A stretch of DNA of 44,908 bases from Saprospiraceae bacterium (lineage in GTDB: Bacteria > Bacteroidota > Bacteroidia > Chitinophagales > Saprospiraceae). The position numbers and the translations under genes are program-made. The notes beneath the pieces are model-generated. The model saw nothing but the letters and a program-made list of their open reading frames with translations. It was not told the origin of the DNA and did no database searches. Positions within the stretch are counted from its first letter, which is position 1, and each line of letters begins with the position of its first letter. This document shows, in pieces, positions 1 to 44,908 of this stretch. Location: the NCBI GenBank assembly GCA_029252685.1, contig JAQXAY010000097.1, positions 1-44,908 of the forward strand. The letters run 5' to 3'.

Positions 1-40
1 TTTAAATATAAGTTATATCCATTTAAAACTACACTAAAAG

Positions 41-1723
41 ATGAAAGTCCAAAACCGTCTCAATTCTAGAGGGATTTTCCAATTGCTGTTTGCAATTGGA
101 TGTTGTATCCCTTTACTAACCTTCTCTTCATGTCAACAGGACAATGATGAAGACTGGTCCCCTATTATCGCTGCACCTCTTGTGAATTCAACAATGTCTG
201 TCTCTGATCTTTTGGAGCAATTGACTATGGATTCAATATTTGATGTAAATGCGACAGGTTTATTGTCATTAAATTTCCAATCAGAACTTTTTGATTATAA
301 GCCTACGGATGTTTTAAACTTCGATTACGGAGCAAGTCCAATAATTGGAGCAATAGAAAATACACCAGCCTTAGAGATGTTGATCAATCAAAATGGTGAA
401 CATCAACTTGCATTGCCTACGAGTGTTTTTGCATTCAATCCGGAAGTTCAAAATGAGGATGGTAGTAATTTTGAGGTAAAAATCGATTCGTTATACTTAT
501 ATGAGAGTGCAATGATATTCAATTTTTCTAGTGATTTCGGTCATGCGGGAAGAATTGATATTGAAATACCCCATTTATTTGATTCAGAGGGAAATCACTT
601 TGACGAATCTATTGAGTGGAGTGAAAGTCCAGATGAAGCTATAACAGATGCTAAGATTTTTGATCTTGATGGATATTTTCTTGACATGACGAAGTCTGAA
701 GAAAGTGACACCATATACAATAGATTCGATATAGACGTATCTGTTGTGATTATGAATACTATTCCTAATTATGATATTGAAGACGATGCAAGCTTAGACT
801 TTACAGTTGAAATTGCTGATATGAACTTTGAACTTGCTTATGGTGATTTCGGTTCTGGTAACTTTCCACTTGGAAAGGATACTATAGAATTTAATCCGTT
901 TGAGGAATTTGGTGATGCTGATTTTTACTTAGCAGATCCTACGCTAACCTTGGAAATTACTAGTGGAATTGGTTTGCAAAACATGAATTCCTTCGTGCAG
1001 CAGTTAGTTTATATTGACACAGATGGTAACGAGAATGAAATCTTGTTTAATCCAACATCTGTACAACCTACACTTACTGCTCCGACAGTGGTAGGTGAGA
1101 CTGTAACGACTTTCCGAAAACTAACCAATGAAGATGGTTATATATCTGAATTACTATCTCCTACAGAAAAGGATTTGGTCTACGAAATTTTTGCAGTGAT
1201 CAATAATAATTCAAACGGAGAGCAAAGTTTCATCCATAGAGATTTTGGAATAGCAGCAAATTTGGATGTAGAGATTCCTCTTTACGGTCGTGTTGGTAAC
1301 ATCAATTTTAATGATACCCTGGAGTTTGATTTGGGTTCTAATTTATCTCAAATCGATAGCTTAACCATTAAGACAAATATGGAAAGTTATTTTCCTGCAA
1401 ATGCTTATCTGCAGGTTTATTTCTTAGATGAGAATTATAGCCTTACGGACTCTTTATACTCGGGAGGAATTGATCTTCCCTTGATCGCAGCGCCTGAATT
1501 AGGTGCTGATGGTAGGCCTTTGAGTGATGAAGCATTGCTTACTACCAAAGAGGCAAATGTTATTCCTTCAACTATTACCAATATTGTTGAGAGTAAATAT
1601 ATCGTGTTAAAATATTCCTTCGAATCTGCCAACTTCGACGATGAGGCTAATGTGAAGATTTTTGAGGATTATTATATAAATGCAAAGGTTGGTTTTCAGG
1701 CTACTGGAAAAATTGACTTTTAA
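41..1723 (+). CDS. Large outer-membrane/surface lipoprotein, function unknown
   Basis: This 560-residue protein begins with a basic stretch and a hydrophobic segment ending in a lipobox (FSSC), so Cys31 is the likely lipidated residue. The residues after it are acidic (QQDNDEDW), which resembles the acidic lipoprotein export signals described for Flavobacteriia and suggests surface display; that is inference. The rest is acidic and beta-rich in appearance, with repeated 'IDSLYLYESAMIFNFSS'-like strands, and I recognise no enzyme motif. The stop is 17 bases before the start of the outer-membrane barrel gene, so the two are probably co-transcribed and the proteins may be partners. The start is near the window edge, so an upstream operon member cannot be excluded. 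The reading frame is certain; the function is unknown. Confidence 0.85.
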   Translation: MKVQNRLNSRGIFQLLFAIGCCIPLLTFSSCQQDNDEDWSPIIAAPLVNSTMSVSDLLEQLTMDSIFDVNATGLLSLNFQSELFDYKPTDVLNFDYGASPIIGAIENTPALEMLINQNGEHQLALPTSVFAFNPEVQNEDGSNFEVKIDSLYLYESAMIFNFSSDFGHAGRIDIEIPHLFDSEGNHFDESIEWSESPDEAITDAKIFDLDGYFLDMTKSEESDTIYNRFDIDVSVVIMNTIPNYDIEDDASLDFTVEIADMNFELAYGDFGSGNFPLGKDTIEFNPFEEFGDADFYLADPTLTLEITSGIGLQNMNSFVQQLVYIDTDGNENEILFNPTSVQPTLTAPTVVGETVTTFRKLTNEDGYISELLSPTEKDLVYEIFAVINNNSNGEQSFIHRDFGIAANLDVEIPLYGRVGNINFNDTLEFDLGSNLSQIDSLTIKTNMESYFPANAYLQVYFLDENYSLTDSLYSGGIDLPLIAAPELGADGRPLSDEALLTTKEANVIPSTITNIVESKYIVLKYSFESANFDDEANVKIFEDYYINAKVGFQATGKIDF

Positions 1724-1740
1724 CACCCAATATCATTAAA

Positions 1741-4017
1741 ATGAAAAACTTTAAATATATACTGGCAAGTATATTTTTGCTTGCCCAATTAGCCCTATTT
1801 GGACAACAGGACATGATCTTGTACCAATTAAGAAGCTTGAATCAGAGTTCTTATCTAAATCCTGCATTTAGTGGGGATTCAAAAGTGTCTATTGGGATTC
1901 CGGGAATCTCTTCATTTTACTTTGCTTACAACAATAATGCATTTCAGGCTAACGATGTATTCTCTTCCGATCTTGACCTAAGTGTTAATGGTCTATTGAA
2001 TAATATGCCGAGTGCTAATGAATTTGTTGATGCGCTTTTAGATCCAGGAAGTATCACTAGTAATTTGACAGATAGGAATTATCTAATGACTAATTTTCAG
2101 GTGGATTTATTCCACCTTAAGATCAATAAAGGAAAACATAGTTTTGGCTTTAATGTCACAGAGAAGGTAAACGCCATGATTGTTTTTCCAAAGAGTTTAT
2201 TTGAACTGATCCAAAATGGAAATGGCGGAGCAAATCTTGGTCAGACTATTTCAGTAAATGGACTAGGACCAGATTTTAGTCATTATAGAGAATTTGGGTT
2301 CTCATATAGTCAGATAGTAAATCAAAAACTAAGCTTTGGTGGTCGTTTCAAAATCCTCAGCGGGATGGAGAATGTATCTTTCTCTAAAAGTCATTTTGGA
2401 TGGACAACGAGTGAGTTGGATTATAGCTGGGACATTACAGGATCTTATACATTAAATACTTCTGGTGTTACAAATGTGATGGACTTTGAGGATCTGCTTA
2501 TGGGAAAAGGAAATAGAGGTTTTGGCTTAGATCTTGGCGCTAGCTATCAAGTTAATGATCAATTGAATCTTTCTGCTTCAATTACGGATTTAGGCTTTAT
2601 CAATTGGTCTAATGATAATATGATTGTTTCGACCGATGATTTCAGTATAGACTTTGACGGAGTTGATGTTTTTAGTTTGAATGATTCGACTGATATTGGT
2701 AGTCTTTTTACAGATGTATACGAAAGTGCTATTGATTCCATAAACGGACAAATGGATTCAACATCTACTTATAATACACGACTACATCCAAGAGTATTAA
2801 TAGGTGGAAATTATTCTATCAATAATAAATTAAACCTTGGTCTTTTATTGCAGGGGCAATTTTATGGTCCCGTGACCAAATACGGAGCATCAGTATCCGC
2901 TAATTATCAGGTATTGCCATCCTTGTCAGCAGTAGCATCATATACAGTTACAGATAAATCTTACAATAATGTTGGGTTCGGTATGATGTGGGATAAAGGA
3001 TTTGTGCAGATCTATGCCATCACAGATAATATCTTAGGCCTTAATATATCTAATACACAGAATGTGCATGCCCGTTTGGGGATAAACATAGCACTTGGAA
3101 GCAGAAACCCTAAACCTGTAGAACTTAAGGGCGACGATGTTGCTCCTATTATGGTCTCAGAAACGGAGGAGACTGACAGTGTTGAAGATCTTGGTTTTGG
3201 TGATCTACCTCCAGTAGATCTTCCTGCAGAGGTAGAAGAGCCAGAGGTTGAAACATTCTATGAACTCTTCTGTGAGGTTATTGATGCAGATACTGAACTT
3301 GAATTGACGGGATTCATTGTTGAGGTATATAAGAAGGAGATTGGTGGTGCGGAAGTAATGTCATCAAATAGGCCTTATAATTCTGGTGCCTTCCTGAAGC
3401 AATTTGAGCGTGAAACAATTCAACGAATTGTGGTAAAGAAAGCTGGATTTGAGGACGGTGAATTATTTATATTCCCTGATGATGTTGGTGATAAGCCAGA
3501 AATAAGAGAAACGATTTCTTTAATTCCTATGGAAAGGATGGTTGTAGAAGAAGAAGAGTCGGTTGCAATGGTTAGTGCGTTCGAGTTAACAGCAAGGACG
3601 AGTCTTAGGTCTGAAGCAAGCTCAACTTCAATTGTGTTAGAACGTATTTCAGAAGGTACAATTATGGAGGTGCTGGAAGAAACGAATAAATACTGGTGGA
3701 AAGTGAATTTAAATGGTAAGGAAGGCTATGTGAAGGCTTCTTATTTAATTGAATCTGAGCAACAAATCAATGCATCAGAGACGGTAGATCAGCCAGTTAG
3801 GAATTACACTACATCCTCTGAAAGTGGAACTGGAAGTTATTATTTCTTGATTGAGAAAACCAGTTTACGTTCAGAGCCAACATCTTCATCTGCTGTGATG
3901 CTTAGATTTGTATCTGGAGATGAAGTTGAACTGGTAGAAAAAACAACCAAATATTGGTGGAAGGTTATTTTTGACGGTAAGGTTGGTTTTGTTAAAGCTG
4001 CCAAACTGGAAGAATAA
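1741..4017 (+). CDS. Outer-membrane beta-barrel protein (DUF5723-like) with two C-terminal SH3 domains
   Basis: The protein has 758 residues. Residues 1-22 are a signal peptide (ends ALFGQQ). Residues about 25-460 resemble the Bacteroidota DUF5723/PorP-like barrel family: an early 'YLNPAFSGDSKVSIGIPGIS' segment, many alternating strands, and terminal 'ARLGINIALGSR'. An acidic linker follows, then a carboxypeptidase-regulatory-like fold (about 505-595) with the phrase 'VVKKAGFEDGELFIFP'. Two bacterial SH3 domains end the chain (about 615-675 and 700-757), each with TSLRSE and KYWWKV signatures. Bacterial SH3 domains often bind cell-wall peptides, so the barrel may be tied to peptidoglycan from the periplasmic side; this is inference. 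It lies 17 bases after the lipoprotein gene and converges on an NlpC/P60 hydrolase that also carries SH3-like modules. The family name is from memory, not a search. Confidence 0.85.
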   Translation: MKNFKYILASIFLLAQLALFGQQDMILYQLRSLNQSSYLNPAFSGDSKVSIGIPGISSFYFAYNNNAFQANDVFSSDLDLSVNGLLNNMPSANEFVDALLDPGSITSNLTDRNYLMTNFQVDLFHLKINKGKHSFGFNVTEKVNAMIVFPKSLFELIQNGNGGANLGQTISVNGLGPDFSHYREFGFSYSQIVNQKLSFGGRFKILSGMENVSFSKSHFGWTTSELDYSWDITGSYTLNTSGVTNVMDFEDLLMGKGNRGFGLDLGASYQVNDQLNLSASITDLGFINWSNDNMIVSTDDFSIDFDGVDVFSLNDSTDIGSLFTDVYESAIDSINGQMDSTSTYNTRLHPRVLIGGNYSINNKLNLGLLLQGQFYGPVTKYGASVSANYQVLPSLSAVASYTVTDKSYNNVGFGMMWDKGFVQIYAITDNILGLNISNTQNVHARLGINIALGSRNPKPVELKGDDVAPIMVSETEETDSVEDLGFGDLPPVDLPAEVEEPEVETFYELFCEVIDADTELELTGFIVEVYKKEIGGAEVMSSNRPYNSGAFLKQFERETIQRIVVKKAGFEDGELFIFPDDVGDKPEIRETISLIPMERMVVEEEESVAMVSAFELTARTSLRSEASSTSIVLERISEGTIMEVLEETNKYWWKVNLNGKEGYVKASYLIESEQQINASETVDQPVRNYTTSSESGTGSYYFLIEKTSLRSEPTSSSAVMLRFVSGDEVELVEKTTKYWWKVIFDGKVGFVKAAKLEE

Positions 4018-4035
4018 GAACTTATTCCAAGAGAT

Positions 4036-4074
4036 AAAAAAAGCCCTGATCATTTTTGATCAGGGCTTTTTTTA
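4036..4074. terminator. Bidirectional rho-independent terminator
   Basis: A perfect 12-bp stem (AAGCCCTGATCA at 4041-4052 with TGATCAGGGCTT at 4057-4068) encloses a TTTT loop and is flanked by an A run on the left and a T run on the right. It therefore works for both converging genes, the barrel gene ending at 4017 and the NlpC/P60 gene, whose stop codon begins at 4072 inside the T run. Confidence 0.93.
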
Positions 4075-5235
4075 TAATTTATGTGCATAAGTACCAATAC
4101 AATCATTATTTATTCGCTTTGCTCGAATAAAGGTTTCAAGTCTATCAGGGGCAAATATTTCACTTGATGGATCAAGACTTTGAATTTTCACTTCCCCAGA
4201 GGCGTGAATAAATGAGGCATTATTAAGATAGATGGCTACATGTGTAATCCGTTCTTTTTTATTATTACTGGCCTTTTTACCAAAGAAAAGAAGATCACCT
4301 TGTTTAAGGTTTTCAAAACCATTGCTCGTATCAATAGTTTCGCCGCATTGTACCTGTTGAGATGCGTCCCTAGGTAGTTGCATACCGTTTAGTAGAAAAA
4401 TATTTTTAGTGAATCCACTACAATCAAATCCTTTTGTCGAAGTGCCTCCCCAAACATATGGTATGCCCATGTAAGTTTTAGCAATTCCAATTATAGATTC
4501 AGAGTTTGGCAGCATATTTTTCCAATCACTAGACCTTAAAATTTGTAAATCGTAAGCGAAACCAATTTGCCCGTCAGGCAACTTAATTTTCTGTTGCTTA
4601 TTAATAGGCTCATCTATAAGACTAATAATATTTGCTGCTACCAATTCCGTGATGATCTGGCCTTGCTCATTATAAACGTCTAGATTCTTGTTTAGGACAA
4701 AGGCCCTCTCGGAGCTATTCCATACATCTAAATCCGCTTCAGAATAGCTTGTAATTGATAGGGATTCCATCCATCCAAGGTATCCGTCTACAAGTTGGAC
4801 ATAAAACCAGTCGCCTTCTTTTTTTAAGATGCTCACAGGTTGACCTAAAAGCCCTTGACTTACTAACTCCGAGGAATGTTTTGCTGCTCCCCTTAGTTGC
4901 GCTGTGGAAACTCGGATCAATCCGTAAGGCTCAAGTATAGATTCGTCGGGGAGTAATTTAATTTGGTGCTCGATATTGTTTTCCGAAAAGATTTCAAGTA
5001 TTGTTTTGTGAGCAACAGCATTGGATAGTTCTCCTTGCCAGAAGCCGGTAGAACTATCTTGTTGTACATCAAATACACAAACCCGTTTATCTGGGCATAC
5101 CGATTTACGGAGATTATCCACAAAGTTCAAGGGATTGAATACATCATCTTTTAGCTTAGCGTCTTGCTCCTCTTTGCAGGATAGCGCACTAAGTCCAAAT
5201 AGACTTATCAAGAAACCTATTTTGATTTTATTCAT
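4072..5235 (-). CDS. NlpC/P60 family peptidoglycan hydrolase, SH3-containing lipoprotein
   Basis: I place the start at the ATG at 5233-5235, giving 387 residues. From there a signal peptide leads to a lipobox (ALSC, Cys20); a longer frame would need a TTG at 5265 and would bury the signal. SH3-like modules occupy about 95-155 and 165-240. The C-terminal NlpC/P60 domain (about 250-375) shows 'GIPYVWGGTSTKGFDCSGF' with catalytic Cys272, the histidine in ITHVAIYL and the following FIHASG motif. Such enzymes cut gamma-D-glutamyl-diaminopimelate bonds in stem peptides, and the SH3 parts position the substrate. The start overlaps the stop of the amidase gene by 8 bases, so translation of the two wall hydrolases is probably coupled. 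The residues after the lipid Cys are acidic (KEEQD). Confidence 0.93.
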   Translation of the reverse strand: MNKIKIGFLISLFGLSALSCKEEQDAKLKDDVFNPLNFVDNLRKSVCPDKRVCVFDVQQDSSTGFWQGELSNAVAHKTILEIFSENNIEHQIKLLPDESILEPYGLIRVSTAQLRGAAKHSSELVSQGLLGQPVSILKKEGDWFYVQLVDGYLGWMESLSITSYSEADLDVWNSSERAFVLNKNLDVYNEQGQIITELVAANIISLIDEPINKQQKIKLPDGQIGFAYDLQILRSSDWKNMLPNSESIIGIAKTYMGIPYVWGGTSTKGFDCSGFTKNIFLLNGMQLPRDASQQVQCGETIDTSNGFENLKQGDLLFFGKKASNNKKERITHVAIYLNNASFIHASGEVKIQSLDPSSEIFAPDRLETFIRAKRINNDCIGTYAHKL

Positions 5236-6778
5236 TGACTTTAATAATTTTGATACTTTTCTCAAAAGAGTCTGTTTTTAAATGTACAAAGTAAATACCT
5301 GCTGGCCAGTCTTGGCCATTGATTGTTGTGGAAGACTCATTAACATGATTGGAAGTATGGACTAGCTTTCCTGTTTGATCTAAAATACGCATATATAGTG
5401 GGTCTTTCCCAGGATATTCTACGTTTATTGTACGCTTGAATACGGTAGGATAGACTTCTACTCGATCCAAATAAGCTGGAGTAATGGTTTCAGAGGTAAT
5501 CTGTACTTGAGCAATATTTGAATAAATAGAGGTGTCCTGAGGGTTTGCCGCCAGTACTCTGTATTCAAGAGTTTGATCATCAAGTTGAGTTAGATCAACA
5601 AAGGTGGTGGTATTTGACTCTGTGGTGCCTATGGGATAGAAATAAGAACTTGCTTCTATTTTTCGCTCAATGACAAAATTGGATTCATTGTTTGATTGAT
5701 CGGTCCAATTAAGTTCTACGCTTCCGTCATTCACTTCGGCTGCTGTTAATTGGATGGGAGGAAGTATATTATTGCAAGTGGTATTTATCTCTTGGGCTAT
5801 ACTATCTCTTAGGTTAGGAATTAACTCATAGAGCATATCTCCTGGGCAGGCTGTTGCACATCCATCTCTATGTCCAGATACAACAAATATTTCTTCATCT
5901 GATGGTGGATGGTAAGAAAGGCCGACTGGGTCTATGTCTTCTTGGCAGGATTTCCAGGCAAAAAGCCTTTTTAGGGATTCCATAGACGCTGTTGTTGGCG
6001 CTACATCTGTGTAAGTACCTAAAATACAAATACCCATCGTATTACCATTTTTACCACAGAAGTGTGCACCTTGAATATTGTTAGCACGACCTTCGTAGAC
6101 AACCCCATTAGGATCTATAAGCCAATTATAGCCAATATCATCCCACCCGTTTGTATTTACGTGGTAATTCCATATTGAATATACAACTGCTGACCAGTCG
6201 GAGGATGTATTTGCGCCTGCCGTGTGGTGGATGATAAGGTGACTAACCTCAGTAATGATAGGTGTTATGTCAACCGGACAATTAGAGCTTTGGCACCATT
6301 GGTCTCTGCCTTTAAAAGCGGGCTGAGGGCATGGACAATCTGCTGTTTCTTGTCCTCTTACTAGAGAAAGACCACTTATGGAGTTGTTGGGATAAAATAA
6401 GTGAACTTCATCGCCCTGTTCAGGATAGTAGTTCATTAGGCGAAGTTCAATATGTTTAGTAGAATTTGGGAGGAAGATTAGGCTACTGATATCCCTTTCT
6501 GGATTCATATTGTGACTGTCATTTTTGAGCGTAAACCAGTCTGTTATTTCTGTTTTGCTTTTGAGTCTATACTGAATTTTATCAATGCTGTTCACTTTTG
6601 ATTTGATGGCGAAGCTTACAAAAGGAGAATCTTCCGCTCTTTTGTCAATGGCTACAGTAAGGATATTTTTTTCGTAGGTCTTTAATTCATGAAACCCGAA
6701 TACAGACATTTGTTCGGGAGATTGTCCGAAGGTTAGGATACTAATAGAGAGTAGGACGAATAAAAAAAGGGATTTCAT
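5228..6778 (-). CDS. N-acetylmuramoyl-L-alanine amidase (PGRP/amidase_2 type) with T9SS type A sorting domain
   Basis: The protein has 516 residues. A signal peptide (residues 1-19, ending TFGQS) precedes a beta-rich N-terminal region. The amidase/peptidoglycan-recognition domain spans about 150-335 and shows expected zinc-site signatures: 'SHLIIHHTAG', 'GYNWLIDPNGVVYEGR', 'GICILGTY', 'VSGHRDG' and 'TACPGD'. A fibronectin type III domain follows (about 345-430), then a T9SS type A C-terminal domain (about 438-516: 'VEVYPTVFKRTINVEY', 'ILDQTGKLV', 'PAGIYFVHL'). The sorting domain indicates export across the outer membrane, so the enzyme probably acts on foreign or shed peptidoglycan or stays at the surface. 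Codons 1-6 are part of the prfA terminator hairpin. The downstream NlpC/P60 gene overlaps it by 8 bases. Confidence 0.93.
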   Translation of the reverse strand: MKSLFLFVLLSISILTFGQSPEQMSVFGFHELKTYEKNILTVAIDKRAEDSPFVSFAIKSKVNSIDKIQYRLKSKTEITDWFTLKNDSHNMNPERDISSLIFLPNSTKHIELRLMNYYPEQGDEVHLFYPNNSISGLSLVRGQETADCPCPQPAFKGRDQWCQSSNCPVDITPIITEVSHLIIHHTAGANTSSDWSAVVYSIWNYHVNTNGWDDIGYNWLIDPNGVVYEGRANNIQGAHFCGKNGNTMGICILGTYTDVAPTTASMESLKRLFAWKSCQEDIDPVGLSYHPPSDEEIFVVSGHRDGCATACPGDMLYELIPNLRDSIAQEINTTCNNILPPIQLTAAEVNDGSVELNWTDQSNNESNFVIERKIEASSYFYPIGTTESNTTTFVDLTQLDDQTLEYRVLAANPQDTSIYSNIAQVQITSETITPAYLDRVEVYPTVFKRTINVEYPGKDPLYMRILDQTGKLVHTSNHVNESSTTINGQDWPAGIYFVHLKTDSFEKSIKIIKVNE

Positions 6779-6812
6779 ATATTTTTAGTTAAATATAGAA
6801 AAATCCCTTTTT
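6762..6812 (-). terminator. prfA terminator overlapping the amidase start codon
   Basis: Read on the minus strand, AAAAAGGGATTT (6812-6801) pairs over 12 bp with AAATCCCTTTTT (6775-6764). The 25-base loop contains an inner ATATTT/AAATAT stem, and a T run follows. The shape is a rho-independent terminator for prfA, which ends at 6838. Its 3' arm is codons 2-5 of the amidase gene, whose ATG (6778-6776) sits at the edge of the loop. Confidence 0.75.
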
Positions 6813-6837
6813 ATAATGGAAACAGAATAGAGGCAGC

Positions 6838-7908
6838 CTAACTTTCTTCTTGTGCCTTTAACTTTTCTGTATTTTCTGCAACCTGCAGTGCTTCAATCAC
6901 ATCGGATAAGTTTCCTTCTATGATTTTGTCAAGACTATATAGCGTTAGGTTTATTCTGTGATCTGTAACTCTATTTTGCGGATAATTATAAGTTCTAATT
7001 TTACCTGAACGGTCCCCTGATCCAACCAAAGACCTACGTTTGCTTGCTACTTCGTTATTATGTTTTTCGCGTTGTGCGTCATATATTTTGGAATATAAAC
7101 GCTGGATCGCTATCTCTCTGTTCTTTATTTGTGAACGCCCGTCCGTGCTTTCAGATACTATTCCTGTAGGAAGGTGTGTGAATCGAACACCTGATTCTGT
7201 CTTGTTTACGTGCTGACCTCCTGCCCCACTAGATCTGAAGGTATCAACTTTTAGGTCGGCTTTATTAATGTTGATATCTTCCATTTCAAGCTTAGGCATG
7301 ACTACTACGGTTGCTGCAGACGTATGAACTCTTCCTTGAGATTCAGTTTTAGGAACGCGTTGTACGCGGTGGGCACCAGATTCAAACTTCAGGGTACCGA
7401 ATACATTTTCGCCGCTTATTTCTAGGACAATCTTAGAATAGCCTCCAACAGATCCTTCATTTATACTTACAACTTCTGTTTTGAAACCTCTATTCTCGAA
7501 GTACTTGGAATACATTCTATATAGATCCCCTGCAAAAATACTTGCTTCGTCCCCTCCCGTTCCAGATCTTATTTCGATGATCACATCTTTTGAATCCTCT
7601 GGGTCCTTTGGAATGAGCAGATATTTTATCTCTTCATTAAGCTCAACCTCTTTTTTCTTTAGTGTGGAAAGTTCCTCTTTGGCCATCTCCTGCATTTCAG
7701 GATCATTCTCTTTGAGCATCTCATGCGCTGCTTCAATTCCTTCCACGGTCTCTTTGTAGATTTTATATGCTTCTACGATTTCTTTTAATTCCTTGTAAGA
7801 CTGGCTGATTTTTTTGTACTTCGTCATATCCGCTATAATCTCAGGATCAGACATTTGTTCTTCCAAGTTTAGGAACCGTGAATATATTTCCTCTAATTTA
7901 TCGAGCAT
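6838..7908 (-). CDS. prfA: Peptide chain release factor 1
   Basis: The protein is 356 residues, the usual length for class I bacterial release factor 1. An N-terminal helical domain (MLDKLEEIYSRF and on) precedes the PCRF region and the peptidyl-tRNA hydrolysis domain with the universal GGQ motif at residues 230-232, in the context SSGAGGQHVNKTESGVR. RF1 reads UAA and UAG stop codons and releases the finished chain. RF1 and RF2 are close relatives; the length, the 'HRVQRVPKTESQGRVHTSAATV' block and the overall N-terminus fit RF1. A TATATTTG promoter box lies on the minus strand 61-68 bases upstream of the start. The gene is transcribed away from tsaB. Confidence 0.97.
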   Translation of the reverse strand: MLDKLEEIYSRFLNLEEQMSDPEIIADMTKYKKISQSYKELKEIVEAYKIYKETVEGIEAAHEMLKENDPEMQEMAKEELSTLKKKEVELNEEIKYLLIPKDPEDSKDVIIEIRSGTGGDEASIFAGDLYRMYSKYFENRGFKTEVVSINEGSVGGYSKIVLEISGENVFGTLKFESGAHRVQRVPKTESQGRVHTSAATVVVMPKLEMEDININKADLKVDTFRSSGAGGQHVNKTESGVRFTHLPTGIVSESTDGRSQIKNREIAIQRLYSKIYDAQREKHNNEVASKRRSLVGSGDRSGKIRTYNYPQNRVTDHRINLTLYSLDKIIEGNLSDVIEALQVAENTEKLKAQEES

Positions 7909-7968
7909 ATTAAGCTAATTTTTAGGATTTTGTCCATTAAATTTGTGGCTTTCAGACAAAAAGCATGG

Positions 7969-7976
7969 CAAATATA
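7969..7976 (-). promoter_or_regulatory. Bacteroidota-type -7 box for prfA
   Basis: The minus strand reads TATATTTG here, an exact match to the TAnnTTTG box of the Bacteroidota primary sigma factor. A transcript starting about 7 bases downstream would have a leader of roughly 54 bases before the prfA ATG. I see no clear -33 element. Confidence 0.6.
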
Positions 7977-8026
7977 AGATTTATCATTTAAGGTTAGGCC
8001 TTTGTAAAAGTAGAATACTAAAAATA

Positions 8027-8719
8027 ATGGCGAACATTCTTAATATAGAAACCTCCTCAAAAACCTGTTCTGTTGCTTTGAGTAAGCGGGACAAAGTAAT
8101 TGCTTCTCTAACAGCTGAGGGTACTTTCACACATGCAAAAGAGTTAACAACGCTCATAGATGATCTGTTGAAAGCAAATGACTTGAAGATTAATGATATA
8201 GATGCAGTTGCAGTAAATGCGGGTCCTGGGTCTTATACTGCCTTACGTGTTGGGTATTCTGTTGCCAAGGGATTGTGTTTTGGTGCGGATTTGAAGATGC
8301 TGGCGCATTCGTCTTTTGAAATTTTAAATAGTCAAGCAAAGCTGATGGATCAATTTTCTTCGCTGGATTGTATCGTTCCGGTGGTTGATGCCCGAAGAGA
8401 TGAGGTTTACATGATTGCATATGATGAAATCGGGTCGGAAATTATTGATGCTCAATCTTTTATTTTAGATGAAGAAGCTCTAAAAACAACAATTGGGACA
8501 AAAAAAAATATACTTATAATTGGGGATGCAGCAGAGAAGTCTAGAAACTACCTAAAAGGGGAGGAATTTAGCTTCAAAGAGGTAGCTATTATGGCCCCTA
8601 TGATGGCTTCCTTAAGTTGGGATAAATACCAGTCTTCAGACTTGGAAAATGTCGCGTATACTATACCTTTTTATCTAAAACCACCCAACATTGTAAAATC
8701 AAAAAAGAAGTATTTCTAG
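8027..8719 (+). CDS. tsaB: tRNA threonylcarbamoyladenosine biosynthesis protein TsaB
   Basis: I choose the ATG at 8027, giving 230 residues starting MANILNIETSSKTCSVALS, which is the typical TsaB N-terminus; the frame is open further upstream only through a TTG at 7943 with no family resemblance. The protein belongs to the ASKHA/Kae1-like fold: 'HAKELTTLIDDLL', 'VAVNAGPGSYTALRVGYSVAKGL', and 'VPVVDARRDEVYM'. TsaB pairs with TsaD and TsaE to place threonylcarbamoyl on A37 of ANN-decoding tRNAs. The C-terminus ends with the basic tail KSKKKYF. It is divergent from prfA and seems to be a single-gene unit. Confidence 0.95.
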   Translation: MANILNIETSSKTCSVALSKRDKVIASLTAEGTFTHAKELTTLIDDLLKANDLKINDIDAVAVNAGPGSYTALRVGYSVAKGLCFGADLKMLAHSSFEILNSQAKLMDQFSSLDCIVPVVDARRDEVYMIAYDEIGSEIIDAQSFILDEEALKTTIGTKKNILIIGDAAEKSRNYLKGEEFSFKEVAIMAPMMASLSWDKYQSSDLENVAYTIPFYLKPPNIVKSKKKYF

Positions 8720-8890
8720 TAAACACAAATATTTCTTTCCTTAATATTTGCATTGTACCCGACCTAGTAAATTTTTTACCTCTAAAAATGGCAAAATACA
8801 ATACAATATGAAAAAATAATATTAATTAAAGCCAACATTTAAGGTAAAAAAATTATTATTTTGTTTATAGCTTAAAAAACGATAGCAAAT

Positions 8891-8908
8891 TTATTCGCAT
8901 AAGAATAA
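8891..8908. promoter_or_regulatory. Imperfect palindrome upstream of first ArsR-type gene
   Basis: TTATTC and GAATAA (8891-8896 and 8903-8908) form an inverted repeat around GCATAA. The word AATTTATT occurs twice, at 8888-8895 and 8907-8914, 19 bases apart. The position, 52-69 bases before the first ArsR-type start, fits an autoregulatory operator, but this is inference from symmetry. The rest of the 240-base gap after tsaB (8720-8959) is very AT-rich and shows no gene. Confidence 0.4.
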
Positions 8909-8959
8909 TTTATTATCAGTGCTAAATTTTTTAATGAGAATACTATAAACACAACTATT

Positions 8960-9298
8960 ATGGGAAAACAGAAAGACGATTTCGTAGTCTTGAAAAAAGG
9001 GAAGAAAGAAATTCCCATAGACTACACCGAAGTTAGAAAAGCGGTATTAGTCCTTAGGGCTATCAATCATGACAGGAGACAACAAATTATTCAGTTGTTG
9101 GAAGAGAATGATAAAATGACCGTAACTGATATTTACATTAAACTAAGACTGGAACAATCTGTTGCTTCACAGCACTTGGCAATCCTTAGGAGAGCACAAG
9201 TAGTGGTTACAGACCGTAACGGCAAGTTCATTTATTATTCATTAGACAAAGAGCGTTTAGCACAGATTTCATCTTTTGTTGACGATCTTAACGACTAA
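8960..9298 (+). CDS. ArsR-family winged-helix transcriptional regulator, cysteine-free (copy 1)
   Basis: The protein has 112 residues and a single ArsR-type winged helix: helix 1 (VRKAVLVLRAINHDRRQQIIQLL), recognition helix region 'LEQSVASQHLAILRRAQVV', and the wing 'TDRNGKFIYYSL'. Unlike SmtB/ArsR metal sensors it has no cysteine at all, so it probably does not sense thiophilic metals. An N-terminal lysine-rich tail (KGKKEIP) is not present in copy 2. About half of the aligned core residues are identical to the gene starting at 9492, so the pair arose by duplication. There is no Shine-Dalgarno sequence; the leader reads acaactatt before ATG. The target genes cannot be told from the sequence; autoregulation is likely. 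Confidence 0.9.
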   Translation: MGKQKDDFVVLKKGKKEIPIDYTEVRKAVLVLRAINHDRRQQIIQLLEENDKMTVTDIYIKLRLEQSVASQHLAILRRAQVVVTDRNGKFIYYSLDKERLAQISSFVDDLND

Positions 9299-9407
9299 TC
9301 AGAATTAATCCATTACATATCTAGGGCATTTGTTCTTAGTTCCCTGAAAGTCTTTTTGCGATTCTACATAACCCACCATTATCAATTTGTTAACATATCT
9401 ACAACGG

Positions 9408-9436
9408 TGATTTATTACCATTTATATAATAAATCA
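9408..9436. promoter_or_regulatory. Perfect 10-bp inverted repeat, probable ArsR-type operator
   Basis: TGATTTATTA (9408-9417) and TAATAAATCA (9427-9436) are exact reverse complements separated by 9 bases. The centre lies about 70 bases upstream of the second ArsR-type gene. The word ATTTATTA also appears upstream of the first copy at 8908-8915. The long AT-rich arms resemble ArsR-family operators in general form; assignment to these regulators is inference. Confidence 0.5.
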
Positions 9437-9478
9437 ACATTATTAGATATTTAATACGTACTATTCATAGAAATTCAA

Positions 9479-9485
9479 AAAGGAG
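9479..9485 (+). promoter_or_regulatory. Canonical Shine-Dalgarno before second ArsR-type gene
   Basis: AAAGGAG lies six bases before the ATG at 9492. Strong Shine-Dalgarno sequences are uncommon in Bacteroidota, and most other starts I examined in the window have A-rich leaders instead. Confidence 0.6.
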
Positions 9486-9491
9486 ACGCCC

Positions 9492-9797
9492 ATGAGAAAG
9501 TCAACAGTAAATATTGACAACGATAAACTACAGGATGCTGCAGAAATACTTCGCGCCATCAATCATAAATTAAGAATGCGAATTCTTGAATTTATTGATC
9601 AGAATGAAAAAATAAATGTAAACAAGATTTATAATACCCTAAATCTAGAGCAATCAATTACATCACAGCATCTTAGGATTCTAAGAAAGGCTGGAGTAGT
9701 AGATACTCAAAGAGATGGAAAATTTATCTATTACGAGATAAATTATGACCGAGTAAATCAATCAATTGAATCAATTGATCGTTTTCTTGCTGAATAA
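9492..9797 (+). CDS. ArsR-family winged-helix transcriptional regulator, cysteine-free (copy 2)
   Basis: The protein has 101 residues and the same one-domain layout as copy 1: 'AAEILRAINHKLRMRILEFI', 'LNLEQSITSQHLRILRKAGVVDT' and the wing 'QRDGKFIYYEINYDRV'. It also lacks cysteine. The conserved phrases LRAINH, LEQS, SQHL and GKFIYY are shared with copy 1, while the N- and C-termini differ. It has its own promoter-sized upstream region of 193 bases with a perfect inverted repeat and a strong ribosome binding site, so the two copies are probably expressed separately and not as one operon. It converges on lspA, whose stop lies 18 bases away. Confidence 0.9.
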   Translation: MRKSTVNIDNDKLQDAAEILRAINHKLRMRILEFIDQNEKINVNKIYNTLNLEQSITSQHLRILRKAGVVDTQRDGKFIYYEINYDRVNQSIESIDRFLAE

Positions 9798-9815
9798 ATT
9801 AAAAGTCAATAGGAA

Positions 9816-10496
9816 TCATTCGGAGACATCTTCTTTTGAAGATTGTGTCTCCTCTGTTCCTTTTGGTACTTCATTTGACTTGAAGTAGGAGAAGTTAAAA
9901 AGAATAAGGTTAAATACACCTATGGATATTGCAGCATCTGCAACATTAAAAATAGGTTTGAAAAATTCTACATGCTTTCCGCCGATTACTGGCATCCACT
10001 CGGGAGCTGTTCCGTTAATTATTGGAAAATGAAACATATCCACGACTCTTCCGTGGAGAAAATCCGCATATCCCTTAATGTCTGGATTATTGATCGTCCA
10101 CTGAGCTGGCTCAGAGAAAAGAGATTCATTGAATATGAGACCATAGACTGCAGAGTCTATCATATTCCCTATGGCTCCGGCTAGTATTAGAACAAAACAG
10201 GATATGAGACTAAATCCAAAACCTTCCTTGATTAGTTGTTTAATATAAACAACAAGCAGGCTTATGGCAACAATTCTAAATAGACTTAGGAGCAATTTTC
10301 CATAGGTCCAATCGATTTCCCATCCAAAGGCCATTCCTTTATTTTCAACAAAATGAATTCTGGCCCAATCTAATCCAAAAAGAAAAGTTATTTGATTGTA
10401 TGTGTAATTCGTTTTTATGTAGATCTTAAGTAATTGATCTATCAAGAGGACTATAAAAATCAGGATCAATGACTTTTTTGTAATGCTATTCATCAA
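9816..10496 (-). CDS. lspA: Lipoprotein signal peptidase (signal peptidase II)
   Basis: The protein has 226 residues, longer than the roughly 165 of E. coli LspA, as is usual in Bacteroidota because of an insert between the last membrane helices. Four hydrophobic helices are visible. The two catalytic aspartates lie in 'GAIGNMIDSAVYG' and 'FNVADAAISIG', and the conserved 'HFVENKGMAFG' block is present. LspA cleaves signal peptides ahead of the lipidated cysteine, and thus matures the lipoproteins encoded elsewhere in this window. The acidic tail (TQSSKEDVSE) is cytoplasmic. Upstream on the same strand is the DksA-like gene, an order I recall as common in this phylum. MMN and MN starts are both possible. 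Confidence 0.96.
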   Translation of the reverse strand: MMNSITKKSLILIFIVLLIDQLLKIYIKTNYTYNQITFLFGLDWARIHFVENKGMAFGWEIDWTYGKLLLSLFRIVAISLLVVYIKQLIKEGFGFSLISCFVLILAGAIGNMIDSAVYGLIFNESLFSEPAQWTINNPDIKGYADFLHGRVVDMFHFPIINGTAPEWMPVIGGKHVEFFKPIFNVADAAISIGVFNLILFNFSYFKSNEVPKGTEETQSSKEDVSE

Positions 10497-10548
10497 ATCT
10501 GTTTTGAAACTACCAACATCCAGATAAAGAAAACGGAATACCGGTAAA

Positions 10549-10573
10549 TTTGGAATTCTTAAGAAGTTCCAAA
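10549..10573. other. Hairpin between the DksA-like gene and lspA
   Basis: TTTGGAA (10549-10555) and TTCCAAA (10567-10573) flank an inner TTC/GAA pairing, giving an interrupted stem with a very short loop. No T run follows on either strand, so it is not a normal terminator. It lies in the leader of lspA and might stabilise a processed end. Confidence 0.3.
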
Positions 10574-10614
10574 TTAAGCAAATAATGTAAAAAGTTATTA
10601 ATTACAATAATTAG

Positions 10615-10974
10615 TTAGTGTGATTTTTTAGCTTCAATGCTTAGTGTAGCATGCGGAACTGCTTTTAGTCGTTCTTTGGAAATAAGTTTTCCGGACTCTC
10701 TGCATATACCATAAACTTTATTGATAATCCTTTGCTTAGCATTCTCAAGATGTTTGATGTACTTCGATTGCCTTGCTGCGAGCATGTTGATATTCTCTGT
10801 TTCAAAGGTCTCGGCACTATTGTCGTAACCTCTTAGTTTTGCATCTCCGCTAAGGCTTTTATCCTGCAGCTGGCCTTTATAAAAGTTCAATAATTTATAG
10901 GCTTCTTCTAGTTTACTATCTATCAAAGCTTCGAACTCAGCCAATTCTTGGTCTGTATATCTTGTTTTTTCCAT
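10615..10974 (-). CDS. TraR/DksA-family RNA polymerase-binding regulator, degenerate zinc finger
   Basis: The protein has 119 residues. A coiled-coil region (residues about 5-85, 'DQELAEFEALIDSKLEEAYKL' onward) precedes a C-terminal DksA zinc-finger fold with the phrases 'YGICRESGKLISKERLKAVPH' and 'ATLSIEAK'. Only one of the four zinc cysteines of E. coli DksA remains; the others are Ser, Ser and Ala. This pattern is typical of the Bacteroidota branch as I recall it, so the finger is probably held without zinc. DksA-type proteins enter the RNA polymerase secondary channel and adjust initiation, often with ppGpp. It sits upstream of lspA, probably cotranscribed. Confidence 0.9.
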   Translation of the reverse strand: MEKTRYTDQELAEFEALIDSKLEEAYKLLNFYKGQLQDKSLSGDAKLRGYDNSAETFETENINMLAARQSKYIKHLENAKQRIINKVYGICRESGKLISKERLKAVPHATLSIEAKKSH

Positions 10975-11020
10975 TTACAGGAGAGGTGTTTAAATAGGAT
11001 GTTACAAAATAAAATATCGA

Positions 11021-11028
11021 CAAATATA
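11021..11028 (-). promoter_or_regulatory. -7 box for the DksA-like gene
   Basis: The minus strand reads TATATTTG, an exact TAnnTTTG match, 47-54 bases upstream of the start at 10974. A transcript would begin near 11014. Confidence 0.55.
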
Positions 11029-11054
11029 AGAAAATTAGTCGATTTGCAGGTTAT

Positions 11055-11077
11055 AAAAAACGAATGAAGCGTTTTTG
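11055..11077 (-). terminator. Weak terminator after pdxA
   Basis: On the minus strand AAAAACG pairs with CGTTTTT around a 7-base loop (11056-11076), followed by further T residues. The stem has only two G:C pairs, so it is a weak candidate for ending the pdxA transcript. Confidence 0.4.
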
Positions 11078-11088
11078 TTTTGCAAGGC

Positions 11089-12174
11089 CTAGTTTTGAGG
11101 TAGATCTTTTAGTTCATTTTTGTTTTCTCGATCTACTTTGATTGATGCTTTTTTAAGCGGATTAGCACCGTCTTTTTGGTATTGTGTTCTCGAGCGGTAA
11201 ATATCTATAGCTTTAAATATTGCATATCGAAATGATTTTGGATCCGCCATATCCTTACCTGCGATATCAAAGCCTGTTCCATGGTCAGGCGAGGTTCTTA
11301 TTATTGGCAGTCCTGCTGTGAAATTGGTACTACTGTTAAAGCTAAGTGTTTTGAAAGGTACTAGACCTTGGTCATGATACATTGCTAATATTCCATCAAA
11401 TTTGCTGAACTTTCCAGAACCGAAGAAGCCATCTGCAGGGAAAGGTCCCATGACAAGCATGTTGTTTTTCTTAGCCTCAACAATCGCCGGTCTTATAATT
11501 TCGATTTCTTCTTTTCCTATGCTTCCTTCATCTCCAGCATGCGGATTGAGTCCTAATACTGCGATGGTAGGCCTTTCTAGACCAAAATCCATTTTTAGAC
11601 TATTGTTTAAGATTTTTAGTTTTTTTAGAATGTTCTCTTTTGTAATGCTATCAACAACTTCGTTTAAGGGCAAATGGTTTGTGACTAGACCTACTTTAAG
11701 GTCTTCTGAGGTCATCAGCATCAATTGTTGACTACCCTTGAATTGATCCGCGAAATATTCTGTGTGGCCTGGGTATTGGAAGCCAGCTAATTGCATTGCC
11801 TTTTTATTGATTGGTGCGGTGACGATAACATCGATGTTACCCTCTTTAATATCTTTTACAGCTTGCTCTAGCGAGAGCATTGCATATTTTCCTCCGTCTT
11901 CATTTAGTGTTCCTAAATTAATATTTACGTTTTCCTCCCAACAATTGAAGATGTTGATTTTATCCTCGTAGAGGCGGCTTGTGGAGTTGACGGACTGGTA
12001 TGAAATATTTATATCGTTGATAATATTCTTATGGTAGGAAACGACTTTCGTAGAACCGTAAATAACAGGTGTTATATTTTTCGAGACCATAGGGTTGCAG
12101 AGGGTTTTTAAAATAACCTCTAGCCCTACTCCATTTATATCTCCGATCGTTATTCCAACCTTGACTTTTTTCAT
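11089..12174 (-). CDS. pdxA: 4-hydroxythreonine-4-phosphate dehydrogenase
   Basis: The protein has 361 residues, slightly longer than the usual 330 or so. PdxA oxidises 4-phosphohydroxy-L-threonine to the amino-ketone used in the DXP-dependent vitamin B6 pathway. Visible family blocks are 'GITIGDINGVGLEVILK' at the N-terminus, 'VTAPINKKAMQLAGF', 'PGHTEYFA', 'GLNPHAGDEGSIGKEE', 'GPFPADGFFG' and 'AMYHDQGLVPFK', which together contain the metal-binding histidines, and the closing 'RTSPDHGTGFDIAGK'. The C-terminal 25 residues are basic and not conserved. It is divergent from rsmA across 166 bases. Confidence 0.96.
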   Translation of the reverse strand: MKKVKVGITIGDINGVGLEVILKTLCNPMVSKNITPVIYGSTKVVSYHKNIINDINISYQSVNSTSRLYEDKINIFNCWEENVNINLGTLNEDGGKYAMLSLEQAVKDIKEGNIDVIVTAPINKKAMQLAGFQYPGHTEYFADQFKGSQQLMLMTSEDLKVGLVTNHLPLNEVVDSITKENILKKLKILNNSLKMDFGLERPTIAVLGLNPHAGDEGSIGKEEIEIIRPAIVEAKKNNMLVMGPFPADGFFGSGKFSKFDGILAMYHDQGLVPFKTLSFNSSTNFTAGLPIIRTSPDHGTGFDIAGKDMADPKSFRYAIFKAIDIYRSRTQYQKDGANPLKKASIKVDRENKNELKDLPQN

Positions 12175-12192
12175 TCTTACACAATTTGTAAT

Positions 12193-12286
12193 TGAACAAT
12201 ATATTATTGTTAAGTATAATAAAATAAAAAAAATTCCTTCAACTGAATTTAACCATTAGGAATTTCTTGACCTCATGAACAATATA
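12193..12286. repeat. Direct repeat and inverted repeat between pdxA and rsmA
   Basis: TGAACAATATA occurs twice in the same direction, at 12193-12203 and 12276-12286. The first copy is part of an inverted repeat, AACAATA (12195-12201) and TATTGTT (12205-12211). These could be regulatory sites for the divergent pair, but the region is AT-rich and chance is a fair alternative. Confidence 0.3.
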
Positions 12287-12310
12287 CTTAATTTATATTG
12301 CAAGTAATTA

Positions 12311-12318
12311 TACCTTTG
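12311..12318 (+). promoter_or_regulatory. -7 box for rsmA-yqeY
   Basis: TACCTTTG matches TAnnTTTG exactly and ends 22 bases before the rsmA ATG at 12341. A start about seven bases further on gives a leader of roughly 15 bases. Confidence 0.6.
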
Positions 12319-12340
12319 TGAGGATTTAATATTTAAAAAG

Positions 12341-13117
12341 ATGAGTTTGAAGGCGAAGAAATCATTTGGGCAACATTTTTTAGTACAGGATTCGATTGCA
12401 TCCGATATTGCAGATAGTTTGACACTTAGTGCCGAGACAGGTAAAGTATTGGAGATTGGACCAGGTATGGGTATGCTTACTAAGTTCTTATTAGAAAAGG
12501 ACTATGATATGAAGGTTGTTGAGGCAGATAGGGATATGGTATCTTATATTACTGAGCATTATCCTCAATTGGAGGACCACATTATATTTGAAGATTTTAT
12601 GAAAGTAGATCTAGCAAATGTGTTCAAAGGTGAACCATTCTGTCTGATCGGAAATTTTCCATACAACATAAGTTCGCAGATCATTTTCAAAACTATTGAA
12701 CATATGGATATCATTCCCGAGATGGTTGGGATGTTTCAATTGGAGATGGCAGAACGTGTTGCAACGAAAGAGGGGTCAAGAACCTATGGGGTAATTAGTG
12801 TATTGACTCAGGCATTGTATGATGTAGAGTTGTTGTTTAGGGTAAATAAGGAATCGTTTGATCCACCACCTAAGGTTGAATCAGCGGTTATCAGGCTAAA
12901 ACGTCGTGAAACCCCGAGAATAGATGTTAGTTATAAAACTTTTCGATCGATAGTTAAGTTATCTTTCAGTCAGCGACGTAAAATGCTGAGAAATACGCTC
13001 AAAGGAACAGTGAAGAATAAAGAAATCCTGTCGGATCCGGTTTTTTCAAAAAGACCTGAGATGTTAAGCGTTGAAGAATTTTCCGATCTGACTAAATTAA
13101 TTCTTGAAAATAATTAA
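12341..13117 (+). CDS. rsmA: 16S rRNA (adenine(1518)-N6/adenine(1519)-N6)-dimethyltransferase
   Basis: The protein has 258 residues, normal for RsmA (KsgA). It dimethylates the two adjacent adenines in the 3' hairpin of 16S rRNA using S-adenosylmethionine, late in 30S assembly. Signatures are 'KSFGQHFLVQDSIASDIADS' at the N-terminus, the SAM-binding 'VLEIGPGMGMLTKFLL', the acidic 'VVEADRDMV', and the catalytic 'IGNFPYNISSQIIFK' (NxPY motif as NFPY). 'VESAVIRLKRRE' and 'LSFSQRRKMLRNTLK' complete the C-terminal part. It is followed after 14 bases by yqeY, so the two form an operon. Confidence 0.97.
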   Translation: MSLKAKKSFGQHFLVQDSIASDIADSLTLSAETGKVLEIGPGMGMLTKFLLEKDYDMKVVEADRDMVSYITEHYPQLEDHIIFEDFMKVDLANVFKGEPFCLIGNFPYNISSQIIFKTIEHMDIIPEMVGMFQLEMAERVATKEGSRTYGVISVLTQALYDVELLFRVNKESFDPPPKVESAVIRLKRRETPRIDVSYKTFRSIVKLSFSQRRKMLRNTLKGTVKNKEILSDPVFSKRPEMLSVEEFSDLTKLILENN

Positions 13118-13131
13118 TCGTTAATGTTGAT

Positions 13132-13578
13132 ATGGGACTAGAAGAAAAAATAATGACAGACTTAAAAGCTGCAATGAAAGCAAAAGATAAAGCAGCATTA
13201 AGAGGTTTAAGGGCTATAAAACAAGCTTTTTTGTTGGCAAAGACTGATGGATCGGGTAGTGAGATAACTGCCACTGATGAAATCAAGATGATGCAAAAGC
13301 TTGTCAAGCAGCGTAACGAGTCTATCAAAATATTCAGAGAACAATCTAGAGATGATCTTGCCGATGCTGAGCAGGAAGAGGTAGATGTGATTATGAACTA
13401 TTTGCCTAAGCAAATGACGGAGGATGATCTTAAGGCGTTTGTCAGAGCAAAGATAGAGGCTTTAGGAGCAAGTTCTATGCGCGACATGGGCAAGGTAATG
13501 GGTGCTTGTTCTAAAGAACTGGCGGGGCAGGCAGACGGAGCTGTGCTTAGTAGAATAGTTAAAGAGTTATTGGCATAA
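13132..13578 (+). CDS. yqeY: GatB/YqeY domain-containing protein
   Basis: The protein has 148 residues and matches the stand-alone YqeY family related to the C-terminal domain of the amidotransferase subunit GatB: 'DLKAAMKAKDKAALRGLRAIKQA', 'KLVKQRNESIKIFREQSR', 'EVDVIMNYLPKQMTEDDLKAFV' and 'MGKVMGACSKELAGQADG'. The domain is thought to bind tRNA, but the role of the single-domain protein is not settled. It is all helical with no signal peptide, so cytoplasmic. It follows rsmA by 14 bases and ends inside the left arm of a shared terminator. Confidence 0.93.
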   Translation: MGLEEKIMTDLKAAMKAKDKAALRGLRAIKQAFLLAKTDGSGSEITATDEIKMMQKLVKQRNESIKIFREQSRDDLADAEQEEVDVIMNYLPKQMTEDDLKAFVRAKIEALGASSMRDMGKVMGACSKELAGQADGAVLSRIVKELLA

Positions 13579-13613
13579 AAAAAAGGGATGAATTTCATCC
13601 CTTTTTTTATGCC
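13572..13613. terminator. Shared bidirectional terminator containing both stop codons
   Basis: The arms at 13572-13592 and 13594-13613 are nearly perfect complements (GGCAT, an A run, GGGATGAA, against TTCATCCC, a T run, ATGCC) with one unpaired A. The yqeY stop (13576-13578) lies in the left arm and the deacetylase stop (13607-13609) in the right. The two converging genes are only 28 bases apart and share this one structure. Confidence 0.9.
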
Positions 13614-14254
13614 GTCTTAATGATTGATTGATTTCTTTGGCTTGGCTGAATACAATCTGAGCTAAATCCTAAAAGCTTTAGGTGATCCAAGGTTTTTGGT
13701 AGCACATATTTTAGTTTATCAAGGGCTTTCAGGCTATCATGGAAAACGATAATAGCACCAGGATTAATATTGGAAACAACATTTTCTAAACACATCTCCC
13801 TACTTAGTGCTGGATCGAAATCTCCACTCAATAAAGACCACATGATTATATCATAATGTCTTTGAATGAATTGTGCTTGCTTAGGCTTTAATCTTCCATA
13901 TGGAGGTCGAAATAAGTTACTATTTATTAGATGAGCACATCTTCTTATGTTGTGAAAGTATTTTATGTTTTCCGTAACCCACCCATTCACATGGTTGAAT
14001 GTGTGATTTCCAACGGTATGACCTTCGGCAACTATCCGCTCCAGAATCTCCGGATATTTCAATGCGTTTTCACCAACACAAAAGAAAGTAGCTTTGAAAT
14101 CGTATTCTTTTAATAAATCTAGAACCCATGGAGTTACCTCAGGAATAGGCCCATCATCAAATGTCAAGTAAACCTTTTTCTCAGTTACTGGAATTGACCA
14201 CTTAAAATTTGGGAATAAATTCTGAATTAATCTGGGTGTTTTTACTAGATACAT
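13607..14254 (-). CDS. Polysaccharide deacetylase (NodB domain)
   Basis: The protein has 215 residues and is almost entirely a NodB homology domain of carbohydrate esterase family 4. Motif 1 is 'VYLTFDDGPIPEVTP', with the catalytic and metal-binding aspartates; motif 2 is 'EGHTVGNHTFNH', with the two metal histidines; motif 3 is 'LFRPPYGRLKPKQ'; and 'AIIVFHDSLKALDKL' holds the late histidine. Such enzymes remove acetyl groups from N-acetylglucosamine in peptidoglycan, chitin-like polymers or exopolysaccharide. There is no clear signal peptide, so the location is uncertain; the short form is common in Bacteroidota. It diverges from gltX. Confidence 0.93.
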   Translation of the reverse strand: MYLVKTPRLIQNLFPNFKWSIPVTEKKVYLTFDDGPIPEVTPWVLDLLKEYDFKATFFCVGENALKYPEILERIVAEGHTVGNHTFNHVNGWVTENIKYFHNIRRCAHLINSNLFRPPYGRLKPKQAQFIQRHYDIIMWSLLSGDFDPALSREMCLENVVSNINPGAIIVFHDSLKALDKLKYVLPKTLDHLKLLGFSSDCIQPSQRNQSIIKTA

Positions 14255-14357
14255 TTATTTATAGTAGGAGTATAATTGAATTAAATTTTTTAAGCCCAAA
14301 AAAGCAATTAATTTTGTGCTATACTTTAATAACGCAATTTAGTGAAAATTCGCTGCT

Positions 14358-14365
14358 TAGCTTTG
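14358..14365 (+). promoter_or_regulatory. -7 box for gltX
   Basis: TAGCTTTG matches TAnnTTTG and ends 16 bases before the gltX ATG, which would leave a leader of only about 10 bases. Confidence 0.5.
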
Positions 14366-14381
14366 GAATAATAATAAGATA

Positions 14382-15920
14382 ATGGAAAATTGTAGAGTTC
14401 GTTTTGCTCCCAGCCCAACAGGAGCATTGCATATAGGAGGTGTTCGTACTGCTTTGTATAACTATTTGTTAGCAAAAAAATTGGGTGGTACCTTTATCTT
14501 AAGGATTGAGGATACGGATCAGACTCGATACGTTCCCGGTGCAGAGGATTACATCATGGAAGCATTAGCTTGGTTAGGCATAACTCCGGACGAAGGACCT
14601 AGCGTTGGGGGTGATTATGGTCCTTATAGGCAGTCTGAGCGTAAATCTATGTACAAGGAGTATGCTTTGAAGTTGGTGGAAAATGGACATGCATATTATG
14701 CCTTTGACACTCCAGAAGAGCTAGATGCTCGAAGAAATGAGGAGAAAGCTAAGGGTAACCATAGCTTCAAGTATGATCATTCTGTTAGGGATCAAATGCG
14801 CAATAGTCTTACCATTTCTGAAGATGAGGTAAAAAGTATGCTTGATGCAGGAACGCCCTACACTATTCGACTTATGGTTCCAACGGATGAGCGAGTGGCT
14901 TTCAATGATAATATTAGGTCAGATGTTCAGTTTAGTTCTAATGAACTCGATGATAAGGTTATGCTGAAAGCAGATGGTATGCCAACCTACCATCTTGCAA
15001 ATGTTGTAGATGATTACCTAATGAAGATTACTCATGTGATTCGAGGCGAAGAATGGTTGCCATCTACGGCGCATCACGTGTTATTATATAAGTATTTGGG
15101 ATGGGAAGAATCCATGCCAGAATTTGCGCATCTTCCACTTATCCTTAAACCTACAGGTAACGGGAAATTAAGTAAACGGGATGGTGCAAAATTGGGAATT
15201 CCTGTATTTCCATTATCCTGGAATTCTGATAATCCTGAAGATTCATTTAAAGGATTTAGAGATTTTGGATTCCTACCAGAAGCTGTTTTGAATTTTCTTG
15301 CCTTCTTAGGGTGGAACCCAGGGACTGAGGAGGAATTCTTTAGACTAGAGGAATTGGTCGGTGCCTTTGATTTGAACAAAGTAAGCAAAGGAGGTGCTCG
15401 ATTTGATTTTGATAAGGCAAAATGGTTCAATCAACAATATATAATCAACAGCTCAAATGCAGACTTGTTGGAGCTTGTAAAGCCTTTGGCAGTGGCAAAG
15501 GGTATAGAATTTTCGGATGCTTATCTTAGTCAATGCATTGATTTGATGAAAGAAAGAGTGCAGTTTTTACCCGATTTTCTTGAAGTAGGTTATTATTTGT
15601 TTGAAAAAGTTCGTAATTATGAAGAGAAACCAATTCGAAAGAAGTGGAAACCAGAGCAGAAGGCCATCTTCGAGAAGCTTTTGGCTGACATGGTAGCACT
15701 TGAGAATTTTGATGCGGCTTCAATCGAAAACACTATCAAAGCTTTTATGGAAGAGCATGGATTAGGTTTCGGTAATGTACTTCCTTTCTTAAGAATTGGG
15801 ATGGCAGGGACTATGAAAGGTCCTGGAGTATTTGAGATGATGGAACTTCTAGGAAAAAATGAAGTTAATGAACGTATGACAGCTGCCTATACTGCCTTTG
15901 ATGGTATTAAAGGTGCTTAA
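14382..15920 (+). CDS. gltX: Glutamyl-tRNA synthetase
   Basis: The protein has 512 residues, normal for bacterial GltX. It charges tRNA-Glu with glutamate. The class I signatures are present: 'FAPSPTGALHIGGVRTALYN' at the N-terminus with the HIGH-like HIGG at residues 17-20, and 'GKLSKRDG' as the KMSKS loop near residue 262. 'RIEDTDQTRYVPGAEDYI' and 'HVIRGEEWLPSTAHHVLLY' are family blocks. The C-terminal third is the helical anticodon-binding domain. A small gene follows 31 bases after the stop. Confidence 0.97.
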   Translation: MENCRVRFAPSPTGALHIGGVRTALYNYLLAKKLGGTFILRIEDTDQTRYVPGAEDYIMEALAWLGITPDEGPSVGGDYGPYRQSERKSMYKEYALKLVENGHAYYAFDTPEELDARRNEEKAKGNHSFKYDHSVRDQMRNSLTISEDEVKSMLDAGTPYTIRLMVPTDERVAFNDNIRSDVQFSSNELDDKVMLKADGMPTYHLANVVDDYLMKITHVIRGEEWLPSTAHHVLLYKYLGWEESMPEFAHLPLILKPTGNGKLSKRDGAKLGIPVFPLSWNSDNPEDSFKGFRDFGFLPEAVLNFLAFLGWNPGTEEEFFRLEELVGAFDLNKVSKGGARFDFDKAKWFNQQYIINSSNADLLELVKPLAVAKGIEFSDAYLSQCIDLMKERVQFLPDFLEVGYYLFEKVRNYEEKPIRKKWKPEQKAIFEKLLADMVALENFDAASIENTIKAFMEEHGLGFGNVLPFLRIGMAGTMKGPGVFEMMELLGKNEVNERMTAAYTAFDGIKGA

Positions 15921-15951
15921 AAAATATTTTTTGCCAAGAAAAACTCCCAAT

Positions 15952-16131
15952 ATGAAAAAGGACGATATTAAAGAAAATGAGAAGAAATCATCAGGTTTTC
16001 AAATTCGTATTAATAAATTTGGGCAGGTAGAGCTTAATCAGGAAATCGATCAGCTCAATACCTATCTGAATGATAATGTTGAAGATAAAAAGCTAGTAGG
16101 TCGTAAGGACCCATATGCTAAAAAGAAATAA
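15952..16131 (+). CDS. Small charged protein, function unknown (59 residues)
   Basis: I choose the ATG at 15952; the frame also stays open back to a TTG inside gltX. The product starts MKKDDIKENEKKSSGFQIRI and contains 'NKFGQVELNQEIDQLNTYLN', ending with the basic PYAKKK. The middle looks amphipathic and there is no signal peptide or membrane helix. It is 31 bases after gltX on the same strand, so probably cotranscribed. Codon use is ordinary and the frame has a sensible composition, which favours a real gene. I do not recognise the family; a helical nucleic-acid- or protein-binding accessory is one possibility, not shown here. Confidence 0.6.
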   Translation: MKKDDIKENEKKSSGFQIRINKFGQVELNQEIDQLNTYLNDNVEDKKLVGRKDPYAKKK

Positions 16132-16323
16132 ATCAATACTGTAAGTCACATCCTTCTATCTCACCAGATTTTCCTAGTCAAAAGTCGGCAAACGATTTTT
16201 ACTGAGGATACCATTGCAACCTAATTTGTAAAACTCGAGGCATTTAATAAGCCAAATTTTTTTTGCTTTTTGAATCCCAAACGGCATATTGGTTTTACGT
16301 TGATAATAACTTGGAAAAATTAA

Positions 16324-16345
16324 GCTTTCACTCTTTAGTGAAAGC
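16324..16345 (+). other. Hairpin in the leader of the giant adhesin gene
   Basis: GCTTTCACT (16324-16332) pairs perfectly over 9 bp with AGTGAAAGC (16337-16345) around a CTTT loop, ending 21 bases before the adhesin ATG. No T run follows on the plus strand. It might be a transcript-stabilising or regulatory leader hairpin. The rest of 16132-16366 shows no gene. Confidence 0.45.
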
Positions 16346-16366
16346 CCTTCAGACATATTTATATAC

Positions 16367-19300
16367 ATGAGTATCCGAAATCGCATTTCGTACCTTTTGT
16401 TCATACTATTGAGTATGAATTCTTATGAACTGAAAGCTCAGTTCAACATTTCCTATGCTGGCGAAACAAGTTTTTTTCTTGATGAAGATTGTAGTGCTGT
16501 ATTTAACCTAAACGGAGTGCTGCCAGTTGTGACTTCAGATATACCTGGGGCGGCAATTACAATAGACTCATTGGATGCTATTCTGACAGGTTATGAGTTT
16601 GATCAAATGATATTAGGTGAGGATCAATTTGATGTTTACTTTAGGTATGAAGACGATCAGGGAAATGACAGTTTGTTTGTATTCGAGATTAGTTTTGAAG
16701 ATACTATTGCACCTCAGTTAGAGTTAGAGGTTGATACAATATATTTGACATGCCCAGGTGAACTTCCAAGTTTAGCAATATATCTAGTTGATGATAATTG
16801 TGATGTGGCTGGGGGCGTTTCTTTGAATAATTTTCCGCTTCAGGATCTTCCAGATTATAACTGTGGACCTACTATTATAGAGGTTACTAATATGATTGTG
16901 GCAGAAGACTTTTATGGCAATAAGGATACTTTGTTTCAGACTGTTTACATGGAGCCAGATACAATAGGCCCTACTGCCATTGTTCCAAACGACACAACTA
17001 TTAACTGTGTTGATGACCTTAATGTCATCTTATCAAATGGATTGATTGATGGTTTTGATAATTGTGGATCTGATTTATCATCTGTGGATTCTTCCTTCCT
17101 GATTGTTGCTGGAGCTTGTTCTGGAGATTTTGTTTACAAACGGTTTTGGACCTTGACAGATTCGTGTGGAAATGTATCTATTGATTCCCAAATGATAACA
17201 GTGCTTGATGACTTAGCACCTGTTTTTACGGTGCCGTCTGATACGGTTGTTTCTTGTGGCGAAAATCTTGATCCATCATTTCTTGGAACACCAACTGCCC
17301 TTGTCGACGAGTGTTCAGGAATATTTGAAGTGACTTATCAAGATGTTTTTGATACCTTATCTTGCCCTAGTGAGCAGCTTTTGACAAGAATATGGTCTGT
17401 CTCAGATAGTTGCATGAATATCGCAATAGATACTCAAGAGATTCAGATTATAGATAGCATCCCGCCAGTATTTACGGGACCGCCTTCAGACAGTATATTT
17501 TTGTTATGTGACCAACTCGCTGCTTTGGATACAATCATGGGACCATCGGGAATTGTCGATGCTTGTTCTAGCTTTATGATTGACACAACAGATGTCATTA
17601 TCAATCAGAGTTGCACAAATACCTATGAAATTGAACGTACCTATTATATTGAAGATGCTTGCTCTAATGTAGACAGCGTCAGGCAAAATATATTTGTTAT
17701 TGATTCTATTCCTCCAGTGTTTACTGTCTCAGGCTCAGACTTCATTATTGCCTGTTCGTCGAATATAAATTTAGATTCACTTTTTTCAATATGGATAACT
17801 AATTATGCCGGTGCAATGGCTGTAGACGCATGTACTGCAGTTGCTGAGCTTAATTGGACTGTGTTGAACGTAGGAACAAATGATCCTGCCTTATTAGATG
17901 ATTTGTCTTGTGATTTGGGTCCTGGAATCCTCTTGAATCAATCTTTTGATTTTGTAGTAGAGGACGATTGTGGAAACCAAGATAAGTTTACCCAGAGTTT
18001 TGAAGTGATTGATACTTCTGCTCCAATAATAAGTTATTGCGGATCAGATATTAATATATCTGCAGAGGATGGCCTTTGTGGTGCAAATTTAGATATACCT
18101 GCTCCTTTTGCAATAGACAATTGTATGAGCAAAGATACTGTTGTTAATATTTCACAGACGGAGATCTTGCAAGCCTCTTCAGATAATCAAACTATTGTTT
18201 TTGGACTTGAGTTTTTGATTCCGGTTCCTAATACATCCATAAGTCCTACTAGCGATTTTTGTATGACTCTCACCTTAAACAATGTCGATGCAGAAGGCTC
18301 AGAAGAGTTTATGTATATCTATGGGGAAGATGGGGTTCAGCTTGGTATAACTTCACCTTCTGATATGCAATGTGGGGTATCTCAGACTCAATTTTCTATT
18401 CCTCTAGCCTTATTTATGGATTGGGCAGTCGATGGAATTATCCAAATCGAACTAGAACCAAATATACCGTCTTCAGGTATAGGTAATGGTATTAATCCTA
18501 TTTGTGGAGTAAGTGGTACAGCGACAATTGATTTATCATATGATGCCATTTCAAGTGACGGCTTATCTTACTTTTATGCTTTAAATGGAGGTGCTTTTGA
18601 ACCACTTGGATCTAACGGTTTAGTAAGTGAATTTCTTGATGTTGGGGTTTATAATATTACATTCAGAGTATTGGATTGTGGATCAAATTCGACGACTTGT
18701 TCAAATATAATAGAGGTTGTAGACGAGGAAGCACCTTCGCTTAGTTGTTCTTCCACGGTTGAGGTATTCTTAACGGAAGATAGTTGTCAACTTGATGTTC
18801 TGTTAACTCTTCCATCGCTCATTGAAGATAATTGTAATCCGGGCTTGTTGAATCAAATTGATTTAGCTAACCAATACTTGCCGTTCGCCCTGAACGCTAA
18901 CTTGGGCTTATCAGTAGCTGATACTGTTTGGTTCAATTTTACTGGAATTTCTTCTAACCAAGTCGGTGATGCAAATTTGCAGATAAACTTGCAGGGAGAT
19001 ATTGATCAGTCTGGAGAATACTACTCGATATTTTTTGTAGACGGGACTCTGATAGGAAACACAGAGATTGGTGGAAGTGACGTTACTTCTGGTTCTTGTT
19101 CAGAAATATCTATTATTAATTTGACATTAGATCAGGCTTTAATAGAGAGCAACGTAGTTAATGGAAATTTAGAAGTTATTTTAATTGCAAACAATCCCTT
19201 TTCACCTGGAATAGATGAAAACGGAATTAATCCGTGTGATGACTTAATTGAGTTGAACGGTGTTAAGATTGATTCGGTTTCGGGAGTGTCCGCATCATTG

Positions 19301-22300
19301 ATGTATAATACATGGGATCTTGAATATTATTTAGACGAAACTCCATTTTTAGGGACGGTTCCAATAACAGATATTTCAGCTAATTATTCAGAATTATTAG
19401 CGAAAGGTGAACATGATATATTTTTTATTGGAACTGATGCTGCTGGCAATTCAGATACGTGTTCTTACACTATCAATTTAAAGGATACTATTAGTCCTAG
19501 TATGATCTGTGTTCCTTTTACAAGCATAGACTTTAATAGTTTGGACCTAGATCCAGTGCAAATAGAAGTTAATCAACTTGATATTGGAAGTTTTGACAAT
19601 TGTGGCTTGAGTAGCCTTTTTACATCTCCAACAGAAATTGATTGTACGGATGCAAATAATGGTTCTGTGATCGTTACCCTGATCGGTATTGATGACTCAG
19701 GAAATCAATCCAGTTGTACCAGTGAACTTGTAATACAAGAAACAGCATTGAATCCTGTTTATGCAGCTATTTGTGAGGGAGATACCTTGCTTAATTTTGT
19801 AAATGTCTGTTTAAGTGATAGCTTATTCCTATTCTCAAATGTTTCGAGTTCCTTTCCTGATTTGTTGTCTTACAAATGGTATAATCCAGATAATGTTGAA
19901 ATTGCGAGTAGCTCTAATCCTGCTATTCCCATAATCAATGGGGTGGATTACAGCGGTGTTTATACGCTTGTAGTCGATGGTCCAAATTCCTGTACCAAAA
20001 CCAGCACTTTTACGGTTAGTACCTCTGATTTGCCAGAGCCAGAGATTCAAGGGTCTGTTACAGGGCTGATTTGTGCTGGTACGAATGTGGATTTAAGTAT
20101 TTCTAATTATGCTGGCATTGCTGATGCAGAATATAATTGGTATAAGGTTGACGCATTTGGACAGCAGCAAATAATAGCGACGACAAATACACCTAATTTT
20201 AATTTAGGAAATGGATTGGCTGCTGGAACTCATTGTTATGCTGTCGAGGTATTTAAGGATTGTTGTTCTGCATTTTCTTTATTGAGTTACTGTGTGGAAA
20301 TTGTCGAACAACCTGTAGCAGTACTTGATAATACAATGATTAGCATTTGTCGTTTTGATGATCTGGAATTATCTGTTTCCCAATCGAATAACCCAGATTG
20401 GGTTTATGAATGGTCCGGCCCTGGTATACCTGTTGGAACATCAGGTCAAACAGCCTTGGTAGAGGCTTATAATCCCAACATGTCAGGCCTTTTCACAATC
20501 TACCTGGAGGTATTTGATGCGATTCTGCCTTCTTGTGCGATTATACCTTTAGAAATTCAAGTCGAAGTATTGGAAAAACCGTCTACGCCTAGTTTAGCTT
20601 TGGATAGTGAGTTGGTATGTGAAGGTGCCGAAGTTACATTTACGGCGAGTGGCGATTTCACAGGGGTTACGGCATATTTTTTTATTGGAGATGAAGTTTT
20701 TGGTTCAGCTGATCCCGAATTTACTTTTATTGATATTCAATTAACAGATCAAACAGATTATCGTGTTGTTACCGCCGGAAATGGTTGTACTTCAGATACT
20801 TCAAATTTGGTGGCGCTAGATGTCATACCTATTCCTGTTTCTGAGATAATTTCAGAAGAGGAGATATGTTCTTCTGAAAGTAGTTATGACCTAGAGGCAA
20901 GTTTTCAAACAGATCTTATATATGCTTGGACCTTGCCAGGAGGTGAAATGGAAAATGGGTTTAAGTATACTATCAATAATCCAGTATCTGGTATATATTA
21001 TCTCGATGTAGATAATGGATATCCAGGTTGTCAAAGCTCCGACACCCTAATTCTAACTGTTTCTAATAATCCTGAAATTCTCTCATTAGAGAACAATGTT
21101 CCAGATTGTTATTTGGGGCCAGATTTTGTTATGGAATTGTCTTATGAATCTGATTCAGATATGCTTTTAGCCGAGCAATGGATATTTGAAGACGATCTTA
21201 TAGGCATTGATTCATTACTAAATATTAGCAACCCTGGGTCCATTAATTCGGGGAGCTACACCCTAGTTCTTCTTGATACAATTACAAATTGTTCTTCGGA
21301 TTCAATTTCTATAATCCTAGATATACCTGAAGAACTGCCGGTCTTGGATTCCCCAAGCGTGCAGGCTGATGATTATATATTTTGTGAAAACGAAGCCGTC
21401 TTGTTTCAGACGAATTCCATGTCTAATGACTCATTGTATTTTTGGATTTTTGACCAAGGTGCAGATTCTATTGAAACTATGGTGCCAGAATTGTTACTAT
21501 CAAATATCAATGATTATGATTTCGATATGATACAGGTTCAATACCTGACAGAAGATAATTGCCTTTCTGAGCTTTCAAATAGTACGATCTACGAAATATT
21601 GGTACTTCCTGAATTGGATGTAGCATATGAGTCCTCTGTTTGTGCAAATGAAAGTATCGACATAAGTGTGTTGAATTGTATAGGAATTGATGGATCAATA
21701 GACTGGGAGCTGCCAGGTAACACAGTTATTGAAGATGCTTGTCAAATTAATGATCAGCAAAGTGTAAGCAACACATATACCTATAGCTTTATGTATGAGG
21801 AATTAGGTTGTGAATCAGATATTTACAGTTTTGATATTACGGTAAATTCACTACCTACGTTAGTTGATTTGGCTACACCGTTCGATTCACTTTGTTTAGA
21901 TCTAGCCAAGCCTATTGAATTGTTCTTGGAAAATCCAGAACCTGGAGTAGACTATGCACTTATCAAGGATGGAGTTGTGTTATTTGGTTTTGATAGTATG
22001 GTTGGGCCCGCAAACTGGGAGCTTCAAAATACATTGATTCCAAGTATGAGCGAGCAATTGATAGAATTTGAAGTAGTGGGTATGTTAGGTTCTTGTGTTT
22101 CTGAGGATACTGCCTCGATAGAGGTCACCATATTTAGCCAGCCTGATAACCTAGCTTTTATAAGTATGGATACATTTAGGCTCTGTGAGAACGATGACTT
22201 TTTTGAGTTGATAGCAGATTTGCCTCCAGCTGAAATTCAGACTATTTGGTCTTCCATTGGTTCAAGTGATCCAATATTTATAAGCCCACAGGAAGCAATC

Positions 22301-23461
22301 ACTAAAGTGGACGGTCTTGACCCTAAAGTATATTATGATTTCGAATGGAGTTTAACTTATGGTGCTTGTGAAGATTACAGCCGTGATACGGCTTCACTTT
22401 ATATTGCTGTTCAAGAACAAGCATTTGTGGGTCTTGATATTGATACCTGCTTGCAAGAAAGTATTTTTGTAAGTGCTCAATCTTCGGTAAATATTCCAGC
22501 GCTTGGCTTTTGGACACAGCCATTAGGTCAGCAATCAATAGTAACTATACCAGGAAATACAAGCACTTTTATAGACTTGAATCCAAATACTCAAACTGAG
22601 TATGAGTTCTATTGGAATCTACCCGATTATGGATGTGGTGCTTCTTCAGATACTTTAAATGTTCGTCTTTTAAATGAATTTCCGATGATTGAGGATGCTG
22701 TGGTAGATGTTTGTGGTGATGGCACATTCCAATTGAATGGAATTGAACCTATAGATTACGAGGGAGTATGGAGTTCACCCGATCAAAACATTGTTTTCCA
22801 GGATGTTAATTTACACAACACTAATGTTAGTAATTTAGTGGAAGGAGCTAATGTTTTCTATTTTGAATTTTTGAATGGAGTTTGTGGATTGGACTATAGA
22901 GAAGAGTTGCTTGTAAATTATACGTTTTTACCGGAAGCTATAAATGATATTGTGGCTATCGACTTCCCTGGCACTAGTGTTTTAATTGATGTATTACTCA
23001 ATGATTTTAATTCTGATTTGGATTTTGATCAATTTACCATTGTGACGGAACCAGAGCATGGATCGATTAGTTTAGACCAGAATGCGGCTCGTTATTTTTC
23101 GGATCAAAATTATGTGGGCCTAGATTCCTTTAAATATGAATTGCAAAGTAATCTATGTGGAAGCAGCAGCATCGCAACGGTTTACATCAATATAGGTGAA
23201 AATGCGAATTGTGATTATATACCAAATATAATTACTCCAAACGAGGATGGCTTCAATGATACATTTATGATTCCATGTAATCCGAAGTATCCGGACAGTA
23301 ACGTTCAGATTTTCAATATATGGGGGGATAAGGTGTTTGAACAAACACCTTATGATAACGAATGGGATGGAGGTTCACTACCTACAGGGACTTATTACTA
23401 TGTCGTGAAGTTTTCGCCGAATACCAAAGAGCTTATAGGATTTTTACATATTCAACGTTAA
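16367..23461 (+). CDS. Giant secreted adhesin-like protein with T9SS type B (gliding motility-associated) C-terminal domain
   Basis: The product is 2364 residues with a signal peptide at residues 1-25 (ends LKAQF). The N-terminal half is a chain of HYR/Ig-like repeats with the phrase 'D(S/D)(I/L)(P/A)PVFT' and paired cysteines. Two related inserts of roughly 140-160 residues interrupt the repeats (about 595-735 and 828-990). The middle (about 1130-2180) has many Ig/PKD-like units of 80-100 residues. A cadherin-like unit follows (about 2185-2270, 'VLIDVLLNDFNSDLDFDQFT', 'VGLDSFKYEL'). The last 85 residues are the CHU_C sorting domain: 'YIPNIITPNEDGFNDTFMIP', 'VQIFNIWGDKVFEQ', 'LPTGTYYYVVKF'. 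It should be exported by T9SS and retained at the cell surface for adhesion or gliding. The ligand is unknown. The stop overlaps the next start by one base (TAATG). Confidence 0.92.
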   Translation: MSIRNRISYLLFILLSMNSYELKAQFNISYAGETSFFLDEDCSAVFNLNGVLPVVTSDIPGAAITIDSLDAILTGYEFDQMILGEDQFDVYFRYEDDQGNDSLFVFEISFEDTIAPQLELEVDTIYLTCPGELPSLAIYLVDDNCDVAGGVSLNNFPLQDLPDYNCGPTIIEVTNMIVAEDFYGNKDTLFQTVYMEPDTIGPTAIVPNDTTINCVDDLNVILSNGLIDGFDNCGSDLSSVDSSFLIVAGACSGDFVYKRFWTLTDSCGNVSIDSQMITVLDDLAPVFTVPSDTVVSCGENLDPSFLGTPTALVDECSGIFEVTYQDVFDTLSCPSEQLLTRIWSVSDSCMNIAIDTQEIQIIDSIPPVFTGPPSDSIFLLCDQLAALDTIMGPSGIVDACSSFMIDTTDVIINQSCTNTYEIERTYYIEDACSNVDSVRQNIFVIDSIPPVFTVSGSDFIIACSSNINLDSLFSIWITNYAGAMAVDACTAVAELNWTVLNVGTNDPALLDDLSCDLGPGILLNQSFDFVVEDDCGNQDKFTQSFEVIDTSAPIISYCGSDINISAEDGLCGANLDIPAPFAIDNCMSKDTVVNISQTEILQASSDNQTIVFGLEFLIPVPNTSISPTSDFCMTLTLNNVDAEGSEEFMYIYGEDGVQLGITSPSDMQCGVSQTQFSIPLALFMDWAVDGIIQIELEPNIPSSGIGNGINPICGVSGTATIDLSYDAISSDGLSYFYALNGGAFEPLGSNGLVSEFLDVGVYNITFRVLDCGSNSTTCSNIIEVVDEEAPSLSCSSTVEVFLTEDSCQLDVLLTLPSLIEDNCNPGLLNQIDLANQYLPFALNANLGLSVADTVWFNFTGISSNQVGDANLQINLQGDIDQSGEYYSIFFVDGTLIGNTEIGGSDVTSGSCSEISIINLTLDQALIESNVVNGNLEVILIANNPFSPGIDENGINPCDDLIELNGVKIDSVSGVSASLMYNTWDLEYYLDETPFLGTVPITDISANYSELLAKGEHDIFFIGTDAAGNSDTCSYTINLKDTISPSMICVPFTSIDFNSLDLDPVQIEVNQLDIGSFDNCGLSSLFTSPTEIDCTDANNGSVIVTLIGIDDSGNQSSCTSELVIQETALNPVYAAICEGDTLLNFVNVCLSDSLFLFSNVSSSFPDLLSYKWYNPDNVEIASSSNPAIPIINGVDYSGVYTLVVDGPNSCTKTSTFTVSTSDLPEPEIQGSVTGLICAGTNVDLSISNYAGIADAEYNWYKVDAFGQQQIIATTNTPNFNLGNGLAAGTHCYAVEVFKDCCSAFSLLSYCVEIVEQPVAVLDNTMISICRFDDLELSVSQSNNPDWVYEWSGPGIPVGTSGQTALVEAYNPNMSGLFTIYLEVFDAILPSCAIIPLEIQVEVLEKPSTPSLALDSELVCEGAEVTFTASGDFTGVTAYFFIGDEVFGSADPEFTFIDIQLTDQTDYRVVTAGNGCTSDTSNLVALDVIPIPVSEIISEEEICSSESSYDLEASFQTDLIYAWTLPGGEMENGFKYTINNPVSGIYYLDVDNGYPGCQSSDTLILTVSNNPEILSLENNVPDCYLGPDFVMELSYESDSDMLLAEQWIFEDDLIGIDSLLNISNPGSINSGSYTLVLLDTITNCSSDSISIILDIPEELPVLDSPSVQADDYIFCENEAVLFQTNSMSNDSLYFWIFDQGADSIETMVPELLLSNINDYDFDMIQVQYLTEDNCLSELSNSTIYEILVLPELDVAYESSVCANESIDISVLNCIGIDGSIDWELPGNTVIEDACQINDQQSVSNTYTYSFMYEELGCESDIYSFDITVNSLPTLVDLATPFDSLCLDLAKPIELFLENPEPGVDYALIKDGVVLFGFDSMVGPANWELQNTLIPSMSEQLIEFEVVGMLGSCVSEDTASIEVTIFSQPDNLAFISMDTFRLCENDDFFELIADLPPAEIQTIWSSIGSSDPIFISPQEAITKVDGLDPKVYYDFEWSLTYGACEDYSRDTASLYIAVQEQAFVGLDIDTCLQESIFVSAQSSVNIPALGFWTQPLGQQSIVTIPGNTSTFIDLNPNTQTEYEFYWNLPDYGCGASSDTLNVRLLNEFPMIEDAVVDVCGDGTFQLNGIEPIDYEGVWSSPDQNIVFQDVNLHNTNVSNLVEGANVFYFEFLNGVCGLDYREELLVNYTFLPEAINDIVAIDFPGTSVLIDVLLNDFNSDLDFDQFTIVTEPEHGSISLDQNAARYFSDQNYVGLDSFKYELQSNLCGSSSIATVYINIGENANCDYIPNIITPNEDGFNDTFMIPCNPKYPDSNVQIFNIWGDKVFEQTPYDNEWDGGSLPTGTYYYVVKFSPNTKELIGFLHIQR

Positions 23462-24423
23462 TGCTAGAACCTATGAAAAAGATACTTACAGCAGTTTTTT
23501 GTTTGATTTGCTTTGGATCCTTTGCACAGCAGGAGGTTCTAACATCAAATTTTATGATGAATAAATTGTTTTACAATCCAGGCTTTGTAGTTGAAGAAAA
23601 GTCTCCTGTCTTAGTTGCTCAGGTTCGGTCACAATGGCTGGGGGTAGACGGAGCACCTAATCTTCAGAAAGCTAGTTTTTCTATGCCTTTTTTGAATAAC
23701 AGAGTTGGTGGAGGTCTAACGATAAGTAATTTCACAGCAGGGATTACTTCGGAACAAACAGTTAGTGCTATTTATGGGTACCGATTGCGTTTTGGAAGAG
23801 GAAGTTCAATGTTGATGGGGATGAATGTGGATTTGAATTCTTATGGTGTTGACTATAGCGATGAGCGATTGAAGTTTATTCATAATATAGAGGACGACCC
23901 AAGTATTATCAATGGGTTTCAAAGTAAATTTCTTTTTAATGTAGGTTTGGGGGCCTATTTTAGTTCTGAAAAATTCTATATGGGATTCTCAATCCCTGGA
24001 ATGATAGAGGAAAACATTGAGTTTGTTCCAGAGGAGAACGGCCAAAGTATTGGCGTGAGGCATTTTTATTTTATGGGAGGTGGCGATATTGAACTAAAGA
24101 AGGGAAATATTCTACAGCCTAACCTTTTGATACGCTACGTATCGGAGTCTTACTTGAACTTGGAATTTAATCTAATGTACAATATTGAAGACAAACTTTA
24201 TTTAGGAGCGACTTATAGAAATGGAGGAATAAGCTTTGGTGTTTTTGAATCTGCTAGCGTGATCATTGGGACACATCTCTCGCCAAAAACTTTATTGGCT
24301 TTCAGTTACGACATTACTCTTAGTTCTATAAGTACCTATAGTGCAGGTTCTTTTGAGGTTATGATTAAATATCGAGCACTCAAAAAAGGAAGTAAACGCA
24401 TAGGTAATCCAAGGTATATGTAG
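23461..24423 (+). CDS. PorP/SprF-family type IX secretion membrane protein
   Basis: Starting at the ATG overlapping the adhesin stop (23461), the product is 320 residues with a signal peptide ending FGSFAQQ; the ATG at 23473 (MKKILTAVF) is an equally good start by signal-peptide form. The family blocks are 'NKLFYNPGFV', 'RSQWLGVDGAPNLQKASFSMP', 'GGGLTISNFTAGITSEQTVSA' and 'YGYRLRFGRGSSMLMGMNVD', followed by repeated amphipathic strands of a beta-barrel. SprF in Flavobacterium johnsoniae is needed to secrete the adhesin SprB, and SprF-like genes usually sit beside type B substrates. The one-base overlap points to coupled translation with the giant adhesin, its likely client. Confidence 0.92.
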   Translation: MLEPMKKILTAVFCLICFGSFAQQEVLTSNFMMNKLFYNPGFVVEEKSPVLVAQVRSQWLGVDGAPNLQKASFSMPFLNNRVGGGLTISNFTAGITSEQTVSAIYGYRLRFGRGSSMLMGMNVDLNSYGVDYSDERLKFIHNIEDDPSIINGFQSKFLFNVGLGAYFSSEKFYMGFSIPGMIEENIEFVPEENGQSIGVRHFYFMGGGDIELKKGNILQPNLLIRYVSESYLNLEFNLMYNIEDKLYLGATYRNGGISFGVFESASVIIGTHLSPKTLLAFSYDITLSSISTYSAGSFEVMIKYRALKKGSKRIGNPRYM

Positions 24424-24544
24424 ATATAATCTCTAGGTCAACAAATTTTTTTTTGTTTTTTGTATTTCAATTGTGATTTGTTGCGTTATATAAAATTATA
24501 TATAACTATATTATAGTAATCAGTGAAGTTCAAAATAAATCTTA

Positions 24545-26614
24545 ATGAAAAAAAATTTCAAAATCTATAGATTTGGGATAAGCCTAGGTATGTTGATTCT
24601 TTTGAGTGTGAATATTTACGCTCAGGAAAATAAAGTAAAATCTAAGACTTCTGAGGATAAATACGACAAACCCAGTCATTGGAATCAAGTTAAGCTTGAT
24701 AATACTGCTGCTATAAATTCTGAGCGGATAGAATTTTCTCCAGCCTTTTACAAGAACGGAATTGTATTTGTGTCTTCAAGGAAGAAATGGGGGGATGTCG
24801 ATCGATCTATTGATGAAACATTTTTTGACCTTTACTACAGTGATTTGGATGGTCTAAATCGTCCGATCGAGCCTACAAACTTCTCCAGAACAATAAATAC
24901 AGACTTGCATGAAGGCCCTTGTTCTTTCAACATTACCGGGGATGTGATGTTTTTTACACGAAATAATTATAAGGACGGAAAACAGTATACAGATACTTCT
25001 GGAAAAGTTGGTACTAAGATATATAGAGCGAGAAAGGGCGAGTACGATTGGGAGAATATTGAAGAATTGGCATTTAATTCAGATGAATATTCCTGTCAGC
25101 ATCCAAGTTTATCTTCAGACGGTAAACGCTTATATTTTTCTTCAAATATGCCAGGAGGTAAAGGAGGTTACGATCTGTATTTTGTCGAATGGACAAGAAA
25201 TGGTTGGTCGTCTCCTGTAAATCTTGGACCAGAGGTCAACACAAAATTCAACGAAGCTTTTCCTTTTACCCATGATTCTGGCTTTCTTTTTTATGCATCG
25301 GATAATAAAAAAAGTATGGGAGGGTTGGACAATTTCATGGTCGATCTCGAAAGCGAGGATAGTTGGAAATCTATTGCCCTAGGAACGCCATTCAATTCTT
25401 CAATGGATGATTTTGGAATGCTCATTAGTGAGGAGGGAGATTTTGGGTTCTTTACCTCGAATAGAAGTGAAAGTATGGGCAAGGATGACATTTACAGTTT
25501 TTCTTTTGAAGGCGGTATACCGTTTATCAAAGAAAAAGTGGAGGTTCCATCTGTGGTGCTAGTGTTTGATGTTGAAGATAAATCTTTTATCAACAATGCC
25601 GAGATACGATCCTTTTTGTTGAAATCAGATGGGGGATTTGAGGATGCAGCAGTCTACGAGGTTGCTCTTGATAATTCTGCAGACGAAAAACTTAATTTCG
25701 AGCTACTCAAAAAGGAGCTTTTTTCTGTGGGAGAACCTGATGAATTCACAGGAAAAGATGGAAAAGCATATTTACCCTTGGTGCAAAGTAAAGATTATAT
25801 TATAAGTGTAATGGCGGAAGGATATGATCCTGTCGAAATACCTATAGAGGACTTGTTTGTTCGTAAGAATGTCCAACGGGAGATCGTTGTTCCAATGAAA
25901 AAGACAGATTGCTTATCTGTTGCAGCTTATGTAAAGGATAAGCAAAGTGGACGGGTCCTTGAGGGTATACAAGTTGAAGTGACGGATGAAACAGAACGCA
26001 AGAAGAAAATAGTATACTCTGATGCCGAGGGAAGGGTAGAATTGTGTCTTAAAAAATTATATAAGTATAGTTTGAAAACACTTGCTGCAGATTATAATAC
26101 AGCTGAGATGTCATTGGCTCCCTTGAGTTCAGAGGAATCTGATATCGCAAAGCTGGATATCCTTTTTGAGTTGGAAAAGTCTAATAATGAATTGCTTACA
26201 GAGTCCCTTAAAGAAGGGGTTACTATTGTACTTGAGAATATCTATTACGATTTTGATAAGTCTGCAATTCGCACAGGTGATGCCCTTGAGCTAGATGCTC
26301 TAGCTACTATTTTAAAAGCATATCCTAGTATAGAAATCGATCTAATTGCTCATACGGATTCGAGGGGGAAGAAGGATTATAATCTCTTTCTTTCAGAGGA
26401 ACGAGCTGTTTCGGCAAAGAATTATCTCATTGCTAAAGGGATTCAAGATAATAGGGTGCGAGCAATAGGTAAGGGGGAGGAAGTACTTAGGAATTCATGT
26501 TTTGATGGAGTCAAGTGTACAGATCTCGAACACCAATATAATCGTAGAACGGAAGTAATTATTCGGAAAATGGATGAAGAGTCTTCTCTCCGATTTGTAA
26601 AAAAGAATCAATAG
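24545..26614 (+). CDS. OmpA-family protein with PD40 propeller repeats
   Basis: The product is 689 residues. A signal peptide (residues 1-27, ends NIYAQE) is followed by WD40-like PD40 repeats (about 55-330; 'HPSLSSDGKRLYFSSNMPGG', 'GGYDLYFVEW', 'NEAFPFTHDSGFLFYASDN', 'DDIYSFSF'). Two regulatory-like beta domains follow (about 335-455 and 460-550). The C-terminal OmpA domain (about 565-680) contains 'NIYYDFDKSAIRTGDALELD', 'IDLIAHTDSRG' and 'NRRTEVIIR', the peptidoglycan-binding signature. The layout is that of PorE-like T9SS/gliding proteins without the N-terminal TPR. There is no lipobox. It probably anchors the neighbouring SprF-like barrel to the wall. A 121-base AT-rich gap separates it from that gene. 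Confidence 0.92.
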   Translation: MKKNFKIYRFGISLGMLILLSVNIYAQENKVKSKTSEDKYDKPSHWNQVKLDNTAAINSERIEFSPAFYKNGIVFVSSRKKWGDVDRSIDETFFDLYYSDLDGLNRPIEPTNFSRTINTDLHEGPCSFNITGDVMFFTRNNYKDGKQYTDTSGKVGTKIYRARKGEYDWENIEELAFNSDEYSCQHPSLSSDGKRLYFSSNMPGGKGGYDLYFVEWTRNGWSSPVNLGPEVNTKFNEAFPFTHDSGFLFYASDNKKSMGGLDNFMVDLESEDSWKSIALGTPFNSSMDDFGMLISEEGDFGFFTSNRSESMGKDDIYSFSFEGGIPFIKEKVEVPSVVLVFDVEDKSFINNAEIRSFLLKSDGGFEDAAVYEVALDNSADEKLNFELLKKELFSVGEPDEFTGKDGKAYLPLVQSKDYIISVMAEGYDPVEIPIEDLFVRKNVQREIVVPMKKTDCLSVAAYVKDKQSGRVLEGIQVEVTDETERKKKIVYSDAEGRVELCLKKLYKYSLKTLAADYNTAEMSLAPLSSEESDIAKLDILFELEKSNNELLTESLKEGVTIVLENIYYDFDKSAIRTGDALELDALATILKAYPSIEIDLIAHTDSRGKKDYNLFLSEERAVSAKNYLIAKGIQDNRVRAIGKGEEVLRNSCFDGVKCTDLEHQYNRRTEVIIRKMDEESSLRFVKKNQ

Positions 26615-26670
26615 GGCAAGTTTTTTTTAAATCTGTTTAGTCAATTACAATGTTATTTGAATTTATAAGA

Positions 26671-26678
26671 TAATTTTG
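26671..26678 (+). promoter_or_regulatory. -7 box before the small type B protein gene
   Basis: TAATTTTG fits TAnnTTTG and lies 31 bases before the ATG at 26710, in the 95-base gap after the OmpA-type gene. This suggests the last gene of the cluster has its own promoter. Confidence 0.5.
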
Positions 26679-26709
26679 CAGATAGTACAATCAAAAGACT
26701 TGACACACT

Positions 26710-27561
26710 ATGAGTTACCTGATTTGCCGATTTTTGAAAATCGGAACTGTCCTTGCAGTATTATTCTTTAATGTTACCGATTTAAAATCTATAAATCTGG
26801 TAAACAACTATAGCATGAGTTTAGATACTACTGAGGTTGATTCCCTGTTGTTTCTTTGTGACGACACACTTATAATTTTCGGTGAAACATTTTCAGAACC
26901 TGGCATCTATGAAGTCTTTCAAGAGGGTCCTGCCGATATGGATACCTTGTATATTCTAGAGTTGGTTGAGTCGAGTTTAGGTGGGTATTTGGTAAGCCCA
27001 TCAGACACAACTGTTTGTTTTGGTGAATCTATTGACTGTGTTTTATTGGATTCAGGTGGAGATACGCTAAGTTCTGCAAGTTCAATAAATTGGTATGAAT
27101 CGTCTTGGTTTGATTGTGATACCTGTTTTGCGACTAGTTTTCAAGGCTTGGATACAATGGAATATTCGGTTGATTTTTTGGATGCAAATGGTTGTTTACA
27201 AAGCCTTTCAGGTACCTATGTTTCAGAACGAGATTCAGATTGTTTTTTAGATCGTGTTTCTGTTCCTAATGCTTTTAGGCCGAATAGTGTTGTAGATGAT
27301 GCCAATAAAACGTTTGGGCCTATTTATTTTAAGAGTGCCCAGAAGTTAGAAAGAATGAGCATTTATAATCGTTGGGGTGAGCTTGTATTTGAGACAGGAT
27401 TTGCAGATACTGATCGTGGAGTTTGGGACGGAAATATAAACCTAAGGAACGGAGGGATTGCTCCTGCTCCTATGGATGTTTATTATTACGATTTAGTTGT
27501 GTTTTGTCCCTCAGTAAATAAGAACCGAGCATTTAGGGGCGAGTTAATGTTAATTCGATAA
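26710..27561 (+). CDS. Small secreted protein with T9SS type B C-terminal domain
   Basis: The product is 283 residues. A signal peptide (residues 1-27, ending TDLKS) precedes a short acidic region with scattered cysteines (CDDTL, CFGESIDCVLL, CDTC). The last 95 residues are a CHU_C/gliding motility-associated domain: 'VSVPNAFRPNSVVDD', 'RMSIYNRWGELVFETGF', 'MDVYYYDLVVF', 'FRGELMLIR'. It lacks the long repeat region of the 2364-residue protein, so it is almost only a sorting domain with a small head. It might be a co-secreted subunit or share the neighbouring SprF-like barrel. Its transcript ends at a strong terminator directly after the stop codon. Confidence 0.88.
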   Translation: MSYLICRFLKIGTVLAVLFFNVTDLKSINLVNNYSMSLDTTEVDSLLFLCDDTLIIFGETFSEPGIYEVFQEGPADMDTLYILELVESSLGGYLVSPSDTTVCFGESIDCVLLDSGGDTLSSASSINWYESSWFDCDTCFATSFQGLDTMEYSVDFLDANGCLQSLSGTYVSERDSDCFLDRVSVPNAFRPNSVVDDANKTFGPIYFKSAQKLERMSIYNRWGELVFETGFADTDRGVWDGNINLRNGGIAPAPMDVYYYDLVVFCPSVNKNRAFRGELMLIR

Positions 27562-27594
27562 AAAAAAGGGGCAAACTAATTTGCCCCTTTTTTT
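27561..27594. terminator. Bidirectional terminator between adhesin cluster and gldD
   Basis: An A run plus GGGGCAAA (27568-27575) pairs with TTTGCCCC (27580-27587) plus a T run around a CTAA loop. It serves both the plus-strand type B gene and the converging gldD, whose stop begins at 27594. Confidence 0.93.
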
Positions 27595-28190
27595 TATTCC
27601 CATTTAAAGGTATAAAACAAGGAATCTAGGTCCTGCTTTACAAAGTCTAGCATAGGCCTTAGTGAATCTGGTTTAGACTGTGAATCGAAGTAGAGTGAAC
27701 CTCTGAAAAAATGGTTCTGTGCCTCATCAGTCAGATAGAACTGATAATGGGATGCAACAGGGCCTTCTACCTCAAAAGCGATACCACGGGCTCCATAATC
27801 GTTCTGAAGAAGAATCTCATCAATGTATGTGGCCCTTTTGTTATGTTGGGATGTGATCTTAAAGGCATCTTCTTTAAGTTCTTTAAAGGATTTTGATTTT
27901 CCGACCTCTACATAGTTGCAATAAATTGTGCAATCAAATTCTTTCAAGTAGAGATTAAACCAGCATTCATTATCTGGCTTGAGATCAAAGTAACTAGTGT
28001 CTTGCTGAACTTCAAAATATGCGGGCATTCTAAACGAAAAGTTACAGTATGAAGTATTGAAGTCAGTGAAAGCCCTATCTGGATAATTGATTTTAGGGTA
28101 AGATCTAGGTTTTGGATTATAGATCGTACTATCGGTACATGCAAAGAGCAGGGTACAAATTGTTAGGATTCCGAAGAAACTATTTCTCAT
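27594..28190 (-). CDS. gldD: Gliding motility lipoprotein GldD
   Basis: The product is 198 residues with a lipobox (LFAC, Cys18). The mature part starts 'TDSTIYNPKPRSYPKINYPD', close to the PKPRGY-type signature I associate with GldD, and continues with 'NFSFRMPAYFEV', 'ECWFNLYLKEFDCTIYCNYV' and 'ARGIAFEVEGPVASHYQFYL'. GldD is one of the Flavobacterium johnsoniae proteins required for gliding; its biochemical role is not known. The gene overlaps the end of gldE by one base, so the two are translationally coupled. This gldE-gldD order downstream of ssb and mutY is the arrangement known from F. johnsoniae. Confidence 0.93.
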   Translation of the reverse strand: MRNSFFGILTICTLLFACTDSTIYNPKPRSYPKINYPDRAFTDFNTSYCNFSFRMPAYFEVQQDTSYFDLKPDNECWFNLYLKEFDCTIYCNYVEVGKSKSFKELKEDAFKITSQHNKRATYIDEILLQNDYGARGIAFEVEGPVASHYQFYLTDEAQNHFFRGSLYFDSQSKPDSLRPMLDFVKQDLDSLFYTFKWE

Positions 28191-29611
28191 TATGTTCTGG
28201 TGATTTTTACTTCTTTAATTCTTTTCTTGTCTACGGATATAACTTTAAATATGAACGACTTGAATCGGAATTCCGTATTGATAGTTGGAATTGACTTTGC
28301 TATTTCTAAAAGTAGCCCTGCTATTGAGTCTGCCTCTCCACGAATCGCTTCAAAGTAATTGCTTTCGATGTCTAATATCTTGTAGATATCATTCAACAAT
28401 GTTTTCCCTTCAAAGATAAAATTATCTTTATCTAGGCGTTGGTAAACTAATTCTACCTCATCGTCAAATTCATCTTTTATGTCTCCAATAACTTCCTCAA
28501 GGATATCCTCTAAGGTAACTATACCTAGTGTACCACCGTATTCGTCTACTACTACAGCAAGGTGCATTCTTGAACTTTGAAACTCCTTTAACATGACATT
28601 TATCTTCTTTGCCTCAGGCGCAAAAATGATATTGTCTCGAATAAGATTTTGCCAATCGAAAGCCTTAGTTTCATTCAAGTATGGAAGAAGATCTTTAGCG
28701 TAAAGGATGCCTGTGATTCTGTCAAAATCTTCTTCAAATACAGGCATACGGGAGTAGCCACTATCTTTTACAATTGTTAGTATTTCACTAAAGTCCATTT
28801 CTTTGTCAATCGCTATGACATCTACCCGAGCTGTCATGATCTGTTTAACCATTACATCTCCAAACGATACAATACGTTTAAGAATATCTATCTCGGAATT
28901 TTCTGTAGTGTCATCAACTACCGTAAGTTCTATGGCTTGCCCTATTTCTGCTCTTGATGGAGAGTTAGAGTCTGTTTTTCTTTCTAGTCTTCGCTCGATT
29001 AGGTTTGATCCTTTTACAAGGAAGGAAGCAAGTGGTTTAAAGGCTCTTAACATCAGGATAAGCGGTCGAGCCATAAACTTTGCCAATTTCATTTTATTGA
29101 CCTGTGCATATACTTTTGGAGTAATCTCCCCGAAGAGTACTAGGATAAAGGTAACTCCTAGAACAGTTACGGAGTTTGATAGAAGGCTTTGATAGCTAGA
29201 AACCTCCATTAGCCCCAGTCGTTCATTCAGTAGTTGTGCCGAATTGAAAAATGCATTATTGCCCAGACTCATTTCTACGATGAGGTCAGATATTAGTACA
29301 ATTGCAATGTTGATAAAATTGTTTGCTATTAGTATAGTAGCAAGCAAGGATCTAGGGGCCTCTTTTAATTTTAGGATTGCTTTTGCCTGTCTAGATTCTT
29401 CATTTTCGAGAAGGGCAAATTCATTATGTCCTAAGGAAAAAAAGGCAACTTCTGAGCCAGAAACTAGCGCAGAACCAATGATCAACACAATTAATAGTGC
29501 GATATACATTATTAGGAGTGAACTATCGACATTCTGAATGTCTTGCCCACTTTGATAAAAGAGGAAGCAAAATTTATTGAAAAAGCAACTGGAAGGAAGG
29601 TCTAAGTCCAA
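28190..29611 (-). CDS. gldE: Gliding motility-associated protein GldE (CNNM/CBS family)
   Basis: The product is 473 residues. A DUF21/CNNM transmembrane domain (about 33-200, 'MYIALLIVLIIGSALVSGSE') is followed by a CBS domain pair (about 235-355, 'VMVKQIMTARVDVIAI', 'YSRMPVFEE', 'MHLAVVVDEYGGTLGIVTLE') and a C-terminal CorC/HlyC transporter-associated domain (about 370-470). The start codon at 29611 is TTG; the resulting MDLDLPSS resembles the MDPEPPS-type N-terminus I recall for GldE, so I prefer it to the ATG at 29509. GldE is an inner-membrane protein linked to GldD; in F. johnsoniae it is dispensable but supports GldD function. A terminator separates it from ssb. Confidence 0.92.
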   Translation of the reverse strand: MDLDLPSSCFFNKFCFLFYQSGQDIQNVDSSLLIMYIALLIVLIIGSALVSGSEVAFFSLGHNEFALLENEESRQAKAILKLKEAPRSLLATILIANNFINIAIVLISDLIVEMSLGNNAFFNSAQLLNERLGLMEVSSYQSLLSNSVTVLGVTFILVLFGEITPKVYAQVNKMKLAKFMARPLILMLRAFKPLASFLVKGSNLIERRLERKTDSNSPSRAEIGQAIELTVVDDTTENSEIDILKRIVSFGDVMVKQIMTARVDVIAIDKEMDFSEILTIVKDSGYSRMPVFEEDFDRITGILYAKDLLPYLNETKAFDWQNLIRDNIIFAPEAKKINVMLKEFQSSRMHLAVVVDEYGGTLGIVTLEDILEEVIGDIKDEFDDEVELVYQRLDKDNFIFEGKTLLNDIYKILDIESNYFEAIRGEADSIAGLLLEIAKSIPTINTEFRFKSFIFKVISVDKKRIKEVKITRT

Positions 29612-29715
29612 GAAGAATATCTTTAATTAAGAATGATAAGTTCAATATAGGTATAAAATTAAGAATGAAACTGTTGAATAGCTAGATAATTATATGAAAA
29701 ATGCCAACTGTATAC

Positions 29716-29748
29716 AAAAAAGGGCAGCTGTGAAGCTGCCCTTTTTTG
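29716..29748 (-). terminator. Rho-independent terminator between ssb and gldE
   Basis: GGGCAGCT (29722-29729) and AGCTGCCC (29734-29741) form a GC-rich 8-bp stem with a GTGA loop, extended by A and T runs on the two sides. It lies directly after the ssb stop codon on the minus strand, so tgt-mutY-ssb transcripts should mostly stop before gldE. Confidence 0.9.
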
Positions 29749-29749
29749 T

Positions 29750-30199
29750 TTAGAATGGTAAATCGTCACTCATTTCTTCATTAGAGGGTGAGTTTTCAGT
29801 TTGTGGCGCATTACTTATTGCACCAGCGGAAGATTCTTGCATTCCTGGGTTGCTGCCCATTTCTGTTGCATCTCTTTTGTTTACAATTCTTAAGTAATTG
29901 GCAACGACATCAGTAGAATATCTTTCTTTTCCTTCTTGATCAGTCCACTTTCGAGTAGTTAGTTTTCCTTCAATATAGATTTGCATACCTTTTCTAAGTG
30001 ATTTTTCAGCCCTATCGGCTAAACTTCTCCACATAGTAACTGTATGCCATTCAGTTACTTCTTTCCATTCGTTGGTGTTTTTGTCTTTATAGTTTTCCGA
30101 GGTAGCAATTCTTAACCTTGCGACACTTACACCGCTCTCGAGTGATTTTATTTCTGGGTCTGCCCCTAAGTTTCCTATAAGTATTACGCGATTTACCAT
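29750..30199 (-). CDS. ssb: Single-stranded DNA-binding protein
   Basis: The product is 149 residues. An OB-fold spans residues 1-105 ('[20 protein letters not shown]', '[14 protein letters not shown]', '[20 protein letters not shown]', '[15 protein letters not shown]'). A short flexible linker leads to the acidic tail DDLPF, which contacts partner proteins in replication and repair. It lies 31 bases after mutY in the same direction and is followed at once by a terminator. Confidence 0.97.
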
Positions 30200-30230
30200 A
30201 ACATTTGATGTTTAGATTTTTTAAAATTGG

Positions 30231-31304
30231 TTAAAGAAGGAAACTGCTTTGATAGATGTTCTTAGAAATAAAGTCCCTAATAACCACGGGGAAAGCAAAG
30301 TTAGCCAAATCTTTGAAGGACACGAACTGACCGCCTTCTATAGTAAAAGGAGAATTCGAGCCTTTTAGTTCTATTTTGTAGAACTTTGCATGAATGATTT
30401 GATGACTTAAAGTTTGTTTGCCGCCACCAATAAAGGATATCTCAAACTTATCTTTAAACTGGTCTTGTTCTTCAAGCAGTAATTCCATTTGATTCAGCTT
30501 TGTTTCCTGTTGAGTTTCTAGTAAAGGAAACTCAAACAAGTTTTGCCAAATATCCTTAGATATTCTTTCTACAATCTGTACAGATGCCGAATCAGTAAGT
30601 ATAAGATAGTTGAAGTACCTTGCTTTTTTTGAGAGTTTATTTTTTTTTCGAGGTAAGTCCCCAATTAGGTCATCTTTTTTTGCTACACAGTCTTCGGAAA
30701 AGGGACATGAGGTACAAGCTGGTAGTTTTGGAGTGCAATGCTTTGCTCCAAAATTCATAATAGCTTGGTTGAAAGCTGCTGCTTTTTCTCTAGGTAAAAG
30801 TTTATTTACCTCCTCTTGAAAGTATTTTTTTCCAGTTGTAGAGTCTATGGGTAAGTGTATTCCAAATATCCTGGAAAGGACTCTGTAAACATTGCCGTCC
30901 ACCACAGCGTAGGGGAGATCATAGGCGAAGGAGGCAATAGCTGCTGCAGTATATGTTCCCACTCCTTTTAATTTCAGAATCTCTTCATAGGTTTCAGGAA
31001 ATTTACCGCCTAGTGTTTCATGAATGTATTTAGCTGAGGCATGAAGATTTCGGGCTCTTGAATAATAGCCCAATCCTTCCCAGTCTTTCATGATTTTATT
31101 TTCGGGTGCATTTGCAAGATCAGCAATCGTGGGATAATTACTTGTGAATTTGATATAATAAGGGGTTCCTTGTTCAACCCGTGTTTGTTGAAGTATAATT
31201 TCAGATAACCAGATATGATAGGGATTTTTGCTTCCCTTCCATGCTAAGGGACGGGGGTTATCTTCCTGCCACCTTAATAATTTAGTGCTAAAATCCTTTG
31301 ACAT
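30231..31304 (-). CDS. mutY: A/G-specific adenine DNA glycosylase
   Basis: I place the start at the ATG at 31302-31304 (MSKDFSTKLLRWQ), giving 357 residues; the frame extends upstream into the permease gene without resemblance to MutY. The HhH-GPD domain shows the catalytic Glu in 'WLSEIILQQTRVEQG', the helix-hairpin-helix 'KLKGVGTYTAAAIASFAY' and the Asp in 'AVVDGNVYRVLSR'. The iron-sulphur loop has the spacing C-x6-C-x2-C-x5-C ('CTPKLPACTSCPFSEDC'). A NUDIX-like C-terminal domain recognises 8-oxoguanine. MutY removes adenine mispaired with 8-oxoG. It is 26 bases after the LptF/G-type gene and 31 before ssb. Confidence 0.96.
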   Translation of the reverse strand: MSKDFSTKLLRWQEDNPRPLAWKGSKNPYHIWLSEIILQQTRVEQGTPYYIKFTSNYPTIADLANAPENKIMKDWEGLGYYSRARNLHASAKYIHETLGGKFPETYEEILKLKGVGTYTAAAIASFAYDLPYAVVDGNVYRVLSRIFGIHLPIDSTTGKKYFQEEVNKLLPREKAAAFNQAIMNFGAKHCTPKLPACTSCPFSEDCVAKKDDLIGDLPRKKNKLSKKARYFNYLILTDSASVQIVERISKDIWQNLFEFPLLETQQETKLNQMELLLEEQDQFKDKFEISFIGGGKQTLSHQIIHAKFYKIELKGSNSPFTIEGGQFVSFKDLANFAFPVVIRDFISKNIYQSSFLL

Positions 31305-31330
31305 ACTTATATATACCGGATGGAAATAAT

Positions 31331-32422
31331 TTATTTCTGTGCTTTTCGCACTGTAAGATAAGCGATAATACTGAATATGATGTTTGGTATCCAAACCCCG
31401 AGCGTAGAAGGAACATTTTCGCTATTAGCAAAGGTAACCGAGAATTTAGACATCAATATCATTGCAGCACCTATAGAAATTCCAAGTGCAAGGTGCAGTC
31501 CGGTACCACCGCGCACTTTTCGGGAGGCAATGGATACTCCAAGAATACACAACAGTAGCATACTTACTGACTCGGCTGTACGTCTTGTGCGTTCAACCAA
31601 GTAGGCTTTTGAACCGCCAAGTCCCCGATTTTTTTCACGTTCAATGAAGTTATTCATGTCAGGTGTTGTAACCATTTCTTTCTGATTGATATAGCGCACA
31701 AAATCAGATGGATGCATATTGATTATTGTGTCCATTGATCGACCTCTGCCGAATTCTATAGCCTCATTGTTTCCGTTGAACGTATGAATCACATAGTCGT
31801 GAATTTTCCAGCGATTAGGATCCTCGAGAAAACTAACTTTTTTAGCTTGGAGTAAATAGGTTAGTTGCAAGTCTTCATATCGTGTAAGTCTGAATGTCCT
31901 TCCCGTAGAGTCTCGTTTGTTGTAATTTCTGATGTATATTTTTTCATCGGGACTCGTGTACATTTGAATGTCTCTCGTTTTTCCTTTGTCATTCTGCTCG
32001 TATATATAGTTGTTCTCAAAGTTCAAGCGTGTTTGATTGGACAGAGGAAGTGCATAGTGATTAGCAAATAAGTGTAGGGCGGTGAAAACACCTGCTACGA
32101 CGAGATAGCTTGAAAGAAATCTTCTAAAAGGGACGCCTGCGTTTAGAATGGAAATAATCTCAGACTGATAAGCCATTCTTGATGTGAAGAAAATAATTGC
32201 AATCAGCAGGAACATGGGCCAAAGGAGCATGTTGATCCAGAATACAAAATTTATATAATATTCAGAGAATATAACGGTGGCAGAAAGATCATGCTCAATA
32301 AACTTGTCAACCTTGTTGATATAATCTATCGACATAGCTATCAAGGTAAAAATGAGGCAAACGAAAAAGAACGTTTGCACAAATTTCTTACCTATATACA
32401 AGTCTAGTTTTTTAATTGGCAT
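31331..32422 (-). CDS. LptF/LptG-family LPS export permease
   Basis: The product is 363 residues with the YjgP/YjgQ family layout: three N-terminal membrane helices (about 12-35, 55-80, 100-120), a beta-jellyroll periplasmic domain, and three C-terminal helices (about 275-360). Typical blocks are 'LDLYIGKKFVQTFF', 'SRMAYQSEIISILNAGVPFRR', and 'KVRGGTGLHLALGISIGAAMI'. LptF and LptG, with the ATPase LptB, extract lipopolysaccharide from the inner membrane and hand it to LptC. Whether this is LptF or LptG cannot be decided here. The start is three bases after the tgt stop, so it is cotranscribed with tgt. Confidence 0.93.
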   Translation of the reverse strand: MPIKKLDLYIGKKFVQTFFFVCLIFTLIAMSIDYINKVDKFIEHDLSATVIFSEYYINFVFWINMLLWPMFLLIAIIFFTSRMAYQSEIISILNAGVPFRRFLSSYLVVAGVFTALHLFANHYALPLSNQTRLNFENNYIYEQNDKGKTRDIQMYTSPDEKIYIRNYNKRDSTGRTFRLTRYEDLQLTYLLQAKKVSFLEDPNRWKIHDYVIHTFNGNNEAIEFGRGRSMDTIINMHPSDFVRYINQKEMVTTPDMNNFIEREKNRGLGGSKAYLVERTRRTAESVSMLLLCILGVSIASRKVRGGTGLHLALGISIGAAMILMSKFSVTFANSENVPSTLGVWIPNIIFSIIAYLTVRKAQK

Positions 32423-32425
32423 GCG

Positions 32426-33556
32426 TTACAATCTTCTCGTAATCTTAGGCATTATTGCATCTTTCCATACGCTAAAGGTACCCTCTAAAATATGTTTTCT
32501 TGCTTCTTTAACCAACCAAAGATAGAATGAAAGATTATGCATAGATGCAATTTGAGCGCCAAGGCTCTCTTTTGCAGCGAATAAATGACGCACATAAGCT
32601 TTTGTATGGGCTCTGGACGTGTCAGAAGTACTATTCGGATCTAATGGTTCATGTACGTCCTTCCATTTAGCATTCTTTATATTGAGTATACCTTCAGAAG
32701 TATATAGTAAGCCATGTCTTGCATTTCTTGTAGGAAGGACACAATCAAACATATCAATACCTAGGCCAATACACTCTAGGATATTGGCTGGAGTTCCAAC
32801 TCCCATTAGATATCTAGGCTTATCTTTTGGAAGAATCTGACAAACATGATCGGTCATTTCGTACATTTCTTCTGCAGGTTCCCCCACACTTAATCCACCA
32901 ATTGCATTTGCCTGTTGATCCATAGATGCTATAAATTCTGCAGATTTTGCACGAAGATCTTTAAATACAGAACCTTGTACTATTGGGAATAGCGTTTGTT
33001 CATAATCATATATGGGTTTGGTGTTATTCACATGATCCACACATCTTTTTAACCAACGGTGAGTCATCTCCATAGACTTTCTGGCATATTCGTAGGTACA
33101 TGGATACGGTGTACATTCATCGAAGGCCATTATAATATCAGCTCCAATACTGCGCTGGATATCCATAGCGATTTCTGGCGTAAAGAAGTGCTTTGATCCA
33201 TCGATATGTGAGCGGAAGGTAACACCCTCTTCAGTAATTTTTCGTCGTTGGCTAAGGGAGTATACTTGGAAACCACCACTATCAGTAAGTATTGGTCTAT
33301 CCCAGTTTATAAACTTATGGAGACCGCCTGCATTTTCCAGAATCTTTGTTCCCGGTTTTAAATATAGGTGATATGTATTCCCTAAAATGATCTGTGCTTC
33401 GATCTGCTCTTTTAGGTCTCTTTGTTGAACAGTTTTGACTGTTCCTATAGTACCAACGGGCATGAAAATAGGAGTTTCTATTTCACCATGATCTGTCTTT
33501 ACGACTCCTGCACGTGCACTACTCTTCTCGTCTTTTGAAATTAGCTTGAAATCCAG
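32426..33556 (-). CDS. tgt: Queuine tRNA-ribosyltransferase, probable CTG start
   Basis: Tgt exchanges guanine at position 34 of GUN-anticodon tRNAs for a queuine precursor. Motifs include 'ILTDSGGFQVYSLS' (catalytic Asp), 'AIGGLSVGEPAEEMYEM', 'DMFDCVLPTRNARHG' (nucleophile Asp) and the zinc-binding C-terminal region, which appears altered here. From the first in-frame ATG (33463) the protein would lack its conserved N-terminus. Upstream in the same frame the codons spell DFKLISKDEKSSARAG, then VVKTDHGEIETPIF, just before MPVGT, the expected family start. There is no ATG, GTG or TTG in that extension, but a CTG at 33556-33554 sits exactly where the family begins, giving 376 residues, the usual length. 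A promoter box 28 bases before it excludes longer starts. Confidence 0.93.
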   Translation of the reverse strand: MDFKLISKDEKSSARAGVVKTDHGEIETPIFMPVGTIGTVKTVQQRDLKEQIEAQIILGNTYHLYLKPGTKILENAGGLHKFINWDRPILTDSGGFQVYSLSQRRKITEEGVTFRSHIDGSKHFFTPEIAMDIQRSIGADIIMAFDECTPYPCTYEYARKSMEMTHRWLKRCVDHVNNTKPIYDYEQTLFPIVQGSVFKDLRAKSAEFIASMDQQANAIGGLSVGEPAEEMYEMTDHVCQILPKDKPRYLMGVGTPANILECIGLGIDMFDCVLPTRNARHGLLYTSEGILNIKNAKWKDVHEPLDPNSTSDTSRAHTKAYVRHLFAAKESLGAQIASMHNLSFYLWLVKEARKHILEGTFSVWKDAIMPKITRRL

Positions 33557-33584
33557 AACTTTTAGTTTTAGTTTAAAAGGATTA

Positions 33585-33592
33585 CAAAGGTA
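33585..33592 (-). promoter_or_regulatory. -7 box for the tgt-LptF/G-mutY-ssb operon
   Basis: The minus strand reads TACCTTTG, an exact TAnnTTTG match. Transcription would start near 33578, about 22 bases before the CTG proposed as the tgt start and about 115 before the first ATG. Confidence 0.6.
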
Positions 33593-33636
33593 ATAAAGAA
33601 TTGAATAAAAGAATATTTCACTAGGAGAGACCTAAT

Positions 33637-35034
33637 TTAAACACGATTCCGGTGCCTGTCTAGGTTCATAAGTATACCCATGAGCATAGAAAAGCCTAAT
33701 AAAGAAGAACCTCCTTTACTTATAAAAGGTAGAGGAATCCCTATGACTGGAGCAAGTCCCATGGTCATTCCAATGTTGATAAAGAAGTGAATAAAGAGTA
33801 TGCAGGCAACTCCGTAGGCAAAGACTCTTGAAAATGAATTTTTCTGTCTTTCTGCTAGTTTGATAATTCTCAAGATTAGAAGAATGAATAATATTATGAT
33901 ACCTGAAGAACCAATAAAGCCTTGCTCCTCTCCTATGGTACAAAAAATAAAGTCTGTACTTTGTTCTGGCACATGATTGCCAGCGGTAAGATCACCATGA
34001 AAAATACCTTTACCCTTTACACCTCCAGAACCTATTGCCAATTTGGATTGATTAAGATTGTAAAGTGAGCCTTGGGGATCGCATTGAGAAGGATTAAGCC
34101 AAACATTAATTCGATCTTTTTGGTGTGGCTTTAGATTCTCGAAAGAAAAGTCTGCTAAATAAACAACGCAGGATGCAATGACTCCAGCAAAAAGAGTAAT
34201 GAGCGGAAGTCGAATACCTTTCTTGCTGAAATGAGCAAGGCTTAGTACAAGAAATGCGAACACCATGCCATATAAATAGAATACCATTTGATTGTTAAAG
34301 AGAAAATAAACAAATGCGAGGATAGCTATTATAAGGAGGAACCATATATTCCTTTTGTTTTGCTGGCTGGCTAGGAAAAAGGAGCCCACTATTGAGATTA
34401 TAGCAATGATGCTGATTGCTTCAAATCGTAGGCCAAGAATAAGTAATATTAGTGTTATGAGGCCTGTGATTAAATAATTGGCAGGGAATCCCTCTCTATA
34501 TAAAACGATGAAAAAAGCAAAGAAAACTAGTGCAGAGCCTGCATCTGGCTGTAGCAATATGATCAACATAGGCAATAAGAAGAGACCAATAGATATTGCT
34601 TGAGTTTTTACATTTTTTAAGGATATAGAATATGATCCTAAGTAGCCAGCCAGGGCAAGATTTGTAAATACTTTTGCTAACTCCGAGGGTTGTAGAGAGA
34701 AGGAAGCAATCCTATACCACGATGTAGCTCCTTTTATCTCTACTCCAAAAACGAGTACGCCTATTAAGAGAATAATACCTAAAGCATATAAAGGATACGC
34801 AAGATTAATCCAAAATTTTCGATCTAATGCAGCGCAGACAAAAAAGATTGCTGAACTTATAAGGATCCAAATACTTTGAGATCGAACGATTTTGTTACTA
34901 AATATATTCGAAAAGGAATTTAGATCAATCTGGTCAGCTTCAACAGACAGGATCATAAGCCAGCCTATTAGGACTAATCCAAAGTAAAGCGAAACGCTTA
35001 TCAAGTCGATCTTTTTTCCTATAGCATTAGCCAT
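33637..35034 (-). CDS. rodA: Rod shape-determining protein RodA (SEDS glycosyltransferase)
   Basis: The product is 465 residues with about ten membrane helices, longer than E. coli RodA (370). SEDS family motifs are 'GATSWYRIASFSLQPSELAK', 'QPDAGSALVFFAFF', 'AIGSGGVKGKG', 'PEQSTDFIFCTIGEEQGFIG' and 'GIPLPFISKGGSSLLG'. RodA polymerises glycan strands for side-wall elongation with a class B penicillin-binding protein. RodA is favoured over FtsW by the 'HVPEQSTDFIF' and GxxKGKG context. The extra length comes from a helix-rich insert between about 180 and 290. It is 18 bases after the SPOR-domain gene, probably one operon. Confidence 0.95.
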   Translation of the reverse strand: MANAIGKKIDLISVSLYFGLVLIGWLMILSVEADQIDLNSFSNIFSNKIVRSQSIWILISSAIFFVCAALDRKFWINLAYPLYALGIILLIGVLVFGVEIKGATSWYRIASFSLQPSELAKVFTNLALAGYLGSYSISLKNVKTQAISIGLFLLPMLIILLQPDAGSALVFFAFFIVLYREGFPANYLITGLITLILLILGLRFEAISIIAIISIVGSFFLASQQNKRNIWFLLIIAILAFVYFLFNNQMVFYLYGMVFAFLVLSLAHFSKKGIRLPLITLFAGVIASCVVYLADFSFENLKPHQKDRINVWLNPSQCDPQGSLYNLNQSKLAIGSGGVKGKGIFHGDLTAGNHVPEQSTDFIFCTIGEEQGFIGSSGIIILFILLILRIIKLAERQKNSFSRVFAYGVACILFIHFFINIGMTMGLAPVIGIPLPFISKGGSSLLGFSMLMGILMNLDRHRNRV

Positions 35035-35052
35035 ATTTACTTTGACTAAAAT

Positions 35053-35469
35053 TTAGTTGAGAAATGTAGTTTTCTTTAGATTACTCGATTTTTTGCAGAT
35101 TGCCGACGGAAATTCTTCTTGTACCATATGTAGCACGCGCACAGCATCTTCTCTTTTAAGGAAAGCACCAACGTTGATTTTATAATACGGCCTTTCGTGA
35201 ACCCAATCAGAGTCAAGAGACGGGAATAAACTTTCAAACTTATTCATCTGATACTCCAATTCTGTTCGATCTACTGTCGAAAGTAATTGTATTTGCCAGC
35301 CTCGTTGGATTTCAGTTCGTTGATTAATATCTAGAACATCTGCAAGGAAAGCTTCTACTTTAGGTTCGTATTTGATGGTGTAATCCACTTTGCTATTGCT
35401 TTGAGCAATAAGATTTTGTCCACTCAGGACTAGTATTAGGGCGACAATAGCAGCGTTAGTATTTAACAT
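35053..35469 (-). CDS. Small periplasmic SPOR-domain-like protein
   Basis: The product is 138 residues with a signal peptide ending LIAQS. A single SPOR-like domain follows (about 55-130): 'RGWQIQLLSTVDRTELEYQM' and 'YKINVGAFLKREDAVRVLHM' have the two-repeat pattern in which each half starts with a strand and ends with a helix. SPOR domains bind denuded glycan strands, often at division sites. Being 18 bases ahead of rodA it may help coordinate wall synthesis; that is inference from position. Confidence 0.8.
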   Translation of the reverse strand: MLNTNAAIVALILVLSGQNLIAQSNSKVDYTIKYEPKVEAFLADVLDINQRTEIQRGWQIQLLSTVDRTELEYQMNKFESLFPSLDSDWVHERPYYKINVGAFLKREDAVRVLHMVQEEFPSAICKKSSNLKKTTFLN

Positions 35470-35520
35470 CTTTTAAAATATTTATGTCCTTAAACTGGTT
35501 TAGCTTAGGACTATTAAATA

Positions 35521-35558
35521 TATAACAAAGGGGACTAATTTTATAGAAATAGTCCCCC
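35521..35558 (-). terminator. Probable terminator after deoC
   Basis: GGGGACTA (35530-35537) pairs with TAGTCCCC (35550-35557) around a 12-base loop. Read on the minus strand, the second arm is followed by TTTGTTATATATTT, an interrupted T-rich stretch. The structure lies 25 bases after the deoC stop. Confidence 0.65.
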
Positions 35559-35582
35559 AATATATTTTAAGTAATATTCTAT

Positions 35583-36224
35583 TTATATAAGCTTAAGACA
35601 TGATGATGAGCCTATTCTTTCAGCACCTGCCTCAATTAAAGCAAATGCATCTTGTTTATTTTTAATCCCTCCAGAAGCTTTGATTTTTATTTCCTTAGGT
35701 AGAAGGCTTCTTAAGCGTTGAATAATTTCTGGATTTGCACCAGTACCTAAAACGCCGGTAGAGTTTTTTACGAAGTTTACTTCACTTTCGATACAATAGT
35801 CGCATATTCTTGCCAACTCTTCTTCAGTTAGTAAGCTCTCTTCAATGATAAGTTTGATGCTCTTTCCTCTCATACTAACGCTTCTTGCCATTGTTTCAAT
35901 GTCATTTCGGACAAAAGAGTAATCTTTTGACTTAAGTGCTGATAAATTGATAACGGCATCTATTTCGTCAGCTCCATGATCAATAGCCCATTTGATTTCA
36001 GCAGCCTTTGAAACGGTTGGATGAAATCCGTAAGGATAGCCAATTGCAATGGCGAGTTTAACAGCAGAATCATTGAGTAATTTGGATGCAAAGGAGGTGA
36101 AGTAAGGACTTACACAAACAGCAGCAAACTGATTTTCAATAGCTTGTTCACATAGCGTTTTTATGTCATCGGTAGATGCAGTAGGGCTAAGTAAAGTATG
36201 ATCTAAGTAGTTTATTAAGTCCAT
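35583..36224 (-). CDS. deoC: Deoxyribose-phosphate aldolase
   Basis: The ATG at 36222-36224 gives 213 residues beginning MDLINYLDHTLLSPTAS, the usual short DeoC start; a TTG four codons upstream is less likely. DeoC cleaves 2-deoxyribose 5-phosphate to glyceraldehyde 3-phosphate and acetaldehyde during nucleoside breakdown. Motifs are 'AVCVSPYFTSFA', 'AIAIGYPYGFHPTVSKAAE', 'DEIDAVINLSALKS', the Schiff-base lysine in 'EVNFVKNSTGVLGTGA' and the second lysine in 'IKIKASGGIKN'. The gene stands alone between terminators. Confidence 0.95.
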   Translation of the reverse strand: MDLINYLDHTLLSPTASTDDIKTLCEQAIENQFAAVCVSPYFTSFASKLLNDSAVKLAIAIGYPYGFHPTVSKAAEIKWAIDHGADEIDAVINLSALKSKDYSFVRNDIETMARSVSMRGKSIKLIIEESLLTEEELARICDYCIESEVNFVKNSTGVLGTGANPEIIQRLRSLLPKEIKIKASGGIKNKQDAFALIEAGAERIGSSSCLKLI

Positions 36225-36324
36225 ATATTTGTTCAAGAAAATTATTCATTATTAGTCAAACACAAATAAAATGTTTGTAGTTCGGTATCTATAGCTTATT
36301 GCCAATTAAGGAAGTAATAAATAC

Positions 36325-36358
36325 AAAAAAGAGGGAAAATTGATATTCCCCTCTTTTT
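36325..36358 (-). terminator. Terminator after secA
   Basis: AAAAAAGAGGGAA and TTCCCCTCTTTTT form an A/T-flanked stem with one bulged C and a short loop (about 36325-36358), 20 bases after the secA stop codon on the minus strand. Confidence 0.75.
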
Positions 36359-36377
36359 AAAAGACTTATGTCATCTA

Positions 36378-39300
36378 TTAGCCATGACATTGTTTATATT
36401 TTTTGCCACTTCCACATGGACATGGTTCATTCCGACCTACTTTTTTATCCTCTCGCTTGACGGTGGCTGGTTTAGATTGTCTTTGTCCGGCAGACATTGC
36501 AGCTCGCCTTTGAGCAATCTCTTCAGGACTTTTATTAGTCTCGCCCATATTAACTCTTTCTTGCTTAGCTTCCGTTAATTTGGAGCCATCGGCAAAAAGG
36601 ATTGTACCTTTCGAAAGATAAGAAGTAACATCTTCATTAATAGAAAGAATAAGGTTCTCAAATTGCTTATAAGCACCTAATTTATATTCTACTAAAGGAT
36701 CTTTTTGTGCAAAAGATGCAGCCCTTGATGTTTCTTTTAATTCATCCATAGAGCGCAAGTGCTCTTTCCATTTATTGTCCAGTATTGAAAGGGTAATAGT
36801 CTTCTCAATATCTTTTACAATGGACTTTCCACCTGTGTCAACTGCTGATTCTAAATCAGCAGATACTTGTATTTTTTTGTTGCTTCCGTCTGTAAACGGA
36901 ATAGCAATACGCTTGTATCTGTTTCCTTGAGCCTCAAAAACACTTTTGGCTTGTGGGTATACAGCATCTACAATCATCTGCTCTTTCCTTTCTAAGAAAG
37001 CACTAAATTGACTATCAAATTCTTCAATCAGTTCGTCTGTTGAACTATTTGTAAATGTTTCTTCACTGATATCTGGCGTAAAACCCATAAAGGTCAATGC
37101 CGATTGTTTGAAATCTATATAATTATTTTGGCCTTTATGAATTTCAACGATATTTGATGATATCGAGTTAAACATATTGTTCAGGTCAATTGCTAAACGC
37201 TCACCAGAAAGTGCGTTGTTACGTTTTGAATATATTGCCGAACGCTGAATATTCATTACATCATCGTATTCAAGTAATCTTTTACGAATACCGAAGTTGT
37301 TCTCTTCTACTCGCTTTTGGGCTTTTTCAATTGATCTAGTAACCATACTGTGTTCCAGTACATCACCTTCTTGATGTCCAAGCGAGTCCATATATTTTAT
37401 AAGTCTTTCAGACTGGAACTTACGCATTAACTCATCTTCAAGTGCAACGTAGAATTGAGAGGAACCTGGATCTCCCTGACGTCCTGAACGTCCGCGAAGC
37501 TGTCTATCCACACGTCTAGAATCGTGTCGTTCTGTACCAATAATTGCCAAACCTCCTGCATCTTTAACCGCTTGACTTAATTTGATATCTGTACCACGAC
37601 CTGCCATGTTTGTTGCTATAGTTACCTTCCCTGGGTTACCAGCTTCAGCAATGATTTCAGCTTCTCGTTGATGTTGTCTTGCATTAAGGACATTATGGTT
37701 AAGGCCTTTAAGCTTAAGGAGTTTACTTAAGCGTTCAGACATATCCACAGTAGTAGTACCTACAAGCACGGGTCTTCCTGCTTCACTATATTTTATAATA
37801 TCATTAATTACAGCATTGACCTTTTCACGTTCTGTCTTGAATACCAAATCATTTCTATCAGCTCTAGCAATAGGTCTATTTGTAGGGATGACTACAACAT
37901 CTAGTTTGTAGATTTCCCAGAACTCTCCTGCTTCTGTCTCTGCCGTTCCGGTCATACCGGATAGCTTATGGTACATCCTGAAGTAATTCTGCAGGGTAAT
38001 GGTAGCATAAGTCTGTGTAATATTTCCAATTTTCACATTCTCCTTAGCCTCCAGTGCTTGGTGGAGACCATCAGAATATCTTCGACCTTCCATTACACGA
38101 CCTGTAGATTCGTCAATAATTTTTACTTCGGAATTTTGCACATCATATTCTATACCTTTATCAAAAAGTGTATAGGCTTTAACCAATTGGTTGATGGCGT
38201 GAAGTCTTCTTGTTTTGATCGTATATTCTTGTGCAAGTTCAGTTTTTTGAACTTCTTTTTGCTGATCATCTAAGTCTGTTAAAGATTCTATGCTCATCAT
38301 CTCACCAGCTAAATCTGGTATGATAAAGAAATCAGTTGTTTCATTTCCTTTAGAGAGAAACTCAATTCCTTTATCAGTAAGATCTACATTTCGGTTTGCT
38401 TCACTGATAGTGAAAAGAAGTGGTTCATCAACAAGATGCATTCTTTTCTCTTTTTCAGCCATGTAGTGGTTCTCCGCTTTTTGTAGGATAGTACGAACGC
38501 CCTCTTCACTTTTGAATTTAATCAGTGGCCTATGCTTAGGGTGTGCACGGTGTGCTCTAAGAATTGCCATTCCCATTTGACCTTCCTCAACTCCTTCTAC
38601 TCCTTCTTTGAAGAGTTTTTTAGCCTCTGAAAGGTATTGGGCAGCAAGTTTCTTTTGCTCAGAGATTAAGCGTTCAACTGAACCTTTTAGATTAGTATAT
38701 TCTTGTATCTCATTGTTTTGAGGTACAGGGCCAGAGATGATTAGCGGTGTTCTTGCGTCGTCAATTAGAACGGAATCTACCTCATCAATCATAGCGAAAT
38801 GGTGTTTTTTCTGCACTTTTTCCGCCATGGAAGTCACCATGTTATCTCTTAGGTAGTCAAATCCAAATTCATTATTTGTACCATAGATCACATCGCACCC
38901 GTATGCTTCTATTCTTTCAGCTGAGTGCGGTCTATATTTGTCAATACAATCAACTGTTAGGAAAAGGAATTCAAGCAGTGGTCCTATCCACTCACTATCC
39001 CTCCTTGCTAGATAATCATTAACTGTTACAACATGCACGCCATAGCCAGAAAGACCATTTAGATAGGCTGGTAAGGTTGCAACTAGCGTCTTACCTTCAC
39101 CTGTTTGCATCTCAGCGATTATTCCATCGTGAAGTACCATACCTCCAATAAGCTGAACGTCGTAGTGAATCATATTCCACTCTATATCTCCTCCAGCGGC
39201 TTTCCATTTGTTGGAAAATGTTGCTTTGTCTCCAGTGATATTGATATATGTCTTACCTGCTTTTGCAGCTAACTCTCTGTCGTGTTCTGTTGCTGTAACA

Positions 39301-39680
39301 CTTAAGTTCTTATCTTCTGTAAATCTTCTAGCTGCTTCTTTTACTACAGCAAAGGCTTTTGGTCTTATATCTAGCAATACTTCTTCCAATAAGAGATCTC
39401 TTGTTTTGATCAGCTCATCAACTTCTTTGAAAAGCCCTTCCTTCTCTAGTATATCCTCAGTTTCTATTGCCTGTGTTCGAAGTCCCTCTATTTGTGACTC
39501 AACATCTTTGAGGTGTTCTTTAATCTGAGATCTGAAAATATTGGTCTGTTCACGTAGTTCATCATTGCTGAGAGTTGCAAGTTTTGCAAACTCAATATTT
39601 ATTTCCTCAACAACAGGCTGGAACTTCTTTCTGTCTCGATCACTCTTGGTACCAAATATTTTTTTAATTACGCCAAACAT
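36378..39680 (-). CDS. secA: Preprotein translocase ATPase SecA
   Basis: With the ATG at 39678-39680 ([16 protein letters not shown]) the product is 1100 residues, longer than E. coli SecA (901) as is usual in Bacteroidota. The motor shows Walker A '[20 protein letters not shown]', the DEAD-like '[19 protein letters not shown]', '[17 protein letters not shown]' and '[11 protein letters not shown]'. The inserts typical of the phylum lie in the first nucleotide-binding half ('[15 protein letters not shown]', '[11 protein letters not shown]'). The C-terminus has a zinc-binding SEC-C motif, '[19 protein letters not shown]'. SecA drives export of all signal-peptide proteins here. An ATG 15 codons upstream is too close to the predicted transcription start. 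Confidence 0.97.
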
Positions 39681-39733
39681 ATATAAGTGCTTTGTATTCT
39701 TAATAAACTGGGCTAAAATAGCCATAGGGAGCG

Positions 39734-39741
39734 TAAAGATA
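39734..39741 (-). promoter_or_regulatory. Probable -7 box for secA
   Basis: The minus strand reads TATCTTTA, one mismatch from TAnnTTTG. A start near 39727 gives a leader of about 47 bases before the secA ATG. Confidence 0.45.
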
Positions 39742-39744
39742 CAT

Positions 39745-39766
39745 ATTATTGTGCGTGCACAATAAT
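39745..39766. promoter_or_regulatory. 22-bp palindrome in the secA promoter
   Basis: ATTATTGTGC (39745-39754) and GCACAATAAT (39757-39766) are exact reverse complements with a 2-base centre (GT). The site begins 4 bases upstream of the secA -7 box, so a bound protein would cover the promoter spacer. The TTGTGC/GCACAA core resembles no operator I can name with confidence. Confidence 0.65.
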
Positions 39767-39868
39767 TATTAAGTATTAATAAACTACCTCGTCAAAAACT
39801 TATAATTCATAAATTGTTCCAAAATAAAATAATTGCCATGCTGTCATGGTTTCTATAAAAATTAGATT

Positions 39869-40582
39869 ATGCTAAATCGTCTATTTGTAGTTTTTGGGCT
39901 TCTTGTTTTTTGGGCTTCTTGTTCCAATAATTCCGGTATAAATTATCAAGGTCAAGAAAATTACTATTTGCCTATTGATCAGCTAAAGCATTCAGATCTT
40001 TTGATGGAATATAGATATTTAGAGACTGGAGATGCTCCTTTTTATTGGTTGTATAACCTTGATATTAGTGACGAAACAGCGGTTTTACTGCAAGGACAGC
40101 AATTGGATGTGTATGGTGAACTATTGGCAGAGACTCAAGAACTACTAGTAGAAAACGGGGTGGTGTTGAAATCTCAAAATATTATAGAGCGCGACACTCA
40201 GCAATTAGAATGGGTTAAAACGGAGTTTGACATATTGTCAGATGACCTTTTCTTGTTTGGTGATTGGGATACTTCCTCTAAGGTTTCTAGCAAAATTTCT
40301 TTTGCATCGAAGATTTACCAAGGGCAAAAGACTACGATAAGTAAAGATCGTCAGTTCCTTGGTGACACAACGATTATTTTTCAGGATAAAAGCTATGCTG
40401 CAAAACAAATTTCTGTAAACGAATGGTATGATATTGAAGAGGTAGGTCATTTGGAATTTGGGGTGCAAGGCATAGAGGTTTATGCTTTGGGTCTAGGTTT
40501 AGTTTATGTAAAAAAGTTTACAGAATCAGGACAACGTATTGAATACTACTTACATAAGTGCGAGATTGTAGATAATGAGTAA
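39869..40582 (+). CDS. Lipoprotein, function unknown
   Basis: The product is 237 residues with a short signal peptide and lipobox (WASC, Cys18). The mature part starts 'SNNSGINYQGQENYYLPIDQ' and is beta-strand rich, without a domain I recognise. A tandem DNA duplication with a one-base shift encodes the hydrophobic core and lipobox. The last eight bases overlap the start of the next gene, which encodes a type B T9SS protein, so the two are translated together. A chaperone or anchor role for that protein is possible but not shown. Confidence 0.85.
   Translation: MLNRLFVVFGLLVFWASCSNNSGINYQGQENYYLPIDQLKHSDLLMEYRYLETGDAPFYWLYNLDISDETAVLLQGQQLDVYGELLAETQELLVENGVVLKSQNIIERDTQQLEWVKTEFDILSDDLFLFGDWDTSSKVSSKISFASKIYQGQKTTISKDRQFLGDTTIIFQDKSYAAKQISVNEWYDIEEVGHLEFGVQGIEVYALGLGLVYVKKFTESGQRIEYYLHKCEIVDNE
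39890..39920 (+). repeat. Imperfect tandem repeat in the signal peptide coding region
   Basis: GTTTTTGGGCTTCTT (39890-39904) is followed directly by the same unit with one extra T (39905-39920). The added base shifts the frame, so the first copy encodes VFGLL and the second VFWAS, followed by the lipidated Cys. Confidence 0.85.
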
Positions 40583-42284
40583 GTACAATTTTTTAATTTT
40601 TGGTTTATTGGGCTGGGGCATATGTTGTGCTCAAGATCCTGTCGATATAAAATGTTTCGCAGAAGATGTGTTGTATTGGGAAAATGCAGACAACATGCCT
40701 TGTGTATTCGTTGAGCATGAAATATTTTATTCTTCAGATATCGACGGACCCTATCAAAGTGCTGGTCTAGTAACTGATCCTACTCAGGAATTTTTTGATT
40801 TTATCAATCTTCCTCTGGGGGAGGTGTTTTTCTATTTGGCATCTACTTATGATTGTGGGATAAGTACTGTTCTTGATTCCGATACTATAAGTTCACTGCC
40901 ACCTGATTTGGTAGAGATTAGTTTCTTAGATGTAAATGAATTTGGAATTTCGATAAACTGGAATGACCTTTTGAATGATATAAATGACCACGGCTATGTA
41001 ATCTATCGATCTACTCCAAGTGGTGTCAACCCTATAGCTACAGTATATAATGCAAATGAATATTTTGATACTAGCATAGCTCCTGTTACTCAAGCTGAAT
41101 CATACTATGTTTTAGCCTTAGATGATTGTGGAAATCTGTCGATATTTGATACACCACAATCATCTATGTTTTTAAAGGCTGATTTTAATTATTGCATTAA
41201 CACATTCAATCTAAGTTGGTATTTGATGGAGGATGCTGAAGCTGTGCTTGATTCATTAAAATTAAATGTTGTACATGAGAGTGGGTTTTCAGATTTGATT
41301 TCTATAGACTTAGTATCAGGTGGTATTCCTTATGAGGTTTTAAATGGATCAGGAGAATATTGTTTTGAATTATTTGCCTACTATCCTTCTGGAGACATTG
41401 CCACTTCTAATGAAATTTGTGAGTTTATAATTGTTTCTCCTCAGTTAGAATCTTATCAGATTTTAAATGTTTCTGTGTCGGAAAACTCAACTATAGTTGA
41501 TTGGTTAATATTTGATGAACAGGCTTTGGTGCAATCAGAGCTCGTAGGCTATGATAATTTAGGGAATGGATTAGTATCTACAGGTTTATCACCTTACTCT
41601 ATTGGAGACAATTGGTATACGGAGGATGTGGGAATTTCGGCTGGTTTAGTTTTTTATGAGATGAACTTTAGAAACACCTGTGACTCTATGTTTCGAACCG
41701 AGCTCTTTAGTAATCTCTATTTAGAGATGGAGCCTACAGGTACAGATATGCTACTATTTAATTGGGATAATTCGTATCCGAATTATGTTACTCCAGAAGA
41801 ATATTTACTTTATAAAGTCACTTTAGATGGTGATGTTTTAATAGGTACTTTTGATTCAATGACTTCTTCTGCAGTATATGAATTGGATTCTGACGATATT
41901 CGATCTTCTGGACTTGAGTTTGAGGTTCGAAGAACTTCAAAGGTCGAGACCAGTTCTTTTGGCCAAATTGAGATAGTGTCAGTATCAAATAGGGTGGAAT
42001 ATACACCAAGACTTAGAATAGTTCTTCCAAACGCATTAAGTCCAAGTGGCAAAAATAATGAGTTTAAACCTGTATTGGTTAGCGGGGTGGTTGAATCTTA
42101 TATTATGGAGATATATGATCGCTACGGTAAGAAGCTTTTCGAATCCACTGAATTTTCAGAAGGCTGGAAAGGTAAGAGAGGGTTAGATTATTTCCCATCG
42201 GGATCATACCAATATGCTATAAAGGTCTGTGATGTACAAGGTGTTGAATATGAGTATGCTGGATTGGTTGCGCTGGTAAGGTAG
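40575..42284 (+). CDS. Secreted protein with T9SS type B C-terminal domain
   Basis: The product is 569 residues. A signal peptide (residues 1-19, ending GICCAQ) is followed by several fibronectin/Ig-like segments ('GISINWNDLLNDINDHGYVI', 'SYYVLALDDCGNLSIFDTP', 'FEVRRTSKV'). The last 90 residues are a CHU_C domain: 'RIVLPNALSPSGKNNEFKPV', 'YIMEIYDRYGKKLFE', 'FPSGSYQYAIKV', 'YAGLVALVR'. It should cross the outer membrane by T9SS. Unlike the giant adhesin it has no SprF-type neighbour; its partner is the lipoprotein encoded just upstream with an 8-base overlap. Confidence 0.9.
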   Translation: MSKYNFLIFGLLGWGICCAQDPVDIKCFAEDVLYWENADNMPCVFVEHEIFYSSDIDGPYQSAGLVTDPTQEFFDFINLPLGEVFFYLASTYDCGISTVLDSDTISSLPPDLVEISFLDVNEFGISINWNDLLNDINDHGYVIYRSTPSGVNPIATVYNANEYFDTSIAPVTQAESYYVLALDDCGNLSIFDTPQSSMFLKADFNYCINTFNLSWYLMEDAEAVLDSLKLNVVHESGFSDLISIDLVSGGIPYEVLNGSGEYCFELFAYYPSGDIATSNEICEFIIVSPQLESYQILNVSVSENSTIVDWLIFDEQALVQSELVGYDNLGNGLVSTGLSPYSIGDNWYTEDVGISAGLVFYEMNFRNTCDSMFRTELFSNLYLEMEPTGTDMLLFNWDNSYPNYVTPEEYLLYKVTLDGDVLIGTFDSMTSSAVYELDSDDIRSSGLEFEVRRTSKVETSSFGQIEIVSVSNRVEYTPRLRIVLPNALSPSGKNNEFKPVLVSGVVESYIMEIYDRYGKKLFESTEFSEGWKGKRGLDYFPSGSYQYAIKVCDVQGVEYEYAGLVALVR

Positions 42285-42349
42285 CAGCTATAACGCCTAA
42301 TTTTTTTCAAAAAAAGTAAAGTACTGTGGAATAATAATGTAATGTTTTA

Positions 42350-42357
42350 TATATTTG
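42350..42357 (+). promoter_or_regulatory. -7 box for tRNA-Cys
   Basis: TATATTTG matches TAnnTTTG and lies 18 bases before the tRNA 5' end, giving a short precursor leader of about 12 bases. Confidence 0.65.
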
Positions 42358-42375
42358 CCTCGCTTCCTAAAGCAT

Positions 42376-42446
42376 GGTCGGGTGGCCGAGTGGCTAGGCA
42401 GTGGTCTGCAAAACCTCGTACGGCGGTTCAAATCCGCTCCCGACCT
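42376..42446 (+). tRNA. tRNA-Cys (anticodon GCA)
   Basis: The 71-base gene folds into a full cloverleaf. The acceptor stem GGTCGGG/CCCGACC is perfect, with discriminator T, the identity base for cysteine. The D stem is GCC/GGC; the anticodon loop is CTGCAAA with GCA at 42408-42410; the T stem GGCGG/CCGCT has one G:T pair around TTCAAAT. The anticodon stem GTGGT/ACCTC has a T:T mismatch at its second pair. No CCA is encoded. A terminator starts eight bases later. Confidence 0.95.
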
Positions 42447-42453
42447 CAAATAA

Positions 42454-42484
42454 GTCAACTCCACGACCGGAGTTGGCTTTTTTT
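42454..42484 (+). terminator. Terminator after tRNA-Cys
   Basis: GTCAACTCC (42454-42462) pairs with GGAGTTGGC (42469-42477), 9 bp including one G:T, around a 6-base loop, followed by seven T residues. Confidence 0.92.
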
Positions 42485-42784
42485 ATGCACTTCCTTAATA
42501 TTACTCTTTTTTATATCTATATTAAAAAAACGCAGGTCGAAAAAAATTCGACCCGCAAAAAACCAAGTTAACATCCCTCTCGCCAAAGGTTGATGTTGAA
42601 AACAAGCTTGTCAAGTATTTATGACAGGCCTATTAAGGTAAATTTAAGTTAAAATATTTAAATTGAAAATTGTTATTCGATAAATGGTTGTCAATTAGGT
42701 TTTTTTGAAATCATTTTATTTTAACCTAAACGCCATAAACTTATATATGATAATTATATATTATTTGTTTTTGTATTAAATATT
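42485..42784. other. Gene-free leader region with several hairpins
   Basis: I see no convincing protein gene between tRNA-Cys and the histidine kinase. Four inverted repeats are present: 42532-42541 with 42547-42556 (GCAGGTCGAA/TTCGACCCGC, one A:C mismatch, A runs to both sides, so terminator-like on the minus strand); 42568-42575 with 42590-42597; 42606-42613 with 42622-42629 (one G:T); and TTAGGTT/AACCTAA at 42695-42701 and 42723-42729. The region may hold a structured leader or a small RNA, but it resembles no RNA family I know. Confidence 0.4.
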
Positions 42785-44908
42785 ATGAATACTTTGGATG
42801 TCAAATCAAGGCTAGAGGGCGGAAAAGACAATGATGCATTAAAGAACAGTATAGTAGAAGTTGCTAGAGACGAGGGACTATTGCGTGCCCTTAAGGCAGA
42901 TAATAAGGAATTGGTTCGATTTTTAAACAGCATGGATCAAGCTGTAATTTTGGAGCGATGTGGTTCGGGAATCCAATTTGTGAATAACTTATTTTTTTCC
43001 ATTTTTAAGTTCAAGAAAACATCAAAAGATCTTATTGGTCAATCTATCGAAACGGCCTTTACTTCTGACTTAGGTAAAAGGATATTAGAGCAAATTCCGG
43101 GACTGAATGAAACTTCCAAGCGGAAACTTAGACAAACGAAGAAAAAGCGTTTCAAATTAGGCCATGAATTATCTGTGCAGGTAAAGTATTTTCCTGTTAT
43201 AGAAGATAATCAGATGGTTTCAAGAGTATGGTTGTTCGAGGATGTAACTATACAAAGTTTGACAGAGTCAAATATGGCTCAGCGCGAAGAAAAATATAGA
43301 GGTATTCTCGAGAATATGGAACTTGGAATTTTAGAGGTTGATAACGATGGAATAGTCGTTCGTGCCTATGATCGTTTTTGTGCGATGACAGGGTATTCTC
43401 AATCAGAATTAATGGGTAGAGATGCACTTGAAATTTTGGTACCCCACGAACAAAGGCATATCCTAAAGCAGCAGACCTCAGATAGAGCCATAGGGAAGGC
43501 AGATGTATACGAAATTCAAATTATTAAGAAGAGTGGAGAGAAAATTTGGGTTTTGATAAGTGGAGCGCCCATACTTGATTCAAATCAAGAAATCGTAGGA
43601 ACAATAGGACTACATTACGATATAACAAATCGTAAGAAGTCCATGTCGGAATTAAAACGGGCTAAATTTCAGGCAGAGGCAGCAAAAGAAGCTGAAAAAC
43701 AATTCTTAGCCAATGTCAGTCACGAAATGCGTACACCATTGAATGCAATACTAGGGATGACAAGTCTTTTAAAAGGTACAGACCTTACGGAGGAACAGAC
43801 AGAGTACTTGGAGATGTTAGATAGTTCTTCGAATATGTTACATTCCCTAATTACTGATATCCTTGATATTTCAAAGATTGACGCTGGAGAGGTTAAGATT
43901 AATAAAGAGCCGTTTAACCTTATTTCTGTTCTAAATGTAATTGTTAGAACATTTTCCATCCGCATGGAGCATCAGCCTGTAAACATTGAATTTGTTCATA
44001 ATGAAAGTGATAACCTGTGGGTTAATGGAGATCTTCTTCTCTTTAAACAGATATTGAATAATCTCATCGGCAATGCTTGTAAATTCACTAAAAAAGGAAG
44101 CGTAAGTTGTAAATTATTAATTGAAAAGATCGATGAATCCAATCTTGTCATTAATATAGACATCATTGATACCGGTATTGGTATTGATAAGAGTGAGCAA
44201 GACTTGATATTTCAGAAATTTAAGCAAGGATCTAATAATAAAGAAGAACAATATAGTGGCACTGGACTCGGCTTAGTTATCACAAAAAAGTTGGTAGAGC
44301 TGCAAAGTGGAGTTATAGGAGTAAAAAGTCAGGTTGGAAAAGGAAGTATATTCAGTGTCTCTATTCCTTACGAATTGAGCAGCCAAATTAAACAGAAAGA
44401 GGAGAGGTTAATAGATATTAGTCAACTCAATCAATCTACTGTTCTTATTGTTGAGGATAACTATCTCAACCAGCGATATATTACTACCCTTATGAAAAAA
44501 TGGGGTATTGATTATAAATTAGCAGAGAATGGTCTTTTGGCAGTTGAATATTCTTGCAAAGAAAAATTTGACCTGATTTTAATGGATGTCAATATGCCAA
44601 AGATGGATGGATATCAGGCAAGTCGTGAAATCTTAAAATCAGATAATTTAAACCAGGATACACCAGTGGTTGCATTGACAGCTTCGGGATTGAAACATAC
44701 AAGAACGGAGACAGAGCGTGCCGGAATGTGTGATTTTCTCTTAAAACCACTACACCCAGAAGACTTAAAAAAAGTTTTGATCAAATACTTGAAGGAAAAA
44801 GATTATATGGAAGATAACAACGAAGAATTTAAATTCGATAATTCACTTGATGTAGATTACTTAAACAGTATTTATGATGGTGATGTGGATTACGCTAAAG
44901 AAATGTTT
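42785..44908 (+). CDS. Soluble PAS-containing hybrid histidine kinase, truncated by window end
   Basis: The frame is open for 708 codons to the window edge. The start MNTLDVKSRLEGGKDND has no signal peptide and no membrane helix is visible, so it is a cytoplasmic sensor. A degenerate PAS-like region (about 46-160) and a clear PAS/PAC domain (about 168-290, 'ENMELGILEVDNDGIVVRAY', 'MTGYSQSELMGRDALEIL') come first. The HisKA box is 'FLANVSHEMRTPLNAILGM' with His313. The ATPase domain has 'NNLIGNACKFTKKGSV', 'DTGIGI' and 'GTGLGLVITKKLV'. A receiver domain follows with 'VLIVEDN' and Asp601 in 'LILMDVNMPKMDGYQ'. The last residues, 'DYLNSIYDGDVDYAKEMF', look like the start of an Hpt domain. The signal and target are unknown. 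Confidence 0.93.
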   Translation, partial: MNTLDVKSRLEGGKDNDALKNSIVEVARDEGLLRALKADNKELVRFLNSMDQAVILERCGSGIQFVNNLFFSIFKFKKTSKDLIGQSIETAFTSDLGKRILEQIPGLNETSKRKLRQTKKKRFKLGHELSVQVKYFPVIEDNQMVSRVWLFEDVTIQSLTESNMAQREEKYRGILENMELGILEVDNDGIVVRAYDRFCAMTGYSQSELMGRDALEILVPHEQRHILKQQTSDRAIGKADVYEIQIIKKSGEKIWVLISGAPILDSNQEIVGTIGLHYDITNRKKSMSELKRAKFQAEAAKEAEKQFLANVSHEMRTPLNAILGMTSLLKGTDLTEEQTEYLEMLDSSSNMLHSLITDILDISKIDAGEVKINKEPFNLISVLNVIVRTFSIRMEHQPVNIEFVHNESDNLWVNGDLLLFKQILNNLIGNACKFTKKGSVSCKLLIEKIDESNLVINIDIIDTGIGIDKSEQDLIFQKFKQGSNNKEEQYSGTGLGLVITKKLVELQSGVIGVKSQVGKGSIFSVSIPYELSSQIKQKEERLIDISQLNQSTVLIVEDNYLNQRYITTLMKKWGIDYKLAENGLLAVEYSCKEKFDLILMDVNMPKMDGYQASREILKSDNLNQDTPVVALTASGLKHTRTETERAGMCDFLLKPLHPEDLKKVLIKYLKEKDYMEDNNEEFKFDNSLDVDYLNSIYDGDVDYAKEMF

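Follow-up and report, generated by a model that had tools for sequence, protein, structure and literature searches.

How are the giant adhesins of the T9SS sorted between a moving track and the cell wall? The locus described here lies in a 44,908-nucleotide stretch of DNA of a Saprospiraceae bacterium (the window; in a draft of 297 contigs and 3.44 Mb it is contig C164), and it makes this question directly testable, as the carrier barrel that it encodes ends in a mutable tail of five residues. The initial annotation had read four neighboring genes as one unit, in which a giant type B protein has a dedicated barrel, an OmpA protein would tie that barrel to peptidoglycan and a small type B protein could join the complex. 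We find that the four genes are real and that only the adhesin, the barrel and the OmpA/PD40 gene belong together. We propose, with a probability of about 0.72, that these three encode one T9SS type B display module, in which the adhesin would be exported through SprA, captured by the barrel, docked on the OmpA/PD40 protein and attached to the wall.

The locus and its genes

On the + strand, behind gltX, lie genes for a protein of 2364 aa, for a PorP/SprF barrel, for an OmpA/PD40 protein and for a protein of 283 aa; gldD and gldE lie 3' of the small gene, convergent with it. All four reading frames were confirmed on this strand (16367-23461, 2364 aa; the barrel, ending at 24423; 24545-26614, 689 aa; 26710-27561, 283 aa), and Pfam bore out their identities as CHU_C, PorP_SprF, OmpA with PD40 and CHU_C, in gene order. 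SprA of the same genome scores 2067 bits, indicating that a T9SS is present, and gldK, gldL, gldM and gldN are found in contig C229 behind another barrel. The features of the locus are:

16367..23461, +, giant type B T9SS adhesin, 2364 aa (Pfam and GhpA comparison)
23219..23449, +, CHU_C type B sorting domain of the adhesin, barrel-linked class (profile scores)
23473..24423, +, PorP/SprF carrier barrel, 316 aa, 14 predicted strands (Pfam/NCBIfam and structure model)
24406..24420, +, tail motif NPRYM (family consensus NPRFF), free, without cysteine (alignment)
24545..26614, +, OmpA/PD40 protein, 689 aa, with PD40 propeller repeats, CarboxypepD_reg and OmpA domain (Pfam)
26243..26485, +, predicted OmpA peptidoglycan-binding domain (Pfam)
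26671..26678, +, TAATTTTG, candidate Bacteroidota-type -7 element 5' of the small gene; TAnnTTTG in G001 and G002
26710..27561, +, small type B protein, 283 aa, genus-restricted (Pfam and relatives)
27259..27558, +, CHU_C sorting domain of the small protein, orphan class (Pfam and profile scores)
27568..27587, no strand assigned, hairpin GGGGCAAA-CTAA-TTTGCCCC with A and T runs on its flanks, likely a bidirectional terminator between the small gene and gldD

The N-terminal half of the adhesin consists of HYR/HYR_4C repeats and the C-terminal half of Ig_7/Big_9 domains similar to those of GhpA, followed by the sorting domain, which matches CHU_C (E 3e-22, 79 bits, cut-off 27) and TIGR04131 (44.5 bits, cut-off 35). 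Between gltX and the adhesin gene there is a 59-aa ORF (15952-16131), the last codons of which are kept in the sister species G001, and an 11-pair hairpin is located at 16322-16347, about 20-45 nt 5' of the adhesin ATG; at the equivalent position G001 carries a hairpin of different letters.

The barrel matches both PorP_SprF (PF11751; E 1.1e-55, 189.5 bits) and TIGR03519 (210.8 bits). The adhesin and barrel genes had been described as coupled by a 1-base overlap, which depends on an ATG at 23461 that is absent in G001. Because the barrel of G001 starts at the equivalent of 23473 (MKKI...), leaving a gap of 11 nt after the adhesin, the barrel of the window probably starts at 23473 as well; coupling by an overlap that is not kept in the sister species is doubtful and probably not real. 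The structure model of the barrel displays 14 strands, a FadL/PorV-like fold and an unstructured free C-terminal tail. Foldseek matched this model to 8gl6_F and 6h3i_F, both of T9SS complexes, with TM scores of 0.61 and 0.60, several FadL entries ranking above them; chain F of these two entries is presumably PorV.

The 689-aa protein combines the propeller, carboxypeptidase-regulatory and OmpA domains by which we judged PorE membership, OmpA (E 1.3e-13) and PD40 (E 8.8e-10) being over the cut-off and CarboxypepD_reg (30.3 bits) just under its cut-off of 32.3. The OmpA domain carries the peptidoglycan-type motifs TDSRG and LSEERA, and D and R motifs of this type occur together in 96 of the 116 OmpA-like proteins. 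An AT-rich block 5' of the OmpA gene is conserved in the window's own genome and G001.

Conservation of the gene order

The barrel served as query in 119 relatives and in a scan of named genomes, where most of the relatives carry the label Saprospiraceae or that of one of its genera. Among the best 80 of 477 named loci, 73 have an adhesin upstream of the barrel and 62 an OmpA gene downstream of it, while in 17 the adhesin is directly preceded by gltX (62 and 17 are hand counts). Since our two genome sets overlap in part (G031:C19 and the L146 contig have the same gene order), barrels were de-duplicated by sequence; leaving out rows shorter than 250 or longer than 430 aa (181 to 180) gave a FastTree of 180 barrels, in which a clade of 167 holds the window barrel. 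Within this clade the adhesin is upstream in 150/167, the OmpA gene downstream in 129/167 (3 and 7, respectively, cut by the locus end) and both are present in 120/167. Across our surveys, barrels cut at the locus end and loci with no called barrel gene (L182, L308, L369, L372) were left out of the counts. Thus the gene neighborhood expected by the initial annotation is conserved as a triad of adhesin, barrel and OmpA gene, and not as a quartet with the small CHU_C gene. The triad looks like a conserved Saprospiraceae kit that exports a giant sticky surface fiber and ties it to the wall. Triads of this kind are already published for Flavobacterium and Porphyromonas, and the window locus is therefore a further member of that kind.

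Sorting-domain classes

We compared sorting domains by class profiles built from 81 barrel-linked domains, with the window's genus left out, and from 31 unlinked domains of the own genome. All 69 held-out module domains (loci L201-L280) were positive for the linked class, and so were the C-terminal domain (CTD) of the window adhesin (+48.7 bits, its genus being absent from the training set), that of GhpA (+51.2 bits) and those of all four adhesins located upstream of the fused barrels described below. The CTD of the small protein (-38.7 bits) and that of its ortholog in G002 (-31.0 bits) fall in the unlinked class. Upon leave-one-out, 31 of 32 unlinked domains were negative; the exception, on contig C102 (+32.6), was excluded from the final unlinked profile. 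As a C26 domain that is linked to its own barrel scores -51.6, in the unlinked class, the classes mark the lineage of the window barrel rather than linkage as such.

The C102 domain (G000:C102:1056-1295, L061), which is of the linked class and has no linked barrel, shares 53.7% identity with the sorting domain of the window adhesin, and to judge from this sequence the window barrel may also have the C102 adhesin as a client. If the proposed module is correct, carriers become predictable for clients encoded elsewhere, this unlinked, class-matching adhesin being an example. The own genome has 36 CHU_C matches versus 13 barrels, with a barrel directly 3' of only 3 of the 36, and given these numbers most of its type B proteins must share carriers.

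Fused barrels and the published triads

In six loci of six genomes (L281-L284, L286, L288) a single ORF comprises the barrel, an acidic-repeat linker and an OmpA domain. An adhesin ORF ends directly upstream in four of the six, L282 being cut at its start and L288 having no called gene upstream. Pfam detected PorP_SprF and OmpA in 3/3 fusions scanned and TSP_3 in two. Four fused barrels are found in G017 and G030, one of which (L352) is at the same place as L284. These fusions are the best sequence evidence that the barrel and a peptidoglycan-binding domain act as one unit and, positioned behind adhesin genes, they point to wall anchoring as supporting evidence. We recognized no paper on fusions of SprF with OmpA, which does not prove that none exists. 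In another bacterial family (f25), barrels also occur within much longer frames, of 559-738 aa and reaching 1489 aa, with no OmpA match (L361, L363, L365, L367; G182:C1:2576270; G292:C1:981793).

According to the available text of PMC9143113, the PorP barrel of the Porphyromonas gingivalis PorE-PorP-PG1035 complex connects a surface protein of type B with an OmpA/propeller protein that binds peptidoglycan. A barrel gene between genes for the same two kinds of protein is what we read in the window. PorE is described in the same text as a TPR-containing lipoprotein; in the window protein we saw no lipobox in the signal region, no cysteine among residues 1-40 and no TPR match in Pfam, and it scores below the cut-offs of the NCBIfam PorE model (272.9 bits, cut-off 600) and of the CHU_0125 model (322.5 bits, cut-off 620). 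The loci of Flavobacterium johnsoniae are also instructive, as far as the accessible part of PMC12618676 describes them: the static adhesin Fjoh_3952 has a PorE-like neighbor, and wall anchoring was proposed for it, whereas the mobile adhesins have none. Fjoh_3952-3951-3950 comprises the same three gene kinds, with the shuttle gene directly downstream of the adhesin (PMC12618676, same part). It belongs to another lineage and is likened to the window by gene kind and not by sequence, the window kind being a giant HYR-Ig adhesin that is often beside gltX.

We propose that the adhesin, the barrel and the OmpA/PD40 protein would be exported by Sec, and that the adhesin would then cross the SprA translocon, to be taken up via its CTD by its own PorV-like barrel, which would remain bound to it as an outer-membrane anchor. 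On its periplasmic side the barrel would dock the OmpA/PD40 protein, probably by means of the NPR-aromatic-aromatic tail, and the OmpA domain of that protein would bind peptidoglycan; the fiber would therefore be held at the wall instead of being dragged along a gliding track. The sequence shows which genes are present and their synteny, the class of the sorting domain, the predicted fold of the barrel, the conservation of its tail and the fusions; passage through SprA, capture, docking, wall binding, contact between the tail and the OmpA protein, static behavior and adhesion are what we infer. The claim of a dedicated barrel tied by OmpA to peptidoglycan is thus supported by family-wide synteny, the sorting-domain classes, the PorV/FadL-like fold, the barrel-OmpA fusions and the biochemistry of PorE-PorP-PG1035 as given in the available text of PMC9143113. 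Compared with the published triads, the placement of GhpA, the conserved cysteine-free tail and the barrel-OmpA fusions appear to be new.

The C-terminal tail of the barrels

P313 and R314 of the tail are invariant in 20/20 aligned barrels. An R-aromatic-aromatic tail ends 141/167 barrels of the clade and 22/27 readable barrels (28 loci, counted from a printout) from further families of the class; as the tailed barrels are relatives of one another, these counts are not independent. To counter query bias, we collected the PorP_SprF barrels of six genomes (72 matches, 70 loci read, 67 barrels counted), leaving out two weak PF11751 matches and dropping cut or uncalled barrels. Tails were classified by cysteine first, such that CPR[FL] tails (n=3) and tails of mixed type (L359, L334) were counted as Cys. 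In the f25 family (four genomes) an OmpA gene follows 16/17 R-aromatic tails vs 0/13 others (Fisher P 1.2e-7, the paralogs not being independent), eight of these 13 tails carrying cysteines. The link is much weaker in the family of the window, where, among 50 barrels from three genomes (four of them fused), an OmpA gene follows 7/10 R-aromatic tails vs 10/36 other non-fused tails (P 0.025), and all 10 non-R-aromatic tails with OmpA downstream carry a cysteine. A strict rule by which a cysteine tail means no OmpA neighbor fails in this family, as 10/24 such barrels, in the own genome, G017 and G030, have one.

SprF, as the available portion of PMC12635249 reports, has a Cys-Xaa-Cys tail that is disulfide-bonded to GldK, both tail cysteines being needed for gliding. 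Tentatively, the tail could be read as an address label: a Pro-Arg-aromatic-aromatic tail would lead to an OmpA/PD40 wall anchor (static) and a cysteine tail to the GldK track (mobile), while in some lineages fusion to the anchor would replace the label. The window and the grappling-hook loci would then be in the static branch, and as part of the same tentative reading the hook of Aureispira would thus be exported and held by the products of the two genes behind ghpA. That the tail itself is the docking element for the OmpA/PD40 protein is likewise conceivable from the sequence counts, at somewhat less than even odds.

Alternatively, the tail may act in assembling the barrel, at the translocon or on the GldK/PorK track, the OmpA protein meeting the barrel elsewhere or never. 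In its favor, 22/167 clade barrels have the tail and an adhesin and no adjacent OmpA gene, 8/167 have both neighbors and no tail, and barrels directly before GldK end similarly in two relatives (YNPRF in L358, YNPRDL in L370). Yet the 16/17 vs 0/13 split in the four f25 genomes speaks against such a role, and so does the absence of the tail from all six fused sequences, as a barrel already joined to its OmpA domain needs no tail. Hence we regard this explanation as rather unlikely and keep docking as the working role of the tail.

In the own genome, 8/12 other barrels have a cysteine in their last 14 residues, often as CP-x-aromatic/Leu (L084, L086, L089-L092 and others), possibly a single-cysteine version of the SprF tail.

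Likeness to GhpA

The window adhesin is similar to GhpA of Aureispira sp. CCB-QB1 (PDB 9flp and others) with E 5.7e-144, in 14 stretches, all of which fall within adhesin residues 1079-2364; residues 1-1078 have no match in GhpA. Residues 1991-2364 score 88.9 bits against GhpA and the CTD 52.6 bits. The one control, another giant type B adhesin of the own genome, gave no whole-protein match to GhpA at 0.01, and its CTD scored 27.3 bits; the C-terminal similarity of the window adhesin thus exceeds that of a generic type B adhesin, as judged by this single control. An Aureispira contig (L184), which the barrel scan recovered, codes for GhpA residues 3375-5898 (5554 bits); 62 bp further on lies the gene of a barrel with an NPRFF end, and behind it that of a PD40-CarboxypepD_reg-OmpA protein. 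Accordingly the two loci share a CTD of the same class, a similar C-terminal Ig region and the same pair of genes behind the adhesin; they differ in adhesin length (5898 vs 2364 aa) and in their N-terminal halves, and the window adhesin is known here from sequence. The specific similarity to GhpA and the triad arrangement at ghpA are, as far as sequence comparison goes, probably new; we recognized no paper on the anchor in the literature on GhpA with T9SS or Saprospiraceae, and such absence is not proven. If the proposed module holds, the export carrier and the anchor of the grappling hooks would be named.

Could the window fiber itself be a grappling hook for predation, an ortholog of GhpA? 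The E value of 5.7e-144 and the shared gene arrangement speak for it, but the N-terminal 1078 residues are HYR-type and without a GhpA match, and the barrel of the GhpA locus belongs to a sister subclade of the window barrel (FastTree). In addition, the T6SS sheath gene (VipB) was not found in the own genome, which is 95.85% complete, and this speaks against ixotrophy as described for Aureispira (available text of PMC11205867). A predation hook proper is therefore improbable. As the barrels fall in sister subclades and HYR-type matches, some below Pfam cut-offs, were detected in the N-terminal half of all seven window-type adhesins scanned, we consider the window and GhpA loci to be sibling modules and not orthologs.

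Gliding as an unlikely alternative

Like SprB-SprF, the cluster pairs a giant adhesin of type B with a barrel of its own, and gldD and gldE lie next to it. Other type B adhesins travel on tracks (PMC12618676, accessible part), and the adhesin might by analogy be a gliding adhesin moved by an SprF-type carrier. In contrast to SprF, both tail cysteines of which gliding requires (PMC12635249, available portion), the window barrel has no cysteine near its C-terminus, and the OmpA/PD40 gene behind it has no counterpart at sprB-sprF, as far as the available text of PMC9143113 describes that locus. With such a tail, a mobile gliding adhesin is very unlikely, and we retain the wall-anchored display module.

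The fourth gene

The small protein had been characterized as almost only a sorting domain. This description does not hold, as within the 283 residues a signal peptide is followed by a small beta domain (about 42-87), then by an Ig-like domain (about 94-172), and the CTD takes up roughly 100 aa. CHU_C is matched above its cut-off (E 3.2e-7, 30.8 bits), and the score against NCBIfam type B model TIGR04131 (23.7 bits) is below the cut-off of 35. Its structure model (pTM 0.46) retrieved by Foldseek generic Ig-like proteins and nothing specific. Close relatives are found only in G001 (51% over 101 aa, cut at the contig end) and G002 (49%), the remaining best matches being mostly C-terminal parts of giant proteins. 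In the own genome the CTD closest to that of the small protein is an orphan of contig C266 (50.0%).

The initial annotation regarded this protein as a cap, competitor or second subunit of the barrel's complex, and its adjacency in the own genome and, as far as contigs extend, in two genus relatives, together with the speculation that PG1035 caps PorP (available text of PMC9143113), would favor such a role, which we consider scarcely credible and have set aside because its sorting domain is of the orphan class in both the window and G002 (a class score not being a binding test) and because no small CHU_C gene was seen behind the OmpA gene in the other-genus loci examined. At one of those loci (L094) the gene next after OmpA codes for a type B protein of 2119 aa. 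The adjacency is thus confined to the genus, and the 283-aa protein is probably an independent, genus-specific surface protein outside the triad, which by its CTD probably uses a carrier other than the window barrel.

A promoter of its own, as initially suggested for the small gene, is plausible: TAnnTTTG, which we take to be the Bacteroidota -7 element, lies 28-31 nt 5' of the small-gene ATG in 3/3 genus members (distances by eye), although a sigma-70 scan was no better than shuffled sequence (45 matches vs 46.2 in shuffles). The window encodes a third type B protein of 569 aa (40575-42284), beside secA and with a sensor kinase downstream, from 42785 onward. Between the small gene and gldD, G002 carries a terminator-like hairpin of different letters, having the same form and place as the hairpin of the window.
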